In this document: positions 1-64,000 of the stretch, one piece after another
Numbering within the stretch: the stretch's first letter is position 1
How the letters are laid out: each line of letters begins with the position of its first letter
Source: Halothiobacillus sp.
Lineage (GTDB): Bacteria; Pseudomonadota; Gammaproteobacteria; Halothiobacillales; Halothiobacillaceae
Reading direction: 5' to 3'
Assembly (NCBI GenBank): GCA_023255735.1
Contig: JAGDVP010000012.1
Coordinates: forward strand, 1 to 64,000
Length of the DNA stretch: 64,000 nucleotides
The notes under the pieces: generated by a model
What the model was told of the DNA's origin: nothing
The model's database searches: none
The model's input: the letters and a program-made list of their open reading frames with translations, nothing else
Translations under genes and position numbers: made by a program

Positions 1-63
1 CAAAGATCAAGCGCACCTAAAGCATAACCTGATGCCAATACCCTCGGTAGGTGGGGCGGCTGG

Positions 64-810
64 ATGCTTACCCACTATCTATGGTGCGGAGAACGCATTT
101 GCGAAGCGCGGGACAGCAGCGACAACGTACTGGCCCGCTACTACGCCCAGGGCGAACGGCACGGCAGTGACATTACCTACTATGCTCAGGATCAGATCGG
201 CAGCGTGGTCGCCACCGTCAACCCGCAAGGGCAAATCACCGCAAGACTGAAATACGACAGCTACGGTAATATGTTTCAGAGCAGCGGCACCTTGCCCGAT
301 TACCGTTATGCCGGGTTGTTTTACCATCCGGCCACGGGATTGAGCTTGGCCACCTGGCGGGCGTATGATCCGAAGACCGGACGTTGGTTGTCGCGGGATC
401 CGATTCGGGAATTGGGTGGGGTTAATCTTTATGGGTATGTGGCGCAAAATCCATTAAGCCATCGTGATCCGCTAGGGCTTCTGAATCCAGCCGAAGCGGC
501 ATGCATCGCAGACCCAAACCCGGTATGTGTCGGCGGAGTTGTAGGTGATATTGCAACGACGGTGGTTGGGGTAGGTATTATTGTCTACAACCATTATCAC
601 AGTGATGATGCGTCAGAACAGTGCCCCCAGGATAAAAAACTTACGAATGGCGAAATTGATCGTCTAATTAAAGGGGGCGTCCATCCTCATGACCTAAAGG
701 ACAACTCCAAACAAGATCTCTTTAAAGACAAGGACGGGAATATTCGAGTTAAGCCCAAGTCAGGCATTGGCCCAGGCGACCCGACAGGTATAAACATGAA
801 CGATTTTTAG
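64..810 (+). CDS. RHS-repeat protein C-terminal tip with polymorphic toxin domain (5' end missing or broken)
   Basis: The first ~135 residues are the conserved end of an RHS/YD-repeat shell: a YLWCGER stretch, then the RHS core signature with YAGLFYHPATGLS, the DPKTGRWLSRDPI motif, NLYGYVAQNPL and the junction DPLG. In this family the shell encloses a variable toxin that begins after the DPLG junction. The tip here is ~110 residues: a hydrophobic stretch (GVVGDIATTVVGVGIIVY), then a charged domain with GGVHPHDLKD and a C-terminal GPGDPTGINMNDF. From memory this resembles polymorphic toxin type 33; I could not check it. The reading frame has a stop at 25-27, so either an upstream frameshift or stop inactivates the long gene, or this is an orphan tip cassette that starts near the ATG at 64. 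The gene for its presumed immunity partner follows after 10 bases. Confidence 0.75.
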   Translation: MLTHYLWCGERICEARDSSDNVLARYYAQGERHGSDITYYAQDQIGSVVATVNPQGQITARLKYDSYGNMFQSSGTLPDYRYAGLFYHPATGLSLATWRAYDPKTGRWLSRDPIRELGGVNLYGYVAQNPLSHRDPLGLLNPAEAACIADPNPVCVGGVVGDIATTVVGVGIIVYNHYHSDDASEQCPQDKKLTNGEIDRLIKGGVHPHDLKDNSKQDLFKDKDGNIRVKPKSGIGPGDPTGINMNDF

Positions 811-820
811 GTGGGTATAA

Positions 821-1201
821 ATGGAAGTTTTTGCGAGTCTTTCTGTCACAAGCAGTCAAATGAGTGCAGCCGAAATTGGTGCTGCTATCGGCGCGCAATG
901 TGATCGATGTTGGGCTGCTGGTGATGTTAGGGAAAAGACGACCATCAAAGAAAAAAAAAATGGATGGAGAATTGTGTGCCATTCATCATCGATTGATGAC
1001 ATCCAGCAGCCTATTAATGATCTGTTTCGTCGGATTCATGGCGGCGAAGACAAAATATCGGCATTAACAAGTTGCTGTGAAATCCTTATTCGTTGTGCTG
1101 TATATTCTAATGATGTTCCGTCCTTGTATCTTGATGCGGGCACGTTGCAGAAACTGGTAGGTATAACAGCAAGTTTTGATATTGACTTGTATTTGAGCTA
1201 G
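821..1201 (+). CDS. DUF4279-type protein, probable immunity partner of the RHS toxin
   Basis: This is a 126-residue soluble protein with no signal peptide or membrane segment. The order SLSVTSSQMSAAEIGAAIG, a central GW, a segment of the form LFRRIHGGEDKISALTSCCE and the closing ASFDIDLYLS match the pattern I know for DUF4279 proteins, often encoded directly behind polymorphic toxins. The start codon lies 10 bases after the toxin stop with AGGTGGG just upstream, so the two are probably co-transcribed. The role is inferred from position and family: binding and neutralising the toxin tip in the cytoplasm. The reading frame crosses a run of ten adenines at 951-960, which codes for Lys-Lys and part of the flanking codons and could be a slippage site. 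Confidence 0.6.
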   Translation: MEVFASLSVTSSQMSAAEIGAAIGAQCDRCWAAGDVREKTTIKEKKNGWRIVCHSSSIDDIQQPINDLFRRIHGGEDKISALTSCCEILIRCAVYSNDVPSLYLDAGTLQKLVGITASFDIDLYLS

Positions 1202-1303
1202 TTGTCAGGTTCCATGTGATTATATTCCCCGTCGTAGCTGGCCGCTTTTTATAGCGCATGAACTAATTCTGAACGTTATATCTGGCGGCGGCAGAAACTG
1301 AGT

Positions 1304-1334
1304 GCAACACCTGATTTTTCCGGTACGGTGTTGC
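1304..1334 (+). promoter_or_regulatory. Fold-back hairpin before the transposase start
   Basis: GCAACACC at 1304-1311 pairs perfectly with GGTGTTGC at 1327-1334 over a 15-base loop. The structure overlaps the left terminal repeat and ends 4 bases before the ATG at 1338. In other insertion sequences a hairpin formed only in read-through transcripts blocks transposase translation. That role here is an inference from placement. Confidence 0.45.
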
Positions 1335-1337
1335 CCT

Positions 1338-2366
1338 ATGTTTTATTCCGAACTCAGCGTTGAAGAACGCGCCACCATTCAAATTGGTCATGCTCAGGGT
1401 CTCAGTCAGCGCAAGATTGCCTGTTTGATCTGCCGATCCCCTTCGACGATTAGCCGAGAACTGCGCCGCAATCGAGGTGACTGTGGGGATTACTCGGCTC
1501 GCGCAGCCCAGCAACAGATGCAGGTTCGTCGCCAGGTTTGCCGACCGAAGCGCAAGCTGTTGCCGGGAAGTAAGCGCTTCGAGTTGGTCACCCATATGCT
1601 GCGTGAGCGTTTGTCTCCCGAGCAGATTGCCGGCAAGCTACGCCATATGAACCTACCCAGCCTCAGAGATGCCTACGTTTGTCGTGAGACGATTTACAAC
1701 GCGATCTATGCCCTGCCAGTCGGTGAGCTGCGCAAGGAGTTGATCATCTGTCTTCGTCAAGGCAAGAGCGCACGTAGACCGCGCTCTGGTGGCGTGGATC
1801 GACGTGGCCAGATCCCGGAGATGGTGAGCATTCATGTTCGTCCTCCCGAGGTCGAAGACCGCCTGATGCCAGGGCATTGGGAAGGCGATCTGATCAAAGG
1901 CAAGGCCAACGCCTCGTCTGTAGGCACGCTGGTGGAACGCACCAGTGGTTACCTGATGCTGGTGAAAATGAACGATGCGACGGCGACCTCGGCGATGGAA
2001 GGCTTCAGTGCGGCACTCAATCGTATGCCACTGGCGGTGCGCAAGAGCATGACCTACGACCAAGGGCGAGAGATGGCACGGCATGCTGAGATCACCCGGC
2101 GAACCGGGGTGGCTGTCTACTTCTGCGATCCGCACAGTCCCTGGCAACGCGGCAGCAATGAAAATATCAACGGGCTGATCCGCCAGTACCTGCCCAAAGG
2201 CACGGATTTGTCGGTGCACAGTCAGGAGGACCTGGATGCCATTGCGTTGCAATTGAACTTACGTCTGCGAAAGCGCTTCGACTTCAAGTGTCCTGTCGAA
2301 ATAATGAGCGAAGTGATGGAGAAAGCCATAGCTATGCGGCATGATGCTCCTGCTTCAATTCAATAA
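1338..2366 (+). CDS. IS30-family transposase
   Basis: The 342-residue DDE transposase catalyses movement of the surrounding element. The N-terminus carries a helix-turn-helix typical of IS30 (LSVEERATIQIG, then GLSQRKIA and RSPSTISRELRRN). The catalytic core shows the first Asp in HWEGDLIKG, the second in MTYDQGREM and the Glu in RGSNENINGLIRQYLPKG. No stop or frameshift interrupts it. I prefer the ATG at 1338 because the homologous region begins there (FYSELSVEERA). An earlier in-frame start at 1302 would lie inside the terminal inverted repeat. A stem-loop ends 4 bases before the start codon and no clear Shine-Dalgarno is present, which suggests poor translation. Confidence 0.93.
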   Translation: MFYSELSVEERATIQIGHAQGLSQRKIACLICRSPSTISRELRRNRGDCGDYSARAAQQQMQVRRQVCRPKRKLLPGSKRFELVTHMLRERLSPEQIAGKLRHMNLPSLRDAYVCRETIYNAIYALPVGELRKELIICLRQGKSARRPRSGGVDRRGQIPEMVSIHVRPPEVEDRLMPGHWEGDLIKGKANASSVGTLVERTSGYLMLVKMNDATATSAMEGFSAALNRMPLAVRKSMTYDQGREMARHAEITRRTGVAVYFCDPHSPWQRGSNENINGLIRQYLPKGTDLSVHSQEDLDAIALQLNLRLRKRFDFKCPVEIMSEVMEKAIAMRHDAPASIQ

Positions 2367-2384
2367 CCGTGTTGCACTCAGACC

Positions 2385-2675
2385 TTGCAACCGCCGACTT
2401 GTTTCCCTGCTTTTGAGTGCCGCACGGGGTGCGGGGCTTGCTGTATTGCGCCCTCAATTTCTAGCCCGATTCCTGGCATGCTGCAGGGCAAGCCAGCCTT
2501 GGTTGCTTGCGTGCAATTAACGTCGGACTTTCGATGCGCAATTTTTGGCCAACCGGCGCGCCCAGGCTGCTGCTCTGGGCTGGCGGCGAGTCGTGAGATG
2601 TGTGGCGAGTCGCGGGCTGAGGCATTGGTTTGGCTCTCCGATTTAGAGGAGAGAACCCGACCATCGATTGGTTAA
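2385..2675 (+). CDS. YkgJ-family cysteine-cluster (Zn/Fe-chelating) protein, start displaced by IS30
   Basis: This is a 96-residue protein of the YkgJ family, small cytoplasmic proteins thought to bind zinc or an iron-sulfur cluster. Visible cysteines are at 12, 16, 19, 20, 42, 51, 62, 63 and 73, in the typical setting [21 protein letters not shown], then a CVQL and an EMCG motif, with a C-terminal LSDLEERT. The function of the family is not established. The only usable initiation codon in frame is TTG at 2385, 3 bases beyond the IS30 right end, and no ATG or GTG lies between the transposase stop and the conserved CRTGCGACC. The element has probably removed the natural start and promoter. The gene may be silent or expressed only by read-through from the transposase. 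Confidence 0.8.
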
Positions 2676-2881
2676 CCGTTCGGGATGATCGGTGCGCGCT
2701 TATTGCTTTGCTTGTTACTGCAGGTTTTTTTTTAAATCAAACACTGTATTTTTGGTGCGTGCAAGGCTTTGCCTATTTGGATGGTTAAGCGCTGGGTTTT
2801 GATCGCTATTGCGAATGGGATATGATGCTTGAGTGTGATTTTCTATTTGTAAATTTAATTTAGATATATGCGAGGTTTATG

Positions 2882-3358
2882 ATGGAGGAGCAAGGATCCA
2901 ATCATCGCTATCAACGAGGGCGGGGCAGTGATGAGTCGCATCGGCAAGATCAGGCATTATTTAAGCAGTTGTTGGCTCAGCATGGCGCATTAAAGCGGGT
3001 ATCTGAGATCTTACCTAATGGGATTCGGGTGCAGACGACCAGCGAGGATCCTGAGTTGGCGCGGGTCATTCAAGAGCATGTTGAGGGTATGAAGCGCCGT
3101 TTTGCGAATGATCGCTCGATTCGGTCTTGGGATCCGTTGTTTGTGGCTTTATTTGATTATCGTCACGATATTGATATGGCGTATCACAATATCGCTACGG
3201 GGGTTGAGGCGGTGTTGACGGCGCAAGAGCCTAAGTTGATTGAATTAATTCACGCGCATAATAAAACGCTGCATCAATTTACGGATTACGGCTTTGAGGC
3301 ATCAAAAAACGCCAGCCCAGCACCGGAATGGGTGCTTAAGCAATACGGTTCAGCTTAA
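2882..3358 (+). CDS. Conserved hypothetical protein with an internal duplication
   Basis: I do not recognise a named family. The 158-residue product is hydrophilic, with no signal peptide, membrane segment or cysteine cluster. Two halves look related: NGIRVQTTSEDPELARVIQEH (about residues 46-66) and a second copy of the form TGVEAVLTAQEPKLIELIHAH (about 105-125), separated by a SWDPLFVALFDYRHDI segment. The pattern with a conserved His after each half recalls small uncharacterised proteobacterial proteins. GAGG at 2872-2875 is well spaced for the ATG at 2882 and too close to an in-frame ATG at 2879. The 3' end overlaps the opposed plsC gene by 9 bases. The upstream 200 bases are AT-rich and probably hold its promoter. 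Confidence 0.7.
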   Translation: MEEQGSNHRYQRGRGSDESHRQDQALFKQLLAQHGALKRVSEILPNGIRVQTTSEDPELARVIQEHVEGMKRRFANDRSIRSWDPLFVALFDYRHDIDMAYHNIATGVEAVLTAQEPKLIELIHAHNKTLHQFTDYGFEASKNASPAPEWVLKQYGSA

Positions 3359-4132
3359 GTTTGGGTTGGCTTTGGCGTTGAGTTTAGGCGCACTTTTGCA
3401 GCCATATTGCGCGTAGAGCTTGTGTTGCTCGGTTTCGATCCAGTGTTCAATCTCTTCGGTGAGCCGGTCAGCCCGTTTGCCTGTGACGGCGATGGGGGGG
3501 CCTATGACAACGTGTATGGTGCCAGCGGATTTAATAAATTGCCCTTTAGGCCAATGGCAGCCGCTGTTGATGGCGATGGGGGTTACCTCGGTATGGGCTT
3601 GAATCGCGAGCATTGCCGCGCCAATTTTGTATTCGGGGTTGGCGTCGGGGCGGTAGCGGGTGCCTTCAGGGAAAATAATCACATCCCGACCTGCCGCCAA
3701 TTGCGCTTTGCCCTCTTTGATAATAATTTTAAGCGCTTTGGATCCGGCTTTGCGGTCGATGGCAATCGGCCCCATGCCGGCTAAGCCTGTGCCGAAAATT
3801 GGGATCCATAACAGTTCTTTTTTTAAGATAAAGGCCGGCTGATTAAGCAGGGTAGGGAGAATCATGGAATCCCATGTGGATTGATGTTTGGCGGCGATGA
3901 GTCGCCCTTGGCCAGCGCTGGGTTTGGGTAAATTATGCAGCCCTTCGACTTGCCAACGCAGGCCGACAATCAGCCGCGCGAGCCACATGACAGTAAACCC
4001 GTAGCTAAACATGACGTAGTAGCGGCGTTTGGCGGGTATTAACCAGCCGATAAGCATAACGGGCACATACACGATGAGCGCGATATAACTTGCGATTTGA
4101 AAAATAACGGAGCGTAAAAAAGCAATGGGCAT
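3350..4132 (-). CDS. plsC: 1-acyl-sn-glycerol-3-phosphate acyltransferase (PlsC family)
   Basis: This enzyme transfers an acyl chain from acyl-ACP or acyl-CoA to lysophosphatidic acid, giving phosphatidic acid for membrane phospholipid synthesis. The 260-residue protein has N-terminal hydrophobic segments (about 5-32 and 40-58) anchoring it to the inner membrane. The catalytic HX4D box is at residues 83-88 (HQSTWD), a substrate-binding FPEGTR at 154-159, and a further conserved region around PIAINSG. It is the last gene of a glyQ-glyS-plsC run; its start lies 15 bases after the glyS stop. I chose the ATG at 4132. A TTG at 4141 would add three residues; neither has a strong ribosome site, so coupling to glyS is likely. 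Several paralogues exist in this family, so substrate preference is not certain. Confidence 0.88.
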   Translation of the reverse strand: MPIAFLRSVIFQIASYIALIVYVPVMLIGWLIPAKRRYYVMFSYGFTVMWLARLIVGLRWQVEGLHNLPKPSAGQGRLIAAKHQSTWDSMILPTLLNQPAFILKKELLWIPIFGTGLAGMGPIAIDRKAGSKALKIIIKEGKAQLAAGRDVIIFPEGTRYRPDANPEYKIGAAMLAIQAHTEVTPIAINSGCHWPKGQFIKSAGTIHVVIGPPIAVTGKRADRLTEEIEHWIETEQHKLYAQYGCKSAPKLNAKANPNLS

Positions 4133-4147
4133 GTTGTGCAACTTGGT

Positions 4148-6238
4148 TTAGCCGTTGAGCAGTGCCAGATCGGCAATGCCAAGGAACAGGGCGCGCAGCC
4201 GATGCAACAGGGCGATACGGTTATCGCGCAGGGTGGTATCGTCGGCCATCACCATGACGCCATCAAAGAAGGCATCAACGGCATCACGCAGATGCGCAAG
4301 CTTGGCCAGCGCGGCGGTGTACTCGCCTTTGGCAAACAGGGGGGCAAGCTCGGATTCTAGGTGCAACACGCCCTCGGCGAGGGTAATCTCTGCGGGTTCA
4401 ATCAGCATGGCCGGATTGATCGTGCGGGGGCGTTCACCGTCGAGTTTTTTCAGGATATTGCTGATGCGCTTGTTGGCGGCGGCAAGGGCTTCGGCCTGGG
4501 GTAAGGTGAGAAAATCGTTGATGGCTTGCAAGCGTTGCTCGAAATCGAGCGGACGGGTGGGGCGGGTGGCCAAAACGGCCTCAAAGACATCCGCGCGAAT
4601 GCCGCGATCATGGGCGTAGGCGCGCAGGCGGTCGAGCATGAAGTTAAAGAGTTTGTCACCATCGCCGGGCGCGGTGGCGCGGCTGTCTGCCGCAGGAAAA
4701 TCCGCTTGGGCTGCGAAGGCCAGTAGCGCGTGCATGTCGAGATCAAGATTTTTCTCAATTAAAATGCGTAATACGCCGAGCGCGGCACGGCGCAGAGCGA
4801 AGGGGTCTTTCGAGCCCGAGGGCTCCATGCCGGCAATGGTAAAAATGCCTACGAGGGTGTCGAGCCGCTCAGCCAGTGCAAGGGCTTGCGCGACTGGGGT
4901 CGCGGGGAGGTTGTCCCCCGCCCGGCGCGGCAAATAATAATCATCTAAGGCTTGAGCTACCTCGGCCGCTTCGCCATCGTGGGTGGCCAAATAGCGCCCC
5001 ATAATGCCTTGCAGCTCGGGAAATTCGCCTACCATTTTGCTTTGTAAATCGCATTTGCTTAGGCGCGCAGCGCGGGCAGCGAGTTCTACAGGCGCGCCGA
5101 TGAGGAGGGCGATATGCCGTGCTAGACGCTCGACGCGCTCGGTTTTATCAAACAGGCTGCCGAGTTTTTGTTGAAATACGACGGTTTTAAGGGCTTCTAG
5201 ATGCGCGCTCAATGGCTGCTTGCGGTCTTCATTCCAGAAAAACAGGGCATCGGCAAAGCGCGGGCGAATCACGCGCTCATTGCCGATCCGCACCATGGCG
5301 GGGTTTTTACTCTCGATATTGGCGATGGTGATAAACCACGGCAGTAAGCGGTTTTGTGCATCGACTAGGGCAAAATATTTTTGGTTATCTTGCATGGTGG
5401 AAATGAGCGCTTCATGTGGCACGGCTAAGAAAGACGCTTCAAATTGCCCGGCTATCGCCACAGGCCATTCTACCAAGGAGGTGACTTCATCGAGCAAATC
5501 GGCCTCAATGCGCGGGGTGCCGCCCAGTTCGGCGGCTAATTTTTCGATTTGCGCTTTAATTTTGGCACGGCGTTGGTCGAAATCAGCCAGCACATACCCT
5601 TGGGTTTCAAGCAGCGTGGCGTAGTGGTTCGGTTGATCGATGGTGAGCGTCATCGGGTAATGAAAACGATGCCCCCAAGTTTGGCGGCCAGCTTTTAAGC
5701 CCAAAATTGGGGTGTCGATGACGGTATCGCCATGTAAGGCGACTACCCAATGGACGGGGCGGATAAACTCCACATGGGAATTACCCCAGCGCATCCGCTT
5801 GGGCGTGGGCAGTTTGTCGAGCGCGCGCGCAATGGCGGCGGGCAGTATCTCACTTGCGGTTTTGCCGGCTTGCAGGGCTTTGTGCACAAGCCATGTGCCT
5901 TTGTCGGTTTCAATTTGCTGCAAATCGGCTACCTGAACGCCGCACGATTTCGCAAAGCCTTCTAACGCTCGGCTGGGGTTGCCTGCGGCATCAAATGCGT
6001 TGGCCAGCGCAGGTCCTCTTCGCTCAACGAGTTGATTTTCTGTGCGCCATGCCACATCCCGAATCAATACGGCCAGGCGGCGCGGCGCAGCGTAACTTTT
6101 GGCTTCGCCCACCGCTAAGCCCGCTTCGATTAGGCCGGCCATGAGTTCTTGGGTTAAGGCGTTCGAGAGGGTGAGCAGGGCTTTGGGGGGGAGCTCTTCG
6201 GTGCCTAGCTCAAATAAAAAATCGGCGCGATCGGTCAT
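4148..6238 (-). CDS. glyS: Glycine--tRNA ligase beta subunit
   Basis: This is the large subunit of the alpha2-beta2 bacterial glycyl-tRNA synthetase. The alpha subunit forms glycyl-adenylate, and the beta subunit binds tRNA-Gly. The 696-residue length matches the family (689 in E. coli). The N-terminus FLFELGTEELPPKAL is the standard opening, and PRRLAVLI, TPKRMRWG, EVTSLVEWPVAI and the DPFALRRAALGVLRILIE stretch of the C-terminal region are all present. The ATG at 6238 begins the conserved sequence and has GGGA upstream; a GTG 12 bases earlier adds only four residues. It follows glyQ by 38 bases and precedes plsC. Confidence 0.97.
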   Translation of the reverse strand: MTDRADFLFELGTEELPPKALLTLSNALTQELMAGLIEAGLAVGEAKSYAAPRRLAVLIRDVAWRTENQLVERRGPALANAFDAAGNPSRALEGFAKSCGVQVADLQQIETDKGTWLVHKALQAGKTASEILPAAIARALDKLPTPKRMRWGNSHVEFIRPVHWVVALHGDTVIDTPILGLKAGRQTWGHRFHYPMTLTIDQPNHYATLLETQGYVLADFDQRRAKIKAQIEKLAAELGGTPRIEADLLDEVTSLVEWPVAIAGQFEASFLAVPHEALISTMQDNQKYFALVDAQNRLLPWFITIANIESKNPAMVRIGNERVIRPRFADALFFWNEDRKQPLSAHLEALKTVVFQQKLGSLFDKTERVERLARHIALLIGAPVELAARAARLSKCDLQSKMVGEFPELQGIMGRYLATHDGEAAEVAQALDDYYLPRRAGDNLPATPVAQALALAERLDTLVGIFTIAGMEPSGSKDPFALRRAALGVLRILIEKNLDLDMHALLAFAAQADFPAADSRATAPGDGDKLFNFMLDRLRAYAHDRGIRADVFEAVLATRPTRPLDFEQRLQAINDFLTLPQAEALAAANKRISNILKKLDGERPRTINPAMLIEPAEITLAEGVLHLESELAPLFAKGEYTAALAKLAHLRDAVDAFFDGVMVMADDTTLRDNRIALLHRLRALFLGIADLALLNG

Positions 6239-6276
6239 GATGGTTCCCACATTGGGTTTTAATTTATGGTTAGCAG

Positions 6277-7203
6277 TTAGGCAGTGGTTTGGCTTCGCAG
6301 CATCGGAAAGCCCAAGGCTTCGCGGCGCGCATAATACAGTTCGGCCACGCCGCGCGCTAAGGTGCGCACCCGCAAAATAAAGCGTTGGCGCTCGGTAACT
6401 GAGATGGCGCGGCGGGCATCGAGCAGGTTGAAGGCATGCGAGGCCTTGAGCACTTGCTCATAGGCGGGCAGGGGCAGGCCGAGTTCGACTAAACGCAAAG
6501 ATTCTTGCTCCGATTGATCAAATAGCCGGAATAAGAAAGCCGTGTCGGCGTGCTCAAAGTTGTAGGTGGATTGCTCGACTTCGTTTTGGTGGTACACATC
6601 GCCGTAGGTGATAATGCCCGCATCGCTTTTACTCCACACAAGATCGTATACGCTTTGCACGCCTTGGATGTACATGGCCAAACGCTCTAAACCATAGGTA
6701 ATCTCGCCCGAAACGGGGCGGCAATCAAGGCCGCCAATTTGTTGAAAGTAGGTAAATTGCGTCACTTCCATGCCGTTAAGCCAGACCTCCCAGCCCAAAC
6801 CCCAGGCGCCTAAGGTGGGCGATTCCCAGTTGTCTTCAACAAAGCGAATATCGTGAATTAGCGGATCAAAACCCAGCATTTTGAGCGAGTCTAAATAAAG
6901 CTCTTGGATGTTATCGGGCGAGGGTTTGAGCAGCACTTGAAACTGGTAATAGTGCTGCAAGCGGTTCGGGTTTTCGCCATAGCGACCATCGGTGGGGCGG
7001 CGTGAGGGCTGCACATAGGCTGCGCGCCAAGGCTCAGGGCCAACCGCGCGCAAAAATGTGGCGGGATGAAATGTGCCCGCGCCCACCTCCATATCTTGGG
7101 GTTGCAGCACGGCGCAACCCTGGTTGGCCCAATAATGCGACAGCGCGAGAATGAGTCCTTGAAAGGTCGATAAATCGGGCGTGGTGTGCGGTGGTAACGA
7201 CAT
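6277..7203 (-). CDS. glyQ: Glycine--tRNA ligase alpha subunit
   Basis: This is the class II catalytic subunit, which activates glycine with ATP and works with GlyS. At 308 residues it is close to the E. coli 303. Nearly the whole family signature can be read: [77 protein letters not shown] and the C-terminal [11 protein letters not shown] placed the start at the ATG at 7203. An ATG at 7236 is possible, but a minus-strand -10-like TATACT at 7238-7243 would put transcription start at or after it. Transcription runs away from trpD, so the short gap contains divergent promoters. Confidence 0.96.
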
Positions 7204-7237
7204 ACGGGGCTCATGTTCCGATAAATAAATGGCCATT

Positions 7238-7245
7238 AGTATAAT
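7238..7245. promoter_or_regulatory. Overlapping divergent -10-like elements between glyQ and trpD
   Basis: TATAAT at 7240-7245 on the plus strand and TATACT read on the minus strand from 7243 to 7238 overlap by four bases. The first faces trpD, the second glyQ. No good -35 box is visible for either, so this is a weak prediction based on -10 sequences and location in a 130-base divergent gap. Confidence 0.3.
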
Positions 7246-7336
7246 CGACACACGTTGAAGCGGTAGCCTAGGGCGCGCCTTGCGTGCTATTTTCCTTCGC
7301 TCAACGCAATTTAATCTCAACATGAACAGAAATTTT

Positions 7337-8368
7337 ATGGATATTAGCCAAGCCATTAGCCATGTCGTCGATCGGCATTCTTTGAGCCGTGATGACATGC
7401 ACGCCGTGATGCACCAAATTATGTCGGGCGGCGCGACCCCTGTGCAGGGGGCGGGGTTTATGATCGCGCTGCGCATGAAGGGGGAAACCGTCGATGAAAT
7501 AACCGCCGCAGCCGAGGTGATGCGTGCGCTGGCCATTGGCGTGCGCGTGGATGTACCCCACTTGGTGGATATTGTGGGCACAGGGGGCGATGGCTCGGCG
7601 CTGTTTAATGTCTCGACCGCCGCGGGGTTCGTGGTGGCGGCGGCCGGGGGGCATGTGGCCAAACACGGTAATCGCTCAATTACCAGTAAATCAGGCAGCG
7701 CCGATATGCTGGAGGCCGCCGGAGTCTCGCTCGATATTTCTGCCGCAGCGGTTGCTGATTGCGTACGTGAATTGGGCGTGGGTTTTATGTTCGCCCCGAA
7801 GCATCACGCCTCGATGCGCCATGCCGCTTTGCCGCGCAAAGAACTCGGCGTGCGCACTTTGTTTAACGTGTTGGGGCCGCTCACCAATCCGGCCAATGCA
7901 CCGGCGATGGTGCTGGGGGTTTATGCCGACTATTGGGTAGAACCCTTGGCGCAAGTGATGCAGCAATTGGGCGCCCGGCATGTATTGGTTGTGCATAGCC
8001 ATGATGGCTTAGATGAAATTAGTCTTTCTGAGGCGACCGAAGTGGCCGAGTTGCACCACGGTCAAATTCGTCGCTATCAAATCACGCCCGAGCAATTTGG
8101 CATAGTGCGCCAGCCGTTGGGCGAGCTGGTGGTATCAGGCCCCGAGCAAAGCGTGGCTATGGTGCGCGCGGCGCTTGGTGGGCAAGCGGGCGCACCAGCC
8201 GATATGCTCGCGCTCAATGCGGGTGCCGCTATTTACGCCGCCGATTTAACCCCCACATTGGCGATGGGCATTGTTCGCGCGCAAGAAATTCTGCGTTCGG
8301 GCGCGGCCTTGGCCAAACTCGATGCGCTTATTCACAAAACCCAGCAACAATCCCAAGGCGTGGCATGA
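7337..8368 (+). CDS. trpD: Anthranilate phosphoribosyltransferase
   Basis: The enzyme joins anthranilate to phosphoribosyl pyrophosphate, the second step of tryptophan synthesis. In the 343-residue product the PRPP-binding GTGGD is at 81-85 and KHGNRS at 109-114, followed by [11 protein letters not shown]; the conserved HHASMRHA and [11 protein letters not shown] segments bind anthranilate and metal. Possible starts are TTG 7280, ATG 7322 and ATG 7337. The last agrees best with family N-termini ([10 protein letters not shown]). The gene overlaps trpC by four bases (ATGA), a sign of translational coupling. trpE and trpG are not in the window, and trpD is the first gene of its cluster here. Confidence 0.95.
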
Positions 8369-9180
8369 ACGATACCCCCGACATCTTAAAAAAAATCATC
8401 GCCCGTAAATTTGTCGAGGTGGCTGAGCGCCGCGCGCGGCAATCGATCGAAGCGTTGGCACGCCAAGCAGCCAGCAATGATGCGCCGCGCGGGTTTGTCG
8501 CCGCCTTGCGTGCCAAAATCAAGGCTGGGCAGGCGGCCGTCATTGCCGAAGTAAAAAAAGCCTCGCCGAGCCGCGGTGTGCTGCGCGAGCCCTTCAACCC
8601 CGCCGAAATTGCTGGCCAATATGAACGTGGCGGCGCTGCGTGTTTATCGGTGCTTACCGATCACGATTTCTTTCAAGGCCATGAGGATTATCTTGTGGCG
8701 GCGCGTGCGGCCTGCCGCCTGCCTGTGTTGCGCAAAGATTTTATGGTCGATGCCTATCAAGTGGTTGAAGCCCGCGCGCTGGCGGCCGATTGCATTTTGC
8801 TGATTGCCGCCGCGCTCACCGATCAAAAAATGGCCGAACTCCACCAACATGCCACCGATTGGGGCATGGATGTGTTGGTCGAGGTGCACGATGCCGCCGA
8901 GCTTGAGCGGGCTTTGGCGATGGGGATTAATCTTGTGGGCATCAATAACCGCGATTTGCGCAATTTCGAGGTGAGTTTAAATACCACGCTCGACTTATTG
9001 CCGCGCATTCCTGCGGATATTTTAGTGGTGACCGAAAGCGGCATCCTAACCCCCGCAGATGCACAGCGGATGCGCGAGCACCACGTGCATGCTTTTCTGG
9101 TGGGCGAGGCGTTCATGCGTGCCCCTGATCCGGGTATTGCCTTACGAAATTTGTTTGAAACCACAACTGATGGGGAGTAA
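8365..9180 (+). CDS. trpC: Indole-3-glycerol-phosphate synthase
   Basis: This TIM-barrel enzyme closes the indole ring from CdRP in tryptophan synthesis. The 271-residue sequence has the catalytic [11 protein letters not shown] (about residues 61-71), [24 protein letters not shown] and VTESGI, in the usual barrel order. It is a stand-alone IGPS, not fused to TrpF as in E. coli. The start codon overlaps the trpD stop. The osmC-family gene follows after 4 bases, which fits one transcript. Confidence 0.97.
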
Positions 9181-9184
9181 CACC

Positions 9185-9601
9185 ATGAAAGCACGCGTAA
9201 AATGGGTCGAGGGCATGGCTTTTATGGCCGAATCCGATAGCGGCCACGGGGTTATGATCGACGGCTCGCCCGATATTGGTGGGCGCAATCTCGGCGTGCG
9301 GCCGATGGAAATGGTGCTGATGGGTTTGGGCGGCTGCACCGCGATTGATGTGATGGTTATTTTGGGTAAACAGCGGCAGCCCGTCGAAGACTGCTGGATT
9401 GAGCTTAATGCTGAGCGCAGCGATATTCCCGCGCCGAAAGTGTTCACCAAAATTCACCTGCATTATGTGGTGAAAGGCACGGGGCTTGATCCGAAGCAAG
9501 TTGAGCGTGCGGTGAAACTTTCGTCCGAAAAATACTGCTCTGTTTCGGCCATGCTCAAAGACAAAGTCGATATGAGCTACGATTTTGAGGTTCGGGCGTA
9601 A
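9185..9601 (+). CDS. OsmC/YhfA-family protein
   Basis: The 138-residue protein has the OsmC fold pattern with two conserved cysteines, Cys51 in GLGGCTAIDV and Cys118 in SEKYCSVSA, which in the family reduce organic peroxides or other thiol-reactive compounds. The N-terminal beta part (VKWVEGMAFMAESDSGH) resembles the YhfA branch, whose physiological role is unclear. GGGGAG lies 8 bases before the ATG at 9185. It is 4 bases from trpC, so likely part of the trp transcript. In pseudomonads a related gene sits near trpC and crp, which makes this arrangement look ancestral (inference). It ends 3 bases before the opposed glcF gene. Confidence 0.85.
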   Translation: MKARVKWVEGMAFMAESDSGHGVMIDGSPDIGGRNLGVRPMEMVLMGLGGCTAIDVMVILGKQRQPVEDCWIELNAERSDIPAPKVFTKIHLHYVVKGTGLDPKQVERAVKLSSEKYCSVSAMLKDKVDMSYDFEVRA

Positions 9602-9604
9602 ACA

Positions 9605-10846
9605 CTAAGCCCCAACGCAACTTTGTGCCACCAATTCCACCGGATGCAACACAGGTTTGCCGAGCCCCGCCGCCAGATGCGTGGCGCAACCGATATTGGC
9701 GGAAACGACAACATCGGGCTTTAATGCCGCGACTTCAAGAAGTTTAGGCGTGCGCAAGGCAAAGGCTTGCTCTGGGAACATCAGCACATGCATGCCCGCA
9801 GCGCCGCAGCAGCGGTCGTTGCTGGATAGTGGCACGAGCTTAATGGCGGGGATTTTACGCAACAGCCGCTCGGTGCTGGTTGGGTTTTTCAGCACACGGG
9901 TTTGGCTGCACGGCAAATGAATCGCCACCGTGGCCGGATTCGGTGCGAGCTTTGGCCATAACTCATCGGGGCTGTTCGCCAGAAAATCGGTGATTTCAAC
10001 CACGGGCACGTCCCACGCTGCACGCTGCAACTCACCCGTGCACGCGGTTCCAATCACGATAATCGCAGTTAACGTGGGATCGGCAAAGATGCGCTGATTG
10101 TCAGTACGCAATGTCGCAGCTTGCGTTAAATCGCCGCCGTGTTGATGCATCGCGCCGCAGCACACTTGCGTTTTTGGCATGTGCACCGCGAAGCCTAAGG
10201 CGTTTAAAACCTGAATACTGGCACGCACCACATCGCTATTAAGCGATTCGCCGGTGCAGCCAATAAATAACCCCACTTTTTGCAATGACGAATTGAGTGG
10301 CGCGGGCTGCGTGTTAAATCGAAAGCGAGCGGGCAGCACGGGCGGTAGGGTTTGTGCCAACCGCCCGCCGAATCGCCGCACGAGGCCAAGAAGCCAAATT
10401 TTTTCAAAAAAGCGCAGCAGCGACCACAATCGGCCGAAGGTTTGCCGCTGGCTTAAAACGTAATCGCGCAGCCAACGCCAACGCGGCTCAGTGGCCTTGG
10501 GTGTGATGCTCTTAATCGAGCGTGCAAAATCGCGCGTCGCTAGTGCAGCGCGGGTTTGATCAATAATCGCACCATACTGCACAAGCGAAGGGCATACCGA
10601 TTCACACGCGCGGCAGGTGAGGCAAGCATCTAAATGGGCAACTACATCGGGCGTGGCGGCCAGATGCCCCTCGCTTAACCCTAAGGCCAAGCTAATGCGC
10701 CCGCGAGGGCCATCGGCTTCGTTACCCGTGCGTGCGAAGGTGGGGCAATGGGGCACGCAAATGCCGCACATCACGCATTCCAGGGCGTGCTGGCGGATTT
10801 GGGCTTTTAACTTGAGCGGGGGCTGTGCGTTGGATGTGGTGTTCAT
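9605..10846 (-). CDS. glcF: Glycolate oxidase iron-sulfur subunit (GlcF-like)
   Basis: GlcF carries electrons from the flavin subunits of glycolate dehydrogenase toward the membrane quinone pool. The 413-residue length fits the family (407 in E. coli). Two ferredoxin-type clusters are visible, with Cys24/27/30/34 and Cys75/78/81/85, followed by two CCG domains of the heterodisulfide-reductase type (CCGAMHQHGG and CCGAAGMHVLMFPE). No glcD or glcE lies next to it, so its flavin partners must be encoded elsewhere or it may serve a related 2-hydroxyacid dehydrogenase. I chose the ATG at 10846; a TTG 30 bases upstream is less likely. The gene is monocistronic here. Confidence 0.85.
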   Translation of the reverse strand: MNTTSNAQPPLKLKAQIRQHALECVMCGICVPHCPTFARTGNEADGPRGRISLALGLSEGHLAATPDVVAHLDACLTCRACESVCPSLVQYGAIIDQTRAALATRDFARSIKSITPKATEPRWRWLRDYVLSQRQTFGRLWSLLRFFEKIWLLGLVRRFGGRLAQTLPPVLPARFRFNTQPAPLNSSLQKVGLFIGCTGESLNSDVVRASIQVLNALGFAVHMPKTQVCCGAMHQHGGDLTQAATLRTDNQRIFADPTLTAIIVIGTACTGELQRAAWDVPVVEITDFLANSPDELWPKLAPNPATVAIHLPCSQTRVLKNPTSTERLLRKIPAIKLVPLSSNDRCCGAAGMHVLMFPEQAFALRTPKLLEVAALKPDVVVSANIGCATHLAAGLGKPVLHPVELVAQSCVGA

Positions 10847-10912
10847 AGCGGCATCAAAGCATGCGGTTAGGTGCAAGGCAAGTCACGATAACGCGGGTGA
10901 TTTTAGAAGTGT

Positions 10913-11006
10913 TTGCATTGTTAGTGCATTAGTGTATTCTAATGTCGTTAATTGCTGATTTCCTTTGGTGGTTCTAGTTGCCGGTGCTTGCACCGGCTCT
11001 TTTTTG
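10913..11006 (+). ncRNA. Candidate small RNA: promoter plus intrinsic terminator with no ORF between
   Basis: A plausible sigma-70 promoter, TTGCAT (10913-10918), 16 bases, TATTCT (10935-10940), faces right. About 40 bases after the expected start lies a strong terminator: GCCGGTG (10980-10986), a CTTG loop, CACCGGC (10991-10997), then TCTTTTTT. The predicted RNA is about 60 nt, roughly 10947-11006. No plus-strand gene precedes this terminator (glcF diverges to the left), and rpmB has its own promoter beyond it, so it is not a normal gene end. It could be a small regulatory RNA or a remnant leader. Only sequence signals support it. Confidence 0.4.
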
Positions 11007-11057
11007 CCCGCAATTTTTTCAAAATATGGAAATTAAGTTTTTGGCGCACAGCGCTAC

Positions 11058-11086
11058 TTGTCAGCGGTTTAAAATTCCGCTAGTAT
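11058..11086 (+). promoter_or_regulatory. Predicted sigma-70 promoter of rpmB-rpmG
   Basis: TTGTCA at 11058-11063 and TAGTAT at 11081-11086 are separated by exactly 17 bases, 48 bases before the rpmB start codon. It lies downstream of the terminator at 10980-11006, so the ribosomal genes can be transcribed independently of that upstream signal. Confidence 0.6.
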
Positions 11087-11133
11087 CTCGCGCCTTTGAA
11101 TGCTATTGAGCGTCCGATTTTTAGGAGAATCCC

Positions 11134-11370
11134 ATGGCCAGAGTCTGCCAAGTCACCGGCAAACGTCCTGCCGTTGGCAACAACGTATCGCATGCGAACA
11201 ACAAAACCCGTCGTCGCTTTCTGCCAAATCTGCAACACAAACGGTTTTGGGTAGAAAGCGAAGGTCGTTTTGTTAGCCTGCGCGTATCAACAAACGCGAT
11301 CCGTACCATTGATAAATTAGGTATTGATGTGGTTTTAGCTGATCTGCGCGCACGCGGTGAAAAGTTTTAA
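11134..11370 (+). CDS. rpmB: 50S ribosomal protein L28
   Basis: A 78-residue ribosomal protein, the same length as in E. coli and alignable throughout: [45 protein letters not shown]. It is a component of the large subunit, near the peptidyl-tRNA site. TAGGAGAA precedes the ATG. rpmG follows after 68 bases, the conserved bacterial pair. Confidence 0.98.
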
Positions 11371-11426
11371 TTTGTACTTTATTAACTTGAATTTTGTTCG
11401 GTGGGTTAAGTTGTGCTCATCGATAA

Positions 11427-11594
<168 letters not shown>

Positions 11595-11648
11595 ATTCAA
11601 TTTTCTGACTTCGACGGGTTCGGCGTCTCAAATTGTGTTTATTTGCAT

Positions 11649-11680
11649 ACCCGCCACGGGTTGACTGTGGCGGGTTTTTT
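11649..11680 (+). terminator. Rho-independent terminator after rpmBG
   Basis: ACCCGCCAC (11649-11657) pairs with GTGGCGGGT (11667-11675) over a 9-base loop, followed directly by a run of T. It lies 54 bases after the rpmG stop and before mutM. Confidence 0.9.
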
Positions 11681-11705
11681 GTTTTAGGTTGTTGGATGAT
11701 TATTG

Positions 11706-12524
11706 ATGCCTGAGTTGCCTGAAGTAGAAACAACCCGTCGGGGGATTGAGCCGCATGTGTTGGGCCTTAAGATAAGCCGCGTGGTTGTGCATGATCCCCG
11801 CTTGCGTTGGCCTGTGCGTGATGACTTACCGCAATGGCTGGTTAACCGCCGCATTGAAGCCGTGGAGCGGCGTTCAAAATACGTATTGCTTCGCTTTGAA
11901 AACGATGAGCGATTATTAATTCATTTAGGCATGTCGGGTAGTTTGCGTCTGGTGGCGCCGGGCACGCATAAGAAAAAGCACGATCATGTTGAAATTACTT
12001 TCGAGAATGACACTACCTTGCGGTATCACGATCCGCGGCGGTTTGGCGCACTGCTCACCGATCATGTGGCAACGCCGCATGCGCGATTGCAGGGCTTGGG
12101 GCCTGAGCCTTTAACGCCGGAATTTTCAAAAGAGTATTTGATTGCGCAATTACGCGGGCGCAAAACACCGATTAAGCCCCTGTTAATGAATGCGGCCATT
12201 GTGGTGGGCGTGGGGAATATCTACGCGAATGAAGCAGGATTTTTGGCGCGGATTCATCCGATGCGGCCGGCAAATACTTTAAACCCTAGCGAGGTGGCGA
12301 GGTTGGTTGCCGTTATTAAAGATGTGTTAGCGCGGGCGATTGAGCAAGGCGGCACTACGCTTCGCGATTTTGTGCAGCAAGATGGGCAGCCTGGCTATTT
12401 TAAGCAAACCTTGGCAGTGTATGACCGGAGTGGCGCTCCTTGCTTGCAGTGTGGCACGCCCATTGTGCGTTGTGTTCAGGCGCAGCGGGCGACCTATTTT
12501 TGCCCAGTCTGCCAGCCCATTTAA
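11706..12524 (+). CDS. mutM: Formamidopyrimidine-DNA glycosylase
   Basis: This base-excision-repair enzyme removes 8-oxoguanine and FaPy lesions and nicks the strand. The 272-residue protein begins MPELPEVETTRRG; after Met removal Pro2 is the Schiff-base nucleophile and Glu3 the catalytic acid. A Lys in RRSKYVLL, the HLGMSGSLR loop, VGVGNIYANEAGF of the H2TH motif and a C-terminal zinc finger (CLQCGTPIVRC to CPVC) are all present. An in-frame TTG directly before the ATG is unlikely to be used because the N-terminal proline position is essential. No Shine-Dalgarno is strong here. Confidence 0.97.
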   Translation: MPELPEVETTRRGIEPHVLGLKISRVVVHDPRLRWPVRDDLPQWLVNRRIEAVERRSKYVLLRFENDERLLIHLGMSGSLRLVAPGTHKKKHDHVEITFENDTTLRYHDPRRFGALLTDHVATPHARLQGLGPEPLTPEFSKEYLIAQLRGRKTPIKPLLMNAAIVVGVGNIYANEAGFLARIHPMRPANTLNPSEVARLVAVIKDVLARAIEQGGTTLRDFVQQDGQPGYFKQTLAVYDRSGAPCLQCGTPIVRCVQAQRATYFCPVCQPI

Positions 12525-12546
12525 GGCCCTAGCTTTTCGATTTGAC

Positions 12547-12574
12547 TTGACATTCGCGCCGATCGTGGCAGAAT
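12547..12574 (+). promoter_or_regulatory. Predicted sigma-70 promoter of rpsT
   Basis: A consensus TTGACA at 12547-12552 is followed after 16 bases by CAGAAT at 12569-12574, 66 bases before the rpsT start. The -35 box is perfect and the -10 box matches at four of six positions. Confidence 0.55.
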
Positions 12575-12640
12575 CACGCGCCTTGAAAACGATTCACCCA
12601 AACAAGATTTATTTAATACACGATTTGAGGAGTTTGATCC

Positions 12641-12913
12641 GTGGCAAATACCGCACAAGCTAAAAAGCGCGTTCGTCAGGCGGAACAAGCCCGTCAGCGC
12701 AACATGGCCTTACGTACCCGTGTTCGTACCGAATACAAGAAAGTGCTGAAAGCCATTGCTACCGGCAGCGTTGAGCAGGCTAAAGCGGCCTACCAAGGCG
12801 CGCAACCGGTGATTGATGGCATGGTTAACAAAGGTATTCTGGCTAAAAATACGGCAGCACGTCGTAAGTCAACCTTAGTAAGACGCATTAAAGCGTTATC
12901 CCTCGCCGCTTAA
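12641..12913 (+). CDS. rpsT: 30S ribosomal protein S20
   Basis: The 90-residue, very basic protein starts ANTAQAKKRVRQAEQAR and carries the family NTAARRKSTLVRRIKAL end. It is a primary 16S rRNA binder in the small subunit. Translation starts at GTG with a strong GAGGAG 9 bases upstream. A non-ATG start is notable because E. coli S20 uses UUG as part of autoregulation; similar control here is an inference. It is a single-gene unit with its own promoter and terminator. Confidence 0.97.
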   Translation: MANTAQAKKRVRQAEQARQRNMALRTRVRTEYKKVLKAIATGSVEQAKAAYQGAQPVIDGMVNKGILAKNTAARRKSTLVRRIKALSLAA

Positions 12914-12928
12914 GTCTAGGCTTTAGAT

Positions 12929-12959
12929 AAAAAACCCCGCTTGGATGCGGGGTTTTTTT
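12929..12959 (+). terminator. Rho-independent terminator after rpsT
   Basis: AAAAACCCCGC pairs with GCGGGGTTTTT across a TTGGAT loop, followed by more T. The A-run before the stem means it could also act on leftward transcripts from pyrE, whose stop lies 49 bases to the right. Confidence 0.9.
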
Positions 12960-13008
12960 ATGGGGTTATCCCGCTTTGACGGATGTTAAAGCGGGAATTC
13001 GTTAATTT

Positions 13009-13656
13009 TTAGATCGAAATGCCATATTGGGCGCGGTAGGCGTGCATCTGGTCGCGCACCATTGATAAGCTCGCACTATCCTCGCAATAGGCAATTAAAT
13101 CATCTAAGCAGGCAATGGTGATGACGTTGAGCGTGTAATCGCGCTCCAGTTCACCAATCGCTGAGAGCGCCGTTTGGCCGCGCTCTTGTCGATCCATCAT
13201 GACGGTTACGCCGACGGCGCTGGCGCCCGCCGCGTGAATTAAGTCTAACGATTCTCGAATGGCAGTACCCGCGGTAATCACATCATCAATAATCAGCACC
13301 CTTCCTGTGAGCGGCGCGCCAACTAAACTGCCGCCTTCGCCATGATCTTTGGCTTCTTTGCGATTAAACACCCACGGAATCGCTCGGCCGGTTTTTTCGG
13401 CAAGCGCGATGCTGGTTGCGGCAGCCAGCGGAATGCCTTTGTAGGCAGGACCAAAGAGCACATCAAATTCAAGGCCTGAAGCAATGATGGCATCGGCGTA
13501 AAAGCGCCCGATTGCCCCCAAGGCTTGGCCGGTTGAAAAAGCCCCAGCATTAAAAAAATACGGGCTTATGCGCCCTGATTTCAAGGTGAATTCACCAAAT
13601 TTCAAGGCATTGTGCTCAAGCGCAAATTGAATAAATTTTTGAGAACGGTCGGTCAC
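13009..13656 (-). CDS. pyrE: Orotate phosphoribosyltransferase
   Basis: The enzyme makes orotidine 5'-phosphate from orotate and PRPP in pyrimidine synthesis. Its 215 residues match the family (213 in E. coli). The N-terminal [32 protein letters not shown] and the PRPP-binding [13 protein letters not shown] are diagnostic. It starts with GTG and has AAGGA 7 bases upstream, so the GTG is well supported. It stands alone between two terminators. Confidence 0.97.
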
Positions 13657-13734
13657 AGCGATTCCTTAGACGGGGCGGATTGAATGAGGGCTGATTTTGC
13701 CAGAAATTTGGCCGAAAACCCGAAGGCGCGTTAA

Positions 13735-13761
13735 AAAAGCCCGCACAACGGGCGGGCTTTT
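13735..13761. terminator. Bidirectional terminator between pyrE and clpB
   Basis: AAAAGCCCGC (13735-13744) and GCGGGCTTTT (13752-13761) form a perfect 10-bp stem with A- and T-runs on either side. It lies upstream of pyrE and downstream of the leftward clpB gene, so it most likely ends the clpB transcript. Confidence 0.75.
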
Positions 13762-13844
13762 GGGATGGGTTGGACACAAGGTTCTATTCACAAAGCCACT
13801 TCATCGGCCAAGCAAGCTGCTTGAGGTGAGCGCGGCTCGGTGCC

Positions 13845-16424
13845 TCAGCTTAAAACAAGCTGCTCGCCTTTGGCATCAATGTGAATGGTGGCACCGGGCA
13901 AATAGACGCCTTTCAATATCGCTTGAGCTAAAGTGTTTTCGAGCATTTGCTGAATGGCTCGTTTGAGGGGGCGGGCGCCATACACGGGATCAAACCCCGA
14001 CTCGCCGAGTAAATCGAGCGCCTCAATGGTTAACTCTAGGTGCAGATCGCGCGCACTTAGGCGATGGCGCAGGGCGTCGATTTGAATATCCACAATTTGG
14101 CGAATTTGCGCCCGCCCGAGTGGATGGAATACCACCACTTCATCAATGCGGTTAATAAATTCTGGTCTGAAATGTCCGCCCACAACCTCCATGACCGCCG
14201 CTTTCATGGCATCGTAATCATTTGATTCAGCCATTTCTTGGATGCGATGCGAGCCTAAGTTCGAGGTCATCACGATCACCGTGTTGCGAAAATCGACCGT
14301 ACGCCCTTGGCCATCGGTTAGGCGGCCATCATCGAGCACTTGCAGAAGCACGTTGAACACATCGGGATGCGCTTTTTCGACCTCATCGAGCAAAATCACG
14401 CTGTAGGGTTTGCGCCGCACAAGTTCGGTTAAATACCCGCCTTCTTCGTAGCCCACATAGCCTGGTGGCGCACCGATTAGGCGGGCAACCGAATGTTTTT
14501 CCATAAATTCGCTCATATCGATGCGCACCATGGCATCTTCACTATCGAATAAAAAGGCAGCCAGTGCTTTGGTGAGCTCCGTTTTACCCACGCCGGTGGG
14601 ACCTAAAAACAAAAACGAGCCATTGGGTCGATTGGGGTCAGAAAGCCCAGCGCGCGAGCGACGAATCGCATCGGCGACGGCTTTGACCGCCTCAGCTTGC
14701 CCCACCACCCGCGCGGCGAGCGCTTCTTCCATGCGCAACAATTTGTCTTTTTCGCCTTCGAGCATTTTAGCGACCGGGATGCCCGTGGCGCGCGCCACCA
14801 CTTCAGCAATTTCTTCCTCGCCCACTTTATTGCGCAGCAAACGCGGGGCGGTTTCAGATTGTTCTGCCGATTGTGCTTGCAAAAGTTGCCGTTCTAATTC
14901 GGGGATACGGCCATATTGCAATTCAGACATGCGCCCCAAATCGCCGGCGCGCCGCGCGGTTTCAAAATCAATGCGGGCTGAATCGAGCAGTTCTTTGATT
15001 TTGGCGCTGCCTTCGACTTGAAGTTTTTCAGCCTTCCAAATTTCCTCAAGCGCGCTGAATTCGCGTGACAATCGCTCGATTTGTTCTTCTAAATCCGCCA
15101 AGCGCTTGCGGCTGGCTTCATCGGATTCTTTTTTAAGGGCGACTTGCTCGATTTTGAGTTGAATTAAGCGTCGCTCCAGCCGATCCATTTCCTCAGGCTT
15201 AGAGTCAATCTCCATGCGCAGACGCGAACCCGCTTCATCAATTAAATCAATTGCTTTATCCGGCAGTTGGCGGTCGGTCACATAGCGGTGTGATAACGTG
15301 GCGGCTGCCACAATGGCCGGATCGGTGATTTCAATACCGTGGTGCACTTCATAGCGCTCTTTCAGGCCGCGCAGAATGGCAATGGTATCTGCCACGCTGG
15401 GCTCATCAACCAACACTTTTTGAAAGCGCCGCTCAAGGGCGGCATCTTTTTCGATGTATTGGCGGTATTCATCTAAGGTGGTTGCGCCGATGCAGTGCAA
15501 CTCGCCGCGCGCCAAGGCGGGTTTGAGCATATTGCCCGCATCCATGGCGCCTTCACTCTTGCCGGCGCCCACCATGGTGTGAATTTCATCGATGAATAAA
15601 ATAACGCGGCCTTCTTGCTTGGCCACATCGTTTAACACGCCCTTCAAACGCTCTTCGAAATCGCCGCGAAATTTCGCACCCGCTAACAATGCGCCCATAT
15701 CGAGGGAGAGCACGCGCTTGTTTTTGAGATTTTCCGGCACCTCGCCATTCACGATGCGTTGTGCCAGCCCTTCGACAATCGCGGTTTTACCGACGCCGGG
15801 CTCGCCAATCAGTACCGGGTTGTTTTTGGTGCGGCGCTGCAGCACTTGGATGGCGCGGCGGATTTCTTCATCGCGACCAATCACCGGATCAAGCTTGCCC
15901 GCCTCGGCGCGAGCGGTCAAATCAATGCTATATTTTTCAAGTGCTTGACGGGATTCTTCGGCATTGGCATCATTCACCGATTGCCCGCCCCGCAGGGTGT
16001 CCACCGCGCGGGTTAATGCACCCTTGCTGGCACCCGCTTTGCGAAGCAACTCCCCCAAAGCGCTTTTATCCTCAACGGCGGCTAAGACGAATAACTCACT
16101 GGAAATAAATTGATCTTTGCGTTGTTGGGCGAGTTTATCAGTCACATTCAGCAGGCGCGATAAATCGTTGGAAATGTGTACCTCACCTGCCGGCGCGCCT
16201 GAAACCGACGGCAAATGATCCATCATTTCACCCAATTGCGAGCGCAACAAACCTATGTTGACATCCGATTGCGCGAGCAAATGACGCACGGTGCCGCCTT
16301 CTTGATCCAGCAGCGCCGTGAATAAATGCACCGGTTCGATAAATTGATGATCGCGCCCTACCGCAAGCGATTGGGCATCGGCCAAGGCCATTTGAAATTT
16401 AGCGGTTAATTTGTCCATTCTCAT
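13845..16424 (-). CDS. clpB: ATP-dependent disaggregase ClpB
   Basis: ClpB is a hexameric AAA+ chaperone that, with DnaK, pulls proteins out of heat-induced aggregates. The 859-residue length is typical (857 in E. coli). The N-terminal Clp repeats ([28 protein letters not shown]) are followed by the first AAA+ module ([18 protein letters not shown]), a long charged coiled-coil middle domain (about 410-525, rich in [10 protein letters not shown]-type helices), and the second module ([22 protein letters not shown]). It starts at ATG 16424; a second ATG at 16418 is also possible. A sigma-32-like promoter lies upstream, and the transcript is closed near 13735. Confidence 0.98.
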
Positions 16425-16489
16425 AATGAATACAGCCTCATGAAGTGACGGGTGATAGCTTGGGTGTTGCTCGGTTCTTAGAGAGGGTT

Positions 16490-16515
16490 ATGACGGCGAT
16501 TTGCATAAATTCAAG
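16490..16515 (-). promoter_or_regulatory. Candidate sigma-32 heat-shock promoter of clpB
   Basis: Read leftward, CTTGAA (16515-16510) is separated by 14 bases from CGTCAT (16495-16490). The first is a perfect heat-shock -35 core; the second matches four of six positions of CCCCAT. Transcription would begin about 60 bases before the clpB start, consistent with heat-shock control in related bacteria. Confidence 0.5.
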
Positions 16516-16634
16516 AATAAACCCCGATATTTATTGGGTAATAATTCTGGGTAATTTGCTCTAGTATTATTTGGGTTTTGTTATTACAATCCTTAATGCA
16601 CCATAAGTTCAACGCTTTCTTTGAGGCTCGCTCC

Positions 16635-17039
16635 ATGCAAAAAACGCATTTTGATGAAAAATATCCAGTTTTTGAGATCGAAATTCCTAAAACGCAAACC
16701 ACTGCCACCTCTGCCGGCGATTTAATCGCCCGCTTGAAGGCCGACATTGATGCGCATCCCAGCGTCGCTTTTATTGCGACATTTGATCATTATGCCCACA
16801 CCAAGAGCTTGCCTATGGGCGAGGTGGCTGAAGAAATTATTGCGGCTCAAAATATTGTTTTCTGTTTTGGCGTTAAATTGCCCAAAAACCCCCGTGTGAT
16901 GGCGGTTCGCCCCCGTTCGATTGGGGTAACTGAGTTTGCCGATCATTTTGTCGTTAACTTTATGGAGCCACCCATGCCCATTGCCACCATGGCAATGGAG
17001 GGCTGGGTTAAAGCATTGCGCGACCGTCCCGCCGCCTAA
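16635..17039 (+). CDS. Conserved hypothetical protein (DUF6858-like)
   Basis: The 134-residue cytoplasmic protein begins MQKTHFDEKYPVFEIEI and contains IATFDHYAHTKSLPMGE, IVFCFGVKLP and VMAVRPRSIGV. I recall such proteins in sulfur-oxidising and epsilonproteobacterial genomes, grouped as DUF6858; the name is from memory and no function is known. A conserved DHYAHTK motif and one cysteine in VFCFG are the obvious candidates for an active or binding site. GAGG lies 9 bases before the ATG at 16635. Upstream in-frame starts would add a poorly conserved extension. It diverges from clpB and has its own terminator. Confidence 0.7.
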   Translation: MQKTHFDEKYPVFEIEIPKTQTTATSAGDLIARLKADIDAHPSVAFIATFDHYAHTKSLPMGEVAEEIIAAQNIVFCFGVKLPKNPRVMAVRPRSIGVTEFADHFVVNFMEPPMPIATMAMEGWVKALRDRPAA

Positions 17040-17052
17040 TTTTTGACAAATC

Positions 17053-17096
17053 AAAATGCCTGCTCGCCTTTAACAGGCTGGGTAGGCATTTTTTTG
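17053..17096 (+). terminator. Rho-independent terminator after the DUF6858-like gene
   Basis: AATGCCT (17055-17061) pairs with AGGCATT (17084-17090). An inner GCCT/AGGC pair extends the stem, and seven T follow. It begins 14 bases after the stop codon. Confidence 0.8.
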
Positions 17097-17104
17097 GCTG
17101 GGTA

Positions 17105-18001
17105 TTAGGATGGAGCGATGTTTGCGTTAACCGGCTCTGCTGCCTTGGGTTTGGGGGCAGGTTGGTTCGGGGCGGGCAGGGCGGCGGTTATGGGGTTATG
17201 GGCTAAAGATTTGCGACCATCGAGCCTGTGGGCGCTTTCTTTCGCCCAATGAATGAGTTCAAGCTGGCCATTTTTCTGCTCGACCAGCGCCGTGCAATGC
17301 TCAACCCAATCACCGGCGTTGGCATACGTCACGCCATCGACGGTGCGCAGATTAGCGTGATGAATATGGCCGCACACAATGACATCAACGCCTTGCTCGC
17401 GGGCATGCCGCAACGCCGCCGCTTCAAATTTTTCGATATAAACCCGTGCATTGGGTACCTGGTTTTTAATCGCCAGTGACAATGACCAATAGCCTTTGCC
17501 CAGAATGCGCCGAAGGTGCGTGCTGGCTCGGTTCAGAGCCATCAGTGCTTCATATCCGGCATTACCTGCCCACTTGAGTAGGCGGTTGTGACGAACCACG
17601 CCATCAAACTCATCGCCGTGCAAAATTAAAGCGTTGCGGCCATCAGCCAGGGTGTGTCGGTATTCACGGTGAATTTGTACGCCCCCTAACTCTGAACCGA
17701 GGTAATCGCGGAAGAACTCATCGTGGTTGCCCGGAACATAAATCACGTTCATGCCGGCGGTGGCCAACTCCATCACGCGTTGCAGCAGTTGGGTATTAAG
17801 CAGGGGCCAGTGCCAGCGGCTGGTTTTCATTTTCCAAATATCGAAAATGTCACCATTGAGAAATAAATACTCGCAATCAAGATGCGCTAAAAAATCCAGT
17901 AAATATTCGCCGCGCGCATCTTTGGTGCCTAAGTGCACATCCGATATAAATACGCTGCGAAAGGTTAAAGCGGGGTGGGCTCGAGGGGCGGTGTGGGACA
18001 T
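17105..18001 (-). CDS. lpxH: UDP-2,3-diacylglucosamine diphosphatase, LpxH-type metallophosphoesterase
   Basis: The enzyme hydrolyses UDP-2,3-diacylglucosamine to lipid X in lipid A synthesis, at the inner membrane surface. The dinuclear-metal motifs appear in order: ISDVHLGT, NGDIFDIW, PGNHDEFF, LHGDEFD and CGHIHHAN, followed by TYANAGDWVEHCTALVE. The length of 298 residues and the sequence style are nearer to the LpxH2-type branch than to the 240-residue E. coli protein. The C-terminal ~50 residues are Pro/Ala-rich and probably disordered. I chose the ATG at 18001, with GGAG 11 bases upstream; a GTG at 18013 is possible. The substrate is assigned by family resemblance. Confidence 0.85.
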   Translation of the reverse strand: MSHTAPRAHPALTFRSVFISDVHLGTKDARGEYLLDFLAHLDCEYLFLNGDIFDIWKMKTSRWHWPLLNTQLLQRVMELATAGMNVIYVPGNHDEFFRDYLGSELGGVQIHREYRHTLADGRNALILHGDEFDGVVRHNRLLKWAGNAGYEALMALNRASTHLRRILGKGYWSLSLAIKNQVPNARVYIEKFEAAALRHAREQGVDVIVCGHIHHANLRTVDGVTYANAGDWVEHCTALVEQKNGQLELIHWAKESAHRLDGRKSLAHNPITAALPAPNQPAPKPKAAEPVNANIAPS

Positions 18002-18130
18002 GAGGCGGGTCACTCCGGTAAGAAAACCTGTGACGTTTATGCCTCATTTGGGTGACATTAGGATGTTGATTTGATGTTAGTTTTTTGACACAACCGCCTT
18101 GCCCGTTGCCGGCGCAGCGCGAGCAATGCG

Positions 18131-18631
18131 TCAGGTTGGCGTGCGGCGCTTAAGATCGGCGTGGCGGCTCACGAGTCGATCAAGAAATAAAATCCCATCG
18201 AGGTGATCAACCTCATGCTGGGCAATGCGCGCTTCAAATCCCGTCATGGTGAACGTGCAAGGAGCGCCAAAGCGATCTTGCGCTTTGATCTCAATGCGTT
18301 CGGCTCGAATGACTTTGCCCGTGTAATCGGGCACAGAAAGGCAGCCTTCTCGACCTACGGCAAAGCCATCCCAGCTGGTGATTTCGGGGTTTATTAAGAC
18401 CAAATGGCCGTGGTTATCGACGGGGCGTCGAGCGCGCGTGGCATCAACAAGGCAGATGCGCTGCAAAATGCCCACTTGCGGTGCGGCAATCCCTACGGCG
18501 CCGGGGCCTTGGGCGCAGGTTTCAATAAGGTGATCGATAAACGATTGCAGCGCCGGATCAAACGTTTCAACCGGTTCGCAGCCGGTTTTTAAGCGCTCAT
18601 CGGGGTAGGTGATGATGTCTAAAATCGCCAC
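18131..18631 (-). CDS. def: Peptide deformylase
   Basis: This metalloenzyme removes the formyl group from new proteins. Its three signature motifs are present: GAVGIAAPQVG, EGCLSVP with the metal-binding Cys, and QHEVDHLDGILFLDRL with two metal-binding His and the catalytic Glu. At 166 residues it has the normal size. It starts 2 bases after the stop of the GcvR-like gene, so the two are co-transcribed. def is more often paired with fmt; that partner is not here. Confidence 0.97.
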   Translation of the reverse strand: MAILDIITYPDERLKTGCEPVETFDPALQSFIDHLIETCAQGPGAVGIAAPQVGILQRICLVDATRARRPVDNHGHLVLINPEITSWDGFAVGREGCLSVPDYTGKVIRAERIEIKAQDRFGAPCTFTMTGFEARIAQHEVDHLDGILFLDRLVSRHADLKRRTPT

Positions 18632-18633
18632 GA

Positions 18634-19158
18634 TTAACCCCGCACCGTATCGATCGGGGTAATCCGCACGGACAGCCCTTGCGCGCCCAAGGCGGCAATG
18701 GCCGCCTCAATGGCATTGATGCCTCGGCGGGCTTCACCTTCGATTTGCATGATATAAATAGGCGCTGCCATCGTGCCGCCCACATCGGAGCGTAAATCTA
18801 AAATATTAAAGCCCGATTCAACCAGCGCGGCGGTTACTTCGGCCACAATGCCGGCGCGATCAGCCCCATGCACGGTAACGAGCACATCCGGCTCGCGCGC
18901 TTGGTGCAAGGTGGCATCGGTTTCATCCACATGCAGTTTAAGGTCGAACGCCATGCGGGTTGATTCCAGCAAGCCGATGACATCTTCAGGCGAGCCTGCG
19001 CTGCGCACCATCATCATGATGGCGAACTGATTGCCCAGGCGCATCATGGCTGCCTCACCCAATTCAGCGCCCACGGCGAACAATACGCGGGTGACATTGG
19101 CCACGATGCCCGGATGATCTTCACCCACTAACGTTAAAATTAACCAGTTGTTTTGCAT
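18634..19158 (-). CDS. GcvR-like protein with tandem ACT domains
   Basis: The 174-residue product has two ACT domains: NNWLILTLVGEDHPGIVANVTR at the N-terminus and VLVTVHGADRAGIVAEVTAAL near residue 95, each with the Gly-Ile turn that usually binds an amino acid. Such proteins resemble GcvR, which in E. coli represses the glycine-cleavage system by acting on GcvA. The start is the ATG at 19158: GGAG 7 bases before it lies inside an earlier ATG. It precedes def by 2 bases. A second, more divergent GcvR-like gene is at 54726-55292, so only one may have the classic role. Confidence 0.8.
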   Translation of the reverse strand: MQNNWLILTLVGEDHPGIVANVTRVLFAVGAELGEAAMMRLGNQFAIMMMVRSAGSPEDVIGLLESTRMAFDLKLHVDETDATLHQAREPDVLVTVHGADRAGIVAEVTAALVESGFNILDLRSDVGGTMAAPIYIMQIEGEARRGINAIEAAIAALGAQGLSVRITPIDTVRG

Positions 19159-19191
19159 TTTAATCTCCATAAATCACGCTGCGGATTGGCA

Positions 19192-19968
19192 TTATGCCTG
19201 AGCAGGTTGCAAGGGCGAGCCGTCTTCTGATCGCCAGATGAGTGTAGCCATTCGCCCCGTGTGGCCTTGATCTTTGCGGTACGAAAATAAGCGGTCAGAC
19301 TCGCTGAACGTGCACCGCCCGCCGCCGCTGATTGCCCGCACGCCGGCACGCAAAAGCTTGAGCCGCGCCAGTTGAAATAAATCCGCTTGGTATTTGCCCG
19401 GGATCGGGCTGGGTGTAAACCCGGCGGCATCCGCAGGGTGGCGGCGTACAAAGGCATCGCGCACCTCTTCGCCCACCTCAAAAAAAGCAGGCCCAATCGC
19501 AGGCCCCAGCCACACGGCAATTTGATCGGGCGGGGCTGAAAATTTGGCCAGTGTGGCTTCCAGTATGCCTGCAGCTAGCCCGCGCCAACCGGCATGCGCC
19601 GCCGCAATCTCGCCGCCGTCTTTGCGGGCAAACACCACAGAAAGGCAATCGGCCGTCAAAATGGCTAAAACGGTGTCGGGTTGGTCGGTGAAGGCGGCAT
19701 CGGCATCAGGCAAAGCGCCGTTTTGGGGATTGGCTACGGTGGTGCCATGCACTTGATTTAACCAGAACGGCTCGGCGGGCAGTGCGAGTGCCGCTTTGAG
19801 CCTGCGCCGGTTCTCAATCACCGATGGCGGGGCATCTTGTACATGGGTTGCCAGGTTAAGGGTATGAAAAGGCGCCGCACTCACCCCGCCTAGGCGGGTA
19901 GTGGTGCAGGCGTGCACACCCGGTGGAGCGCACCAGTTGGGGGTGATTAACTCAATATTATTCGTCAT
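19192..19968 (-). CDS. pgeF: PgeF/YfiH family purine-nucleoside phosphorylase (laccase-domain protein)
   Basis: These proteins bind one zinc ion and were described both as purine-nucleoside phosphorylases and as editing factors for peptidoglycan precursors. The metal ligands and catalytic residues lie in LNQVHGTTV, TADCLSVVFA and AAHAGWRGLAAG, and further conserved sequence is SYRKDQGHTGRMATLIW. The 258-residue length is near the E. coli 243. The ATG at 19968 lies within the last codons of rluD (11-base overlap), the usual rluD-yfiH arrangement, and implies coupled translation. Confidence 0.93.
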   Translation of the reverse strand: MTNNIELITPNWCAPPGVHACTTTRLGGVSAAPFHTLNLATHVQDAPPSVIENRRRLKAALALPAEPFWLNQVHGTTVANPQNGALPDADAAFTDQPDTVLAILTADCLSVVFARKDGGEIAAAHAGWRGLAAGILEATLAKFSAPPDQIAVWLGPAIGPAFFEVGEEVRDAFVRRHPADAAGFTPSPIPGKYQADLFQLARLKLLRAGVRAISGGGRCTFSESDRLFSYRKDQGHTGRMATLIWRSEDGSPLQPAQA

Positions 19969-20980
19969 CACGCACATAAATAATTTCGGCTTCATCGCCG
20001 TCGTTGTCGTCCTCATCGGCGGCGCGGTGATAAATGCCGTTGCGGTATTCGGTTAAAAGCGCCATTAAATCGCGCATATCATCGGGCAGAGGCGCTTCAA
20101 AGCGCATGACCTCGCCGGTGACAGGGTGCGTGAGCGTTAAGTACCTCGCGTGCAGCGCTTGGCGTTCAAAGTGGCGCAAGGCATCAATCAACGCGGTAGA
20201 AGCGCGGTTCGGAATGCGGGGGCGGCCGCCATAAACGGGATCGCCGATGACGGGGTAGCGAATATGCGCCATGTGCACGCGAATTTGATGCGTGCGCCCG
20301 GTTTCGAGCTGCACGCGCAGCCAAGTTTGCTCGCCATAATGTTGCAACACACGATAATGCGTGACGGCGTGCTTGCCCGTGGCGGTGACGGCTTGGCGCT
20401 GACGATCACGCGGGTGGCGACCAATCGGCGCATCCACCGTGCCGCCGGCGACCACATGGCCCATCACGAGGGTGTCGTATTCGCGCCGGATTTTTCTTGC
20501 CGCCAGATTCGCGACCAGCGTTTTGTGCGCAGCCAGTGTTTTGGCCACCACCATCACGCCCGAGGTTTGTTTGTCGAGCCTATGCACCACACCGGCGCGC
20601 GGCACGGTAACTAGCGTGGGATCATGGAATAACAGGGCATTGACTAACGTGCCATCGGGGTTGCCCGCCGCCGGATGCACCACCATGTTGGCCGATTTAT
20701 TCAGCACAATAATGGCGTCATCCTCAAAAATGATGTTGAGCGGAATATCTTGCGGCAAGGCGGTAACCGCTTCTTCAATCTCAGCGAGTAACTCGATTTG
20801 CTCGCCGCCCAGCACGGTTGCGCGTGGGCGGGCGATGGCGCCATCAAGCAAAATTTCACCCGATTTAATCCAGTCTTGAATCCGGCTGCGGGAGAAATCC
20901 GGCCAGCATTTCGCGAGTGCCGCATCAAGGCGTTGTCCCGCGCATTGGGTTGGGATAATTAGCGTTTCTTCAAGCTGCAT
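19958..20980 (-). CDS. rluD: 23S rRNA pseudouridine synthase RluD
   Basis: RluD modifies uridines 1911, 1915 and 1917 of 23S rRNA in helix 69. The 340-residue protein has an N-terminal S4 RNA-binding domain (AGQRLDAALAKCWPDFSRSRIQDWIKSG, shown here only by its limits near residues 14-41) and the catalytic HRLDKQTSG with the essential Asp. GRTHQIRVHMAHI and GDPVYGG are present as well. The C-terminus has an acidic tail (EDDNDGDEAE), longer than usual. I chose ATG 20980, with GGA about 9 bases upstream; a TTG at 20992 is less likely. It overlaps pgeF. Confidence 0.95.
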   Translation of the reverse strand: MQLEETLIIPTQCAGQRLDAALAKCWPDFSRSRIQDWIKSGEILLDGAIARPRATVLGGEQIELLAEIEEAVTALPQDIPLNIIFEDDAIIVLNKSANMVVHPAAGNPDGTLVNALLFHDPTLVTVPRAGVVHRLDKQTSGVMVVAKTLAAHKTLVANLAARKIRREYDTLVMGHVVAGGTVDAPIGRHPRDRQRQAVTATGKHAVTHYRVLQHYGEQTWLRVQLETGRTHQIRVHMAHIRYPVIGDPVYGGRPRIPNRASTALIDALRHFERQALHARYLTLTHPVTGEVMRFEAPLPDDMRDLMALLTEYRNGIYHRAADEDDNDGDEAEIIYVRDDE

Positions 20981-21140
20981 GGGGGGTTCCAAAAGCGCGG
21001 ATACAGAGGATGCGCGTCGTGTCGAAAATTAATGGTGAAATAACGAGGGGATTGCTTGGTTTATCGTTTTGAATCTGCGAACATAAGCCGCTTAGATTTT
21101 ACCTTCAATGCCTATTTTATATTTCAGGATTCCCTCCAGT

Positions 21141-21959
21141 ATGTCTGCCCGTACCCATTGGTATCAAGTATTCCGCGCCAAAAATTTTTATGGCAGCCTG
21201 ATTCTCGCCACCGCCATCGCGCTGACCAGCGGTTGTTCGTGGTTTTCTAAGGGCGATAAAGAGAAGGCTGAGCTGGTTGATCCCAGCATTTCTGCGGCGC
21301 AATTGTATGATGAAGCCTCAAGCGCAATGCGGCGCAACGATTACGGCAACGCAATTAAAAAATTCGAGACCCTTGAAGGCCGTTATCCCTTTGGTGCTTA
21401 CACCGAGCAAGCGCAGCTTGAAGTGGCCTACGCCTACTATAAATATGATGAACCGGATTCGGCCATTGCCGCCGCCGATCGCTATATTCAATTGCACCCA
21501 CAAGGCAAAAGTGTTGATTACGCTTTGTATTTAAAGGGATTAGCCAATATGGATCGTGGTGACTCACTGATTAATAAAATTGCAAAACCCAATTTGGCTT
21601 ACCGCGATCAGAGCATTTTGCAAAATGCCTATGCCGCGTTTGCCGAGCTTGTTAATCGGTTCCCCGAGAGTAAATATGTGAGCGATGCCAGCATTCGTCT
21701 GGTGAAAATTCGCGATTATTTGGCGCAACATGAAATTTATGTGGCCGATTACTACATGCAGCGCGGCGCGTGGCTCGCCGCCGCCAACCGAGCACAAACT
21801 GCATTAACCAAGTACAACGGCTCAACTTCCACCATCCCTGCCTTAGAGATTTTGATTGCCGCCTACCAAAAGCTGGGTCTGGAAACAGAAGCCTCAGATG
21901 CGATGCAAGTGCTCAAAGCCACTCGCGCTGCTAATAACATCCCCGCCCCTAAGGCTTAA
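21141..21959 (+). CDS. bamD: Outer-membrane assembly lipoprotein BamD
   Basis: BamD is the essential lipoprotein of the BAM complex, which inserts beta-barrel proteins into the outer membrane. The 272-residue precursor has a basic start, a hydrophobic segment (FYGSLILATAIALT) and the lipobox LTSGC with lipidated Cys32. TPR repeats follow: AAQLYDEASSAMRRNDYGNAI, YPFGAYTEQAQLEVAYAYYK and the region around IQLHPQGKSVDYALYLKGLA. It diverges from rluD, a conserved arrangement in proteobacteria. The ATG at 21141 gives the proper signal peptide; the ATG at 21108 would add 11 residues. Confidence 0.95.
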   Translation: MSARTHWYQVFRAKNFYGSLILATAIALTSGCSWFSKGDKEKAELVDPSISAAQLYDEASSAMRRNDYGNAIKKFETLEGRYPFGAYTEQAQLEVAYAYYKYDEPDSAIAAADRYIQLHPQGKSVDYALYLKGLANMDRGDSLINKIAKPNLAYRDQSILQNAYAAFAELVNRFPESKYVSDASIRLVKIRDYLAQHEIYVADYYMQRGAWLAAANRAQTALTKYNGSTSTIPALEILIAAYQKLGLETEASDAMQVLKATRAANNIPAPKA

Positions 21960-22044
21960 CACCCGCACGGCCGCTCGCATTCCCTCGGGTGTGGGGCGAG
22001 TGTTTGGGCTTAAATTAATGCCTCGTTTTTAAGGATTATCTGTT

Positions 22045-23337
22045 ATGGCGCAAAGCCCTGACATCACCACCCATCGGCCAGTCAACTCGACGCGGCGGGT
22101 GTTATTTGCCAGCTTAATTGGCACCACGATTGAGTTTTTTGATTTCTATATCTACGCCACGGCCGCCGCTTTGGTGTTTCCGCGTTTGTTTTTCCCAGAA
22201 TCGGATGCGGCTACCGCCACACTGCAATCGCTGGCCACCTTTGCTTTGGCCTTTTTTGCGCGCCCTTTGGGTGCGGCGCTCTTTGGGCATTTTGGTGATC
22301 GGGTAGGGCGTAAAGCCACCTTGGTGGCCGCATTGCTCACCATGGGGCTTTCTACCGTGGCCATTGGCCTGTTGCCCACCTATGTGTCCATCGGCATTGC
22401 TGCCCCGATTTTGCTCGCGCTATTTCGTTTTGGCCAAGGTTTGGGCCTAGGTGGGGAGTGGGGCGGCGCCATTTTACTTGCGACCGAATATGCGCCGCCG
22501 GGTAAGCGGGCATGGTTTGGCATGTTTCCGCAATTGGGCGCCCCCTTGGGCTTTATTCTGGCGACAACTTCGTTTTTGTTGCTGACGGCGTTTTTAACTG
22601 AAGCGCAGTTTTTCAGCTTTGGCTGGCGGATTCCTTTTTTAGCGAGCGCGTTATTGGTTGCAATCGGGCTTTATGTGCGCTTGCGGCTGCATGAAACGCC
22701 CGCGTTTGAAGCGGCCATCGCCAATAATCAGCGGGTACGCCTGCCGATTGCCACGGTGTTTATCCATCACTTCAAGCCGGTGGTGCTCGGCACCTTGATT
22801 GCTTTGGCGACCTTTGTGACGTTTTACTTGATGACGGTGTTCGCCTTAACTTATGGCACGGCAAAAAATGGCTTGGGATATAGCCGGGCAACTTTTTTGC
22901 AAGCGCAGTTGTTTGGTGTGGTGTTTTTTGCGCTGACGATTCCGATTTCAAGCTTGCTTGCTGATCGCTATGGCCGGAGGTTAACTTTAATGCTGGTCAC
23001 TGTGGGCATTGCGCTGTTTGGTTTTGCCTTTGCGCCGCTGTTTGGTTCAGGCAGTTTGGTGGGCGTTCTGGCGTTTTTAGCGCTGGGATTGGGGCTGATG
23101 GGCATGACTTATGGCCCACTCGGCACAACCTTATCGGAATTATTTCCCACCGCAGTGCGCTACACCGGTACGTCAATGGCGTTTAATTTGTCGGGGATTT
23201 TTGGTGCCTCCATGGCGCCCTATTTGGCCACTTGGCTTGCAAACCATTGGGGCTTGGCTTTTGTGGGGTATTACCTTTCCACGGCAGCGCTCATTACCTT
23301 GATGGCCTTGTTTTTAAGCACAGAAACCAAAGATTAA
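22045..23337 (+). CDS. MFS transporter of the metabolite:H+ symporter (MHS) family
   Basis: A 430-residue inner-membrane protein with about 12 hydrophobic segments. The N-terminal IGTTIEFFDFYIYATAAAL, the loop GDRVGRKATL (MFS motif A), RFGQGLGLGGEWGGA and the second half-motif ADRYGRRL are typical of MHS symporters, the group that includes ShiA, ProP and KgtP, which import organic acids, shikimate or betaine with protons. The substrate cannot be told from sequence. AAGGA lies 9 bases before the ATG. It is monocistronic and converges with dsbC. Confidence 0.88.
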   Translation: MAQSPDITTHRPVNSTRRVLFASLIGTTIEFFDFYIYATAAALVFPRLFFPESDAATATLQSLATFALAFFARPLGAALFGHFGDRVGRKATLVAALLTMGLSTVAIGLLPTYVSIGIAAPILLALFRFGQGLGLGGEWGGAILLATEYAPPGKRAWFGMFPQLGAPLGFILATTSFLLLTAFLTEAQFFSFGWRIPFLASALLVAIGLYVRLRLHETPAFEAAIANNQRVRLPIATVFIHHFKPVVLGTLIALATFVTFYLMTVFALTYGTAKNGLGYSRATFLQAQLFGVVFFALTIPISSLLADRYGRRLTLMLVTVGIALFGFAFAPLFGSGSLVGVLAFLALGLGLMGMTYGPLGTTLSELFPTAVRYTGTSMAFNLSGIFGASMAPYLATWLANHWGLAFVGYYLSTAALITLMALFLSTETKD

Positions 23338-23378
23338 TTTTTTTGGGTGGGTTCACCATCAGGCGAACCCGTCTGGGC

Positions 23379-24164
23379 TTACTGCAATTGCGCCGGGCTT
23401 GCCTTGCCGCTCAGTACGGCAATCAGTGCTGCCGCCGGGCGATACCCAGGCACGGCACTGCCATCGGGCAGAATAATATAAGGCGTGCCACTCATGCCGA
23501 GCTTTTCTGCCAATTGCATGTTGTCATTAATCATTGCATCTTGGCAGGCCGCGCCCGTTAAGGGTTTGCCTGCCATGGCGGTATCCATATCGGCCGCGCG
23601 CTGCTTGCCGCACATGATTTGTGATGATTCAACAAACCCCGGTGAGCCTGCGCCTGCGCGCGGGGTCAAAATGGTTTGCACTTCAATGCCGGCTTTTTGT
23701 AGCGCGGGGATTTCTCGGTGCAGTTTTTCGCAATAGGGGCAGGTCGGGTCGGTCAGAATCGTCAGCGTGGCTTTTTTCTCGCCTTCGGGCGCATAAATCA
23801 CTTTGTGGGTGGCGGGTACGGTTTCAAGCAAGGCCAGTCGTGCTTTATTTTTTACTTGCTCGGTTAAATTCACCTGATTTTTTAAGTCCAGCAAATTGCC
23901 CGCGAATAGATAGTTGCCATCGGCTGTGACGTAGGCCACTTGGCCTTGAGAGGTGATTTGGTAGATGCCCTTAACTGGCGTGGGTGTGATGGTATCAATG
24001 GGCAGGCTGGCCATGGTTTGGCTTAGGCTTTGGCGAATGACCTGCTCATCGGCCTTCGTATTGGCCGCGGCATCGGCCGAGGTGCTAGCTAGTGCGGCTT
24101 GCACCGAGAGCGTTAGGGTCGATGCAATCAGGGCACTTAGGGCGAGAGAGCGGGAAAATGTCAT
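23379..24164 (-). CDS. dsbC: Thiol:disulfide interchange protein DsbC
   Basis: A periplasmic disulfide isomerase that corrects wrong disulfide bonds. The 261-residue precursor has a signal peptide (about 1-26, ending in AALA), an N-terminal dimerisation region with VKGIYQITSQGQVAYVTADGN shortened here to its limits near 64-84, and a thioredoxin domain with the active site CPYC at 142-145 after TILTDPT. The cis-proline loop reads SGTPYII. Two more cysteines (QIMCGK and GAACQD) could form the structural disulfide seen in DsbC. The gene lies 50 bases after xerD, same strand, so xerD may be co-transcribed or lie just ahead of the dsbC promoter. Confidence 0.93.
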   Translation of the reverse strand: MTFSRSLALSALIASTLTLSVQAALASTSADAAANTKADEQVIRQSLSQTMASLPIDTITPTPVKGIYQITSQGQVAYVTADGNYLFAGNLLDLKNQVNLTEQVKNKARLALLETVPATHKVIYAPEGEKKATLTILTDPTCPYCEKLHREIPALQKAGIEVQTILTPRAGAGSPGFVESSQIMCGKQRAADMDTAMAGKPLTGAACQDAMINDNMQLAEKLGMSGTPYIILPDGSAVPGYRPAAALIAVLSGKASPAQLQ

Positions 24165-24214
24165 GGCGAGTTTCTCTTGATGTGATGGGCTTGAAAATGG
24201 TCAATAAGCATAAC

Positions 24215-25132
24215 TTATCCACGGGGGTGGTGCTCGGCGTGCAATGCTTTCAGGCGTGCGGTGGCCACATGGGTGTAGATTTGAGTGGTGGATAAATCCG
24301 CATGCCCAAGCAGCATTTGGAGCACGCGTAAATCGGCGCCGTGATTCAATAAATGCGTGGCGAAGGCGTGGCGTAAAGTATGGGGCGAGGGCAGGCGGGC
24401 TAAGCCTGCGGTTTGCGCGTGCTGTTTGATGCGGTACCAAAATGCTTGGCGGGTCATGCTGCCGCCGCGCTCGGTCACAAAGAGTGCGTTCGACGCGCGC
24501 CCTGCGAGAAGCAGCGGGCGCGCCGTGTGGGCATAGCGCCCCAACCAATCCACGGCTTCATCGCCCACGGGCACTAAGCGCTCTTTATTACCTTTGCCGG
24601 CCACGCGCACTACGCCGTGTACGAGGTTAATCTGACCCAATTGCAGGTCAATCAGTTCTGAAACCCGCAAACCACTGGCGTACAACAGCTCCAGCATGGC
24701 GCGATCGCGCAGGCCGATCGGTTCATTGAAATCAGGTGCGGCCAGCAGATTGAGCACGTCATCTTCTGACAGTGAATGGGGCAAGCTGCGGGGTAAACGA
24801 GGCGCTGCCGTGTTGCTTGCGGGGTTGTCGACACGCAAGTTTTGGCGTTGCAGCCAGCTAAAAAAGCGTTTTAAGGCGGAACGCTGCCGGGCAATGGTTC
24901 GTGCCGAGGTTCCTGCCGCTAGGCGGTCAGCAAAAAGGCTCGGCAGGTGTTCTGGCGATAGCTCAAATAAAGTCACGCCGTATTTTTTGGCATCTTGCGC
25001 TACGTGGTGTAAATCAGAGCGATAGGCCGCTTGGGTATTGGGACTTAAGCCGTCCTCTAACCATAGGGCATGGATGAAGGCATCAATGTGATCTTCATCA
25101 AGTGTTTGTGGGGGGGGCGGTGGTGAGGACAT
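24215..25132 (-). CDS. xerD: Site-specific tyrosine recombinase XerD
   Basis: With XerC, XerD resolves chromosome dimers at dif under FtsK control. The 305-residue protein has the N-terminal SAM-like core-binding domain (FIHALWLEDGLSPNTQAAYRSDL) and the catalytic domain with Arg156 (SGLRVSEL), Lys180 (VAGKGNKER), His251 and Arg254 (HTLRHAFATHLL), His277 (LLGHADLSTTQ) and the nucleophile Tyr286 (IYTHV). The ATG at 25132 has GGA about 9 bases upstream. Earlier ATGs at 25144 and 25165 would add up to 11 residues, the first lying immediately after the VWA gene stop. dsbC next to xerD is common in gammaproteobacteria and supports XerD over XerC. Confidence 0.92.
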   Translation of the reverse strand: MSSPPPPPQTLDEDHIDAFIHALWLEDGLSPNTQAAYRSDLHHVAQDAKKYGVTLFELSPEHLPSLFADRLAAGTSARTIARQRSALKRFFSWLQRQNLRVDNPASNTAAPRLPRSLPHSLSEDDVLNLLAAPDFNEPIGLRDRAMLELLYASGLRVSELIDLQLGQINLVHGVVRVAGKGNKERLVPVGDEAVDWLGRYAHTARPLLLAGRASNALFVTERGGSMTRQAFWYRIKQHAQTAGLARLPSPHTLRHAFATHLLNHGADLRVLQMLLGHADLSTTQIYTHVATARLKALHAEHHPRG

Positions 25133-25165
25133 GGCAGGTTCCATAAATTTTGGCAGGTACGGCAT

Positions 25166-26329
25166 CTAAGCTGAGAGCACTTGCCCAAACGGCGGCGGTT
25201 TGAGCTTGGCGGGCGCGCCTAGAGGCGGTTGCGCTAGGCTATTTGGTATGAGCCAAAATACCGGGAATTGCGGTGCCATCGGTGGGAACTGCCCGGCCAA
25301 ATCGGTGCAATAAATGAGCACATCGACAGAAGCATCGCCCTGCAAGCGCGCAAAAACGGGGCGAAAGTCGGTGCCGCCCCCGCCCTGTACCGCCGTCCAG
25401 TGGGTGATGCCCAGCAGGCGCTCATCTTGGAGGATGCGATTATCGCAGGTGATAAAACGCAGCTCCAAATTGATTTGGCTGCGTAATTGGTCGATTTGAT
25501 TTAAAAACTGCCTAATCCATTCAGGCGCAATGGAACCGCTTACATCAATGGCCAGCACTACCTGTAGTTGACGCCCACTTAAACGCGGCAAAATAAACGG
25601 CGCGGCGTGCCGGCGGGCGGGGCGATTAAATTGCCAACGCTGATGCGCGAGTTTCCCAAGCCAGATTGGCAGTACGCTTTGCCAATGGATGACCGCGACC
25701 TCGGGTGTGTTCGGGGTTGCGGGCGCAGCTGCGGCCAAACGCGCAAAACCGATTTCGCTGTGCGGGCGGACTTGCTTGGCTTGCTCGGCATCAAAATCGG
25801 CCAATTCTTCCGCTTGAGCGCCCGGTTTGGCGGGCGATTGGCCGGTATCTTCAGTTTTTGTTGCCGCCGGCGGCGGGGTTGCATCGGGCGGGGCATCTGG
25901 CAGCGCCGCCCGCGCCATCAGGCTTTCGCCCGGTTGCTCTATGGGCAAACCCGGCCACGTGCCGTGGTGATCGGCCCGCCATTGGCGCAGGGCTTCCTCT
26001 ACGCCCAGCGCGCAAAGAAAATTTTGCACGGCGGCATCAAGCTTTGCATCGAAGGCGGCGGGGTGCCAGCGCCAAGGCCGGTGCCCCAAAGTCGCATGTG
26101 CACTTAAATGGAGCACTGCTTGCGTTAGATCATGCGGGCTGACCTCGTTGAGCCAATCTTGATGCAGCACCACCGCGGTGGGCGTTAAGCCAATAGCCGC
26201 CCCCCGCCTAACCAACACCACCTTGCGCGGGAGGGCGCGCAACAAGCTTGGCCACTGCCGGCTTAAGGCCTCGCGCTTTTGATGCCAATGATCGAGCGTG
26301 TGCGCCGTGTTGCGCTGTAGTGCCGTCAT
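25166..26329 (-). CDS. VWA-domain protein with DUF2201-type N-terminal region
   Basis: The C-terminal ~140 residues form a von Willebrand A-like domain, with metal-site residues in LAIDVSGSI (262-266) and a later YCTDLAG. The N-terminal part resembles the metallopeptidase-like region of DUF2201 proteins: three histidines, His74, His78 and His83, sit in LHLSAHATLGHRPWR, but the glutamate of a true HExxH site is absent (Leu). A Pro/Ala-rich linker (about 140-175) joins the two. No signal peptide or membrane segment is seen, so the protein is probably cytoplasmic. It follows the MoxR-type ATPase by 7 bases; such pairs work as ATPase plus substrate adaptor, often in metal-centre insertion or stress. 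The client is unknown. Confidence 0.82.
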   Translation of the reverse strand: MTALQRNTAHTLDHWHQKREALSRQWPSLLRALPRKVVLVRRGAAIGLTPTAVVLHQDWLNEVSPHDLTQAVLHLSAHATLGHRPWRWHPAAFDAKLDAAVQNFLCALGVEEALRQWRADHHGTWPGLPIEQPGESLMARAALPDAPPDATPPPAATKTEDTGQSPAKPGAQAEELADFDAEQAKQVRPHSEIGFARLAAAAPATPNTPEVAVIHWQSVLPIWLGKLAHQRWQFNRPARRHAAPFILPRLSGRQLQVVLAIDVSGSIAPEWIRQFLNQIDQLRSQINLELRFITCDNRILQDERLLGITHWTAVQGGGGTDFRPVFARLQGDASVDVLIYCTDLAGQFPPMAPQFPVFWLIPNSLAQPPLGAPAKLKPPPFGQVLSA

Positions 26330-26336
26330 GATGGGC

Positions 26337-27407
26337 TTACTGTCGGGTAGCGTTGTTTGGCATCAAAGGGTTGCCGCCCCGCGCGGCCACCCACAATGAG
26401 AAGGCCGGTTCATCAAATAGCCGATCGCCCACTGTTTGATGCAGTTGTTCAATGAGGCCAAAACTCAACGCATCATCGTGCAGGTGGGCGGCAAGCGTGA
26501 GCGCATCGGGGAGGTTGATTCGTTGTTGGCCTAGGGCGTTGCGAATGGCTTGCACGGCATCCATTTGCTCGTTTAAGTCGGTTATCGCCATTAAGGTTGA
26601 AGGCTGCGCCAGCCAGGCGGCGAGCGGTGTTTTAATATCCGCGCTTTGGCCGGCAAAGGTTTGCAGCGCAGCAGCGGCCGCCGAGCCCACACAGGCGGCA
26701 ATGTGATTGAAGGTTGTGGTGTCCAAAAGGGGGCGGCGCGCGATCACTCGGCTGGCAAACACCCAGCTGCGCGGGCTGGGGAAGGCTTTAATTTCAGGCT
26801 CCGAGGTAAAACGCGAGAGCCACTCAGGTTCGCTTTGAATAAATTCTTGTAGCAGCGGGGTAATCTCGTGGCGCGCGGCCCAATCAAGCCAAGCATTGCT
26901 ATCGGCACGCAGATGGATGTGCATAAAACGATTGGCTAAGGGCGCCGGCATGGCGTAGGTGATGCCGCGATCATCCAGCCGATTGCCGGCAGCGACGATG
27001 CTCCAGCCTGCGGGCAGGTGATAAGCCCCGAGCCTTCGATCCAGTATCAGCTGGTAGGCACTGGCGGCCACCGAGGGGATGGCGGCATTGATTTCGTCCA
27101 GAAATAGAACGCCACAAGCCCCATCACGTTCAGTATTCGGAAGCTCATCGGGCGGCGCCCAGCGCACCTTGCCGTTATCGTGCAGCGGGATGCCGCGCAG
27201 GTCGGTGGGTTCTAATTGCGATAAACGCAAATCAATCAGCGTTAAACCCAAGCTTTCGGCCGCCGCGCGCACGCAATCGGATTTACCAATGCCCGGCGCG
27301 CCCCAAATCATCAGAGGTACGGCAAATTGCGGGGCGCTGAAGGTTTCATGCAGCAGTTGCGTTAATTCGCGGGTGTTTAAGCTCGGAATGTTGGGTTCAG
27401 TGTTCAT
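26337..27407 (-). CDS. MoxR-family AAA+ ATPase
   Basis: A 356-residue AAA+ ATPase with Walker A GAPGIGKS at 36-43, Walker B VLFLDEIN at about 100-107, sensor sequence VAAGNRLDDRG and the arginine-finger region around APLANRF. MoxR-type ATPases form rings that remodel a client together with a VWA protein; the VWA gene follows directly. The C-terminal part beyond residue 200 shows no other domain I recognise. The ATG at 27407 has GTGAG 4 bases upstream; a GTG at 27416 is the alternative. No methanol dehydrogenase, CoxE or gas-vesicle gene is nearby to suggest a client. Confidence 0.88.
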   Translation of the reverse strand: MNTEPNIPSLNTRELTQLLHETFSAPQFAVPLMIWGAPGIGKSDCVRAAAESLGLTLIDLRLSQLEPTDLRGIPLHDNGKVRWAPPDELPNTERDGACGVLFLDEINAAIPSVAASAYQLILDRRLGAYHLPAGWSIVAAGNRLDDRGITYAMPAPLANRFMHIHLRADSNAWLDWAARHEITPLLQEFIQSEPEWLSRFTSEPEIKAFPSPRSWVFASRVIARRPLLDTTTFNHIAACVGSAAAAALQTFAGQSADIKTPLAAWLAQPSTLMAITDLNEQMDAVQAIRNALGQQRINLPDALTLAAHLHDDALSFGLIEQLHQTVGDRLFDEPAFSLWVAARGGNPLMPNNATRQ

Positions 27408-27605
27408 AAAACTCACTTAAAATAGCCGCGTTACACGGCGAGGGGGGCGTTATGTTTGGCCATGACAATGATGGTCAAATGTGGCTCTATTTGGCAAAAT
27501 GCATAAGTCTCAACGCTCCGTGTTGCCTAAGTTTGCTTTTTGCCTCGCATTTTAATGCCCCATGAGCCGGCTTACGACAGACGCAAATTCCCTCAGGTAT
27601 AAATT

Positions 27606-29558
27606 ATGAATAATCTCGAATCGATTCTCACGGAAAATCGGGTATTCCCGCCGAATCCGGCCTTTGCCGCCCACGCGCGCATCGGTTCCCGCGCCGCTTA
27701 TGATGCCTTGGTGGCCGAAGCACAGGTTGATTATGAAGGATTTTGGGCGCGGTTGGCCAAAGCGTTTGTCACTTGGGATAAACCGTTTTCAACCGTGCTG
27801 GATGATTCAAATGCACCGCATTATCAATGGTTTGCTGATGGTGCCTTGAATGCGTCGGTGAACTGCATTGATCGTCATCTGCCGGCCAAAGCCGAAAAAA
27901 TCGCCTTCATTGCCGAGGCCGATGATGGCAGTGTGCGTAAAATTACCTATCAGCAATTGCATGATGAGGTGTCCCGCCTCGCCAATGGCTTATTATCGCT
28001 CGGCATCACCCAAGGGGATCGCGTGATTATTTATATGCCGATGATCCCCGAGGCCAGCATCGCCATGCTGGCCTGCGCACGGATTGGGGCGATTCATTCG
28101 GTCGTGTTTGGTGGCTTTTCCGCCGAGGCTTTGCGTGATCGCATCAATGATACCGGCGCAAGGCTCGTTATCACGGCCGATGGCGGCATGCGGGGCGGCC
28201 GGGCGGTTCCCCTTAAAGCGGCGGTGGATAAAGCGTTGGAAGCGGGTTGCCCTGCGGTCGAGAACGTTGTGGTGTTCGAGCGCTTAGGGCAGGCTCAGCT
28301 GGTGGATGGGCGGGATATCTCTTGGCGCAAGCTGTGCCAAGCTCATGCCGCCGAATGTGTGCCGGTCATGGTGGCAGCGGAGCACCCCTTGTTTTTGCTG
28401 TATACCTCGGGCTCTACCGGCAAGCCCAAAGGCGTGCAGCACGCCACGGGCGGGTTTTTGGTGAACGCGGCGATGACCAATGCCTGGGTGTTTGATCTCA
28501 ACGATAACGATGTGTATTGGTGCACCGCCGATGTGGGCTGGATTACCGGCCACAGCTATGTGACCTATGGGCCACTCGCGCTGGGCGCAACCCAAGTCAT
28601 CTTTGAGGGCATTCCCTCTTATCCCGATGGCGGGCGCTTCTGGCAGATGATTGAACGGCATAAAGTGTCCGTGTTTTACACCGCGCCCACCGCCATTCGT
28701 GCGCTGATGAAATTGGGCGATGAGCTGCCTGCTCAATCCGATTTATCGAGCTTACGCTTGCTTGGCACCGTGGGTGAGCCCATCAATCCCGAAGCGTGGA
28801 TGTGGTATCACCGCGTGATTGGGGCTGGCCGCTGTCCTATTGCCGACACCTGGTGGCAAACCGAAACCGGCGCGCACATGATCGCCCCGCTGCCTGGCGC
28901 CATTGCCACCAAGCCCGGCTCGTGCACCCTGCCATTGCCCGGCATTATGGCGGCTATTGTGGATGATGACGGCGAGCCCGTCGGCCATAATCAGGGCGGT
29001 AATCTGGTCATCACCAAACCCTGGCCTTCGATGATTCGCACAATCTGGGGCGATAATGCCCGCTTTGTGCGCAGCTATTTCCCTTCAAAACTTAAAGGTT
29101 ATTATCTTGCTGGCGATTCGGCTCGCCGTGATGAGGACGGCTATTTTTGGATTATGGGGCGCATTGACGATGTGCTGAACGTATCTGGCCACAGGCTCGG
29201 CACCATGGAGATCGAATCGGCGCTGGTGGCGCACCCGCTTGTCGCCGAAGCGGCCGTGGTCGGTAAACCCCACGATATTAAGGGTGAATCCATTATGGCT
29301 TTTGTGGTGTGCAAAGGGGATCGCCCCGAGGGCGCTGCGGCGGATGTCATGGTGAAAACCCTGCGCGATTGGGTGGCAGAACAAATCGGCCCCATTGCCA
29401 AGCCCGATGACATTCGCTTTGGTGATAACCTCCCCAAGACACGCTCAGGCAAAATCATGCGGCGTTTATTGCGGGGCATTGCCGTGGGTGAATTGCCGCA
29501 CGGCGATGTATCTACACTAGAAAATCCGGCTATCTTAGATCAATTGCTCGGCAAATAA
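27606..29558 (+). CDS. acsA: Acetyl-coenzyme A synthetase
   Basis: The enzyme activates acetate with ATP to acetyl-AMP and then acetyl-CoA, letting the cell assimilate or recycle acetate. The 650-residue length is nearly that of E. coli Acs (652). The AMP-binding P-loop [13 protein letters not shown] is at about 265-278, the TWWQTETG motif, [16 protein letters not shown] and [20 protein letters not shown] follow, and the C-terminal [10 protein letters not shown] holds the lysine whose acetylation switches the enzyme off in related bacteria. It is a single-gene unit with a terminator 13 bases after its stop. No actP transporter or Pat acetyltransferase gene is next to it. Confidence 0.97.
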
Positions 29559-29570
29559 GTGTGTTAAACA

Positions 29571-29595
29571 AGGGGCAAATAAAGCCCCTTTTTTA
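29571..29595 (+). terminator. Rho-independent terminator after acsA
   Basis: AGGGGC (29571-29576) pairs with GCCCCT (29584-29589) over a 7-base loop, followed by T. It separates acsA from the cytochrome b gene. Confidence 0.85.
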
Positions 29596-29619
29596 TGTAA
29601 AAAATGAGAGGAACACTGG

Positions 29620-30327
29620 ATGACGGATCTTAAAACACCCCCCGCCCGCATTAAAGTTTGGGATTTACCCACCCGTTTATTTCATTGGTTGCTGGTGGTC
29701 GGCATTTTTTCCCTATGGTTCACCGCTGATGTGTTAGGCCGGTTAAGTTTGCATATCGCGATTGGCTATGCTCTGCTGGGGTTGATTGTATTTCGCTTGG
29801 TGTGGGGTTTTATTGGTAGCGATACGGCGCGGTTTTCGCACTTTGTACGCGGCCCTCGCCATATCATCCAATATCTGAAAAAGCCAGACGACACGGTGAC
29901 CCTCGGTCATAACCCGCTGGGTGCGCTTTCCGTTGTCGCTTTGCTGCTGGTGATTATGGTGCAGTTGGGAACCGGGCTTTTTGCCAATGACCAAATTTAT
30001 TCTGAGGGGCCATTTTCAGATTATGTCTCTGAGCGCACGCAAGACCTCCTCACCTATATCCACGAAATTAATTTTTATATTTTGCTGGGTTTGATTAGCC
30101 TGCATTTGGCCGCGATTGCCTATCATCAACTCAAAAAGCACGAGCCTTTAGTGCGCGCCATGATTACCGGGCAACGCGAGCTTAAATCCGGTGAGCGGGT
30201 GCAAAACGCCAATCTCCATTTTGCGGGGATAATCGCCCTTGTCATTGCCCTGACGTTGGCCGTTGGGGCGTGGTATTTGCTTAGCTACCAGCCCAAACTT
30301 TTGGCCGGATGGCTGGGGCTGCATTAA
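29620..30327 (+). CDS. Membrane-bound b-type cytochrome (cytochrome b561/CybB or hydrogenase b-type family)
   Basis: A 235-residue inner-membrane protein with about five hydrophobic helices. It begins with the typical IKVWDLPTRLFHWLLVVG, where the His is a probable haem ligand. Other candidate ligand histidines are in LHIAIGYALLG, YIHEINFYILLG and SLHLAAIAYHQLKK. RLVWGFIG is also characteristic. The protein presumably passes electrons from a periplasmic or membrane donor to quinone. No cytochrome c or hydrogenase gene is adjacent, so the partner is unknown. GAGAGGAA lies about 10 bases before the ATG. The gap to rpsI is 395 bases. Confidence 0.85.
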   Translation: MTDLKTPPARIKVWDLPTRLFHWLLVVGIFSLWFTADVLGRLSLHIAIGYALLGLIVFRLVWGFIGSDTARFSHFVRGPRHIIQYLKKPDDTVTLGHNPLGALSVVALLLVIMVQLGTGLFANDQIYSEGPFSDYVSERTQDLLTYIHEINFYILLGLISLHLAAIAYHQLKKHEPLVRAMITGQRELKSGERVQNANLHFAGIIALVIALTLAVGAWYLLSYQPKLLAGWLGLH

Positions 30328-30660
30328 TTGATTAGGCTAATTCTTGCTTTGCGGCGTTGAGTTAAGTTGGTGGGCTTTGGGGCGGCGCGCTCAAAGCCAA
30401 GATAGAGCGTACAAGTAGCGCGATTGCTTGAGGCTTGAGATAGGGCTTAATTGCTCGTTGGTTGCGTATCGGGCACAAACGGACTCGCGTTAAGTTAAAG
30501 CATCAAGTCTGCGTGCCGTTTCTAACCGCGTTTGACCCAAACGCATCGGGTCATTTTGGAGAATTTTGCGGATGGCTTAGGTTATTTGAACTCAGTTTGA
30601 GTGGGCGTTCAGTGTTCTGTTAAGGCCAATTTCGGCACTTTAATGAGCTAATCTTTCGGC
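30328..30660. other. Gene-free interval between the cytochrome b gene and the rpsI terminator
   Basis: No convincing ORF or tRNA is present. A short perfect hairpin, GCGTTTG-ACC-CAAACGC, lies at 30528-30544 without a T-run. ACGGACT near 30478 can pair partly with AGTC and CGT near 30505-30520. The rest looks like unremarkable spacer, longer than most gaps in this window. Confidence 0.5.
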
Positions 30661-30665
30661 AATAA

Positions 30666-30690
30666 AAAACCCGCCATGAGGGCGGGTTTT
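30666..30690 (-). terminator. Terminator of the rplM-rpsI operon
   Basis: AAAACCCGCC (30666-30675) pairs with GGCGGGTTTT (30681-30690) over a 5-base loop. Read leftward the stem is followed by TTTTTTATT, fitting the end of the leftward ribosomal operon, whose last stop is at 30723. Confidence 0.85.
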
Positions 30691-30722
30691 GTGTTGCCAG
30701 CCAATATGGCAGGCACTGCGAA

Positions 30723-31115
30723 TTAACGCTTAGAGAACTGAACCGCCCGGCGCGCTTTACGCAGGCCGACCTTTTTACGTTCCACTTCACGGGCATCACG
30801 GGTCACAAAGCCTGCGGTACGCAATTTGCCACGGAAACTTTCATCGAAATCGATTAATGCACGGGTCAGGCCATGCCGAATCGCGCCCGATTGGCCGCTA
30901 GGACCGCCACCGGCTACGGTGCAGAACACGTCAAAGCGGTTGCCGAGCTCTAGCAATTCGAGCGGCTGACGCACAACCATGCGGGCAGTTTCACGACCGA
31001 AGAATTCTTCAATCGTTTTGCCGTTGATGGTGATTGTGCCGTTGCCGGGGCGAAGAAAAACCCGTGCCGCTGATGTTTTGCGACGACCGGTGCCGTAATT
31101 TTGGGTGACTGCCAT
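30723..31115 (-). CDS. rpsI: 30S ribosomal protein S9
   Basis: A 130-residue small-subunit protein whose C-terminal tail reaches the P-site tRNA. It shows [18 protein letters not shown] at the start, [19 protein letters not shown] in the middle and the universally conserved end [16 protein letters not shown] precedes the ATG. It follows rplM by 14 bases, the standard operon. Confidence 0.98.
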
Positions 31116-31129
31116 GATGAGGACTCCGA

Positions 31130-31558
31130 TCAGATATCAAGCGGTTTAGGTTGCTGCGCGGCATGGTTATGCTCGGCGCCGGCATACACTTTAAGTTTGC
31201 GGAACATATCGCGACCTAAAGGGTTTTTAGGCAACATGCCCTTAACGGCCATTTCGATAACCCGCTCAGGCGAGCGTTCGATCATTTTTTCAAATGTGAA
31301 ATGCTTCATGTTGCCAATAAAGCCGGTATGGAAGTGATAGGTTTTGTCTTGGGCTTTGTTGCCCGTGACTTTCACGTTTTTCGCATTGAGGATGATGATG
31401 TAATCACCGGTATCAACGTGCGGTGTGAATTCAGCCTTGTGCTTGCCCCGCAGGCGGCGCGCGACTTCAGACGCAAGGCGGCCTAAGGTTTTGCCCGATG
31501 CATCGACCACAAACCAGTCGCGTGTCACTTCAGCCGGTTTGGCGGAAAATGTTTTCAT
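31130..31558 (-). CDS. rplM: 50S ribosomal protein L13
   Basis: A 142-residue large-subunit protein, the same length as in E. coli. It opens [20 protein letters not shown] and contains [23 protein letters not shown], summarised here by its limits at about residues 28-51, then HTGFIGNMK and [20 protein letters not shown]. It is the first gene of the rplM-rpsI pair; the 190 bases to its right hold the divergent promoters of rplM and trpS. Confidence 0.98.
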
Positions 31559-31752
31559 TTTTTATAAGCTCCCAAAGAAGCGGAAAGAGTTCATTAATTC
31601 AAAGAGGCGGCGATTCTAGCGAAATGCACCGCGCGTGACAAGCGTTTATTTGCGCACCGATGCGGGCATGCTGCTTTGCTCGCCAACAGGCTGTCAGGCG
31701 GGGGATTTGTTATTATCATGCGGTTTAATTATTTTAACGTGAAGAAAGATTT

Positions 31753-32766
31753 ATGACGCCTGCCACCGCCAAACGCCCTATTGTGCTCTCGGGGATTCAG
31801 CCCTCGGGGCAATTATTAATTAGCCATTATGTCGGCGCGATGCGCAATTGGGTGGCCATGCAAGAGTCGCATGATTCATTATTTATGTTGGTGGATTTGC
31901 ACGCTATTACGGTGCGTCAAAATCCGGTGGAATTTCGGGCGCGTTGTTACGATTTTGTGGCCTTATATCTCGCCTGTGGTCTGGATCCTAAGAAAAACAC
32001 CATTTTTGTGCAATCGCATGTGTCCGCGCATGCGCAATTGGGCTGGTTGCTTAATTGCTACGCGCACATGGGTGAGCTTGAACGCATGACGCAATTTAAA
32101 GATAAATCCAGCCGGCCGGGCGCGGCCATTACGGTGGGTTTGTTTGATTATCCGGTGTTGATGGCGGCAGATATTTTGTTGTATCAAGCCACGCATGTGC
32201 CGGTGGGCGCCGATCAAAAGCAGCATTTGGAGCTCACCCGCGATTTGGCCGCACGGTTTAATCACATTTATGGCGCAGTGTTTACCATCCCCGAACCGTT
32301 CATCCCCGAGACGGGCGCGCGCATTATGTCGCTGCAAGACCCCACCAAAAAAATGTCGAAATCGGATCCCAGTGAAGGCAGTTTTGTGGGCTTGCTTGAT
32401 GAGCCCAAAACGATTTTGAAGAAATTTAAACGCGCGGTAACCGATTCCGATACGGATATTCGCTTCGATGGGGAAAACAAACCCGGCGTGTCGAATTTAT
32501 TAACTTTGTTGTCGATTTTCTCGGGCGAATCCATCCCTGCGCTGGAAAGCCGCTTGTCCGGGCAGGGTTATGGCACACTCAAAGTCCAAACGGCTGAAGC
32601 GGTGATTGCCTTTTTAGAACCCATCCAAGCCCAATTTCGCGCGCTGCGAACCGATGAGGCGGCGTTGGATCAAATTCTTGCCGATGGCGCAGCAAAAGCC
32701 CGTGCCCGGGCTGAGCCTACCTTGCAGCGCGCTTTTGAGGTGCACGGCTTTTTGCCGCGTCGTTAA
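31753..32766 (+). CDS. trpS: Tryptophan--tRNA ligase
   Basis: A class I synthetase that charges tRNA-Trp. The 337-residue protein has the nucleotide-binding [21 protein letters not shown] region, where the usual HIGH-like TIGNY is replaced by LISHY, the [23 protein letters not shown] core and the second signature KKMSKSD. The variant of the first signature keeps the His-Tyr/Gly spacing, so it is probably active. Its stop codon is directly followed by the start of nnrDE, so these two genes are translationally coupled. Confidence 0.95.
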
Positions 32767-34329
32767 ATGCCTGTATCCGCCCAAAAAAATTACCCGCTGC
32801 CCCCGCTTTTTATGGCCGATCAGGTGCGCGCCCATGAGCGCGACTTATTGACCGCAGGGCATACCGCGTATGGCTTAATGACGCAGGCTGGAACGGCGCT
32901 GTGGGGTGCTTTACGTGCGCGTTGGCCGCAAGCCCAGCGCATCGGCGTGTTGCTAGGCTCAGGGCAAAATGCCGGTGATGGTTTGATTTTGGCGCGACAA
33001 GCAAGGGCGGCGGGTTGCGCTGTGGTGCTCTTTGGCTGGTTTAATCCCGCATCGGTGCAGGGTGCCTGCGCTGATGCGTGGGCGGCATGGCAGGCAGATT
33101 ATGTTGAAGGCATGCAGGCGCTCAATGCCCATGATTTGGCTGAACTGGATGTGATTGTTGATGCGGGTTTTGGTATTGGTCTTGCCGCAAATCGTCCTGT
33201 GATTGGGGTGCCGGCGCAATGGATTGCGGCGGTTAATGCGGCGCATCAGCGGGGCGTCGGGGTTATTTCGGCGGATGTGCCCTCGGGTCTGCAGGCCGAT
33301 ACGGGCGCGGGCGATGTGATGATTCACGCTGATGTCACCGTGTGTTTTCTTGCGCTTAAGCTTGGGTTGTTTACGGGGCGCGGGGCGGCGGTGGCGGGGA
33401 AGGTTGTACTGGCGGCTTTGGTTGAATCCGCGCCGGTTGAATCGACGATGGTAGCCCAACTTTTGCTCAAGGTGCCCCCGCTGCCCACCAAGCCGCGCGA
33501 TGGGCACAAGGGCTGCTTTGGCACCGTGTTGGTTATCGCGGGGAATCAAGGCATGAATGGGGCAGCACGCATGGCAGCTGAGGCGGCTTTGCGCATGGGC
33601 GCCGGCAAAGTCATTGTAGCTACGCACCCCGCGCATGCTGCGGTGCTGGCGGTTGGCTGCCCTGAGCTGATTGTGCAAGGCATCACCGATGCCGCCCAGT
33701 TGACGGCGCAGCTTGCCTTGGCCGATGCCCTAGTGTTGGGGCCGGGTTTGGGGCGCGATGATTGGGCGCAATCTTTAGCAATGCGGGCTTTATCAACGCC
33801 TTGTCCTAAGGTTGTAGACGCCGATGGATTATATTTTTTTGCCCGGTTTGCATCCCAAAGACAGCCAGTAACGGGTGCCTTGATTATCACCCCGCATCCG
33901 GCCGAGGCCGCGCAGTTATTAGGCTGCACGACGCAAACCGTAGAAATTAATCGCCCGCAAGCCGCGCGCGATTTAGCCCAGCGCTTTGGCGCGCTCACCG
34001 TGTTAAAAGGCGCCGGCAGCGTGCTGGCCTTGCCCGATGGGCTGCTGATTTGCGGGCGCGGCAGCCCGGCGTTAGCCACCGCCGGTTCAGGCGATGTGCT
34101 GGCGGGCGTGATTGGTGGCTTGCTTGCGATTCGAGCGGCGGCAGGGCTTGATTTGAATGATGTTTTGATGCGGGCGGTATGCTGGCATGCCATCGCCGGT
34201 GAGCTCGTGGCCGCGCAGGCGGGCGCTTGGGGCGCTGCGGCCACCGATTTGTTGCCCTTCATTCGCGCGCTGGCCAATGGGTCTATCACCCCATCGTGCC
34301 CCGATGATGGGCTGGGTGTTTGCCTGTGA
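32767..34329 (+). CDS. nnrD: Bifunctional NAD(P)H-hydrate epimerase / ADP-dependent dehydratase
   Basis: This repair enzyme restores damaged NAD(P)HX to NAD(P)H. The N-terminal ~215 residues are the epimerase (YjeF-N) domain, with LLGSGQNAGDGLILARQ, VDAGFGIGL and SADVPSGLQADTG. The C-terminal ~285 residues are the kinase-like dehydratase (YjeF-C), with GHKGCFGTVLVIAGNQGMNGAA, ALVLGPGLGRD, VVDADGL, ITPHPAEAAQLLG and ATAGSGDVLAGVIGGLLA segments. The 520-residue fusion matches E. coli YjeF/NnrD. Its ATG directly abuts the trpS stop; an internal ATG at 32812 is the alternative. It overlaps tsaE by four bases; the nnrD-tsaE order is common. Confidence 0.94.
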   Translation: MPVSAQKNYPLPPLFMADQVRAHERDLLTAGHTAYGLMTQAGTALWGALRARWPQAQRIGVLLGSGQNAGDGLILARQARAAGCAVVLFGWFNPASVQGACADAWAAWQADYVEGMQALNAHDLAELDVIVDAGFGIGLAANRPVIGVPAQWIAAVNAAHQRGVGVISADVPSGLQADTGAGDVMIHADVTVCFLALKLGLFTGRGAAVAGKVVLAALVESAPVESTMVAQLLLKVPPLPTKPRDGHKGCFGTVLVIAGNQGMNGAARMAAEAALRMGAGKVIVATHPAHAAVLAVGCPELIVQGITDAAQLTAQLALADALVLGPGLGRDDWAQSLAMRALSTPCPKVVDADGLYFFARFASQRQPVTGALIITPHPAEAAQLLGCTTQTVEINRPQAARDLAQRFGALTVLKGAGSVLALPDGLLICGRGSPALATAGSGDVLAGVIGGLLAIRAAAGLDLNDVLMRAVCWHAIAGELVAAQAGAWGAAATDLLPFIRALANGSITPSCPDDGLGVCL

Positions 34330-34823
34330 AGCCCTTGGCAGGCGCGTACTTGAATGAATTGGCGGTGGTGGCGCTTGCCCGAGCCTTGGCTCAGGCTGCG
34401 CCAGCCACGGGTTTACTGTTTTTAGAAGGCGGGTTGGGGGCGGGTAAAACGACGTTTGCGCGCGCATTTTTGCGTGCGCTCGGCGTGCAGGGCACGGTGC
34501 GCAGCCCCACCTACACCTTGATTGAACCCTATGATTTAACCGCAGCGTATTCGGGCCGGCGGGTGCTGCACTTGGATTTGTATCGCTTGAGTGCGCCTGA
34601 GGAGCTGGATGATTTAGGTCTGCGCGATGAGTTTGAGCAGGCTTTAATGCTTATTGAGTGGCCCCAGCGCGGCGCGGGCGAATTGCCGGTGCCAGATTTA
34701 ACCCTCTCGCTTGCGCCGGCAACGGGCTGTGCCTTAAGCGCCGCGCAAGAGCGCAGGGTAGCGCTCACCGCGCACACGCCCAAGGGAACCCAATGGCTTG
34801 ACGATTGCCCAATCGCCGAATAA
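34326..34823 (+). CDS. tsaE: tRNA threonylcarbamoyladenosine biosynthesis ATPase TsaE
   Basis: TsaE is the ATPase that supports TsaB-TsaD in making t6A37 in ANN-decoding tRNAs. The 165-residue protein has Walker A EGGLGAGKTTFARAFLRALG, the switch RSPTYTLIEPY, HLDLYRLSAPEELDDLGLRDEF and the LMLIEWPQRG motif typical of the family. I chose the GTG at 34326, which overlaps the nnrD stop as GTGA; an in-frame TTG lies two codons earlier. Other tsa genes are not in the window. Confidence 0.94.
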   Translation: MKPLAGAYLNELAVVALARALAQAAPATGLLFLEGGLGAGKTTFARAFLRALGVQGTVRSPTYTLIEPYDLTAAYSGRRVLHLDLYRLSAPEELDDLGLRDEFEQALMLIEWPQRGAGELPVPDLTLSLAPATGCALSAAQERRVALTAHTPKGTQWLDDCPIAE

Positions 34824-34852
34824 CCCGATACACGGATCAGAGGAGAGCGATC

Positions 34853-35056
34853 ATGGGTCAAGCGCAATTGCTATGGGGTTTATTGTTTGGCTCAATTGGG
34901 CTTGGGTTTTTAATTTATGCCAAGCAGCAACGCGCGGTGGTGCCACTTGTGGTGGGCTTGGCATTATCTATTTATCCGTTTTTTGTAAGCAACGTGGCGG
35001 CAATCGTAGTGATTGGGCTGGTGCTGACGGTTCTGCCTTATTTTATCCGGCTGTAA
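34853..35056 (+). CDS. Small conserved two-helix membrane protein
   Basis: A 67-residue protein with two hydrophobic segments, LLWGLLFGSIGLGFLIYAK and a second around VVPLVVGLALSIYPFFVS continuing to the C-terminal hydrophobic end VVIGLVLTVLPYFIRL, with a KQQR loop. Similar short proteins occur widely in proteobacteria, some labelled 'amino acid transport protein' with no evidence I know. AGGAGAG stands 7 bases before the ATG at 34853. It probably belongs to the trpS-nnrDE-tsaE transcript. Its stop codon lies in a long inverted repeat (35044-35078). Confidence 0.75.
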   Translation: MGQAQLLWGLLFGSIGLGFLIYAKQQRAVVPLVVGLALSIYPFFVSNVAAIVVIGLVLTVLPYFIRL

Positions 35057-35078
35057 TGGCTAAAAATCCAGCCGGATA
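35044..35078. repeat. 10-bp perfect inverted repeat between convergent genes
   Basis: TATCCGGCTG (35044-35053) and CAGCCGGATA (35069-35078) form a perfect 10-bp stem with a 15-base loop, overlapping the end of the small membrane protein gene and lying 20 bases from the glgP stop. There is no T-run on either side, so if it ends transcripts it does so by protecting 3' ends or with Rho. Confidence 0.6.
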
Positions 35079-35098
35079 GAGGTCAAATGACGGGCGGC

Positions 35099-37675
35099 TT
35101 AAAGCCACTTCATTAAGCCCAGCTCATAGGGGTGCAGCTGGGCGGTGTGATAGGGCACCAAGCGGAAGCGGTAGTTTTGCAAGCCTGCCAAAGATACGGT
35201 AATGGCGAATCTATAAATTTGCGTGGCCGGCGAAAGGGTGGGCGCTTGAGCCGGTGCGCTGATGGTGCTGCTATAGCGCTTGGAGGTGACCCAAGTGCCC
35301 TGGGCATCTGGCGCGCCAAACAGGCATTCCACCGCAATTTCATTGGGGTTTAACCCATTGAGCGTGACCTCAATATCAAACTGCACCACCTCGCCCCCCT
35401 GAATTTGCGCGGGCGGCTCGTTAACTAACACGCCACACACCCCAGGCCAAGCTGCCCGCACGCGGTTTTTGAAATCTTCAAGCGTTGTGGCCAAAACGCC
35501 ATCCGCCTCGCGCAATTTTCGGCCGTATTGTGCGGCCAAAAGGTAGTGGTGGGTAATGTAATCGCACACCATGCGCGCGGAGTTAAATTGCGGCAGGATG
35601 GTGCGAATCGCCATTTTTGAGTTTTGAATCCAACGATTTGGCAAGCCGTGGGCATCGCGCTCAAAAAACATCGGTTTAACTTCCGTTTCAAGCAAGGTGA
35701 GCAAATCACTGGCTTCTTCTGAGTCGCAATAGTCGTGATTAAAGCTGCGGTTATAGGGCTTAATCGACCAGCCGTTAGCGATGTCACCTTCTTGGCTGTA
35801 CCCCTCGCCCCACCAGCCATCGGCCACTGATAAATTCAGCGCGCCATTGAGCCCGGCTTTTTGGCCGGAGGTGCCCGATGCCTCAAGCGGGTATTCCGGA
35901 TTATTTAGCCACACATCGCAGCCCGATACGAGCTTGCGTGCCAAGGCCATGTCGTAGCCTTCGAGCAATAACACCCGGCCATGAAACGCAGGCTCGTTGG
36001 ATAATTGCCATATTTCTCGAATGAGGGCTTTACCCGGCTCATCGGCGGGATGGGCTTTGCCGGCAAAGATAAAAATAATCGGCCGGTTATCATCAGCCAA
36101 GAGCTTGGCCAGCCGTTCACGATCACGGAATAAAAGATTGGCGCGTTTGTAGGTGGCAAATCGGCGGGCAAAGCCCACAATAAGCACATCCGATTCTGGG
36201 CGATTAAGATACCGCAGCGTGCGCTCAACGCGGATGTCGCTTAACCCATCTTCTGAAAGTTGGGTGGTGAGGCGGCGACGCACATCGACGATGAGCTCCG
36301 CTTTTATGGCGGCGCGCACCGACCAAAACCGATCGTTGGGAATGGTATCGACAAATTTCCAATATGCTGCCTCGCGCAGATTCCAGCGCCAATCACGGTG
36401 CAGACTGCTAAAAAGTTGCGATAACTCGCGCGCTAAAAATGTATCGACATGCACGCCGTTGGTAACATGGGTGATGGGGTTTTCATGGGCGGGAATTTCA
36501 GGCCAAAAGCCGCTGGCCATATCGGCCGCCACGGTGCCATGAATTTTTGATACCCCATTGTGTTGGCGCGAGCCGTGAATCGCCAAGGCCGTCATGTTAA
36601 AGCCAGGTTCATTGGGCGCCTTGCCCAGCGCTAAAAATTGGTCCCGGCTGAGGTGCATTTCGGGCCACAGCGCGCCAAAATACTCATCAATCAGATCTTC
36701 GCTGAACACATCGTGCCCAGCCGGCACGGGGGTATGCGTGGTAAATACGGTCGATGAAGCCACTATCTCTAGCGCCACGGCACATTCTTTGCCGGTATTG
36801 ACGTGCTCACGCAGGCGTTCGAGCACGCCAAAAGCGGCATGGCCTTCGTTAATGTGCCATGCCGTAGGCGCAAGCCCCAGCGCGCGCAAAGCCCGCACAC
36901 CACCAATACCGAGCACAATTTCTTGCTCAATCCGCGTGCGTCGGTCGCCGCCGTAGAGCCGGTAGGTAATTTGGCGATCGGCCGGGCTGTTGCAGGCTAA
37001 ATCGGTATCCAGCAAAAATAGTGAAATTTTGCCCACCCGCACTTGCCAGACTTGCGCCTGCACCACCCGCCCCGGAAAATTTAAACTCACTTGCACCGTA
37101 TTGCCTTCCGCATCAAGCGCGGGGCTAATGGGCAAGGTTGTGAAATCAATATCTTGATATGAAGCAATTTGGTTGCCTTGGGCATCAATGGTTTGCTTGA
37201 AGTAACCTTGGCGGTATAACAAGCCCACCGCCACAAAGGGCAAGCTTAAATCAGACGCCGCCTTGCAGTGATCGCCCGCCAAAATACCCAGGCCACCTGA
37301 ATAAATGGGCAGCGATTCATGAAACCCATATTCGGCGCAAAAGTAGGCGATTAAATCATCCGGCAAAACGCGCTTGATCAGCTCAGGCGGCATGGGTTGC
37401 TGCAGGTAATCATCAAAATGCCGGCAGGCATCATCATAATCAGCCAAAAAAACCGGGTCGGTGAGCATGGCATCTAGGCGGGATTGCGCCACGCGCTTTA
37501 AAAATAAACGCGGGTTATCAAAGGTGGCTTGCCAGCAAACCGGATCAATTCGGCTGAATAAATAGCGAATCGAGCGCGCCCAGCTGTAATACAAATTATT
37601 GGCTAAATCGTCTAATCGCTTGATGCGATCGGGGAGGCGAGGGGTGATTTCTAGGGTGTAAATCGAAGTATTCAT
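35099..37675 (-). CDS. glgP: Alpha-glucan (glycogen) phosphorylase, DUF3417-containing type
   Basis: The enzyme releases glucose-1-phosphate from glycogen or maltodextrin using pyridoxal phosphate. The 858-residue product is of the archaeal/bacterial branch that begins with a DUF3417 domain (RIKRLDDLANNLYYSWAR). The core has GGLGILAGDHCKAASDLSLP, INEGHAAFGVLERL, FTTHTPVPAGHDVF and EASGTSGQKAGLNGALNLS, the last near the PLP lysine. A beta-rich C-terminal part (about 740-858) follows. Starts are ambiguous: ATG 37675 or ATG 37687; AAAGGGA lies directly before the latter. No other glycogen gene (glgA, glgB, glgC) is nearby. Confidence 0.93.
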   Translation of the reverse strand: MNTSIYTLEITPRLPDRIKRLDDLANNLYYSWARSIRYLFSRIDPVCWQATFDNPRLFLKRVAQSRLDAMLTDPVFLADYDDACRHFDDYLQQPMPPELIKRVLPDDLIAYFCAEYGFHESLPIYSGGLGILAGDHCKAASDLSLPFVAVGLLYRQGYFKQTIDAQGNQIASYQDIDFTTLPISPALDAEGNTVQVSLNFPGRVVQAQVWQVRVGKISLFLLDTDLACNSPADRQITYRLYGGDRRTRIEQEIVLGIGGVRALRALGLAPTAWHINEGHAAFGVLERLREHVNTGKECAVALEIVASSTVFTTHTPVPAGHDVFSEDLIDEYFGALWPEMHLSRDQFLALGKAPNEPGFNMTALAIHGSRQHNGVSKIHGTVAADMASGFWPEIPAHENPITHVTNGVHVDTFLARELSQLFSSLHRDWRWNLREAAYWKFVDTIPNDRFWSVRAAIKAELIVDVRRRLTTQLSEDGLSDIRVERTLRYLNRPESDVLIVGFARRFATYKRANLLFRDRERLAKLLADDNRPIIFIFAGKAHPADEPGKALIREIWQLSNEPAFHGRVLLLEGYDMALARKLVSGCDVWLNNPEYPLEASGTSGQKAGLNGALNLSVADGWWGEGYSQEGDIANGWSIKPYNRSFNHDYCDSEEASDLLTLLETEVKPMFFERDAHGLPNRWIQNSKMAIRTILPQFNSARMVCDYITHHYLLAAQYGRKLREADGVLATTLEDFKNRVRAAWPGVCGVLVNEPPAQIQGGEVVQFDIEVTLNGLNPNEIAVECLFGAPDAQGTWVTSKRYSSTISAPAQAPTLSPATQIYRFAITVSLAGLQNYRFRLVPYHTAQLHPYELGLMKWL

Positions 37676-37916
37676 CGTCTGAGTCATTCCCTTTAGCGTA
37701 AATAAAAACCGCGCGAGCATTCAACACCAAGCCCATGCGCTCAAAAGGTTATACCGCATTCATTTGAAGCGGTCATGTCAAAAATGCGCCAGCGTAAAAA
37801 GATGAAGTTTTTTGCGCCAGAGCTCGTGCTCATGTTCAAGTTTTATCCAGCGCGGGCGATAACCTCAAAGAATGCACGGGCAGCATTCCCGGATGAAAAA
37901 TAATTTTAAAACCCCC
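37676..37916. other. Intergenic region between glgP and the fliC promoter
   Basis: About 240 bases between the glgP start and the fliC promoter. It must contain the leftward glgP promoter, but I cannot single out a convincing -35/-10 pair, and no ORF or RNA gene is evident. Confidence 0.5.
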
Positions 37917-37943
37917 TAAAGTTTTACCAAAGCCCACCGATAA
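37917..37943 (+). promoter_or_regulatory. Sigma-28 (FliA) promoter of fliC
   Basis: TAAAGTTT (37917-37924), 11 bases, ACCGATAA (37936-37943). This matches the flagellar sigma factor consensus TAAAGTTT-N11-GCCGATAA at all but one position, with exact spacing, 62 bases before the fliC start codon. It places flagellin in the late class of flagellar genes. Confidence 0.93.
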
Positions 37944-38005
37944 CCAGTTTACAAAGCAAGTTCATTGGCATGTTGCCAAGCACAACCCCACGAGAGGATA
38001 AGAAT

Positions 38006-38869
38006 ATGTCAAGCGTTATCAATACCAACATCATGTCCCTGCAAACCCAAAATGCCTTGCGCATGAATGACAACATGATGCAAACCGCGATGCAGCGTTT
38101 GTCGACTGGTTTACGAATCAATAGCGCGAAAGACGATGCCGCAGGTTTGGCAATTACCGATCGCATGACCAGCCAAATCAACGGCTCAAATGTGGCGGCT
38201 CAAAATGCGAACGATGGTATTTCAATGGCGCAAACAGCTGAAGGCGCGATGGGTTCCCTCACCAGCACCATGCAGCGGATGCGTGATTTGGCCACCCAAG
38301 CGGCTAACGGCACCAATAGCGCGAGCGATCGCGACAACTTGAATACAGAATTCCAGCAATTGAAATCTGAATTAACCCGCATTATTACCAACACCCAGTT
38401 CAACCAAAAATCGGTGCTGGCCGGCAGCTTGACGGGTTCTGCCGGTAAATTCCAAGTGGGCGCAAATACTACAGCGGATAACCAAATTAACTTCTCGATT
38501 GCCAATCAAGCAACCGCAGGGACAGCTTCGGGTGGGATTAAATCAATTCTGGCGGCCGGGGTTTCCATTGGTGGCGCAGCAACAAACGCGCAGATTTTGT
38601 CTGCCATGAATATCATCGATAAATCTATCGGTTCGGTTGATACTACTCGCGCTAAATTGGGTGCGGTGCAAAACCGTTTTCAAGTGACCATTAATAACCT
38701 AAACACCTTTGTGGTGAACCAATCGCAAGCCCGTTCGCGGATTTTGGATACCAACTTCGCACAAGAAACCTCGAACTTGTCCAAAGCGCAAATTCTGCAA
38801 CAAGCCGGTAACGCGATGTTGACGCAAGCCAACCAAGCACCGCAATCGGTATTGACATTATTGCGGTAA
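38006..38869 (+). CDS. fliC: Flagellin
   Basis: The filament subunit. The N-terminal D0/D1 region (VINTNIMSLQTQNALRMND, LSTGLRINSAKDDAAGLAI) and the C-terminal region (LGAVQNRFQVTINNLN, ARSRILDTNFAQETSNLSK, QAPQSVLTLLR) are well conserved. At 287 residues it lacks the large surface domains D2/D3; only about 60 residues (rich in Ala, Gly, Thr and Ser) lie between the conserved parts. Those residues are possible sites for pseudaminic acid, given the pse operon and MAF gene downstream. GAGAGGA lies before the ATG at 38006. A sigma-28 promoter drives it. Confidence 0.97.
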   Translation: MSSVINTNIMSLQTQNALRMNDNMMQTAMQRLSTGLRINSAKDDAAGLAITDRMTSQINGSNVAAQNANDGISMAQTAEGAMGSLTSTMQRMRDLATQAANGTNSASDRDNLNTEFQQLKSELTRIITNTQFNQKSVLAGSLTGSAGKFQVGANTTADNQINFSIANQATAGTASGGIKSILAAGVSIGGAATNAQILSAMNIIDKSIGSVDTTRAKLGAVQNRFQVTINNLNTFVVNQSQARSRILDTNFAQETSNLSKAQILQQAGNAMLTQANQAPQSVLTLLR

Positions 38870-38971
38870 GCTTAAAAGCGAAAGCGCGGCTAAGGATTGC
38901 CGCGTACTTCGTTCAAAAGCCGCCGCCATGCGCCGACGGGTGCAGCGCGGTGGTCAGTTGAGGATAATAAA

Positions 38972-39397
38972 ATGAGCGTTATACCCGCCTTAACTAATGT
39001 AAGCATCTCCGCCGGAGTCGGTGGGGGTGTTTTGTCGTCTGTGGGTAAGCAAAATTTGCCTACGGGAGATGCCGTGGGTGCGCCGGTTGCTGTAAAAGCT
39101 GCGGCGCCTCAATCGCCTGATGTGACCGCCACCGCCTCCAGCGATTCGGCCAAGCCCACCAAGGCGCAGGTGAACCAAGTGCTGGAAGATCTAATCAAAC
39201 GTCAGCAAGGCTCACCCACGTCGGTGCAGTTTTCGGTGGATGAAAAGCTCAATCAGGTGGTCATTAAGGTGGTGGACCCCGCCACGCAAAAGGTGATTCG
39301 GCAATTTCCCGCCGAAGAAATTCTGAAAATGCGGGAAGCGCTGTTAGATTTCGATACCAAACCGCCCGCAGGGCTGCTTTTATCCGAAAAAACCTAG
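38972..39397 (+). CDS. flaG: Flagellar protein FlaG
   Basis: FlaG proteins influence filament length and are found next to fliD. The 141-residue sequence has a variable Ala/Ser-rich N-terminal half and the conserved C-terminal VQFSVDEKLNQVVIKVVDPAT (here given to its 20-residue core), then KVIRQFPAEEILKMREAL. AGGATAA precedes the ATG at 38972. No sigma-28 or sigma-54 box is visible in the 100-base gap after fliC, which holds a GC hairpin (38885-38904), so it may be read through from fliC. Confidence 0.88.
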   Translation: MSVIPALTNVSISAGVGGGVLSSVGKQNLPTGDAVGAPVAVKAAAPQSPDVTATASSDSAKPTKAQVNQVLEDLIKRQQGSPTSVQFSVDEKLNQVVIKVVDPATQKVIRQFPAEEILKMREALLDFDTKPPAGLLLSEKT

Positions 39398-39454
39398 TCG
39401 GTTTTCGGGGCATTTTAATGAATTCGCGTGCAGCGCGAATTGTTGGGGGTTATT

Positions 39455-40861
39455 ATGTCTGCCACAGTTTCTACTACTTCAAGCACTTCACCCAGCGGCA
39501 TTTCGTTTTCTGGATTGGGTTCAGGCTTAGATATTCAAGGCATTGTGTCTCAGTTGGTGAGTGTGGAAGGCAAGCCACAACAGCAATTGCTCACCAATCA
39601 GCAGGCTAATTTAAATTTAACTTTATCCTCCCTCGGGCAGCTTAAAAGCGGCCTTGCCAGTGTGCAAACAGCCACCGATGCCTTGCAAAATTTAGATACT
39701 TTTCGCTCGCGCACGGTGAGTGTTGCCAATACCGCGATGCTGACGGCAGCGGCGATTCCGGGTACATCCCTCGGTACTTATCAGGTGGAGGTCGATCAAT
39801 TAGCGACCGCGCAAAAACAAGCCTCGGTGGGGTTTGCTTCATCGAGCGCAACCGTGGGTTCGGGCTCGCTCGCATTTACGAGCGGTGGCACTACTTTTTC
39901 AGTGAATGTGGCGGCAACCGATACCCTAAGCAACATCCGCGATAACATTAATTCGGCAACGGGCAATGTGGGTGTGCAAGCCTCTATTGTTAATGTGGAT
40001 AACGGCTCCGGCGGCACGGTATCGAAGCTTGTGATTACGGCGCTAAATACGGGCTCGGCGAATGCGGTCAGCATCACCGCCACCGATTCCGATGGCAATA
40101 ACACCGATACCAGTGGTTTATCCATCTTGGCTTCTAATAATTTGACGCAAATTAGCGCTGCGCAAGATTCGATTATTAAAATCGATGGAATGCAAGTCAC
40201 CAGTAGCAGCAATAGCGTAACCTCAGCTATTACCGGTTTAACGCTGAATTTAAATCAAGCGCAAGTTGGGGCGACAACGGCAGTTACGATTGGCAACGAT
40301 ACAAGCCCGGTCACCAATGCCTTGCAAAATTTGGTGACGCAATTTAATGCCTATCAGCAAACTTATGGCAGCTTAACCTCCTACGACACGGCCACGAATC
40401 AAGCCGGTGCCTTGTTGGGCGATGCCACCGCCAACAGCACCAATCGAGCGTTGCGCTCACTTTTGGGTGCGAACTTCACAACCGGCAGCACAAGCATTCA
40501 AAATTTGGCGGATATTGGCCTGCAGGTGGATTCCAAAGGGGTCATGTCGCTTGATACCACAAAATTGCAATCAGCATTAACCACTGATCCGAACGCGGTT
40601 AAAACCCTGCTGACCGACCCTACCCATGGGTTGGCGGCCAAAGTTGATACGGCGCTCACCCCGTATTTGCAATTTAGCGGGGTGTTCGATAGCCGCACGC
40701 AGAGCATTAACAGCCAGTTGCAGTCAATCACGCAGCAACAAACCGCCTTGCAAGCGCGTTTAACGCAATATCAAGCCTCTTTGATGGCGCAATTTACGGC
40801 GATGGATTCTTATGTCTCGCAAATGAACTCCTCTTTGAGTTTTTTAGCTAAACTCAATTAA
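39455..40861 (+). CDS. fliD: Flagellar hook-associated protein 2 (filament cap)
   Basis: FliD forms the pentameric cap under which flagellin monomers fold into the growing filament. The 468-residue protein begins with SGISFSGLGSGLDIQGIVSQ and QLLTNQQANLNLTLSSLGQLKSG (to within the family pattern) and ends in a coiled coil rich in Gln (SQLQSITQQQTALQARLTQY) followed by MAQFTAMDSYVSQMNSSLSF. GGGGG lies 6 bases before the ATG at 39455. The stretch 39421-39441 just upstream is an 8-bp inverted repeat (AATTCGCG). Confidence 0.95.
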   Translation: MSATVSTTSSTSPSGISFSGLGSGLDIQGIVSQLVSVEGKPQQQLLTNQQANLNLTLSSLGQLKSGLASVQTATDALQNLDTFRSRTVSVANTAMLTAAAIPGTSLGTYQVEVDQLATAQKQASVGFASSSATVGSGSLAFTSGGTTFSVNVAATDTLSNIRDNINSATGNVGVQASIVNVDNGSGGTVSKLVITALNTGSANAVSITATDSDGNNTDTSGLSILASNNLTQISAAQDSIIKIDGMQVTSSSNSVTSAITGLTLNLNQAQVGATTAVTIGNDTSPVTNALQNLVTQFNAYQQTYGSLTSYDTATNQAGALLGDATANSTNRALRSLLGANFTTGSTSIQNLADIGLQVDSKGVMSLDTTKLQSALTTDPNAVKTLLTDPTHGLAAKVDTALTPYLQFSGVFDSRTQSINSQLQSITQQQTALQARLTQYQASLMAQFTAMDSYVSQMNSSLSFLAKLN

Positions 40862-40870
40862 TGAATGCGC

Positions 40871-40897
40871 TTAAGTTTTGCGCCGCCCAGCCGATAA
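40871..40897 (+). promoter_or_regulatory. Sigma-28 (FliA) promoter of fliS
   Basis: TTAAGTTT (40871-40878), 11 bases, GCCGATAA (40890-40897). The -10 is a perfect match and the -35 differs at one base, with exact spacing. It lies 73 bases before the fliS start, just beyond the fliD stop. Confidence 0.9.
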
Positions 40898-40969
40898 ATA
40901 AAGCATGAGATTTCGCGCCGCCGTTAAGTTCGGTGCGGTCTGCCATTCATGTTACCGGAGTTGATCACG

Positions 40970-41398
40970 ATGTACCCTAATCCTTATGCGCAAAATTATC
41001 GCCAAATTGATTTAGCCGCCGAGGTGGAGCAAGCCAGCCCCCACCGCTTGGTGACCATGCTGTTTGAGGGGTTTTTAACCCATGTGGCCAAAGCGAAAAT
41101 AGCGATGCAAGCGGGGCAATTTGATGTGAAAGCCCGCAATGTGCAGTTCGCGATGAATATTTTGGTAGGGCTCAAGGGTGGGCTCGATGACAGCGCCAGC
41201 CCTGAGTTATCTCACCGTTTGTTTGAGCTGTACGATTACTGTGAGCGGCGTTTATTGGATGCCAGCGCGCGGCAAGATATCGCCGGTTTTGATGAGGTGG
41301 ATGGTTTAATTCGGCAAATCAAAGACGCTTGGGAGGCCATTGCGCCCCTCGCGCCTGAAGCCACCTCGGCGTCACGGCTTCAGTCAGCGGTCGCCTAA
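40970..41398 (+). CDS. fliS: Flagellin export chaperone FliS
   Basis: FliS binds the C-terminal end of flagellin in the cytoplasm and prevents early polymerisation. The 142-residue helical protein starts MYPNPYAQNYRQIDLAAEVE and contains ASPHRLVTMLFEGFLTHVAKA with family residues, then ARNVQFAMNILVGLKGGLD and the RLFELYDYCERRLLDA helix. GGAG stands 8 bases before the ATG. The fliT-like gene follows after 5 bases. Confidence 0.95.
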   Translation: MYPNPYAQNYRQIDLAAEVEQASPHRLVTMLFEGFLTHVAKAKIAMQAGQFDVKARNVQFAMNILVGLKGGLDDSASPELSHRLFELYDYCERRLLDASARQDIAGFDEVDGLIRQIKDAWEAIAPLAPEATSASRLQSAVA

Positions 41399-41403
41399 AC
41401 ACG

Positions 41404-41778
41404 ATGAGCCGCGCACACCAGGGTGCTCTGCCAGAGGTAGTGCGTGATCGAATGGTGTTGCTTGAGCAATTGGGCCGCCAAGTGGATGTAATCACCGCTC
41501 GTTGGTTGACAGATGAATCGGGCGAAACCCGCGATTTGGCGCTGAACAGCATCGCGCAGGCGCGTCGCGCGATTGAGCTCACAGTTGATTTGGCTTTGAC
41601 TCATCAGGTGGAAAACCACCCGGCTTTGTTTGTTCTGCGCCAAGTGTGGGAGCAGCGATTTGCGCAAATCGCCGCAGATATTGCCCAAAAACAAAAAAAA
41701 TTGTCAGAATCTGCGCACGAGCACGCGGCGAAAACCCGCGCCGCGCAAGCCTACATCGGCACAGAGCGCTTGGGATAG
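41404..41778 (+). CDS. Probable FliT-like flagellar chaperone
   Basis: The 124-residue, largely helical, charged protein has no clear sequence signature, but small proteins right after FliS are usually FliT, the FliD chaperone that also affects FlhDC or FliI. Heptad-like helices span RDRMVLLEQLGRQVDVITARW, limited here to its core near residues 14-33, and QIAADIAQKQKKLSESAHEH. It starts 5 bases after fliS, so co-expression from the sigma-28 promoter is likely. The assignment rests on position and size. Confidence 0.5.
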   Translation: MSRAHQGALPEVVRDRMVLLEQLGRQVDVITARWLTDESGETRDLALNSIAQARRAIELTVDLALTHQVENHPALFVLRQVWEQRFAQIAADIAQKQKKLSESAHEHAAKTRAAQAYIGTERLG

Positions 41779-41799
41779 CCTAAAGTTTGGGATAGCCGG

Positions 41800-44397
41800 C
41801 TAATGCTCAAGCAAGTGAATTAAGGCGTTGTGCAAGTCATCGCGCTCTGCGGCGGGGCAAAAAGGCAATAAGCTCAAGCACTGCTGAATGCCTTCGGTGG
41901 AATTGAGTTTTTTGAATAATTCCGCCAACTGCTTAATTCGCGCCGCATCCCCCGGAAATAGTTGTACATGCTGCGCCAGCGCTTCGATGGCGTGGGGTAA
42001 ATCGCCGCGTAATTTTGCTAAATGCGCGGCGAGTTTCCAATAACTAGGATTGAGTTGCGCCGCGGTGTCTAGGGCTTGATTGGCTTGCAGGGCATCGCCC
42101 GCCGCAAGGCTTAAAACGGATATGCGCAGCAAGCAATGCTCAAGTAGCAGCCCCGCTCGACTCGGTTCTGCTTGGGTGATGACCTGCTCATAATGCGCGA
42201 GTGCCTGGGTTGGCTCTTGGTTTAATTCCGCCTGCAAGCCAAGTAAATACTGCAAATAAGGCGCAGCATGGCGGGTATCGGGGTGGGTGCCGAGTGCCTG
42301 AATTAAGGTTTCAAGCGCGGGGCTGTTTTTTTGTGAAAAGTGCATTTCTGCCAAGCGCAAGCTGGCCTTCGGTTCCCTCTTTTCTTGGTTTCTTTTTACG
42401 TCATTTTCAATGAGTTGCTCAATTCTTTGCGCATAGATACGCTCGGATGGTTCAACAATGGCGGGATCAATCTGCTCGTTCACGGCGAGCCAGCGGGCGC
42501 GTTCCGGCTCATCAAACTCAATGTAGCGAGCTTGTAGCGCCTCGGCACTGAGGTCGGCATTGTGCTCGTGCAAGCGCGTCTCAAGCCTTGCGGTGATCTG
42601 CTCAAAGAGCGGGTGTAATGCTTGACTGGCTTTGACTAGGCTGCCATAAAATTTAAGGCCAAAGCGTTCGGCTTGCTCGGGGTTTAGGGCAAAAAAATCA
42701 TGCGGTAAATCGCTGGCGAGAATCTCGCGCTGAGCCATTTGTTTAACCAGCATCTCGGCTTCGGGGTAACGGCGGCGCAGATGACGATCAATTGCGCGCA
42801 TCCGGCGTTGATGCAGCTTTTGGCGGGCCGGGTTCACGCCATGAAAAAAGGCACGATTGGCCTCTAGAGCGAGATTGGCTAGGGTTTCAACCACTTTAAT
42901 CTCCTCGGCCATTGTGCGGCATGCGCCCCTTAAGCGCTTGAGATGCGCGATGCGATCGGTGGGGGTGGATTGCAGCGCACGATCAAGCGGGCTGCGATCA
43001 AAGGGCGCGGTGGGCCAAGCCATATCCAAAAGCGGCATAAACGTGATCCCTTTGATGGCGACCGCATGCGGTGCGGGGTTGAATAAGCGCACGCCTTGGG
43101 GTTTAAGCCATTGGGCTAGGTTTTCTATCGCGCCAATGCCGCTGAAGTAATCTGGCGTTGTAAAGGCCGATTCGCCTAAGTTCGTGGTGACCTTGATGGC
43201 GGAAAAATCAAGCAAAGGCCCTGCCGCTGTTTCGCTGCTGCCGCGGGCGTGGGTTTGGCCATTGGGGGCGTGGCACAGGTCTAAGCCGGCAAAGGCGATG
43301 TCGGTAAAGCCCATATAGGCGGCCAACACAAGGCAGGTGTGGGTTACGGTGGGGCCGACGGAGCGGAGATTATCGTGCGGATTGAGTGGCGCCCAATCTA
43401 TCGCCGCATCGGCGGGTTTTTGCTCCTGCCACGGCAGGAGGGTATCGGTATAGAGCAGGTGGTGCGGCCATCGGTTCACAATGCCGGGGTAGGCGTGGTG
43501 GCTCGCGACAAGCAGGGTGCGGCTGGTGAAGTCAAACATTTGACGGCTCACCGTGAGGCTTAAGGGGTAGGGATCGACCGTGACGATGATGTCCGGCTCA
43601 ATCCCTACCGCCAATAACCGGGCGCTGATGCGCGAAACAGCGATGATAAATAGCGCTAATCGCTGCGCTTTAATCCAGTCGATCTGCGTATCCAGCGACG
43701 GGCCGCCGGCTAAAATCAGCGCCATTTTGCCTTTAAATAGGCCTTTGATAGTGCTGCAATCCTGATAAAAATTGACGGAATTGAGGAGCTGTGCGGCGAT
43801 AAACGGCGCATCACCTAAATTGGCGACCACGGCAAAGCGCTGTTGGGTAAGCCGGGTATCGATGGCATCAACCAAGCCTAAATAGGCGTTGGTGGGATGA
43901 TCGAGTGCAGCAAGTGAGCGCTCAAATACCACGCCATTCATGCGAAAATATTCATTAATCAAGAGTTGCTCTGCGTATTCCTCCCAAGTTTCGGGCGTGG
44001 CGAGTTGGACATAATCATCGAGAAGCTCAGCCACAGCGGGCGTTTGCCGTAAAACTTCAGCATAGGGTTCGGGCTCGATAAATAGCCAGCGTGTCCCTCG
44101 GGGGAGTGGGCGTTGTGACTGAATAAAGGCAATGAGTTGCCCAGAATCGCTACCAACAATGATGTAGAGCCGATCTTCTTGATGTAGCCTTGTGTGAAAG
44201 AATGCGTCTAGCACCCGCAAGGCATAGCTTTTGCTAGGGTTATGCTCATGCGGGGCGTCGGGCTTCTTTGCGCTGGCAAAATGCAGGCTATTGAGCTCGG
44301 GGAAAATCCAATCCCCCTGCGCGGTTTGCACGCGTAGAACACGGGCTTCATCCCGGAATGATTTGGCCAGATGCGGGCTTTGATTAATGATGTCCAT
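41800..44397 (-). CDS. Motility-associated factor (MAF) glycosyltransferase with C-terminal TPR region
   Basis: MAF proteins transfer nonulosonic acids such as pseudaminic acid onto flagellin before export. The 865-residue protein has an N-terminal Rossmann-like region, then the DUF115/MptE-like core from about residue 220 (GKMALILAGGPSLDTQIDW, VSRISARLLAVGIEPDIIVTV to its core, HTCLVLAAYMGFTDIAFAGLD), a helical middle, and a C-terminal part (about 680-865) that looks like TPR repeats, with QLAALNPS-type helices (QANQALDTAAQLNPSYWKLA). The gene is on the strand opposite to both fliST and the pse operon, so it needs its own promoter. The TPR tail may bind the FliC-FliS complex (inference). Confidence 0.88.
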   Translation of the reverse strand: MDIINQSPHLAKSFRDEARVLRVQTAQGDWIFPELNSLHFASAKKPDAPHEHNPSKSYALRVLDAFFHTRLHQEDRLYIIVGSDSGQLIAFIQSQRPLPRGTRWLFIEPEPYAEVLRQTPAVAELLDDYVQLATPETWEEYAEQLLINEYFRMNGVVFERSLAALDHPTNAYLGLVDAIDTRLTQQRFAVVANLGDAPFIAAQLLNSVNFYQDCSTIKGLFKGKMALILAGGPSLDTQIDWIKAQRLALFIIAVSRISARLLAVGIEPDIIVTVDPYPLSLTVSRQMFDFTSRTLLVASHHAYPGIVNRWPHHLLYTDTLLPWQEQKPADAAIDWAPLNPHDNLRSVGPTVTHTCLVLAAYMGFTDIAFAGLDLCHAPNGQTHARGSSETAAGPLLDFSAIKVTTNLGESAFTTPDYFSGIGAIENLAQWLKPQGVRLFNPAPHAVAIKGITFMPLLDMAWPTAPFDRSPLDRALQSTPTDRIAHLKRLRGACRTMAEEIKVVETLANLALEANRAFFHGVNPARQKLHQRRMRAIDRHLRRRYPEAEMLVKQMAQREILASDLPHDFFALNPEQAERFGLKFYGSLVKASQALHPLFEQITARLETRLHEHNADLSAEALQARYIEFDEPERARWLAVNEQIDPAIVEPSERIYAQRIEQLIENDVKRNQEKREPKASLRLAEMHFSQKNSPALETLIQALGTHPDTRHAAPYLQYLLGLQAELNQEPTQALAHYEQVITQAEPSRAGLLLEHCLLRISVLSLAAGDALQANQALDTAAQLNPSYWKLAAHLAKLRGDLPHAIEALAQHVQLFPGDAARIKQLAELFKKLNSTEGIQQCLSLLPFCPAAERDDLHNALIHLLEH

Positions 44398-44409
44398 AGC
44401 GTTCTTATT

Positions 44410-45482
<1,073 letters not shown>

Positions 45483-45485
45483 CCC

Positions 45486-46643
45486 ATGATTCCCTACGGT
45501 CGCCAAGACATTAACCTAGCTGATATTGATGCGGTGGTGGCGGTGCTGCAGTCGGACTTTTTAACCCAAGGACCGGTGGTGCCGAAATTTGAGCAAGCTG
45601 TAGCCGAATATTGCGGCGCGGCGCATGCCTTGGCCGTTAATAGTGCGACATCTGCGCTGCATATCGCCTGCATGGCGCTAAATTTAGGCGCGGGAGATTG
45701 GCTTTGGACTACACCCAACAGCTTTGTCGCCTCGGCGAATTGCGGGCTGTATTGCGGCGCGCGGGTCGATTTTGTCGATATTGATCCGCACACCTATAAC
45801 CTGTGCCCCGCGCGTTTGGCCGAAAAACTCGAACAAGCCGAACGGGTCGGGCGTTTGCCAAAAATTGTGGTGCCGGTGCATTTTTCAGGCCAGCCCTGCG
45901 ACATGGCGAGCATTTACGCGCTTGGCCAGCGCTATGGTTTTCGTATTATTGAAGATGCCTCGCACGCAATAGGCGGCCACTATCAAAACGAGCCGATTGG
46001 CAACGGCCGCTATAGCGACATCACCGTATTTAGTTTTCATCCGGTGAAAATTATCACTACCGCCGAAGGCGGCATGGCGGTGACGAACCACGCGGATTTA
46101 GCCCAAAAAATGGCTTTGTATCGCAGCCATGGCATTACGCGCGATTCAAACTTAATGACGCACGCGCCCGATGGGGCTTGGTATTATCAGCAGGTCACGT
46201 TGGGGTTTAATTACCGCATGACCGAGCTGCAAGCCGCGCTGGGATTAAGCCAAATGCAGCGCTTGCATGAGTTTATCGCTAGGCGGCGAGCGCTGGCAGC
46301 ACGCTATCACACTTTGCTGGCGGATGTGCCGGTGATGACCCCGTGGCAGCATCCGAGCGCCAATTCCGCTTGGCATTTGTATGTGATCCGCCTAAAACAC
46401 AGCGCCCAGGCGCCCAGCCGAGCCGCAGTATTTGATTATTTGCGAGCAGCAGGCATCGGCGTGAATCTGCATTACATCCCTATACACACCCAGCCCTATT
46501 ATGCGGCGATGGGATTTGCGCCAGGCGATTACCCCGAAGCCGAACGCTATTATGCCGAGGCGATGAGCTTGCCGATGTTCGCCGCACTCACCGATGTCGA
46601 GCAGAATACGGTGGTTAACGCCTTGAAGGCGGTGCTGTTATGA
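45486..46643 (+). CDS. pseC: UDP-4-amino-4,6-dideoxy-N-acetyl-L-altrosamine transaminase
   Basis: The PLP-dependent aminotransferase aminates the 4-keto product of PseB using glutamate. The 385-residue DegT/AryC-family protein shows VNSATSALHIA, DASHAIGGHY and the PLP lysine Lys188 in FSFHPVKIITTAEGG. GINLHYIP-type sequence (GVNLHYIPIHTQPYY) closes the active site. It starts 3 bases after pseB and overlaps pseF by four bases. Confidence 0.96.
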   Translation: MIPYGRQDINLADIDAVVAVLQSDFLTQGPVVPKFEQAVAEYCGAAHALAVNSATSALHIACMALNLGAGDWLWTTPNSFVASANCGLYCGARVDFVDIDPHTYNLCPARLAEKLEQAERVGRLPKIVVPVHFSGQPCDMASIYALGQRYGFRIIEDASHAIGGHYQNEPIGNGRYSDITVFSFHPVKIITTAEGGMAVTNHADLAQKMALYRSHGITRDSNLMTHAPDGAWYYQQVTLGFNYRMTELQAALGLSQMQRLHEFIARRRALAARYHTLLADVPVMTPWQHPSANSAWHLYVIRLKHSAQAPSRAAVFDYLRAAGIGVNLHYIPIHTQPYYAAMGFAPGDYPEAERYYAEAMSLPMFAALTDVEQNTVVNALKAVLL

Positions 46644-47338
46644 GGCTTGCGGTGATCCCTGCGCGCGGCGGCAGCAAGCGTATTCCCCGTAAAAATATCA
46701 AGCTGTTCCATGGCAAGCCGATGATTGCGTGGTCGATTGCCGTCGCGCTGGAAAGCGGCTGCTTTGATGAAGTCATCGTGTCCACCGACGATTTGGAAAT
46801 CGCCGCTATTGCCTTGGCATATGGTGCCCGCGTGCCATTTATGCGCCCGGCAGACTTGGCCTGTGACCACACGCCGACTATTCCGGTTGTCGCCCACGCG
46901 ATTAACTGGTTTGAGCAACAGGGCACCGTGCCTTTAGATGTGTGCTGTATTTATGCCACTGCGCCGTTGTTGCAGCCGGCGGCTATTCGCGCGGGGCTTG
47001 ATTTATTAAACGAGACCGGCGCGCCATACACGTTTGCCGCCACCCGCTATGCTTTTCCGATTCAACGCGCCCTCAAACGCATGGCCGATGGCCGCATGGC
47101 GATGTTTGATCCCTCGCACTTTGCCACCCGCTCGCAAGACTTAGAGGAAGCCTTCCACGATGCCGGCCAATTTTATTGGGGGCGGGCGACGGCTTGGCTC
47201 GCGGGGCAGCCGATTTTTGATGGTTCGGCGGCGGTGTTATTACCGCGCCACCGAGTGCAAGATATTGACACGAGCGAAGATTGGACGCGCGCCGAATGGT
47301 TGTTTGCCGCGATGCAAGCCGAGGCGGGCGGCGGATGA
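46640..47338 (+). CDS. pseF: Pseudaminic acid cytidylyltransferase
   Basis: The enzyme activates pseudaminic acid with CTP to CMP-Pse, the donor for MAF. The 232-residue protein opens with the CMP-sugar synthetase signature VIPARGGSKRIPRKNIK and has CCIYATAPLLQP and the FYWGRA-type end. It overlaps pseC and pseG by four bases each, so translation is coupled. In this operon pseF precedes pseG, pseH and pseI. Confidence 0.96.
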   Translation: MRLAVIPARGGSKRIPRKNIKLFHGKPMIAWSIAVALESGCFDEVIVSTDDLEIAAIALAYGARVPFMRPADLACDHTPTIPVVAHAINWFEQQGTVPLDVCCIYATAPLLQPAAIRAGLDLLNETGAPYTFAATRYAFPIQRALKRMADGRMAMFDPSHFATRSQDLEEAFHDAGQFYWGRATAWLAGQPIFDGSAAVLLPRHRVQDIDTSEDWTRAEWLFAAMQAEAGGG

Positions 47339-48432
47339 CAACACGAGCGGTGGTGTTTCGAGTCGACGCGAGCCTTGCCATTGGCACAGGACATGTCATG
47401 CGTTGCTTAACGCTGGCGCAGGAGTTGGCTGCCCACGGCGCGCATTGCCGCTTTATCTGCCGCGCGCATGCCGGCCATTTGATTGACCGTATTCAAGCGC
47501 AGGGCTTTGATGTGGCGGTGTTGCCCGCGGGCGTGAAGACCGAGTCAAGCCTTGAAGATCAACCGCCTCATGCGTCATGGCTTGGGTGCGGCTGGCGAGA
47601 GGACGCCGCGCAAACCCGCGCGATTTTGGCCAAACGCCCACCCGATTGGCTCATTGTCGATCACTATGCGCTTGATGCCCGTTGGGAGCAGGCGGTGGCG
47701 GGTGTTGCCAACCAATTATGGGTCATTGATGATTTAGCCGATCGCGCGCACGCCGCCTGTGGCCTTGTAGATACGAGTTTGCATCGGGTGGCCGCCGACT
47801 ATGCCCCCTGGATTAGCCGGCCATACACCGGTTTGTTCGGCTCCGATTACGCCTTATTGCGCCCCGAGTTTTTGGCATGGCGAGAGCGCAGCCTGAAGCG
47901 CCGCGCCGCGCATTGGGCGATTCATCGCATCCAAATCACAATGGGTGGGGTGGATTTACCCAATGCCACGGGCGCGGTTTTAGCGGCATTGTGTGCCTGC
48001 CCGCTGGCGGACGATTGTGAAATTGATGTCGTGATGGGTGCCGCAGCCCCCCACTTAAGTGCCGTGCGCGCGCAAGCTGCTGCGTTGCCATGGCATACGC
48101 GCGTGCACACGAATATTGCCAACATGGCGGAATTGATGGCCATGAGCGATGTGGCGATTGGTGCCGCCGGTAGCACCTCGTGGGAGCGCTGTTGCTTGGG
48201 TTTGCCAAGTATTTTAGTGATTTTAGCTGCGAACCAAGTAGCAGGCGGTTTAGCCCTTGAGCAGGCGGGCGCGGCGCGCGTGATTGCTCACCCCGACGCG
48301 ATTGCCGCCGAATTACCAAGATTGCTTGCCGAGGTGGCAGCCCACTTGCCCGAGGTGAGCCGGCAGGCGGCGCAAATTACCGATGGCCTTGGCGCCGTGC
48401 GGGTGGCGCGCGCACTGGGTTTTGTTGCATGA
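47335..48432 (+). CDS. pseG: UDP-2,4-diacetamido-2,4,6-trideoxy-beta-L-altropyranose hydrolase
   Basis: The glycosyltransferase-like hydrolase removes UDP to free the sugar for condensation. The 365-residue protein starts VVFRVDASLAIGTGHVMRCL, the typical opening, with LIVDHYALDARWEQAV, SDVAIGAAGSTSWERCCLG and GLPSILVILAANQ in the C-terminal half. The ATG at 47335 overlaps the pseF stop; an in-frame ATG 54 bases upstream would add an unconserved extension. It overlaps pseH by four bases. Confidence 0.94.
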   Translation: MTTRAVVFRVDASLAIGTGHVMRCLTLAQELAAHGAHCRFICRAHAGHLIDRIQAQGFDVAVLPAGVKTESSLEDQPPHASWLGCGWREDAAQTRAILAKRPPDWLIVDHYALDARWEQAVAGVANQLWVIDDLADRAHAACGLVDTSLHRVAADYAPWISRPYTGLFGSDYALLRPEFLAWRERSLKRRAAHWAIHRIQITMGGVDLPNATGAVLAALCACPLADDCEIDVVMGAAAPHLSAVRAQAAALPWHTRVHTNIANMAELMAMSDVAIGAAGSTSWERCCLGLPSILVILAANQVAGGLALEQAGAARVIAHPDAIAAELPRLLAEVAAHLPEVSRQAAQITDGLGAVRVARALGFVA

Positions 48433-48944
48433 ACATGGGGCATGATCGGGTTCGAATGATGCAAGCATCCGATCTTGCGCGGGTGTTGGGTTGGCGCAAT
48501 CACCCTGATGTGCGGCGTTTTATGTATTCACAGCACGAAATTTCGCCGCAGGAGCACCAAGCGTGGTTCAATCAACACCAGCAAAATCCAGCTAAAACCA
48601 TGCTGATTTTTGAAGCGGCTGGCGTGCCGCAGGGGTTTGTGCAATTCACCCGCCGCACAGGTGAAAGCCCCATCGCGGATTGGGGTTTTTACATCGCCCC
48701 CGATGCCCCTAAAGGCACGGGGCGACGTATGGGGTTGGCGGCATTATCGTTTGCATTTAATGAATTAAATTTGCATAAAGTTTGCGGCGAGGCGTTTGGC
48801 TATAACGCCGCGTCTATCGGCTTTCATCAAGCCATGGGCTTTGTGCAAGAAGGCGAGCGGCGGGCGCGGTATTTTGATGGCACGGCCTACCACTCGGTGA
48901 TTTTATTTGGATTGCTTAAGAGCGCGTGGCCTCACTGCGTTTAG
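48429..48944 (+). CDS. pseH: UDP-4-amino-4,6-dideoxy-N-acetyl-beta-L-altrosamine N-acetyltransferase
   Basis: A 171-residue GNAT-fold enzyme that acetylates the 4-amino group with acetyl-CoA. It has LGWRNHPDVRRFMYSQHEIS at the substrate side, the acetyl-CoA loop around APDAPKGTGRRMGLAAL, and ELNLHKVCGEAFGYNAASIGF, limited here to its core, with the terminal HSVILFGLLKSAW. It overlaps pseG by four bases. Its last codons run straight into a frameshifted remnant of a second acetyltransferase, so its exact C-terminus may not be ancestral. Confidence 0.93.
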   Translation: MNMGHDRVRMMQASDLARVLGWRNHPDVRRFMYSQHEISPQEHQAWFNQHQQNPAKTMLIFEAAGVPQGFVQFTRRTGESPIADWGFYIAPDAPKGTGRRMGLAALSFAFNELNLHKVCGEAFGYNAASIGFHQAMGFVQEGERRARYFDGTAYHSVILFGLLKSAWPHCV

Positions 48945-49158
48945 GGCTTGGCGTCGAGAACATTGGGTGCTTGATTGCAACGCTCGGGTTGTGAAACTGC
49001 ATCTAAAGTTTGGTTCTATGGCGGAAGGGATTTTTAGAGCGCATCATAAAATGAATGATGCATTCGTCGATGTGCACCGTTTAGGCATTTTTGCATCAGA
49101 ATGGGCGCAGAAAAGAAGTGAACTGCTTGAGAAAATGACAAGACTCATTCGGAGCTGA
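48920..49158 (+). pseudogene. Frameshifted C-terminal remnant of a GNAT acetyltransferase
   Basis: Between pseH and pseI, two frames together restore a typical GNAT end. Frame starting at 48920 reads ERVASLRLGLGVENIG; a shift near 48967 gives VLDCNARVVKLHLKFG, then GIFRAHHKMNDAFVDVHRLG and IFASEW. Homologous sequence (NARVVKLHLKFG, FVDVHRLGI) is a hallmark of PseH-like and RimJ-like acetyltransferases. The piece is only ~80 codons, lacks the N-terminal half and acetyl-CoA loop, and has no clear start. The DNA is more AT-rich than the flanking pse genes. It is probably the scar of a replaced or duplicated pseH. Confidence 0.6.
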
Positions 49159-49167
49159 TGGTTAGAT

Positions 49168-50223
49168 ATGTATCAAAAATTTTCAATTGCCGGACGCGCC
49201 ATCGGCACGAACCACGCGCCCTACCTCATCGCCGAGCTGTCGGCCAATCACAATGGCCAGCTTAAAACCGCGCTCAAGATTATTGATGCCGCCAAAGCCG
49301 CGGGTGCCGATGCGGTCAAACTGCAAACCTATCGCCCCGATACCATCACCCTGAACAGCGATGCCCCGGAGTTTCAAATCCACGGCGGCCTATGGGATGG
49401 GCGCAGCTTATATGAGCTCTACGCGCAGGCGCACATGCCATGGGAATGGCACAAACCCTTATTTGAGCATGCGCGCCAAGTCGGTATCACGATTTTCAGC
49501 TCACCGTTTGATCGCAGCGCGGTGGATTTGCTGGAAGATTTAAACGCGCCAGCCTATAAAATTGCCTCGTTTGAAGCGGTGGACTTGCCGCTGATTCGCT
49601 ACGTGGCTGCCACGGGCAAGCCTGTGATTATTTCCACCGGCATGGCGGATGCTTTGGAAATTGCCGAAGCGGTGGCCGCCGCGCGCGAGGGGGGCTGCAC
49701 TGCGCTGGCTTTGCTGCATTGCGTGAGCGGCTATCCCGCTCCCGCATCGGATTACAACCTCGCCACCATTCCCGACATGATGGCACGGTTTGGCTGCCCG
49801 GTGGGTTTATCTGACCACACACTCGATAACACCACCGCTATTGCCAGCGTCGCGCTGGGTGCTTCGATCATTGAAAAACACGTGACACTCGACCGCCATG
49901 GCGGTGGCCCCGATGACAGTTTTTCATTAGAACCCGCTGAATTGGCCGCCCTGTGCCGCGACAGCCAAATCGCGTGGCGGGCACGAGGGCAAGTCGATTA
50001 CGGCCGAAAATCCAGCGAACAGGGCAATGTGCAATTTCGCCGCTCGCTCTACTTCGTGCGCGATTTGAATGCCGGCGATGTCATCACCGAAGAATCGGTG
50101 CGCAGCGTGCGCCCGGGCTTTGGGGCGGCGCCGAAATTTTGGGATGAGGTGATTGGCAGCTGTGTTGCTGTTGCCGTGCAAAAAAATACGCCGGTGCGCC
50201 TCGCTGATTTAATTTTGAAATAA
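49168..50223 (+). CDS. pseI: Pseudaminic acid synthase
   Basis: The enzyme condenses the 6-deoxy-AltdiNAc sugar with phosphoenolpyruvate to pseudaminic acid. The 351-residue protein has the NeuB-type TIM barrel with YLIAELSANHNGQLKTAL, DAVKLQTYRPDTITLNS, AYKIASFE, STGMA, CVSGYPAP and GLSDHTLDNT. A C-terminal SAF domain follows (RRSLYFVRDLNAGDVITEES, about residues 290-350). SANHNG favours PseI over the sialic acid synthases. It is the last gene of the pse run, 9 bases after the remnant. Confidence 0.96.
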   Translation: MYQKFSIAGRAIGTNHAPYLIAELSANHNGQLKTALKIIDAAKAAGADAVKLQTYRPDTITLNSDAPEFQIHGGLWDGRSLYELYAQAHMPWEWHKPLFEHARQVGITIFSSPFDRSAVDLLEDLNAPAYKIASFEAVDLPLIRYVAATGKPVIISTGMADALEIAEAVAAAREGGCTALALLHCVSGYPAPASDYNLATIPDMMARFGCPVGLSDHTLDNTTAIASVALGASIIEKHVTLDRHGGGPDDSFSLEPAELAALCRDSQIAWRARGQVDYGRKSSEQGNVQFRRSLYFVRDLNAGDVITEESVRSVRPGFGAAPKFWDEVIGSCVAVAVQKNTPVRLADLILK

Positions 50224-50283
50224 TCGGCGGTCGCATGTGGCGCGGGCTTTGGCTTTTGCGGCTAGGCCGCCGAGCCGCCTTCG

Positions 50284-51993
50284 TTAGCCCGAAAGTTTCC
50301 CCTGCACCCAGGCCAGTAAATCAGCGGCGGCAACCGCGTGATTTTCACGCTCCCAGCGCAGGCGGGTTTCATATTCACCCGCCGCCAAGCCGCGTTCGCT
50401 CACCACAATGCGCAGCGGGATGCCGATTAACTCCATGTCGGCGAACGCGACACCCGGGCGCAAGCCGCGATCCTCAAGCAGCACGCTGTACCCCAAACCG
50501 GTGAACACCGCTTCAAGCCGTTCCGCTTCGGCTTGCACGGCGGGGGCGCGATGACCGTTGATGGGGACGATGGCAAGTTCAAATGGTGCTAAAGGCACCG
50601 GCCAAACAATGCCATTGGTATCGTGGTTTTGTTCAATGGCGGCGGCAACAATGCGGGATACCCCAATACCGTAGCAACCCATGATCGCGGTGGCAGGCTT
50701 GCCCTGTTCATCCAAAAATTCACACTTCATCGCGGCGCTGTATGTGCTGCCGAGCTGGAACACATGCCCCACCTCAATGCCGCGCACAATCGCAAGTGTA
50801 CCCATGCCATTCGGCGCGGGATCGCCTTCCACGGCATTGCGCAAATCGGCAGTTTCCGGCAGAGGCACATCACGCTCCCAATTCACGCCCACAAGGTGCC
50901 AGCCATCTTCGTTGGCGCCGCAGGCAAAATTGGCGCAGTCGGCGGCGGCATAATCGGCAATGACGGGGATGCTCAAACCCACAGGGCCGATGGAACCCAC
51001 ATTTGCGCCGGTTAAGGCAATCGCTTCGGCGGGCGCTACGAACTCAAACGGATCGGCAATGAGCGGGTGTTTTGCCGCTTTAATATCGTTTAATTCATGA
51101 TCACCCCGCAGCACCACCGCCACGGCCGGCACCGCCCGCCCGCGTACCAACAGGGTTTTGAGCACGCGGTGGGCGGGAAGATTTAGCTGGGCGGCCACTT
51201 CGTCGATGGTTTTGGCGTGCGGTGTCGCCACGCGGGTCATCAAAGCCGTGGCGGCCGGGCGAGGCGTGCCTGCGGGGAAGGTGGGTGCCATTTCGACATT
51301 CGCGGCGTAATCACCTTGGGTAGCATAGGCGATCGCATCCTCACCGGAATCCGCCAACACATGAAATTCGTGTGAGCCATTGCCGCCAATCGAGCCCGTG
51401 TCGGCCTCAACGGCGCGGAATTTAAGCCCTAAGCGGGTAAAAATTCGGCTGTAGGCATCAAACATGGCCTGATAAGTGGCTTTGAGGGAGGCAACATCGG
51501 CATGGAATGAATAGGCGTCTTTCATAATAAATTCGCGCGCGCGCATCACGCCAAAGCGCGGGCGAATTTCATCGCGAAATTTAGTTTGCACTTGGTAGTA
51601 GCACAGGGGGAGCTGGCGGTAGCTTTTGAGCTCGCGGCGGGTGTAATCAGTAATCACCTCTTCATGCGTTGGCCCCACGCAAAACTCGCGGTGATGGCGG
51701 TCTTTCACCCGTAACAGCTCCGGACCATATTTTTGCCAGCGCCCCGATTCTTGCCACAACTCGGCGGGTTGCACGGCGGGCATGAGCAATTCCAGCGCCC
51801 CGATACCGTCCATCTCATCGCGTACCACCCGCTCAACCTTGCGCAGTACCCGCAAGCCCAGCGGTGTCCATGTGTATAAACCGGACGCCAGCCGGCGAAT
51901 CATGCCCGCCCGCAACATGAGTTGATGGCTGATGATTTCAGCTTCGGTAGGGGTTTCTTTTAAGGTGCTGAGTGGGAATTGCGAGGTGCGCAT
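50284..51993 (-). CDS. proS: Proline--tRNA ligase
   Basis: A class II synthetase that charges tRNA-Pro. The 569-residue length and order are those of the bacterial ProS1 type: motif 1-2 region with [21 protein letters not shown] at the start, [47 protein letters not shown] (to its core), then an inserted YbaK-like editing domain (about 225-380) that hydrolyses Ala-tRNA-Pro, motif 3 [20 protein letters not shown] and the C-terminal anticodon-binding domain. It converges with pseI, 60 bases apart. Confidence 0.97.
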
Positions 51994-52190
51994 GGACTTG
52001 TCCAGAGGGGGGATTAATAAAGAAAAATTAGCGGGTAGCGATCAATTCAAAAGCAGGCATAGAATTTTTACGTTAAACGATGCTACGAATGCGAGTGCTT
52101 GAACACTGTCGCTATTTATTTTGCCACGATCCCCGCGATTTTGCGCGGCAAGCACGGCAAATTTTAGGCGGGGATGTCAAGTTTAAGCAT

Positions 52191-52664
52191 TTATTTAATG
52201 CAGGCTTTGTTAGCGACGTCTTGTGCCTGTTTAACCCGACTCGCAATTTCTTCGGGGGTTAACGCGCGATACTTGCCGTCGGCCTCTTGCGTCATGAGCT
52301 GGTTTTGTGAGTTTTGTAAGGTTTTAATTTGTTCTTGCGCCGCTTGGCAGGCTTTTTCCGCTTCTTTTTTGTTCACAACTGTGATGGGTGCGTTGGGCGC
52401 TAGCGGCTCTTTGGGGGGTTCGGTGGCGGCTTCTTTGTCCGGGTTTTCAGACGCTTTAGATGGGGATGCGCTGGGTGTGGCAAAGTCAGGATTAATCTCC
52501 TTCACCTCGCCTTGGGCGGGTGGAATTTGGCTAAAATGAGTTTCGCCTTTTTTATCAACCCACTTATAAATGCGAGTCGTATCGTCAGCATGGCTCACTG
52601 TTGCGGCGAGCACAAAACTTGCGCCCATTAAAGACAGCAGCGCGATTTTCCCGAGGCTTTGCAT
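52191..52664 (-). CDS. DUF4124-domain secreted protein
   Basis: The 157-residue precursor has a signal peptide (about 1-26, IALLSLMGASFVLAATVSHA) and a short DUF4124 domain right after it (RIYKWVDKKGETHFSQIPP). A Pro/Ser/Glu-rich linker and a helical end with two cysteines (EKACQAAQEQIKTLQ and NKACIK) follow; these could form a disulfide in the periplasm. DUF4124 proteins are common in gammaproteobacteria without a known role. It is a single gene; the 197 bases to the left must contain the proS promoter. Confidence 0.85.
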   Translation of the reverse strand: MQSLGKIALLSLMGASFVLAATVSHADDTTRIYKWVDKKGETHFSQIPPAQGEVKEINPDFATPSASPSKASENPDKEAATEPPKEPLAPNAPITVVNKKEAEKACQAAQEQIKTLQNSQNQLMTQEADGKYRALTPEEIASRVKQAQDVANKACIK

Positions 52665-52838
52665 AATCTCTCGTCCTTGTGATGTTTAAGGGTTCAAGCA
52701 TAACGATTTATGCCAATTCTTCAACTGGTTGGCTCGACTTGGAGGCAGGTTTTTTTGCCAATTTGCGTCAGGTTGTTCGCAAATGATAAATAGGCTTGAT
52801 ACACTATTGTGATTAATAACGAATAAGGTGATTTTCGG

Positions 52839-53780
52839 ATGGCTGATCGACGTCTCAAGGTGTTTAACACCGTTGCGCGCTTACTGAGTTTCACTAAGGC
52901 TGCCGAAGCCCTGCATATGACTCAGCCGGCGGTTACTTTTCAAGTGCGCCAATTAGAGGAGCATTTTGATACCCGCCTGTTTGATCGCACGCACAATCGT
53001 GTCACGCTGACCGATGTGGGGCACATGGTTTACGAAATCTCTGAGCGCATGTTCGAGCTGTACGATGAAATGGATCGTCGCGTGAAAGAGATGACCGGTG
53101 AAGTCGGTGGCTCCTTGAATGTGGGCGCCAGCATGACCATTGCTGAAAATATGCTCCCCGCCTTGCTGGGTAAATTTCGGGTTAAGCACCGCGATTTGGC
53201 TATCCGCTTGAAAGTCGGCAACACCGAGTCCGTGGTGGCGATGGTTGAGCACAATGTGGTTGATTTAGCCATTGTCGAAGGCACGATCAGTAATAAAAAC
53301 TTATTAGTTGAAACCTGCCGTCGCGATGAGCTCGTGGTTATTATGCCACCCGATCATGCCTTAGCTGGCGCGGAGTCTTTGGCGATTGAACAGCTGATGA
53401 CCTACGATTTTATTTGCCGCGAAGAAGGTTCGGGTACGCGGGAAATGGTGCTCAATTACATGATTGATCACGGCTTTTCCGAAGGTTGGGAGGTCTGCAT
53501 GGAGCTTGGCAGCCCCGAGGCGATTAAAGGTGCGGTGCAAGCGGGCATGGGCTTATCGATTGTGTCCTCTTCGGGTATTACTAAAGAGCTTAAATTGGGA
53601 TTGCTCAAGGCGGTGCCTTTGAAACCGCGTTTATTCCGTGATTTTTCGTTTGTGCGCCAACGGCACAAGTTCCGTTTGCCGGCGATGGAAGATTTGTTGG
53701 AGTTTTCCCGCGATTATTGCCACAACAGCTCACCGATGCTGGATTTAGAAGTGATTCAGAAGAAGCACTCACCCAGCTGA
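52839..53780 (+). CDS. LysR-family transcriptional regulator
   Basis: The 313-residue protein has the winged helix-turn-helix at residues 1-60 (LKVFNTVARLLSFTKAAEAL, MTQPAVTFQVRQLEE) and a periplasmic-binding-like effector domain from about residue 90 (GSLNVGASMTIAENMLPALLG to its core). The effector and targets are unknown. In autotrophs the CbbR group looks similar in its DNA-binding half, but no target operon lies beside it here: the divergent neighbour is the DUF4124 gene. A short terminator follows the stop. Confidence 0.88.
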   Translation: MADRRLKVFNTVARLLSFTKAAEALHMTQPAVTFQVRQLEEHFDTRLFDRTHNRVTLTDVGHMVYEISERMFELYDEMDRRVKEMTGEVGGSLNVGASMTIAENMLPALLGKFRVKHRDLAIRLKVGNTESVVAMVEHNVVDLAIVEGTISNKNLLVETCRRDELVVIMPPDHALAGAESLAIEQLMTYDFICREEGSGTREMVLNYMIDHGFSEGWEVCMELGSPEAIKGAVQAGMGLSIVSSSGITKELKLGLLKAVPLKPRLFRDFSFVRQRHKFRLPAMEDLLEFSRDYCHNSSPMLDLEVIQKKHSPS

Positions 53781-53802
53781 TTGGCTGCAGTTTAGTTGCA
53801 TG

Positions 53803-53828
53803 AAAAACCGCCCATTTGGGCGGTTTTT
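53803..53828 (+). terminator. Rho-independent terminator after the LysR gene
   Basis: AAAAACCGCCC pairs with GGGCGGTTTTT over an ATTT loop and is followed by more T, 23 bases after the stop. Confidence 0.88.
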
Positions 53829-53876
53829 TTGTTTTGATCGGCTGCTGATAGGCTTTGAGTTTTATTTTTAATCATA

Positions 53877-53902
53877 AAAAACCTCGGCTTTGCCGAGGTT
53901 TT
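53877..53902. terminator. Bidirectional terminator between the LysR and DUF302 genes
   Basis: AAAACCTCGG pairs with CCGAGGTTTT over a CTTTG loop. Its position 56 bases past the end of the leftward DUF302 gene fits that gene's transcript. Confidence 0.8.
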
Positions 53903-53957
53903 AACGATTAGCCTAACAGCACCCAGCGTACAAAGCAGGGTAACTTGAGGCTCTCTA

Positions 53958-54527
53958 TTAGAAACCGCCGTGGGCGCCTGCTTCCATCATTTTGTACATA
54001 GAGTCACGAACGTGCTGCGCGTTAGATTTGAACGGCTCGGGGAACTCTTTGCCACCATGCACAAACATATCCATATTTAGGCCATACAACCAGTAACGGC
54101 CTTCTTTATCTTCAACAACGGCGATGCGGCAAGGCAGGTAAGCGGCAAAGTACGGGCTCCAATCGGTGGCTTGGCGCGCGATGGATGGGCTGCAATATTG
54201 ATAAATCATCAAATAACGCTGGGGTTTGCCGGTTTCAAGCTCCAGCTGCTTGGACAAAGGCATTTCACCCACGTTCTTCAAGCCGGTACCAACCGAGGCA
54301 GACTCAATGCTGTTTTTAATGTCATCAGGGCCTAGGCCTTTATCGACCTCCATGCGCCACACGGTCGCTGCGCCCAAATCCCCGCCACTGCTCACAAAGC
54401 GATCATACATGCCGCTATAGACATCCATGGCCTGAGGATCCAGTTTGTCTTTGATCGACAAAAAGCCGCAACCGGAAAGGGACATAATGGCCACACCTAA
54501 CACCGATGCTTTCAATAAATTACGCAT
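53958..54527 (-). CDS. DUF302-domain lipoprotein
   Basis: The 189-residue precursor has a short signal peptide with the lipobox LSGC and lipidated Cys20, so it is anchored in the periplasm, with the sorting residues (GF) not suggesting inner-membrane retention. The body resembles DUF302 proteins: RYLMIYQYCSPSIARQATDW, LPCRIAVVEDKEGRYWLYGLN (to its core) and a C-terminal MYKMMEAGAHGG. Two cysteines (YQYCSP, LPCRI) could bind metal or form a disulfide. Such genes are frequent in sulfur-oxidising bacteria; the function is unknown. TTACT/AGTAA repeats lie upstream at 54574-54588. Confidence 0.8.
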   Translation of the reverse strand: MRNLLKASVLGVAIMSLSGCGFLSIKDKLDPQAMDVYSGMYDRFVSSGGDLGAATVWRMEVDKGLGPDDIKNSIESASVGTGLKNVGEMPLSKQLELETGKPQRYLMIYQYCSPSIARQATDWSPYFAAYLPCRIAVVEDKEGRYWLYGLNMDMFVHGGKEFPEPFKSNAQHVRDSMYKMMEAGAHGGF

Positions 54528-54573
54528 TAGACTTACCCCGTTTTGTTGTTTCTAACTATTAGCGAACACATTG

Positions 54574-54588
54574 TTACTGTATTAGTAA
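54574..54588. promoter_or_regulatory. Short inverted repeat upstream of the DUF302 gene
   Basis: TTACT and AGTAA are separated by 5 bases, giving a 15-bp site 47 bases before the leftward DUF302 start. It could be an operator; the site is short and has no recognised consensus. Confidence 0.25.
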
Positions 54589-54725
54589 ACTCTGACAAAC
54601 TGATTTAGTTCATCAAGAATAAGCCTGCTTAATATAGTAAAGTGCTAATAGACTGATCCATCAGGTTTGTTTGAGCGCTGCAATCAGCTGTGCCTTAGGT
54701 GCGCTGGGCTGCTAGAATCAAAGAC

Positions 54726-55292
54726 ATGTCATCAAATTTACTCAAACCTCATGCCATGATGCAAACACAGTTGATCGTTAATTTATTCGGCCAGCTTAGC
54801 GCATCGCAATTGGCTGATTTACTAGGGTTAATCCAGCAGCAGCAATGCCGAACGCTCGATAGTCATTTCATGGCGTTTGAGCAGCGGGTTGTTTTTGCCC
54901 TGCGAATTGCCGGTAACTGGGACCGTGTGACGCGAGTGGAATCGGTTTTGCGTGAATTTGCGCGCAGCCAAACGCTTGAAATTCAAGTACAGCATGAAAA
55001 AACCGCGGCAGAACGCGAGCCGGTATTGCCGTATATATTAGATGCCATTGGGCTTGAGTCGGCCGATATGCTGGCTGCCATTACGCGGTTTTGTGCCAAG
55101 CAGGAGGTGGTTTTGCGCGATATATCAACCCGCGCCTATCGCCCTGCCCGCAGCAGTGAGCGTTTAATTCAACTGCGCGCGCAGATTGAACTCCCTGCCC
55201 GCTGCCATTTGGGGCAATTTAAGTCGGATTTTTTTGATTTGTGCGATACCTTGAATTTAGATGCGGCGATTGAGCCGGAGCGCACATTTTAA
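54726..55292 (+). CDS. gcvR: GcvR-like ACT-domain protein beside bcp
   Basis: The 188-residue protein has two weak ACT domains, a first around QLIVNLFGQLSASQLADLLG and a second around LPYILDAIGLESADMLAAIT with RLIQLRAQIELP. In E. coli gcvR lies just upstream of bcp, and the same order is seen here. This synteny is the best reason to call it the GcvR orthologue, although its first ACT motif has lost the typical DxPG turn. The start is uncertain: ATG 54726, GTG 54699 or ATG 54753. Confidence 0.6.
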   Translation: MSSNLLKPHAMMQTQLIVNLFGQLSASQLADLLGLIQQQQCRTLDSHFMAFEQRVVFALRIAGNWDRVTRVESVLREFARSQTLEIQVQHEKTAAEREPVLPYILDAIGLESADMLAAITRFCAKQEVVLRDISTRAYRPARSSERLIQLRAQIELPARCHLGQFKSDFFDLCDTLNLDAAIEPERTF

Positions 55293-55320
55293 TTTTGAAC
55301 CCTAACTAAGGAATGGCTTA

Positions 55321-55800
55321 ATGCCGCAACTGAAGCTGAACGAAAAAATTAAGCCCTTCCGTGGAGAAACTGCGGCGGGGCTTTTTATTAATGAGCAAAC
55401 CTATCTTGGCCAATGGTTGGTGCTGTATTTTTACCCGCGTGATAGTACGCCGGGCTGCACCACCGAAGCGCGAGATTTTGAGCGGTTATTACCCGAATTT
55501 GCCGCTTGCCCTGCCGCGGTGGTGGGTGTATCCAACGATGATGCGGCAAGCCATACCAAATTTTGTGCAAAACAGGGTTTAAGTTTCCCGTTAATAGCGG
55601 ATACCGATCAATCGCTAAGCCGCTTATTTGATGTGATTCGCACCAAAAATATGTATGGCAAAACTTTTGAAGGCATTGAGCGCAGCACGTTTTTGATTAC
55701 GCCCAATGGCGTTTTGCATGCCGAGTGGCGCAAGGTGAAGGTGGATGGCCACGCAGAGGCGGTGCTTGCCGCCATTCATGCCGCTAACAATTTGGTTTGA
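55321..55800 (+). CDS. bcp: Thiol peroxidase Bcp (atypical peroxiredoxin)
   Basis: The cytoplasmic enzyme reduces hydrogen peroxide and alkyl peroxides with thioredoxin. The 159-residue protein contains the active site YPRDSTPGCTTEARDF, with peroxidatic Cys46. The resolving cysteine that E. coli Bcp has five residues later is Arg51 here; remaining cysteines (Cys63, and one in FCAKQGLSFPLIAD) may serve instead. AAGGAA precedes the ATG. It follows the GcvR-like gene by 28 bases, so they are probably co-transcribed. Confidence 0.95.
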   Translation: MPQLKLNEKIKPFRGETAAGLFINEQTYLGQWLVLYFYPRDSTPGCTTEARDFERLLPEFAACPAAVVGVSNDDAASHTKFCAKQGLSFPLIADTDQSLSRLFDVIRTKNMYGKTFEGIERSTFLITPNGVLHAEWRKVKVDGHAEAVLAAIHAANNLV

Positions 55801-55851
55801 TGAGTTGAGGTTGAAGGTAAATTTCCGGTTGCCTAGGAGGCTTAGCGTTTA

Positions 55852-57279
55852 ATGATTAACAACACCCGCCAAAAACAATGCCTGTTTGTGCTCGATACCA
55901 ACGTATTAATGCACGACCCGACATCGATCTTTCGGTTCATGGAGCACGATATTTATCTGCCCATGGTTGTGATTGAAGAGTTGGATAACGGTAAAAAAGG
56001 CACCACAGAAACGGCGCGTAATGTGCGCCAAGTTAGCCGGTTTTTGGATGATTTATTGCAAGATGCCGATTTAGCCAATATTAATCAGGGCTTGCCGATC
56101 CATAGCCCGTTGTTATCGAAGAATAATGAGCGCGGCCTTGTGGCTGGGCGTTTGTATCTGCAAACCGCAATTGAAACCTTCGATTTGCCCGCAGGCATGC
56201 CCGGCGGGCGCCCCGATAATCAGATTTTGGCGGTCACCCTCGCCTTGCGCCACCGGGTGGTGGATCGCGATGTTATTTTGGTATCCAAAGATATCAACTT
56301 ACGCATTAAGGCGACGGCTCTTGGCCTTAAAGCTGAGGATTATCACAATGATCAGGTGCTCGATGACGTATCGCTGCTGCACAGCGGCATTGTGCCTTTG
56401 GCGGCCGATTTTTGGGAAAGCCACGGCAAAGCACTGGAATCGTGGCAAGAGGAAGGCCGCGCTTTTTATCGGGTGCGCGGGCCGCAAACGGCTGACTGGT
56501 ATGTGAATTTGTGCGTGTTTATTGAGGGTGCCACACCATTTTCCGGCATCGTGCGCGAGATTGATGCCGATGGTTCGGCTGTGGTGGAAAGTGCCATTAA
56601 TTTTCAGCATGAGCGGCAATCCGTGTGGGGTATTAATGCGCGCAATCGGGAGCAGAGCTTTGCGCTTAACCACCTCATGAACCCAGATGTCGATTTTGTG
56701 ACCCTGCTTGGCCAAGCCGGCACAGGCAAAACCTTAATCACCTTGGCTGCGGCCTTGGCGCTCACGTTGGAGAAAAACCGCTACTCCGAAATCATCATGA
56801 CGCGGGTCACCATCCCCGTGGGCGAAGATATTGGCTTTTTGCCCGGCACCGAAGAAGAAAAAATGACCCCTTGGATGGGCGCCTTAATGGATAACCTTGA
56901 GGTTTTAGCCAAAACCGATGCCAGCAGCGGCGGTGGCTGGGAGCGCGCGGCGACCAACGATTTGCTGCGCTCGCGCATAAAAATCCGCTCGCTTAACTTC
57001 ATGCGCGGGCGCACCTTTCAAAACAAGTTTGTGATTATCGACGAGGCGCAAAATTTAACCGCCAAACAAATGCGCACACTCATCACACGCGCGGGGCCTG
57101 GTACAAAAATGGTGTGCTTGGGCAACGTAGCGCAAATTGATACGCCGTATTTAACTGAAACCACCTCGGGCTTAACCTTCGTGGTCGATCGCTTCAAAGG
57201 CTGGCCACACGGCGCGCACATCACCCTCGCTCGGGGTGAGCGCTCACGCCTCGCGGAGCACGCCGCCGAAGTGCTGTAA
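55852..57279 (+). CDS. PhoH-family ATPase with N-terminal PIN domain
   Basis: The 475-residue protein joins an N-terminal PIN nuclease domain (about 1-150: FVLDTNVLMHDPTSIFRF, VVIEELDNGKKG, and conserved Asp in RPDNQILAVTL and DVILVSKDINLRIKA) to a C-terminal PhoH ATPase (about 255-470) with Walker A LGQAGTGKT at about 285-293 and Walker B VIIDEAQNLT. PIN-PhoH proteins of other bacteria (PhoH2) are RNA helicase-nucleases. All four acidic positions of the PIN site appear to be present. AGGAGG lies 13 bases before the ATG. Confidence 0.93.
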   Translation: MINNTRQKQCLFVLDTNVLMHDPTSIFRFMEHDIYLPMVVIEELDNGKKGTTETARNVRQVSRFLDDLLQDADLANINQGLPIHSPLLSKNNERGLVAGRLYLQTAIETFDLPAGMPGGRPDNQILAVTLALRHRVVDRDVILVSKDINLRIKATALGLKAEDYHNDQVLDDVSLLHSGIVPLAADFWESHGKALESWQEEGRAFYRVRGPQTADWYVNLCVFIEGATPFSGIVREIDADGSAVVESAINFQHERQSVWGINARNREQSFALNHLMNPDVDFVTLLGQAGTGKTLITLAAALALTLEKNRYSEIIMTRVTIPVGEDIGFLPGTEEEKMTPWMGALMDNLEVLAKTDASSGGGWERAATNDLLRSRIKIRSLNFMRGRTFQNKFVIIDEAQNLTAKQMRTLITRAGPGTKMVCLGNVAQIDTPYLTETTSGLTFVVDRFKGWPHGAHITLARGERSRLAEHAAEVL

Positions 57280-57394
57280 AAGCGCAGCGCAGGGTGCCCT
57301 CACCCGCGTTATTTATGGCAAGCTGAGTTAAACAAGCGCGGCAAACATGGCGGTGGCTACCCCCTCGCGCTACGAACCCAAGCTTGCCCCAAGC

Positions 57395-57438
57395 CCGTCT
57401 CTAGTCCGTCCCTAGGCCGTCCCTAGGCCGCCCCTGCG
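57395..57438. repeat. 11-bp tandem repeat in the phoH-flhX gap
   Basis: Two perfect units CCGTCCCTAGG (57406-57416, 57417-57427) are flanked by degenerate units (CCGTCTCTAGT at 57395, CCGCCCCTGCG at 57428). The last unit overlaps a stem GCCCCT-GCG-AGGGGC (57430-57444) followed by ATTTCTTT, a weak terminator for phoH. The 290-base gap contains no other feature I can support. Confidence 0.6.
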
Positions 57439-57452
57439 AGGGGCATTTCTTT
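57430..57452 (+). terminator. Weak terminator-like hairpin after phoH
   Basis: GCCCCT (57430-57435) and AGGGGC (57439-57444) flank a 3-base loop, followed by ATTTCTTT. The T-run is interrupted, so efficiency is doubtful. Confidence 0.4.
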
Positions 57453-57571
57453 GCAGCGAGCATTTCATTTGCTTGACCAGCACTGCTCAAACGCTTTGTT
57501 ATGAGCGCGTTAATTGCGGCAAATACCGCTTATTCCGCTCTTGCCCTGTGCTGAATCAGGGTGGTTTTGTT

Positions 57572-57931
57572 TCAATCATCGGTTTGATTTTTATCGGCTG
57601 CTGTGGCGCTGGCACGGGTTTGCTCGGCGCGTTTGAGCACCGCTTCGTGTTTGCCGCTGACATACAGGGCATAACTTAATACCTCGGCTACGGCGCGAAA
57701 TAGCGCTTCAGGGATGTGGTCACCTAGGTCGAGCTGGGCGAGCGCTTGGGCAAGCTTTGGGTCTTCTATGAGTGGGATTTGGGCGTCATCAGCGCGTCGG
57801 GCTATTTCTTGCGCGATCAGGTTTTGGCCGGTGGCCACGACAGTGGGCAGGTCGGTGCCTTGGTATTTAAGGGCTACGGCGCGGGTAATTTTGCCATGGT
57901 TTTTGGGCGATTTGGGTTGATTTTTCGCCAT
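57572..57931 (-). CDS. FlhB C-terminal-domain homologue (FlhX-type)
   Basis: The 119-residue cytoplasmic protein matches only the C-terminal part of the flagellar export switch FlhB: AVALKYQGTDLPTVVATGQN, IARRADDAQIPLIEDPKLAQ and IPEALFRAVAEVLSYALYVS. The membrane part and the NPTH autocleavage site are absent; it begins just after where that site would be. Such stand-alone proteins can replace the cleaved FlhB fragment and influence substrate switching. It begins one base after the fliK-like stop, so both are expressed together. The flhB gene itself is outside the window. Confidence 0.85.
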   Translation of the reverse strand: MAKNQPKSPKNHGKITRAVALKYQGTDLPTVVATGQNLIAQEIARRADDAQIPLIEDPKLAQALAQLDLGDHIPEALFRAVAEVLSYALYVSGKHEAVLKRAEQTRASATAADKNQTDD

Positions 57932-57932
57932 G

Positions 57933-59240
57933 CTACACCCTTGCCTCGAATTGATGTTCGCCAAGATAGGTGGGATTGGGCTTTAGGCGTTGCGTTACGA
58001 CGGCGGGCGGCGGGCCTAGGTAGATGGCAAGTTCACGAGGGGTTAAGCCTGCGGCGCGCAGATGCTCGGCCAGTTCGTTGATTGGGGTTGTAAGCTCAGT
58101 TTGTGCCTGGGGGGTATCGGCATAGAGGCGCACAGTTAAATCGTTTTGGTTTTGCTGGCGTAGCGTTAGGCGCAAGCTGGCGTGCAATGCGCCGAGTTTG
58201 GGTAAATTGAGGGCGAAATCCAGCTGCCATGTGCTGTGGTTTGCCGGGTTTTCGGGGTGGGTGTTGTCTTCAGAAATGGCTAGTTGCAGCCGTTGGGGCT
58301 GATCGCGGATCAATACAGGCACATCAAGCATCCAAGCGGGCTGGCCTTGGAGTTGTTGCAGTGCGGTGCGCAGCTGGCTCACATCCAGCCGGTTGAGCCA
58401 TTGGTCTAGCGTGGCTTGCAGGCTGGCTTCGCTGGGGTTGGGCGGGCTTGCTTTTGTACTAGCCTCGGCAGGGGTGGGCTGGCTGTGGGCTGCTTGCTCG
58501 GTTTGGGCTTTGGGTTGGGTGCTTTTGAGGGTATCTAGTGTGGCGGCTTGCTTGATTTGCTGGGCGGCGCGGTGCAGTTCATCTTTAAGATTCGGCGGCA
58601 GCGGGGCGCTGGTTGTGGCGGGCGATGCGGCGGGCAGGCTTAATGTGGCGACTAAGCGCGCTAATTCTTTCCCCAGATTTTGCTCGCCTAGGCGTGTACC
58701 CGCAGGTTCACGGGCGTTGGGCTTATTGGGCGCGAGCAGGGCGTCAATTGAGGTGAGCACGGCGCGCAATTGGGGTGGCAAAGCGGGCGCCAAAGTGCTA
58801 GGGGCTTGGCTACTGCTTGCGGTCGTTGGTGGGCTGCCACTTGCTGCGGGCTCAGTTTGTGCGGTACTAAGCCTTTGGAATAATTGGCCAGCTAAGGTTT
58901 GGATCAGGGTTCGATGGCTGGGTTGGTTGGGTGTTAAGTTAATCGCTCGGTTGGTTGCCAGATTGGGTACGGGGGCATGATTCAATGCCTCGCCGGCTGT
59001 TTGCTTGGCGAGGGTTAGCACCAGCGGTGGGCCTGCATCTTTCACGGTGAGGCGAATGGCACTACCCGCTGTGAGCACTTGGTTGGTTTGCACTGCGACT
59101 TGCCCGCCCGCCAGTGAAAGCAAGGCTTTGCCGGTTGCGGCATCAGCTTTGAGCACGATGGCGGCAAGGGTTTGGCCTGATTTTAGAGGCACGCCGTGCA
59201 GTTGGGTTGTGATAGCGGTGAGTGCGCGGTCAATCTGCAT
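57933..59240 (-). CDS. FliK-like hook-length control protein
   Basis: The 435-residue protein has a conserved N-terminal part (LKSGQTLAAIVLKADAATGK), a long Pro/Ala/Gln/Thr-rich middle (about 125-275) and a C-terminal FliK domain with LDVPVLIRDQPQRLQLAISE, LNLPKLGALHASLRLTL and AAGLTPRELAIYLG. FliK measures hook length and then signals FlhB; here it is paired with an FlhB C-terminal homologue. The middle is low-complexity, as in other FliK proteins. Whether this is the main FliK or a second one cannot be decided from this window. Confidence 0.8.
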   Translation of the reverse strand: MQIDRALTAITTQLHGVPLKSGQTLAAIVLKADAATGKALLSLAGGQVAVQTNQVLTAGSAIRLTVKDAGPPLVLTLAKQTAGEALNHAPVPNLATNRAINLTPNQPSHRTLIQTLAGQLFQRLSTAQTEPAASGSPPTTASSSQAPSTLAPALPPQLRAVLTSIDALLAPNKPNAREPAGTRLGEQNLGKELARLVATLSLPAASPATTSAPLPPNLKDELHRAAQQIKQAATLDTLKSTQPKAQTEQAAHSQPTPAEASTKASPPNPSEASLQATLDQWLNRLDVSQLRTALQQLQGQPAWMLDVPVLIRDQPQRLQLAISEDNTHPENPANHSTWQLDFALNLPKLGALHASLRLTLRQQNQNDLTVRLYADTPQAQTELTTPINELAEHLRAAGLTPRELAIYLGPPPAVVTQRLKPNPTYLGEHQFEARV

Positions 59241-59508
59241 GGCGCGGGCTTCCTCTGCGGGGCGAAATTCTGGGTTTGTGTCTGGGGGTTAACTCGAAGC
59301 CTATGGTCGGTTGCGTTAATACAATAGGGCACTTTAAGGTGAATCGGTAGGCAAAAATGGGAGCGGGTTGGTAGTTTCTGCTGACAAAATTTTGACAGCT
59401 TGAGCGGCGGCCGTTAGGGTTGGGTTTTATGGTTAAAATCCGCAGGCGTTGGGGGCGAATTCTTGCGCATGGGATTATGGGCGTACCCTTTTTTGTGAGC
59501 GATGCACG
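59241..59508. promoter_or_regulatory. Divergent intergenic region between fliK-like and fleQ-like genes
   Basis: The 268 bases contain one good -35-like TTGACA at 59392-59397, facing right, followed after 17 bases by a poor -10 (TAGGGT, 59415-59420). It could serve the fleQ-like gene 90 bases later. No sigma-54 or sigma-28 site for the fliK-like gene was found. Confidence 0.35.
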
Positions 59509-61065
59509 ATGTCTGATCTTAAGCTGCGGGTTGTTGTGGATGTGCCGGAAGAGCGGGTGGCTGATTTAACCGCTTGGCTTGAGTTGCTCGGTGTGCAGGC
59601 CGTGGCGAATGACGCCCGGGCCGATGAGCCCGATGATCGCCCCATTATTGCCGGATTTTGCGGGGGCGATGCCTGTGCTGAACACTTAAATGATCGGGCG
59701 TTTAGGCCTTATCCGTGGGTGGTGATTGATACGGATTGCCCGCGATGGCTGGGGTTGCCCACCGCGCCATTTGCGAGTTTAAGTTGGCCTTGCACGTTGG
59801 CGGGTTTGCAGTCGGTGGTGAATCGCTTAACAAGCCGTTGGCGCGGGGCGCAGTTAATGTCTGCCGGCCAAGGTTTGGTGGGGGATACCCCGGCCATGCG
59901 GCAATTGCGGGCGCAAATTGAACAGGTGGCGCCCACCGATGCGACGGTGCTCATTTTGGGTGAATCGGGCACGGGTAAAGAGGTGATAGCGCGCATGATT
60001 CATCGCTTATCGCACCGCGCAGCCAAGCCCTTTGTACCAATTAATTGTGGGGCGATACCGGCCGATTTATTGGAGTCGGAATTATTCGGCCATGAAAAAG
60101 GCGCCTTTACCGGCGCGATTAGTGCGCGGCCAGGGCGCTTTGAGTTGGCGGAAGGCGGCACCTTATTTCTGGATGAAATCGGGGATATGCCCTTGCCGAT
60201 GCAGGTAAAAATTTTGCGTGTGTTGCAAGAGCGCAGTTTTGAGCGCGTGGGCGGGCGGCAAACTTTAAATGCCGATGTACGCATCATCGCAGCCACTCAT
60301 CGAGATTTAGAAACGCGGATTGCCGAGGGCAGTTTTCGGCAAGATTTATATTACAGGCTGCATGTGTTTCCGCTGGAAACCTACCCCCTGCGGGCGGTGC
60401 GCGCTGATATTCCCCTCATTATTGAGGCATTAGGGCAGCGCTTTATGCGGGAAGGGCGGCCGGTGGCGCGGTTAACCCCTGCCGCTAAGGCGGCTTTGGC
60501 GGTGTTGCCTTGGCCGGGGAACGTGCGCGAATTGGGCAATATGATTGAGCGCTTGGGCATTTTGTATCCCGAGCAAACCGTGGATTTGCCGCAATTGCCT
60601 GAAAAATTACGCAGCCAGTTGCCCGCCGATTGGCTGCCGCCTGAACTAAGTTCTAAGCTAACTGCCGTGCCCGTTCCCGCGCCCTCAGCAATGCCAACTG
60701 CTGAGCCCGCCAAGGCTGGGGCTTTGGCTTCGGCGGGTGTTTTGGGGGATGTCGATCCGCGCGATATGTTTGCCGCCGGGCTATTAGTGCCGCCCGCGTC
60801 TCGTGATTTAGCCGCTGCATGGCATTTGCCGACCGATCTCTTGGCGTTAGAGCAGTGCGTATGCCAATTGCCTGAATCGGGCTTTGATTTAAAAGCCTTG
60901 CTTGAAGCTATTGAGCAAGCATGGATCGTACAAGCGTTAACGCAGCATCAGGGGGTGGTGGCACAAGCGGCACGCCAATTGGGGATACGCCGCACAACAC
61001 TGGTTGAAAAAATCAGGAAATATCAGCTTGCTGCGCGCATGGATGCGGACGATGGGCTCGCCTAA
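59509..61065 (+). CDS. fleQ: FleQ-like sigma-54-dependent flagellar master regulator
   Basis: The 518-residue protein has an N-terminal FleQ-type domain (1-110), which lacks an evident phosphoacceptor Asp, then the AAA+ activator domain with Walker A GESGTGKE at 151-158, the sigma-54 contact loop GAFTGA at 198-203 and Walker B TLFLDE at 219-224. A Pro/Ala-rich linker (about 385-440) leads to a Fis-type helix-turn-helix at about 485-510 ([20 protein letters not shown]). It resembles FleQ/FlrA. fliE, with a sigma-54 promoter, is directly downstream; fleS/fleR are not between them. ATG 59509 begins the conserved part. Confidence 0.88.
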
Positions 61066-61075
61066 ATGTTGCGAT

Positions 61076-61091
61076 TGGCACAAACCCTGCT
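61076..61091 (+). promoter_or_regulatory. Sigma-54 promoter of fliE
   Basis: TGGCAC (61076-61081), 5 bases, CTGCT (61087-61091). The -24 GG and -12 GC doublets are exactly 12 bases apart, with one mismatch to TTGCT. It lies 63 bases before the fliE start and immediately behind the FleQ-like activator, which makes it a convincing RpoN target. Confidence 0.85.
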
Positions 61092-61153
61092 TGTAGCTCT
61101 TTAGTAGCAAAATCCTTCGGGATTGTGTCGGCCATAAAGCGCAGGGGGGCAAG

Positions 61154-61483
61154 ATGAGTAACGGCATGTCTGTCGATCAAATTTTATCGCAAATGCGGAT
61201 GATGCGGGTGCAGGCGGAGCAGCGCATCAACGCACCAGCCGAGGTGCCGCCTGTGGCGGGTGATTCGTTTTCATCCTTGCTGACCCGCGCCATTGGGCAG
61301 GTTAATGACTTGCAGCAAACCTCATCAAATCTTAAAACCCGCTTTGAACTGGGCGATCCGGCGGTGGACTTAACCCAAGTGATGCTGGCCGGCCAAAAAG
61401 CCTCGCTCGGGTTTAATGCCACCTTGCAAGTGCGCAACCGCTTGGTACAGGCGTATCAAGACGTGTTGAATATGCCCATTTAA
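61154..61483 (+). CDS. fliE: Flagellar hook-basal body protein FliE
   Basis: FliE links the MS ring to the rod. The 109-residue protein has the family C-terminal region with SFSSLLTRAIGQVNDLQQTS, DLTQVMLAGQKASLGFNATLQVRN to its core, and LVQAYQDVLNMPI. GGGGGGCAAG precedes the ATG. It is the first gene of the operon after the sigma-54 promoter; fliF follows after 16 bases. Confidence 0.96.
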   Translation: MSNGMSVDQILSQMRMMRVQAEQRINAPAEVPPVAGDSFSSLLTRAIGQVNDLQQTSSNLKTRFELGDPAVDLTQVMLAGQKASLGFNATLQVRNRLVQAYQDVLNMPI

Positions 61484-61499
61484 CGCGGGATAAAAAATC

Positions 61500-63284
61500 A
61501 TGGCGCAAAATTCAATGACCCCGGGTCTATTAACCCCCACCCCTCTGGCTGAGCCGCAAACGCCGAGCTGGGTGCAGCAAATGGATGGCATTACCCAATC
61601 CACAAGCTTTCGCCAGCTGCTTATTTTGGTGGCGCTGGCGGCTACCATTGCCTTTATGGTGGGTTTTTTCTTGTGGGGGCAAAAGCCGAGTTTGGTGCCT
61701 TTGTATACCAATTTGGGGCCGAAGGAATCCGCTGCTGTGGTCGAAGCCTTAAAAGGCGCCAAACAAACCTATCAAATAAGCCCCAGCGGCGCGGTGTTGG
61801 TTGAGCCTGGCCAGCTGCCCGCTATCCGCATGACGCTGGCCGCGCAAGGCTTGCCGGCGGGTGATGGCGTGGGGCTTGAGATGCTGAATAAAGATCAGTC
61901 GCTTGGCACCAGCCAGTTTGTGGAGCAGGCACGCTATCAGCATGCCATTGAAATTGAACTGGCGCGGTCTATCGAGACTATTCAAGGCGTTTCTGCTGCG
62001 CGAGTGCATTTAGCGACACCCAAGCAATCGGTTTTTGTGCGAGAACAGCAGCCGCCGACCGCTTCGGTGGTAGTTGAACTATCACCGGGGCAGAGTTTGA
62101 GTGCGGCGCAGGTTCGGGCGATTGAACATTTGGTGGCATCCAGTGTGGCGGGCATGAAAACCGCGAATGTGAGTGTGATTGACCAGCGCGGGGAGCTCTT
62201 GAGTCAAAATTCTGACGATGCCAATGGCATGGGTTTAACCGACAAGCAGTTCGCCTATCGTCAACGGGTTGAGCGCGCGTATGCTCGTCAAATTGAAGCA
62301 TTGTTAACCCCCGTGGTCGGCGCCGATCGGGTGCGGGCGCAAGTGTCGGCAAATATCGATTTTTCGCGCCAAGAAGGCACCAGTGAGAACTACGGTCCTA
62401 AAGCCGGCGTGCTTTTGAGTGAGCAAACCACGGACAACACCCGCGCGCTGGGCGATCAAGGCATTAATGGCGGGGTGCCCGGCGCCCTGACCAACCAGCC
62501 CCCCGGCGGCGGCACGGTGACGCCGCCAACCGCAGGCGGCCTGCAACCCCCAGGTAACTTAACGGTGCCGCAGTATCAGCAAATCGTGCAAACGCCCATC
62601 AGCTCACAAAAAAATGAAACGCGTAATTACAATGTGGATAAAGAAATTCGCCATACGCAATACGCCAGCGGCGCGGTCGATAAGCTCAATGTGGCGGTGT
62701 TGCTGGATGAAAAAACGATCACCGATAAAGACGGTAAAGTGACCCCAGAGCCTATGAGCGAGGCGGAGATTGCGCGGATTAAAGAGCTGGTGGCGCAAGC
62801 CGTGGGTTTAAATGAACAGCGTGGCGATAAATTGACGCTGGCCAGTATTCCGTTTGTTGAGCAAAAAATTGAAAAAGTCACCATCCCTTTGTGGGAGCAG
62901 GCCTGGTTTATGCCCTTGCTGAAAAATTTAGGCTTGGGCGTGGCAATGCTGGTGATTTTCCTGATGGTGGTGCGACCCCTGCTTAAAATGTTGACCGAAA
63001 AACCGGAACCCGCGATGGCGGCACTGCCGCAAGATCCGGCCTTGGCCTTGCCCGGCGCCGAGACCACGGAAGATGACGAGGGCGTGCAGTTAAGCTTGGG
63101 GCGTCAGCCGGGCGCTTTGGGTAACGCCAGTCTGGATGAGGATATGAATAATCTCGATGGCGTGCCGCAATTGATTGGCACGGCCAGTTATGCGGATAAA
63201 TTACGTCAATTAAAACAAAGTATTAATCACGATCCCAAAGCGGTTGCTTCCGTGATTAAGCAATGGACGCACTCGGAGAACTAA
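61500..63284 (+). CDS. fliF: Flagellar MS-ring protein FliF
   Basis: FliF builds the MS ring in the inner membrane, the base for the motor and export gate. The 594-residue protein has a first transmembrane helix (about 38-60, LLILVALAATIAFMVGFFLW), a large periplasmic region with the ring-building motifs VPLYTNLGPKESAAVVEALK and SIETIQGVSAARVHLATPKQ, a Pro/Gly-rich loop (PPGGGTVTPP), a second transmembrane helix (about 470-490, LGLGVAMLVIFLMVVRPLL) and a cytoplasmic end that binds FliG. The next gene starts 1 base after its stop. Confidence 0.97.
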   Translation: MAQNSMTPGLLTPTPLAEPQTPSWVQQMDGITQSTSFRQLLILVALAATIAFMVGFFLWGQKPSLVPLYTNLGPKESAAVVEALKGAKQTYQISPSGAVLVEPGQLPAIRMTLAAQGLPAGDGVGLEMLNKDQSLGTSQFVEQARYQHAIEIELARSIETIQGVSAARVHLATPKQSVFVREQQPPTASVVVELSPGQSLSAAQVRAIEHLVASSVAGMKTANVSVIDQRGELLSQNSDDANGMGLTDKQFAYRQRVERAYARQIEALLTPVVGADRVRAQVSANIDFSRQEGTSENYGPKAGVLLSEQTTDNTRALGDQGINGGVPGALTNQPPGGGTVTPPTAGGLQPPGNLTVPQYQQIVQTPISSQKNETRNYNVDKEIRHTQYASGAVDKLNVAVLLDEKTITDKDGKVTPEPMSEAEIARIKELVAQAVGLNEQRGDKLTLASIPFVEQKIEKVTIPLWEQAWFMPLLKNLGLGVAMLVIFLMVVRPLLKMLTEKPEPAMAALPQDPALALPGAETTEDDEGVQLSLGRQPGALGNASLDEDMNNLDGVPQLIGTASYADKLRQLKQSINHDPKAVASVIKQWTHSEN

Positions 63285-63285
63285 G

Positions 63286-64000
63286 ATGGCTCAAGCGCCG
63301 GTAAAAGAAGCCAAACCAGAAGCACCGAATGACAAAGCGCTCATCGCCGGGTTAAAGGGCCCCGAGCGGGTGGCCATTTTGATGATGGCGCTGGGCGAGG
63401 AATCGGCCGCGAAACTCTTCACCCAGCTCGATCCGCGCGAAGTGCAAAAAATTGGCCAAGCCATGGCGATGTTGCCCAATGTGACACGCTCGCAAATTCA
63501 GGCGGTGCTGGATCAATTCGTTGAGGATTTAGGCGATCAAACGGGCTTGGCCTTGGGCACAACCGATTACATTCGCAATGTGTTGAATCGGGCGCTGGGC
63601 GAGGATAAAGCGGCCGGCTTGCTCGATCGAATTACCGCCACGGGCAATCGCCGCAATTTAGAATTTTTGAAATGGATGGAGCCGCGTTCAATCGCCGAAA
63701 TTATCCGCTACGAGCACCCGCAGATTATCGCCATTGTGCTGTCGCACCTTGAAAGCGATCAGGGCGCAGAGATTTTGCAAATGTTGCCGGAAAACATGCG
63801 CGCCGACATCATGCTGCGCATTGCGCATTTAGACGGCGTATCGCCACAAGCGTTACAAGAGTTAGATGACATTATGGAGCGTCAGGTTTCTGGCGCGGGC
63901 GGTGGCAAATCGTCCAAAGTGGGCGGCGTGAAAATCGCGGCGGGCATTATGAACTTCTTGGAAGGCAGCGTTGAAGAGGTGGTGATGGGTGCGATTAAAT
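63286..64000 (+). CDS. fliG: Flagellar motor switch protein FliG (3' end beyond window)
   Basis: FliG is the rotor protein that contacts the stator and sets rotation direction. 238 codons are visible, from MAQAPVKEAKPEA onward. The N-terminal domain shows GLKGPERVAILMMALGEESA and EVQKIGQAMAMLPNV; the middle domain has FLKWMEPRSIAEIIRYEHPQ and IIAIVLSHLESDQGAEIL (EHPQ is a family hallmark). The frame is open to the last base, so the charged C-terminal torque domain lies outside. It starts one base after fliF with GGAG upstream. Confidence 0.96.
   Translation, partial: MAQAPVKEAKPEAPNDKALIAGLKGPERVAILMMALGEESAAKLFTQLDPREVQKIGQAMAMLPNVTRSQIQAVLDQFVEDLGDQTGLALGTTDYIRNVLNRALGEDKAAGLLDRITATGNRRNLEFLKWMEPRSIAEIIRYEHPQIIAIVLSHLESDQGAEILQMLPENMRADIMLRIAHLDGVSPQALQELDDIMERQVSGAGGGKSSKVGGVKIAAGIMNFLEGSVEEVVMGAIK

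Follow-up and report, generated by a model that had tools for sequence, protein, structure and literature searches.

A predicted 59-nt small RNA gene of Halothiobacillus, apparently the local form of a class-wide rplM-linked family, with sqr as a candidate target

We analysed a window of 64,000 nucleotides from the 2.06 Mb genome of a Halothiobacillus sp., a bacterium that oxidises sulfur. In this window a glcF-like gene and the ribosomal protein gene rpmB (L28), which is followed on the plus strand by rpmG (L33), are separated by a gap that contains the elements listed in Table 1. The top NCBIfam model for the glcF-like product was GlcF, at 194 bits, which is under the cut-off of 333. A first-pass annotation of this DNA had described a promoter, TTGCAT-N16-TATTCT, followed by an intrinsic terminator, with no protein gene between them, glcF running in the opposite direction and rpmB served by its own promoter, and had proposed a small RNA of about 60 nt. 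The promoter elements are in the sequence as described, 16 nt apart, with a 39-nt stretch between TATTCT and the terminator stem; glcF is indeed divergent, the open reading frames in the gap are short, and a separate promoter-like pair precedes rpmB. The -10 element is spanned by a dyad, ATTAG-N6-CTAAT (10928-10943), and the exact dyad/-10 pattern occurs in this genome at the small RNA (sRNA) locus only.

Table 1. Positions, within the window, of the predicted sRNA gene, its parts and its neighbours.
Feature	Position	Strand	Basis
glcF-like gene	9605..10876	-	Open reading frame; ATG start at 10846 likelier; divergent neighbour kept with the sRNA
-35 element TTGCAT	10913..10918	+	Read in the sequence; TTG there in 19/19 aligned Halothiobacillaceae loci (by eye)
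-10 element TATTCT	10935..10940	+	TATNNT in 19/19 (by eye)
Predicted small RNA, 59 nt	10947..11005	+	Start inferred 7 nt past the -10 element, end inferred at the T run
Invariant block 1 AATTGCT, 5' arm of weak GU-rich hairpin	10950..10956	+	Invariant in 19/19 aligned loci
Class-wide core TCCTTTGGTGG, overlapped by block 2	10961..10971	+	Exact in the window; at most one mismatch in 70/76 class loci
Invariant block 2 CTTTGGTGGTTCT, presumed pairing region	10963..10975	+	Invariant in 19/19 aligned loci
Intrinsic terminator: stem GCCGGTG/CACCGGC, loop CTTG, then TCTTTTTT	10980..11005	+	Stem-loop 10980-10997; compensatory changes in relatives
Promoter-like site of rpmB, TTGTCA-N17-TAGTAT	11058..11086	+	Sequence scan
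rpmB (L28), downstream gene in the window	11134..11370	+	rplM-rpsI occupies this place in related genomes

Single-sequence statistics alone made a weak case for this element. The TTGCAT/TATTCT pair was absent from the output of a sigma-70 scan of the window, and terminator-like sites in the scan numbered two against 2.0 expected in shuffles, which is chance level. The predicted RNA folded below its shuffles to a moderate degree (z -2.8; 3 of 200 shuffles equally low). It is the comparative evidence that raises the claim well above chance.

Using blastn (E <= 1.4e-4), the element was detected in eight of the nine other Halothiobacillus genomes and in 10 of the 17 other genomes of the Halothiobacillaceae; 10 of 11 genomes of the sister genus Guyparkeria carry it. 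At E <= 0.001, blastn did not find it in any of five genomes of g3 (another genus of the family), in the single g2 genome, or in any of 69 other genomes of the class. Three more genomes, G026 (E 1.6e-7), G019 (E 0.0016) and G013 (E 0.028), came from a covariance model, and a further model, R3, added G010 (E 4.9e-8), so that blastn and the covariance models together place the element in 23 of 27 family genomes. In all 23, glcF is adjacent and divergent. As for the four genomes without the sRNA, glcF is cut at a contig end in G001, no glcF was found in G017, and the RNA is absent from the gap between glcF and rplM in the g3 genomes G011 and G015. By eye, all 19 aligned loci show a TTG separated from a TATNNT by 16-18 nt. 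When a named sequence collection was scanned for an exact pattern, 14 stretches were returned, 13 of them Halothiobacillaceae and one labelled Proteobacteria only.

The ribosomal protein genes behind the sRNA vary among close relatives: they are rpmB-rpmG in the window and rplM-rpsI in G009, and rpmB replaces rplM in four family genomes, the window's included. The order in G009 is trpC-osmC-glcF-sRNA-rplM-rpsI (trpC named by eye), which joins the family loci to the class-wide loci described below. The window has the glcF side of the class-wide position with rpmB in the place of rplM, and the rplM side is present in G009 and in the g3 and g4 (Guyparkeria) relatives.

Within the RNA, the two invariant blocks are separated by a spacer of 4, 5, 6 or 7 nt that varies among genomes. 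In Halothiobacillus and Guyparkeria the blocks are predicted to be able to form a weak GU-rich hairpin whose loop shows UUUCC or AUCCUCCUUU; covariation support for this hairpin 1 was absent in the family alignment. The g3 RNAs are about 86 nt long, with predicted hairpins farther upstream and UUCCUUUGGUGGUU partly to largely open, and the GU-rich hairpin 1 was not predicted for them. Conservation of the terminator stem in related genomes, a check that the first-pass annotation had proposed, could be confirmed: the stem is retained with compensatory changes, four pairs having changed on both sides in the Halothiobacillaceae alignment. For the entire structure, the covariation score was reached by 0 of 500 shuffles and the count of pairs changed on both sides by 16 of 500. 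The joint conservation of promoter, core and terminator supports the proposed small RNA of about 60 nt as the best reading of this element.

To look beyond the family, we built a covariance model (R2) from 22 Halothiobacillaceae sequences. Of 369 class genomes, 103 (four of them Halothiobacillaceae) had an R2 match at E <= 0.001, usually a single one. We read 76 loci outside the family (16 + 60), the R2 matches left out being mostly low-ranked. The core TCCTTTGGTGG was present with at most one mismatch in 70 of the 76 loci, the 70 representing 66 genomes and 43 family codes; it was exact in 62 and failed in L235, L260, L269, L274, L277 and L282, the core of L269 carrying a single extra base. 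Per-base counts over the class loci give the core as CTCCTCCATCCTCCTTTGGTGGT. Core retention alone is circular, because R2 contains the core. Extra support comes from three features outside R2. First, 63 of the 70 core-bearing loci have CTCC in the 16 nt that precede the core, R2 covering only the inner part of that 16-nt stretch. Second, among the 37 of 70 loci that have an upstream ATATTA or ATATAA, 24 have TTGAC at a single fixed offset. Third, rplM lies downstream on the same strand in 45 of 70 loci, 44 of them within 700 nt. A divergent glcF was found upstream in 12 of the 70 and osmC in three, and these neighbour counts are lower bounds because most of the stretches were short. The terminator stem of the class loci has changes on both sides at seven pairs.

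The reciprocal model, R3, was built from 69 class loci and zero Halothiobacillaceae sequences. Its best match in the window was the sRNA itself (10950-11005, 26.5 bits, E 9.7e-5, these E-values being rough). R3 also matched other Halothiobacillaceae loci, two of them weakly on their own (L008, E 0.07; L010, E 0.24), and gave nothing better than E 2.6 on six control loci. A second R3 match in the window (52495-52555, E 0.011) was attributed to chance; it is on the antisense strand of a coding gene, and its fold is no better than that of shuffles. The window has both the exact core and the terminator of the class-wide RNAs. The CTCCTCCA half upstream of the core is absent at the window's sRNA locus, which reads AATTGCTGAT there. 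These comparisons suggest that an apparently uncatalogued sRNA family is spread across the class and that the window RNA is its shortened local form; the position upstream of rplM would be a fixed landmark for the family. The first-pass annotation had gone no further than the small RNA itself; its place as a reduced member of a much wider family, with a candidate target, is what the present analysis adds.

Several minor features of the class loci were recorded. The TTGACA lies 11 nt before ATATTA, an odd spacing for a sigma-70 promoter; the stretch may hold a true -10 element or a regulator site. Two of the three genomes of family code f69 (G094 and G327) have four and five matches, some of which (among L207, L209, L223, L224 and L225) are in tandem about 150-280 nt apart, and elsewhere matches are mostly single. 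A plasmid collection gave zero matches, and a phage collection gave two partial matches, both from the same phage.

Comparison with known RNA families gave no assignment. At the gathering score, Rfam returned no match for the window, and Rfam 15 at threshold returned no sRNA family for the 36 class loci tried (of 76). The best E-value for the window stretch was to RF02866 (ncS16 / Bc_KC_sr1; 22.9 bits, E 0.0099), below its gathering score of 48 and, by eye, leaning on the terminator. RF02278, the Betaproteobacteria toxic sRNA, is the nearest Rfam family: it aligned below threshold to 15 of 16 class relatives at 26 to 44 bits (best 44.2), with four model positions missing in the aligned class relative. 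The window RNA falls outside RF02278, neither it nor any of the 36 class loci reaching the gathering score of 50; RF02278 had no match to the window RNA up to E 10, or to L007, L013, L066 and L067 up to E 1. One class relative had a weak match to RF02877 (NmsRb), at 23.5 bits against a gathering score of 52.

The likeness to these RNAs is one of design. According to the available excerpts of PMC5688073, RF02278 comprises the Burkholderia double-hairpin RNAs (ncS03, ncS05, ncS27, ncS62; bdhR1), which are 57-92 nt long and have a terminator hairpin and a CU-rich stretch complementary to ribosome-binding sites. The window RNA, as predicted from sequence, shares this combination of a short RNA, a CU-rich anti-ribosome-binding-site core and a terminator. 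The excerpts of PMC11722255 describe Bordetella S17 as having a highly conserved C/U-rich 5' region and a terminator, also like the window RNA. They give the Bordetella pertussis form, S17S, as a 67-nt RNA that is Hfq-dependent, represses BP2158 by pairing near the ribosome-binding site, is not similarly toxic, and is two bases apart from bdhR1 in the conserved region. S17S differs from the window RNA in being processed from a 190-nt precursor and in lying beside coq7, and we liken the two by description rather than by a letter comparison of their cores. The RF02278 RNAs are kin of Bordetella S17, and the predicted window RNA shares the CU-rich anti-ribosome-binding-site design. Neisseria NmsR siblings are likewise CU-rich and complementary to ribosome-binding sites of metabolic genes, in the excerpted text of PMC5688073. 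In a literature text search with the core strings (text, figures being outside the search), no sRNA paper was found and the longer core was nowhere present; title searches gave none on Halothiobacillus sRNAs, on Halothiobacillus transcription start sites or on an rplM-linked sRNA. CU-rich anti-ribosome-binding-site sRNAs are already described in Burkholderia, Bordetella and Neisseria, and one that has held the same locus in dozens of families would make such RNAs older and wider than described.

Collectively, the computed conservation, terminator covariation, synteny and family relation, along with the computed complementarity to sqr, point to a stand-alone sRNA gene, the Halothiobacillaceae form of the rplM-linked family; its product, CU-rich and about 59 nt long, would act in trans as an anti-Shine-Dalgarno RNA and repress via ribosome-binding sites, most likely that of sqr. 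We consider this reading probable. It is taken as stand-alone because promoter, core and terminator are conserved jointly, because glcF stays constant while the downstream operon changes, and because rplM has a promoter-like pair. The gene, kept upstream of rplM-rpsI and often beside glcF or osmC in many class genomes, would be transcribed from its own promoter and end at its own terminator. Under a presumed inducing condition, its core UCCUUUGGUGG would pair with ribosome-binding sites and block translation, probably assisted by Hfq; hfq is present in this genome. In Halothiobacillus nearly the full length of both invariant blocks could pair with the sqr mRNA start region, and repression of sulfide:quinone oxidoreductase would be the likeliest specific job of the RNA. 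For sulfur oxidisers this offers a concrete candidate for post-transcriptional control of sqr and, if true, links sulfide oxidation in a chemolithoautotroph to regulation by an RNA.

The sqr candidate came from a search of 27 family genomes with the target pattern ACCAAAGGA-N3-12-ATG, which gave 39 matches in 21 genomes; two of these were the sRNA itself, and the reversed control gave 24. The sqr start region found in G001 reads GGCACCACCAAAGGAGTTAGCAACATG. Solved sulfide-quinone reductases align with the sqr product over 423 residues (599 bits); in Pfam, a 90-residue piece matched no family and the full-length protein had PF07992, a general family, as its sole match. The block CAAGGCACCACCnnAGGAGTTAGCACC is largely retained at sqr in 8 of 10 Halothiobacillus genomes. 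We computed pairing for 19 usable start regions from 25 sqr loci, using the cognate or nearest RNA. In six genomes the duplex energies were -36.1, -34.6 (G009), -31.2, -28.4, -27.5 (the window's genome) and -27.0, with 0 of 300 shuffles as low, and in two genomes they were -22.2 and -22.9 (1.3% and 2.7% of shuffles as low). Pairing was unremarkable in two of 10 Halothiobacillus genomes (G004 and G006), in G013 and in six of eight Guyparkeria start regions (>=10% of shuffles as low), though these RNAs keep the core; only G024 and G016 stood out in Guyparkeria. When ranked among sampled start regions, sqr came first of 372 in G009 (z -5.3) and first of 312 in the window's genome (z -3.6), the background start regions having been called by a simple script in 15-17% of each of the two genomes and deliberately including the sqr stretches and, in the window's genome, one other pattern-search candidate. 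In a decoy test, 0 of 60 shuffled RNAs per genome ranked sqr first in these two genomes. These figures are to be read with sqr having been chosen after a search with 39 matches, and with G001 and G009 being close relatives. A pattern with both blocks gave 48 matches, 19 of them sRNA loci; the other 29 compare with 20 for the reversed control, which is little enrichment, and the gene named among them was sqr in G001 only. The complementarity makes sqr a strong candidate in Halothiobacillus, and we hold tentatively, somewhat short of an even chance, that it is a true target. Since sqr fails to explain conservation of the core elsewhere, several targets are indicated.

The alternative that weighs most is a broad and non-specific anti-Shine-Dalgarno RNA that would act as a growth brake on many mRNAs with no favoured target such as sqr. 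The CCUCC/UUUCC core suits any strong Shine-Dalgarno sequence, the start-site pattern gave no family-wide target (39 matches vs 24), and the excerpts of PMC4603805 and PMC5688073 name RF02278 RNAs toxic for inhibiting E. coli (Kimelman et al. 2012, as excerpted in those two papers and in PMC7011215) and report that overproduction of ncS27 slows growth. Against this, sqr stands out in both the decoy test and the ranking for two Halothiobacillus genomes, and the invariant GGTGGTT and AATTGCT exceed what a Shine-Dalgarno match needs. We regard a broad RNA as a real possibility that is nonetheless the less probable option. A longer evolutionary account is also possible, on balance doubtful: one ancestral sRNA gene, fixed between glcF/osmC and rplM-rpsI, would have persisted across much of the class, its core CUCCUCCAUCCUCCUUUGGUGG nearly unchanged, as a global regulator of the anti-Shine-Dalgarno kind that is so far uncatalogued, and in Halothiobacillus would have lost its 5' hairpin and half of the core, come down to 59 nt and been re-tuned to repress sqr.

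That the RNA is instead the prematurely terminated leader (attenuator) of a ribosomal-protein operon, in which the terminator would gate transcription into rplM or rpmB and leave the short RNA as a by-product, is unlikely. The RNA does lie upstream of and co-directional with rplM in the 45 class loci, and with rpmB in the window. However, a leader implies a continuous transcript with no separate operon promoter, and of 44 loci examined, 43 had a promoter-like pair in the stretch that separates the sRNA terminator from rplM, the spacer being 17 nt in 39 of these; this is evidence from sequence, the pairs averaging 7.9 of 12 matches compared to 5.7 in shuffles and many having only 7 of 12. The downstream gene also varies while the core stays (rpmB, rplM, purH in L212, fumC in L210), and attenuation would leave the invariance of the core unexplained. 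It is very improbable that promoter and terminator lie between the genes by chance and that no RNA is made, a reading that suits the chance-level scans of the single sequence but not the joint conservation across genera and families. A short open reading frame or leader peptide is the least credible, since two 43-aa TTG frames do overlap the gap but the 4-7 nt spacer between the invariant blocks breaks frames and the invariance extends to every codon position.

Other candidate targets of the predicted stand-alone sRNA were also considered. The start-site pattern gave no family-wide target: of 30 loci read, three genes recur, in two or three close relatives each, namely a lipoprotein (G014, G021, G012), a glycoside-hydrolase-like gene (G016, G024) and an ATP-synthase-c-like gene (G005, G007), all named by eye. 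In G019, 14 nt at a rhodanese gene are perfectly complementary to the sRNA of that genome (0.7% of shuffles equally low); this gene was rejected as a target because it is a single case, with orthologues in G015, G011 and G017 that have neither sRNA nor site. A further orthologue is in G010. The start regions of glcF, rpmB and rpmG showed no unusual pairing with the sRNA. Start regions of thrS (L294, L313) gave the second-best pairing in G009 and the sixth-best in the window's genome (L313 named by eye).

The dyad over the -10 element was considered as a sulfide-responsive (BigR/SqrR-like) operator and set aside as no more than a lead. With two mismatches allowed and 27 genomes searched, the window's genome had 10 matches compared to 10 in the reversed control, and ATTAG is also present in class relatives of the sRNA locus, which counts against such an operator. 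The SqrR motif given in the excerpted text of PMC9774250, ATTC-N8-GAAT, differs from the dyad, and the available excerpts of PMC7315123 and PMC10451225 give no BigR/SqrR-like operator motif. An ATTA-N8-TAAT-type dyad that resembles the one over the sRNA -10 element lies about 180 nt before sqr in three Guyparkeria genomes (L182, L186, L191) by pattern, with similar letters by eye in some of the others. Finally, the 23-nt sequence GGTTCTTGTTGTTGCCGGCGTCT is present elsewhere in G014 and G018 (L070 and L071, minus strand, about 1501-1575; E about 0.008). Some Guyparkeria sRNA copies, L011 for one, carry the same letters in their 3' part, and the sequence may be a partial copy or a sibling RNA.
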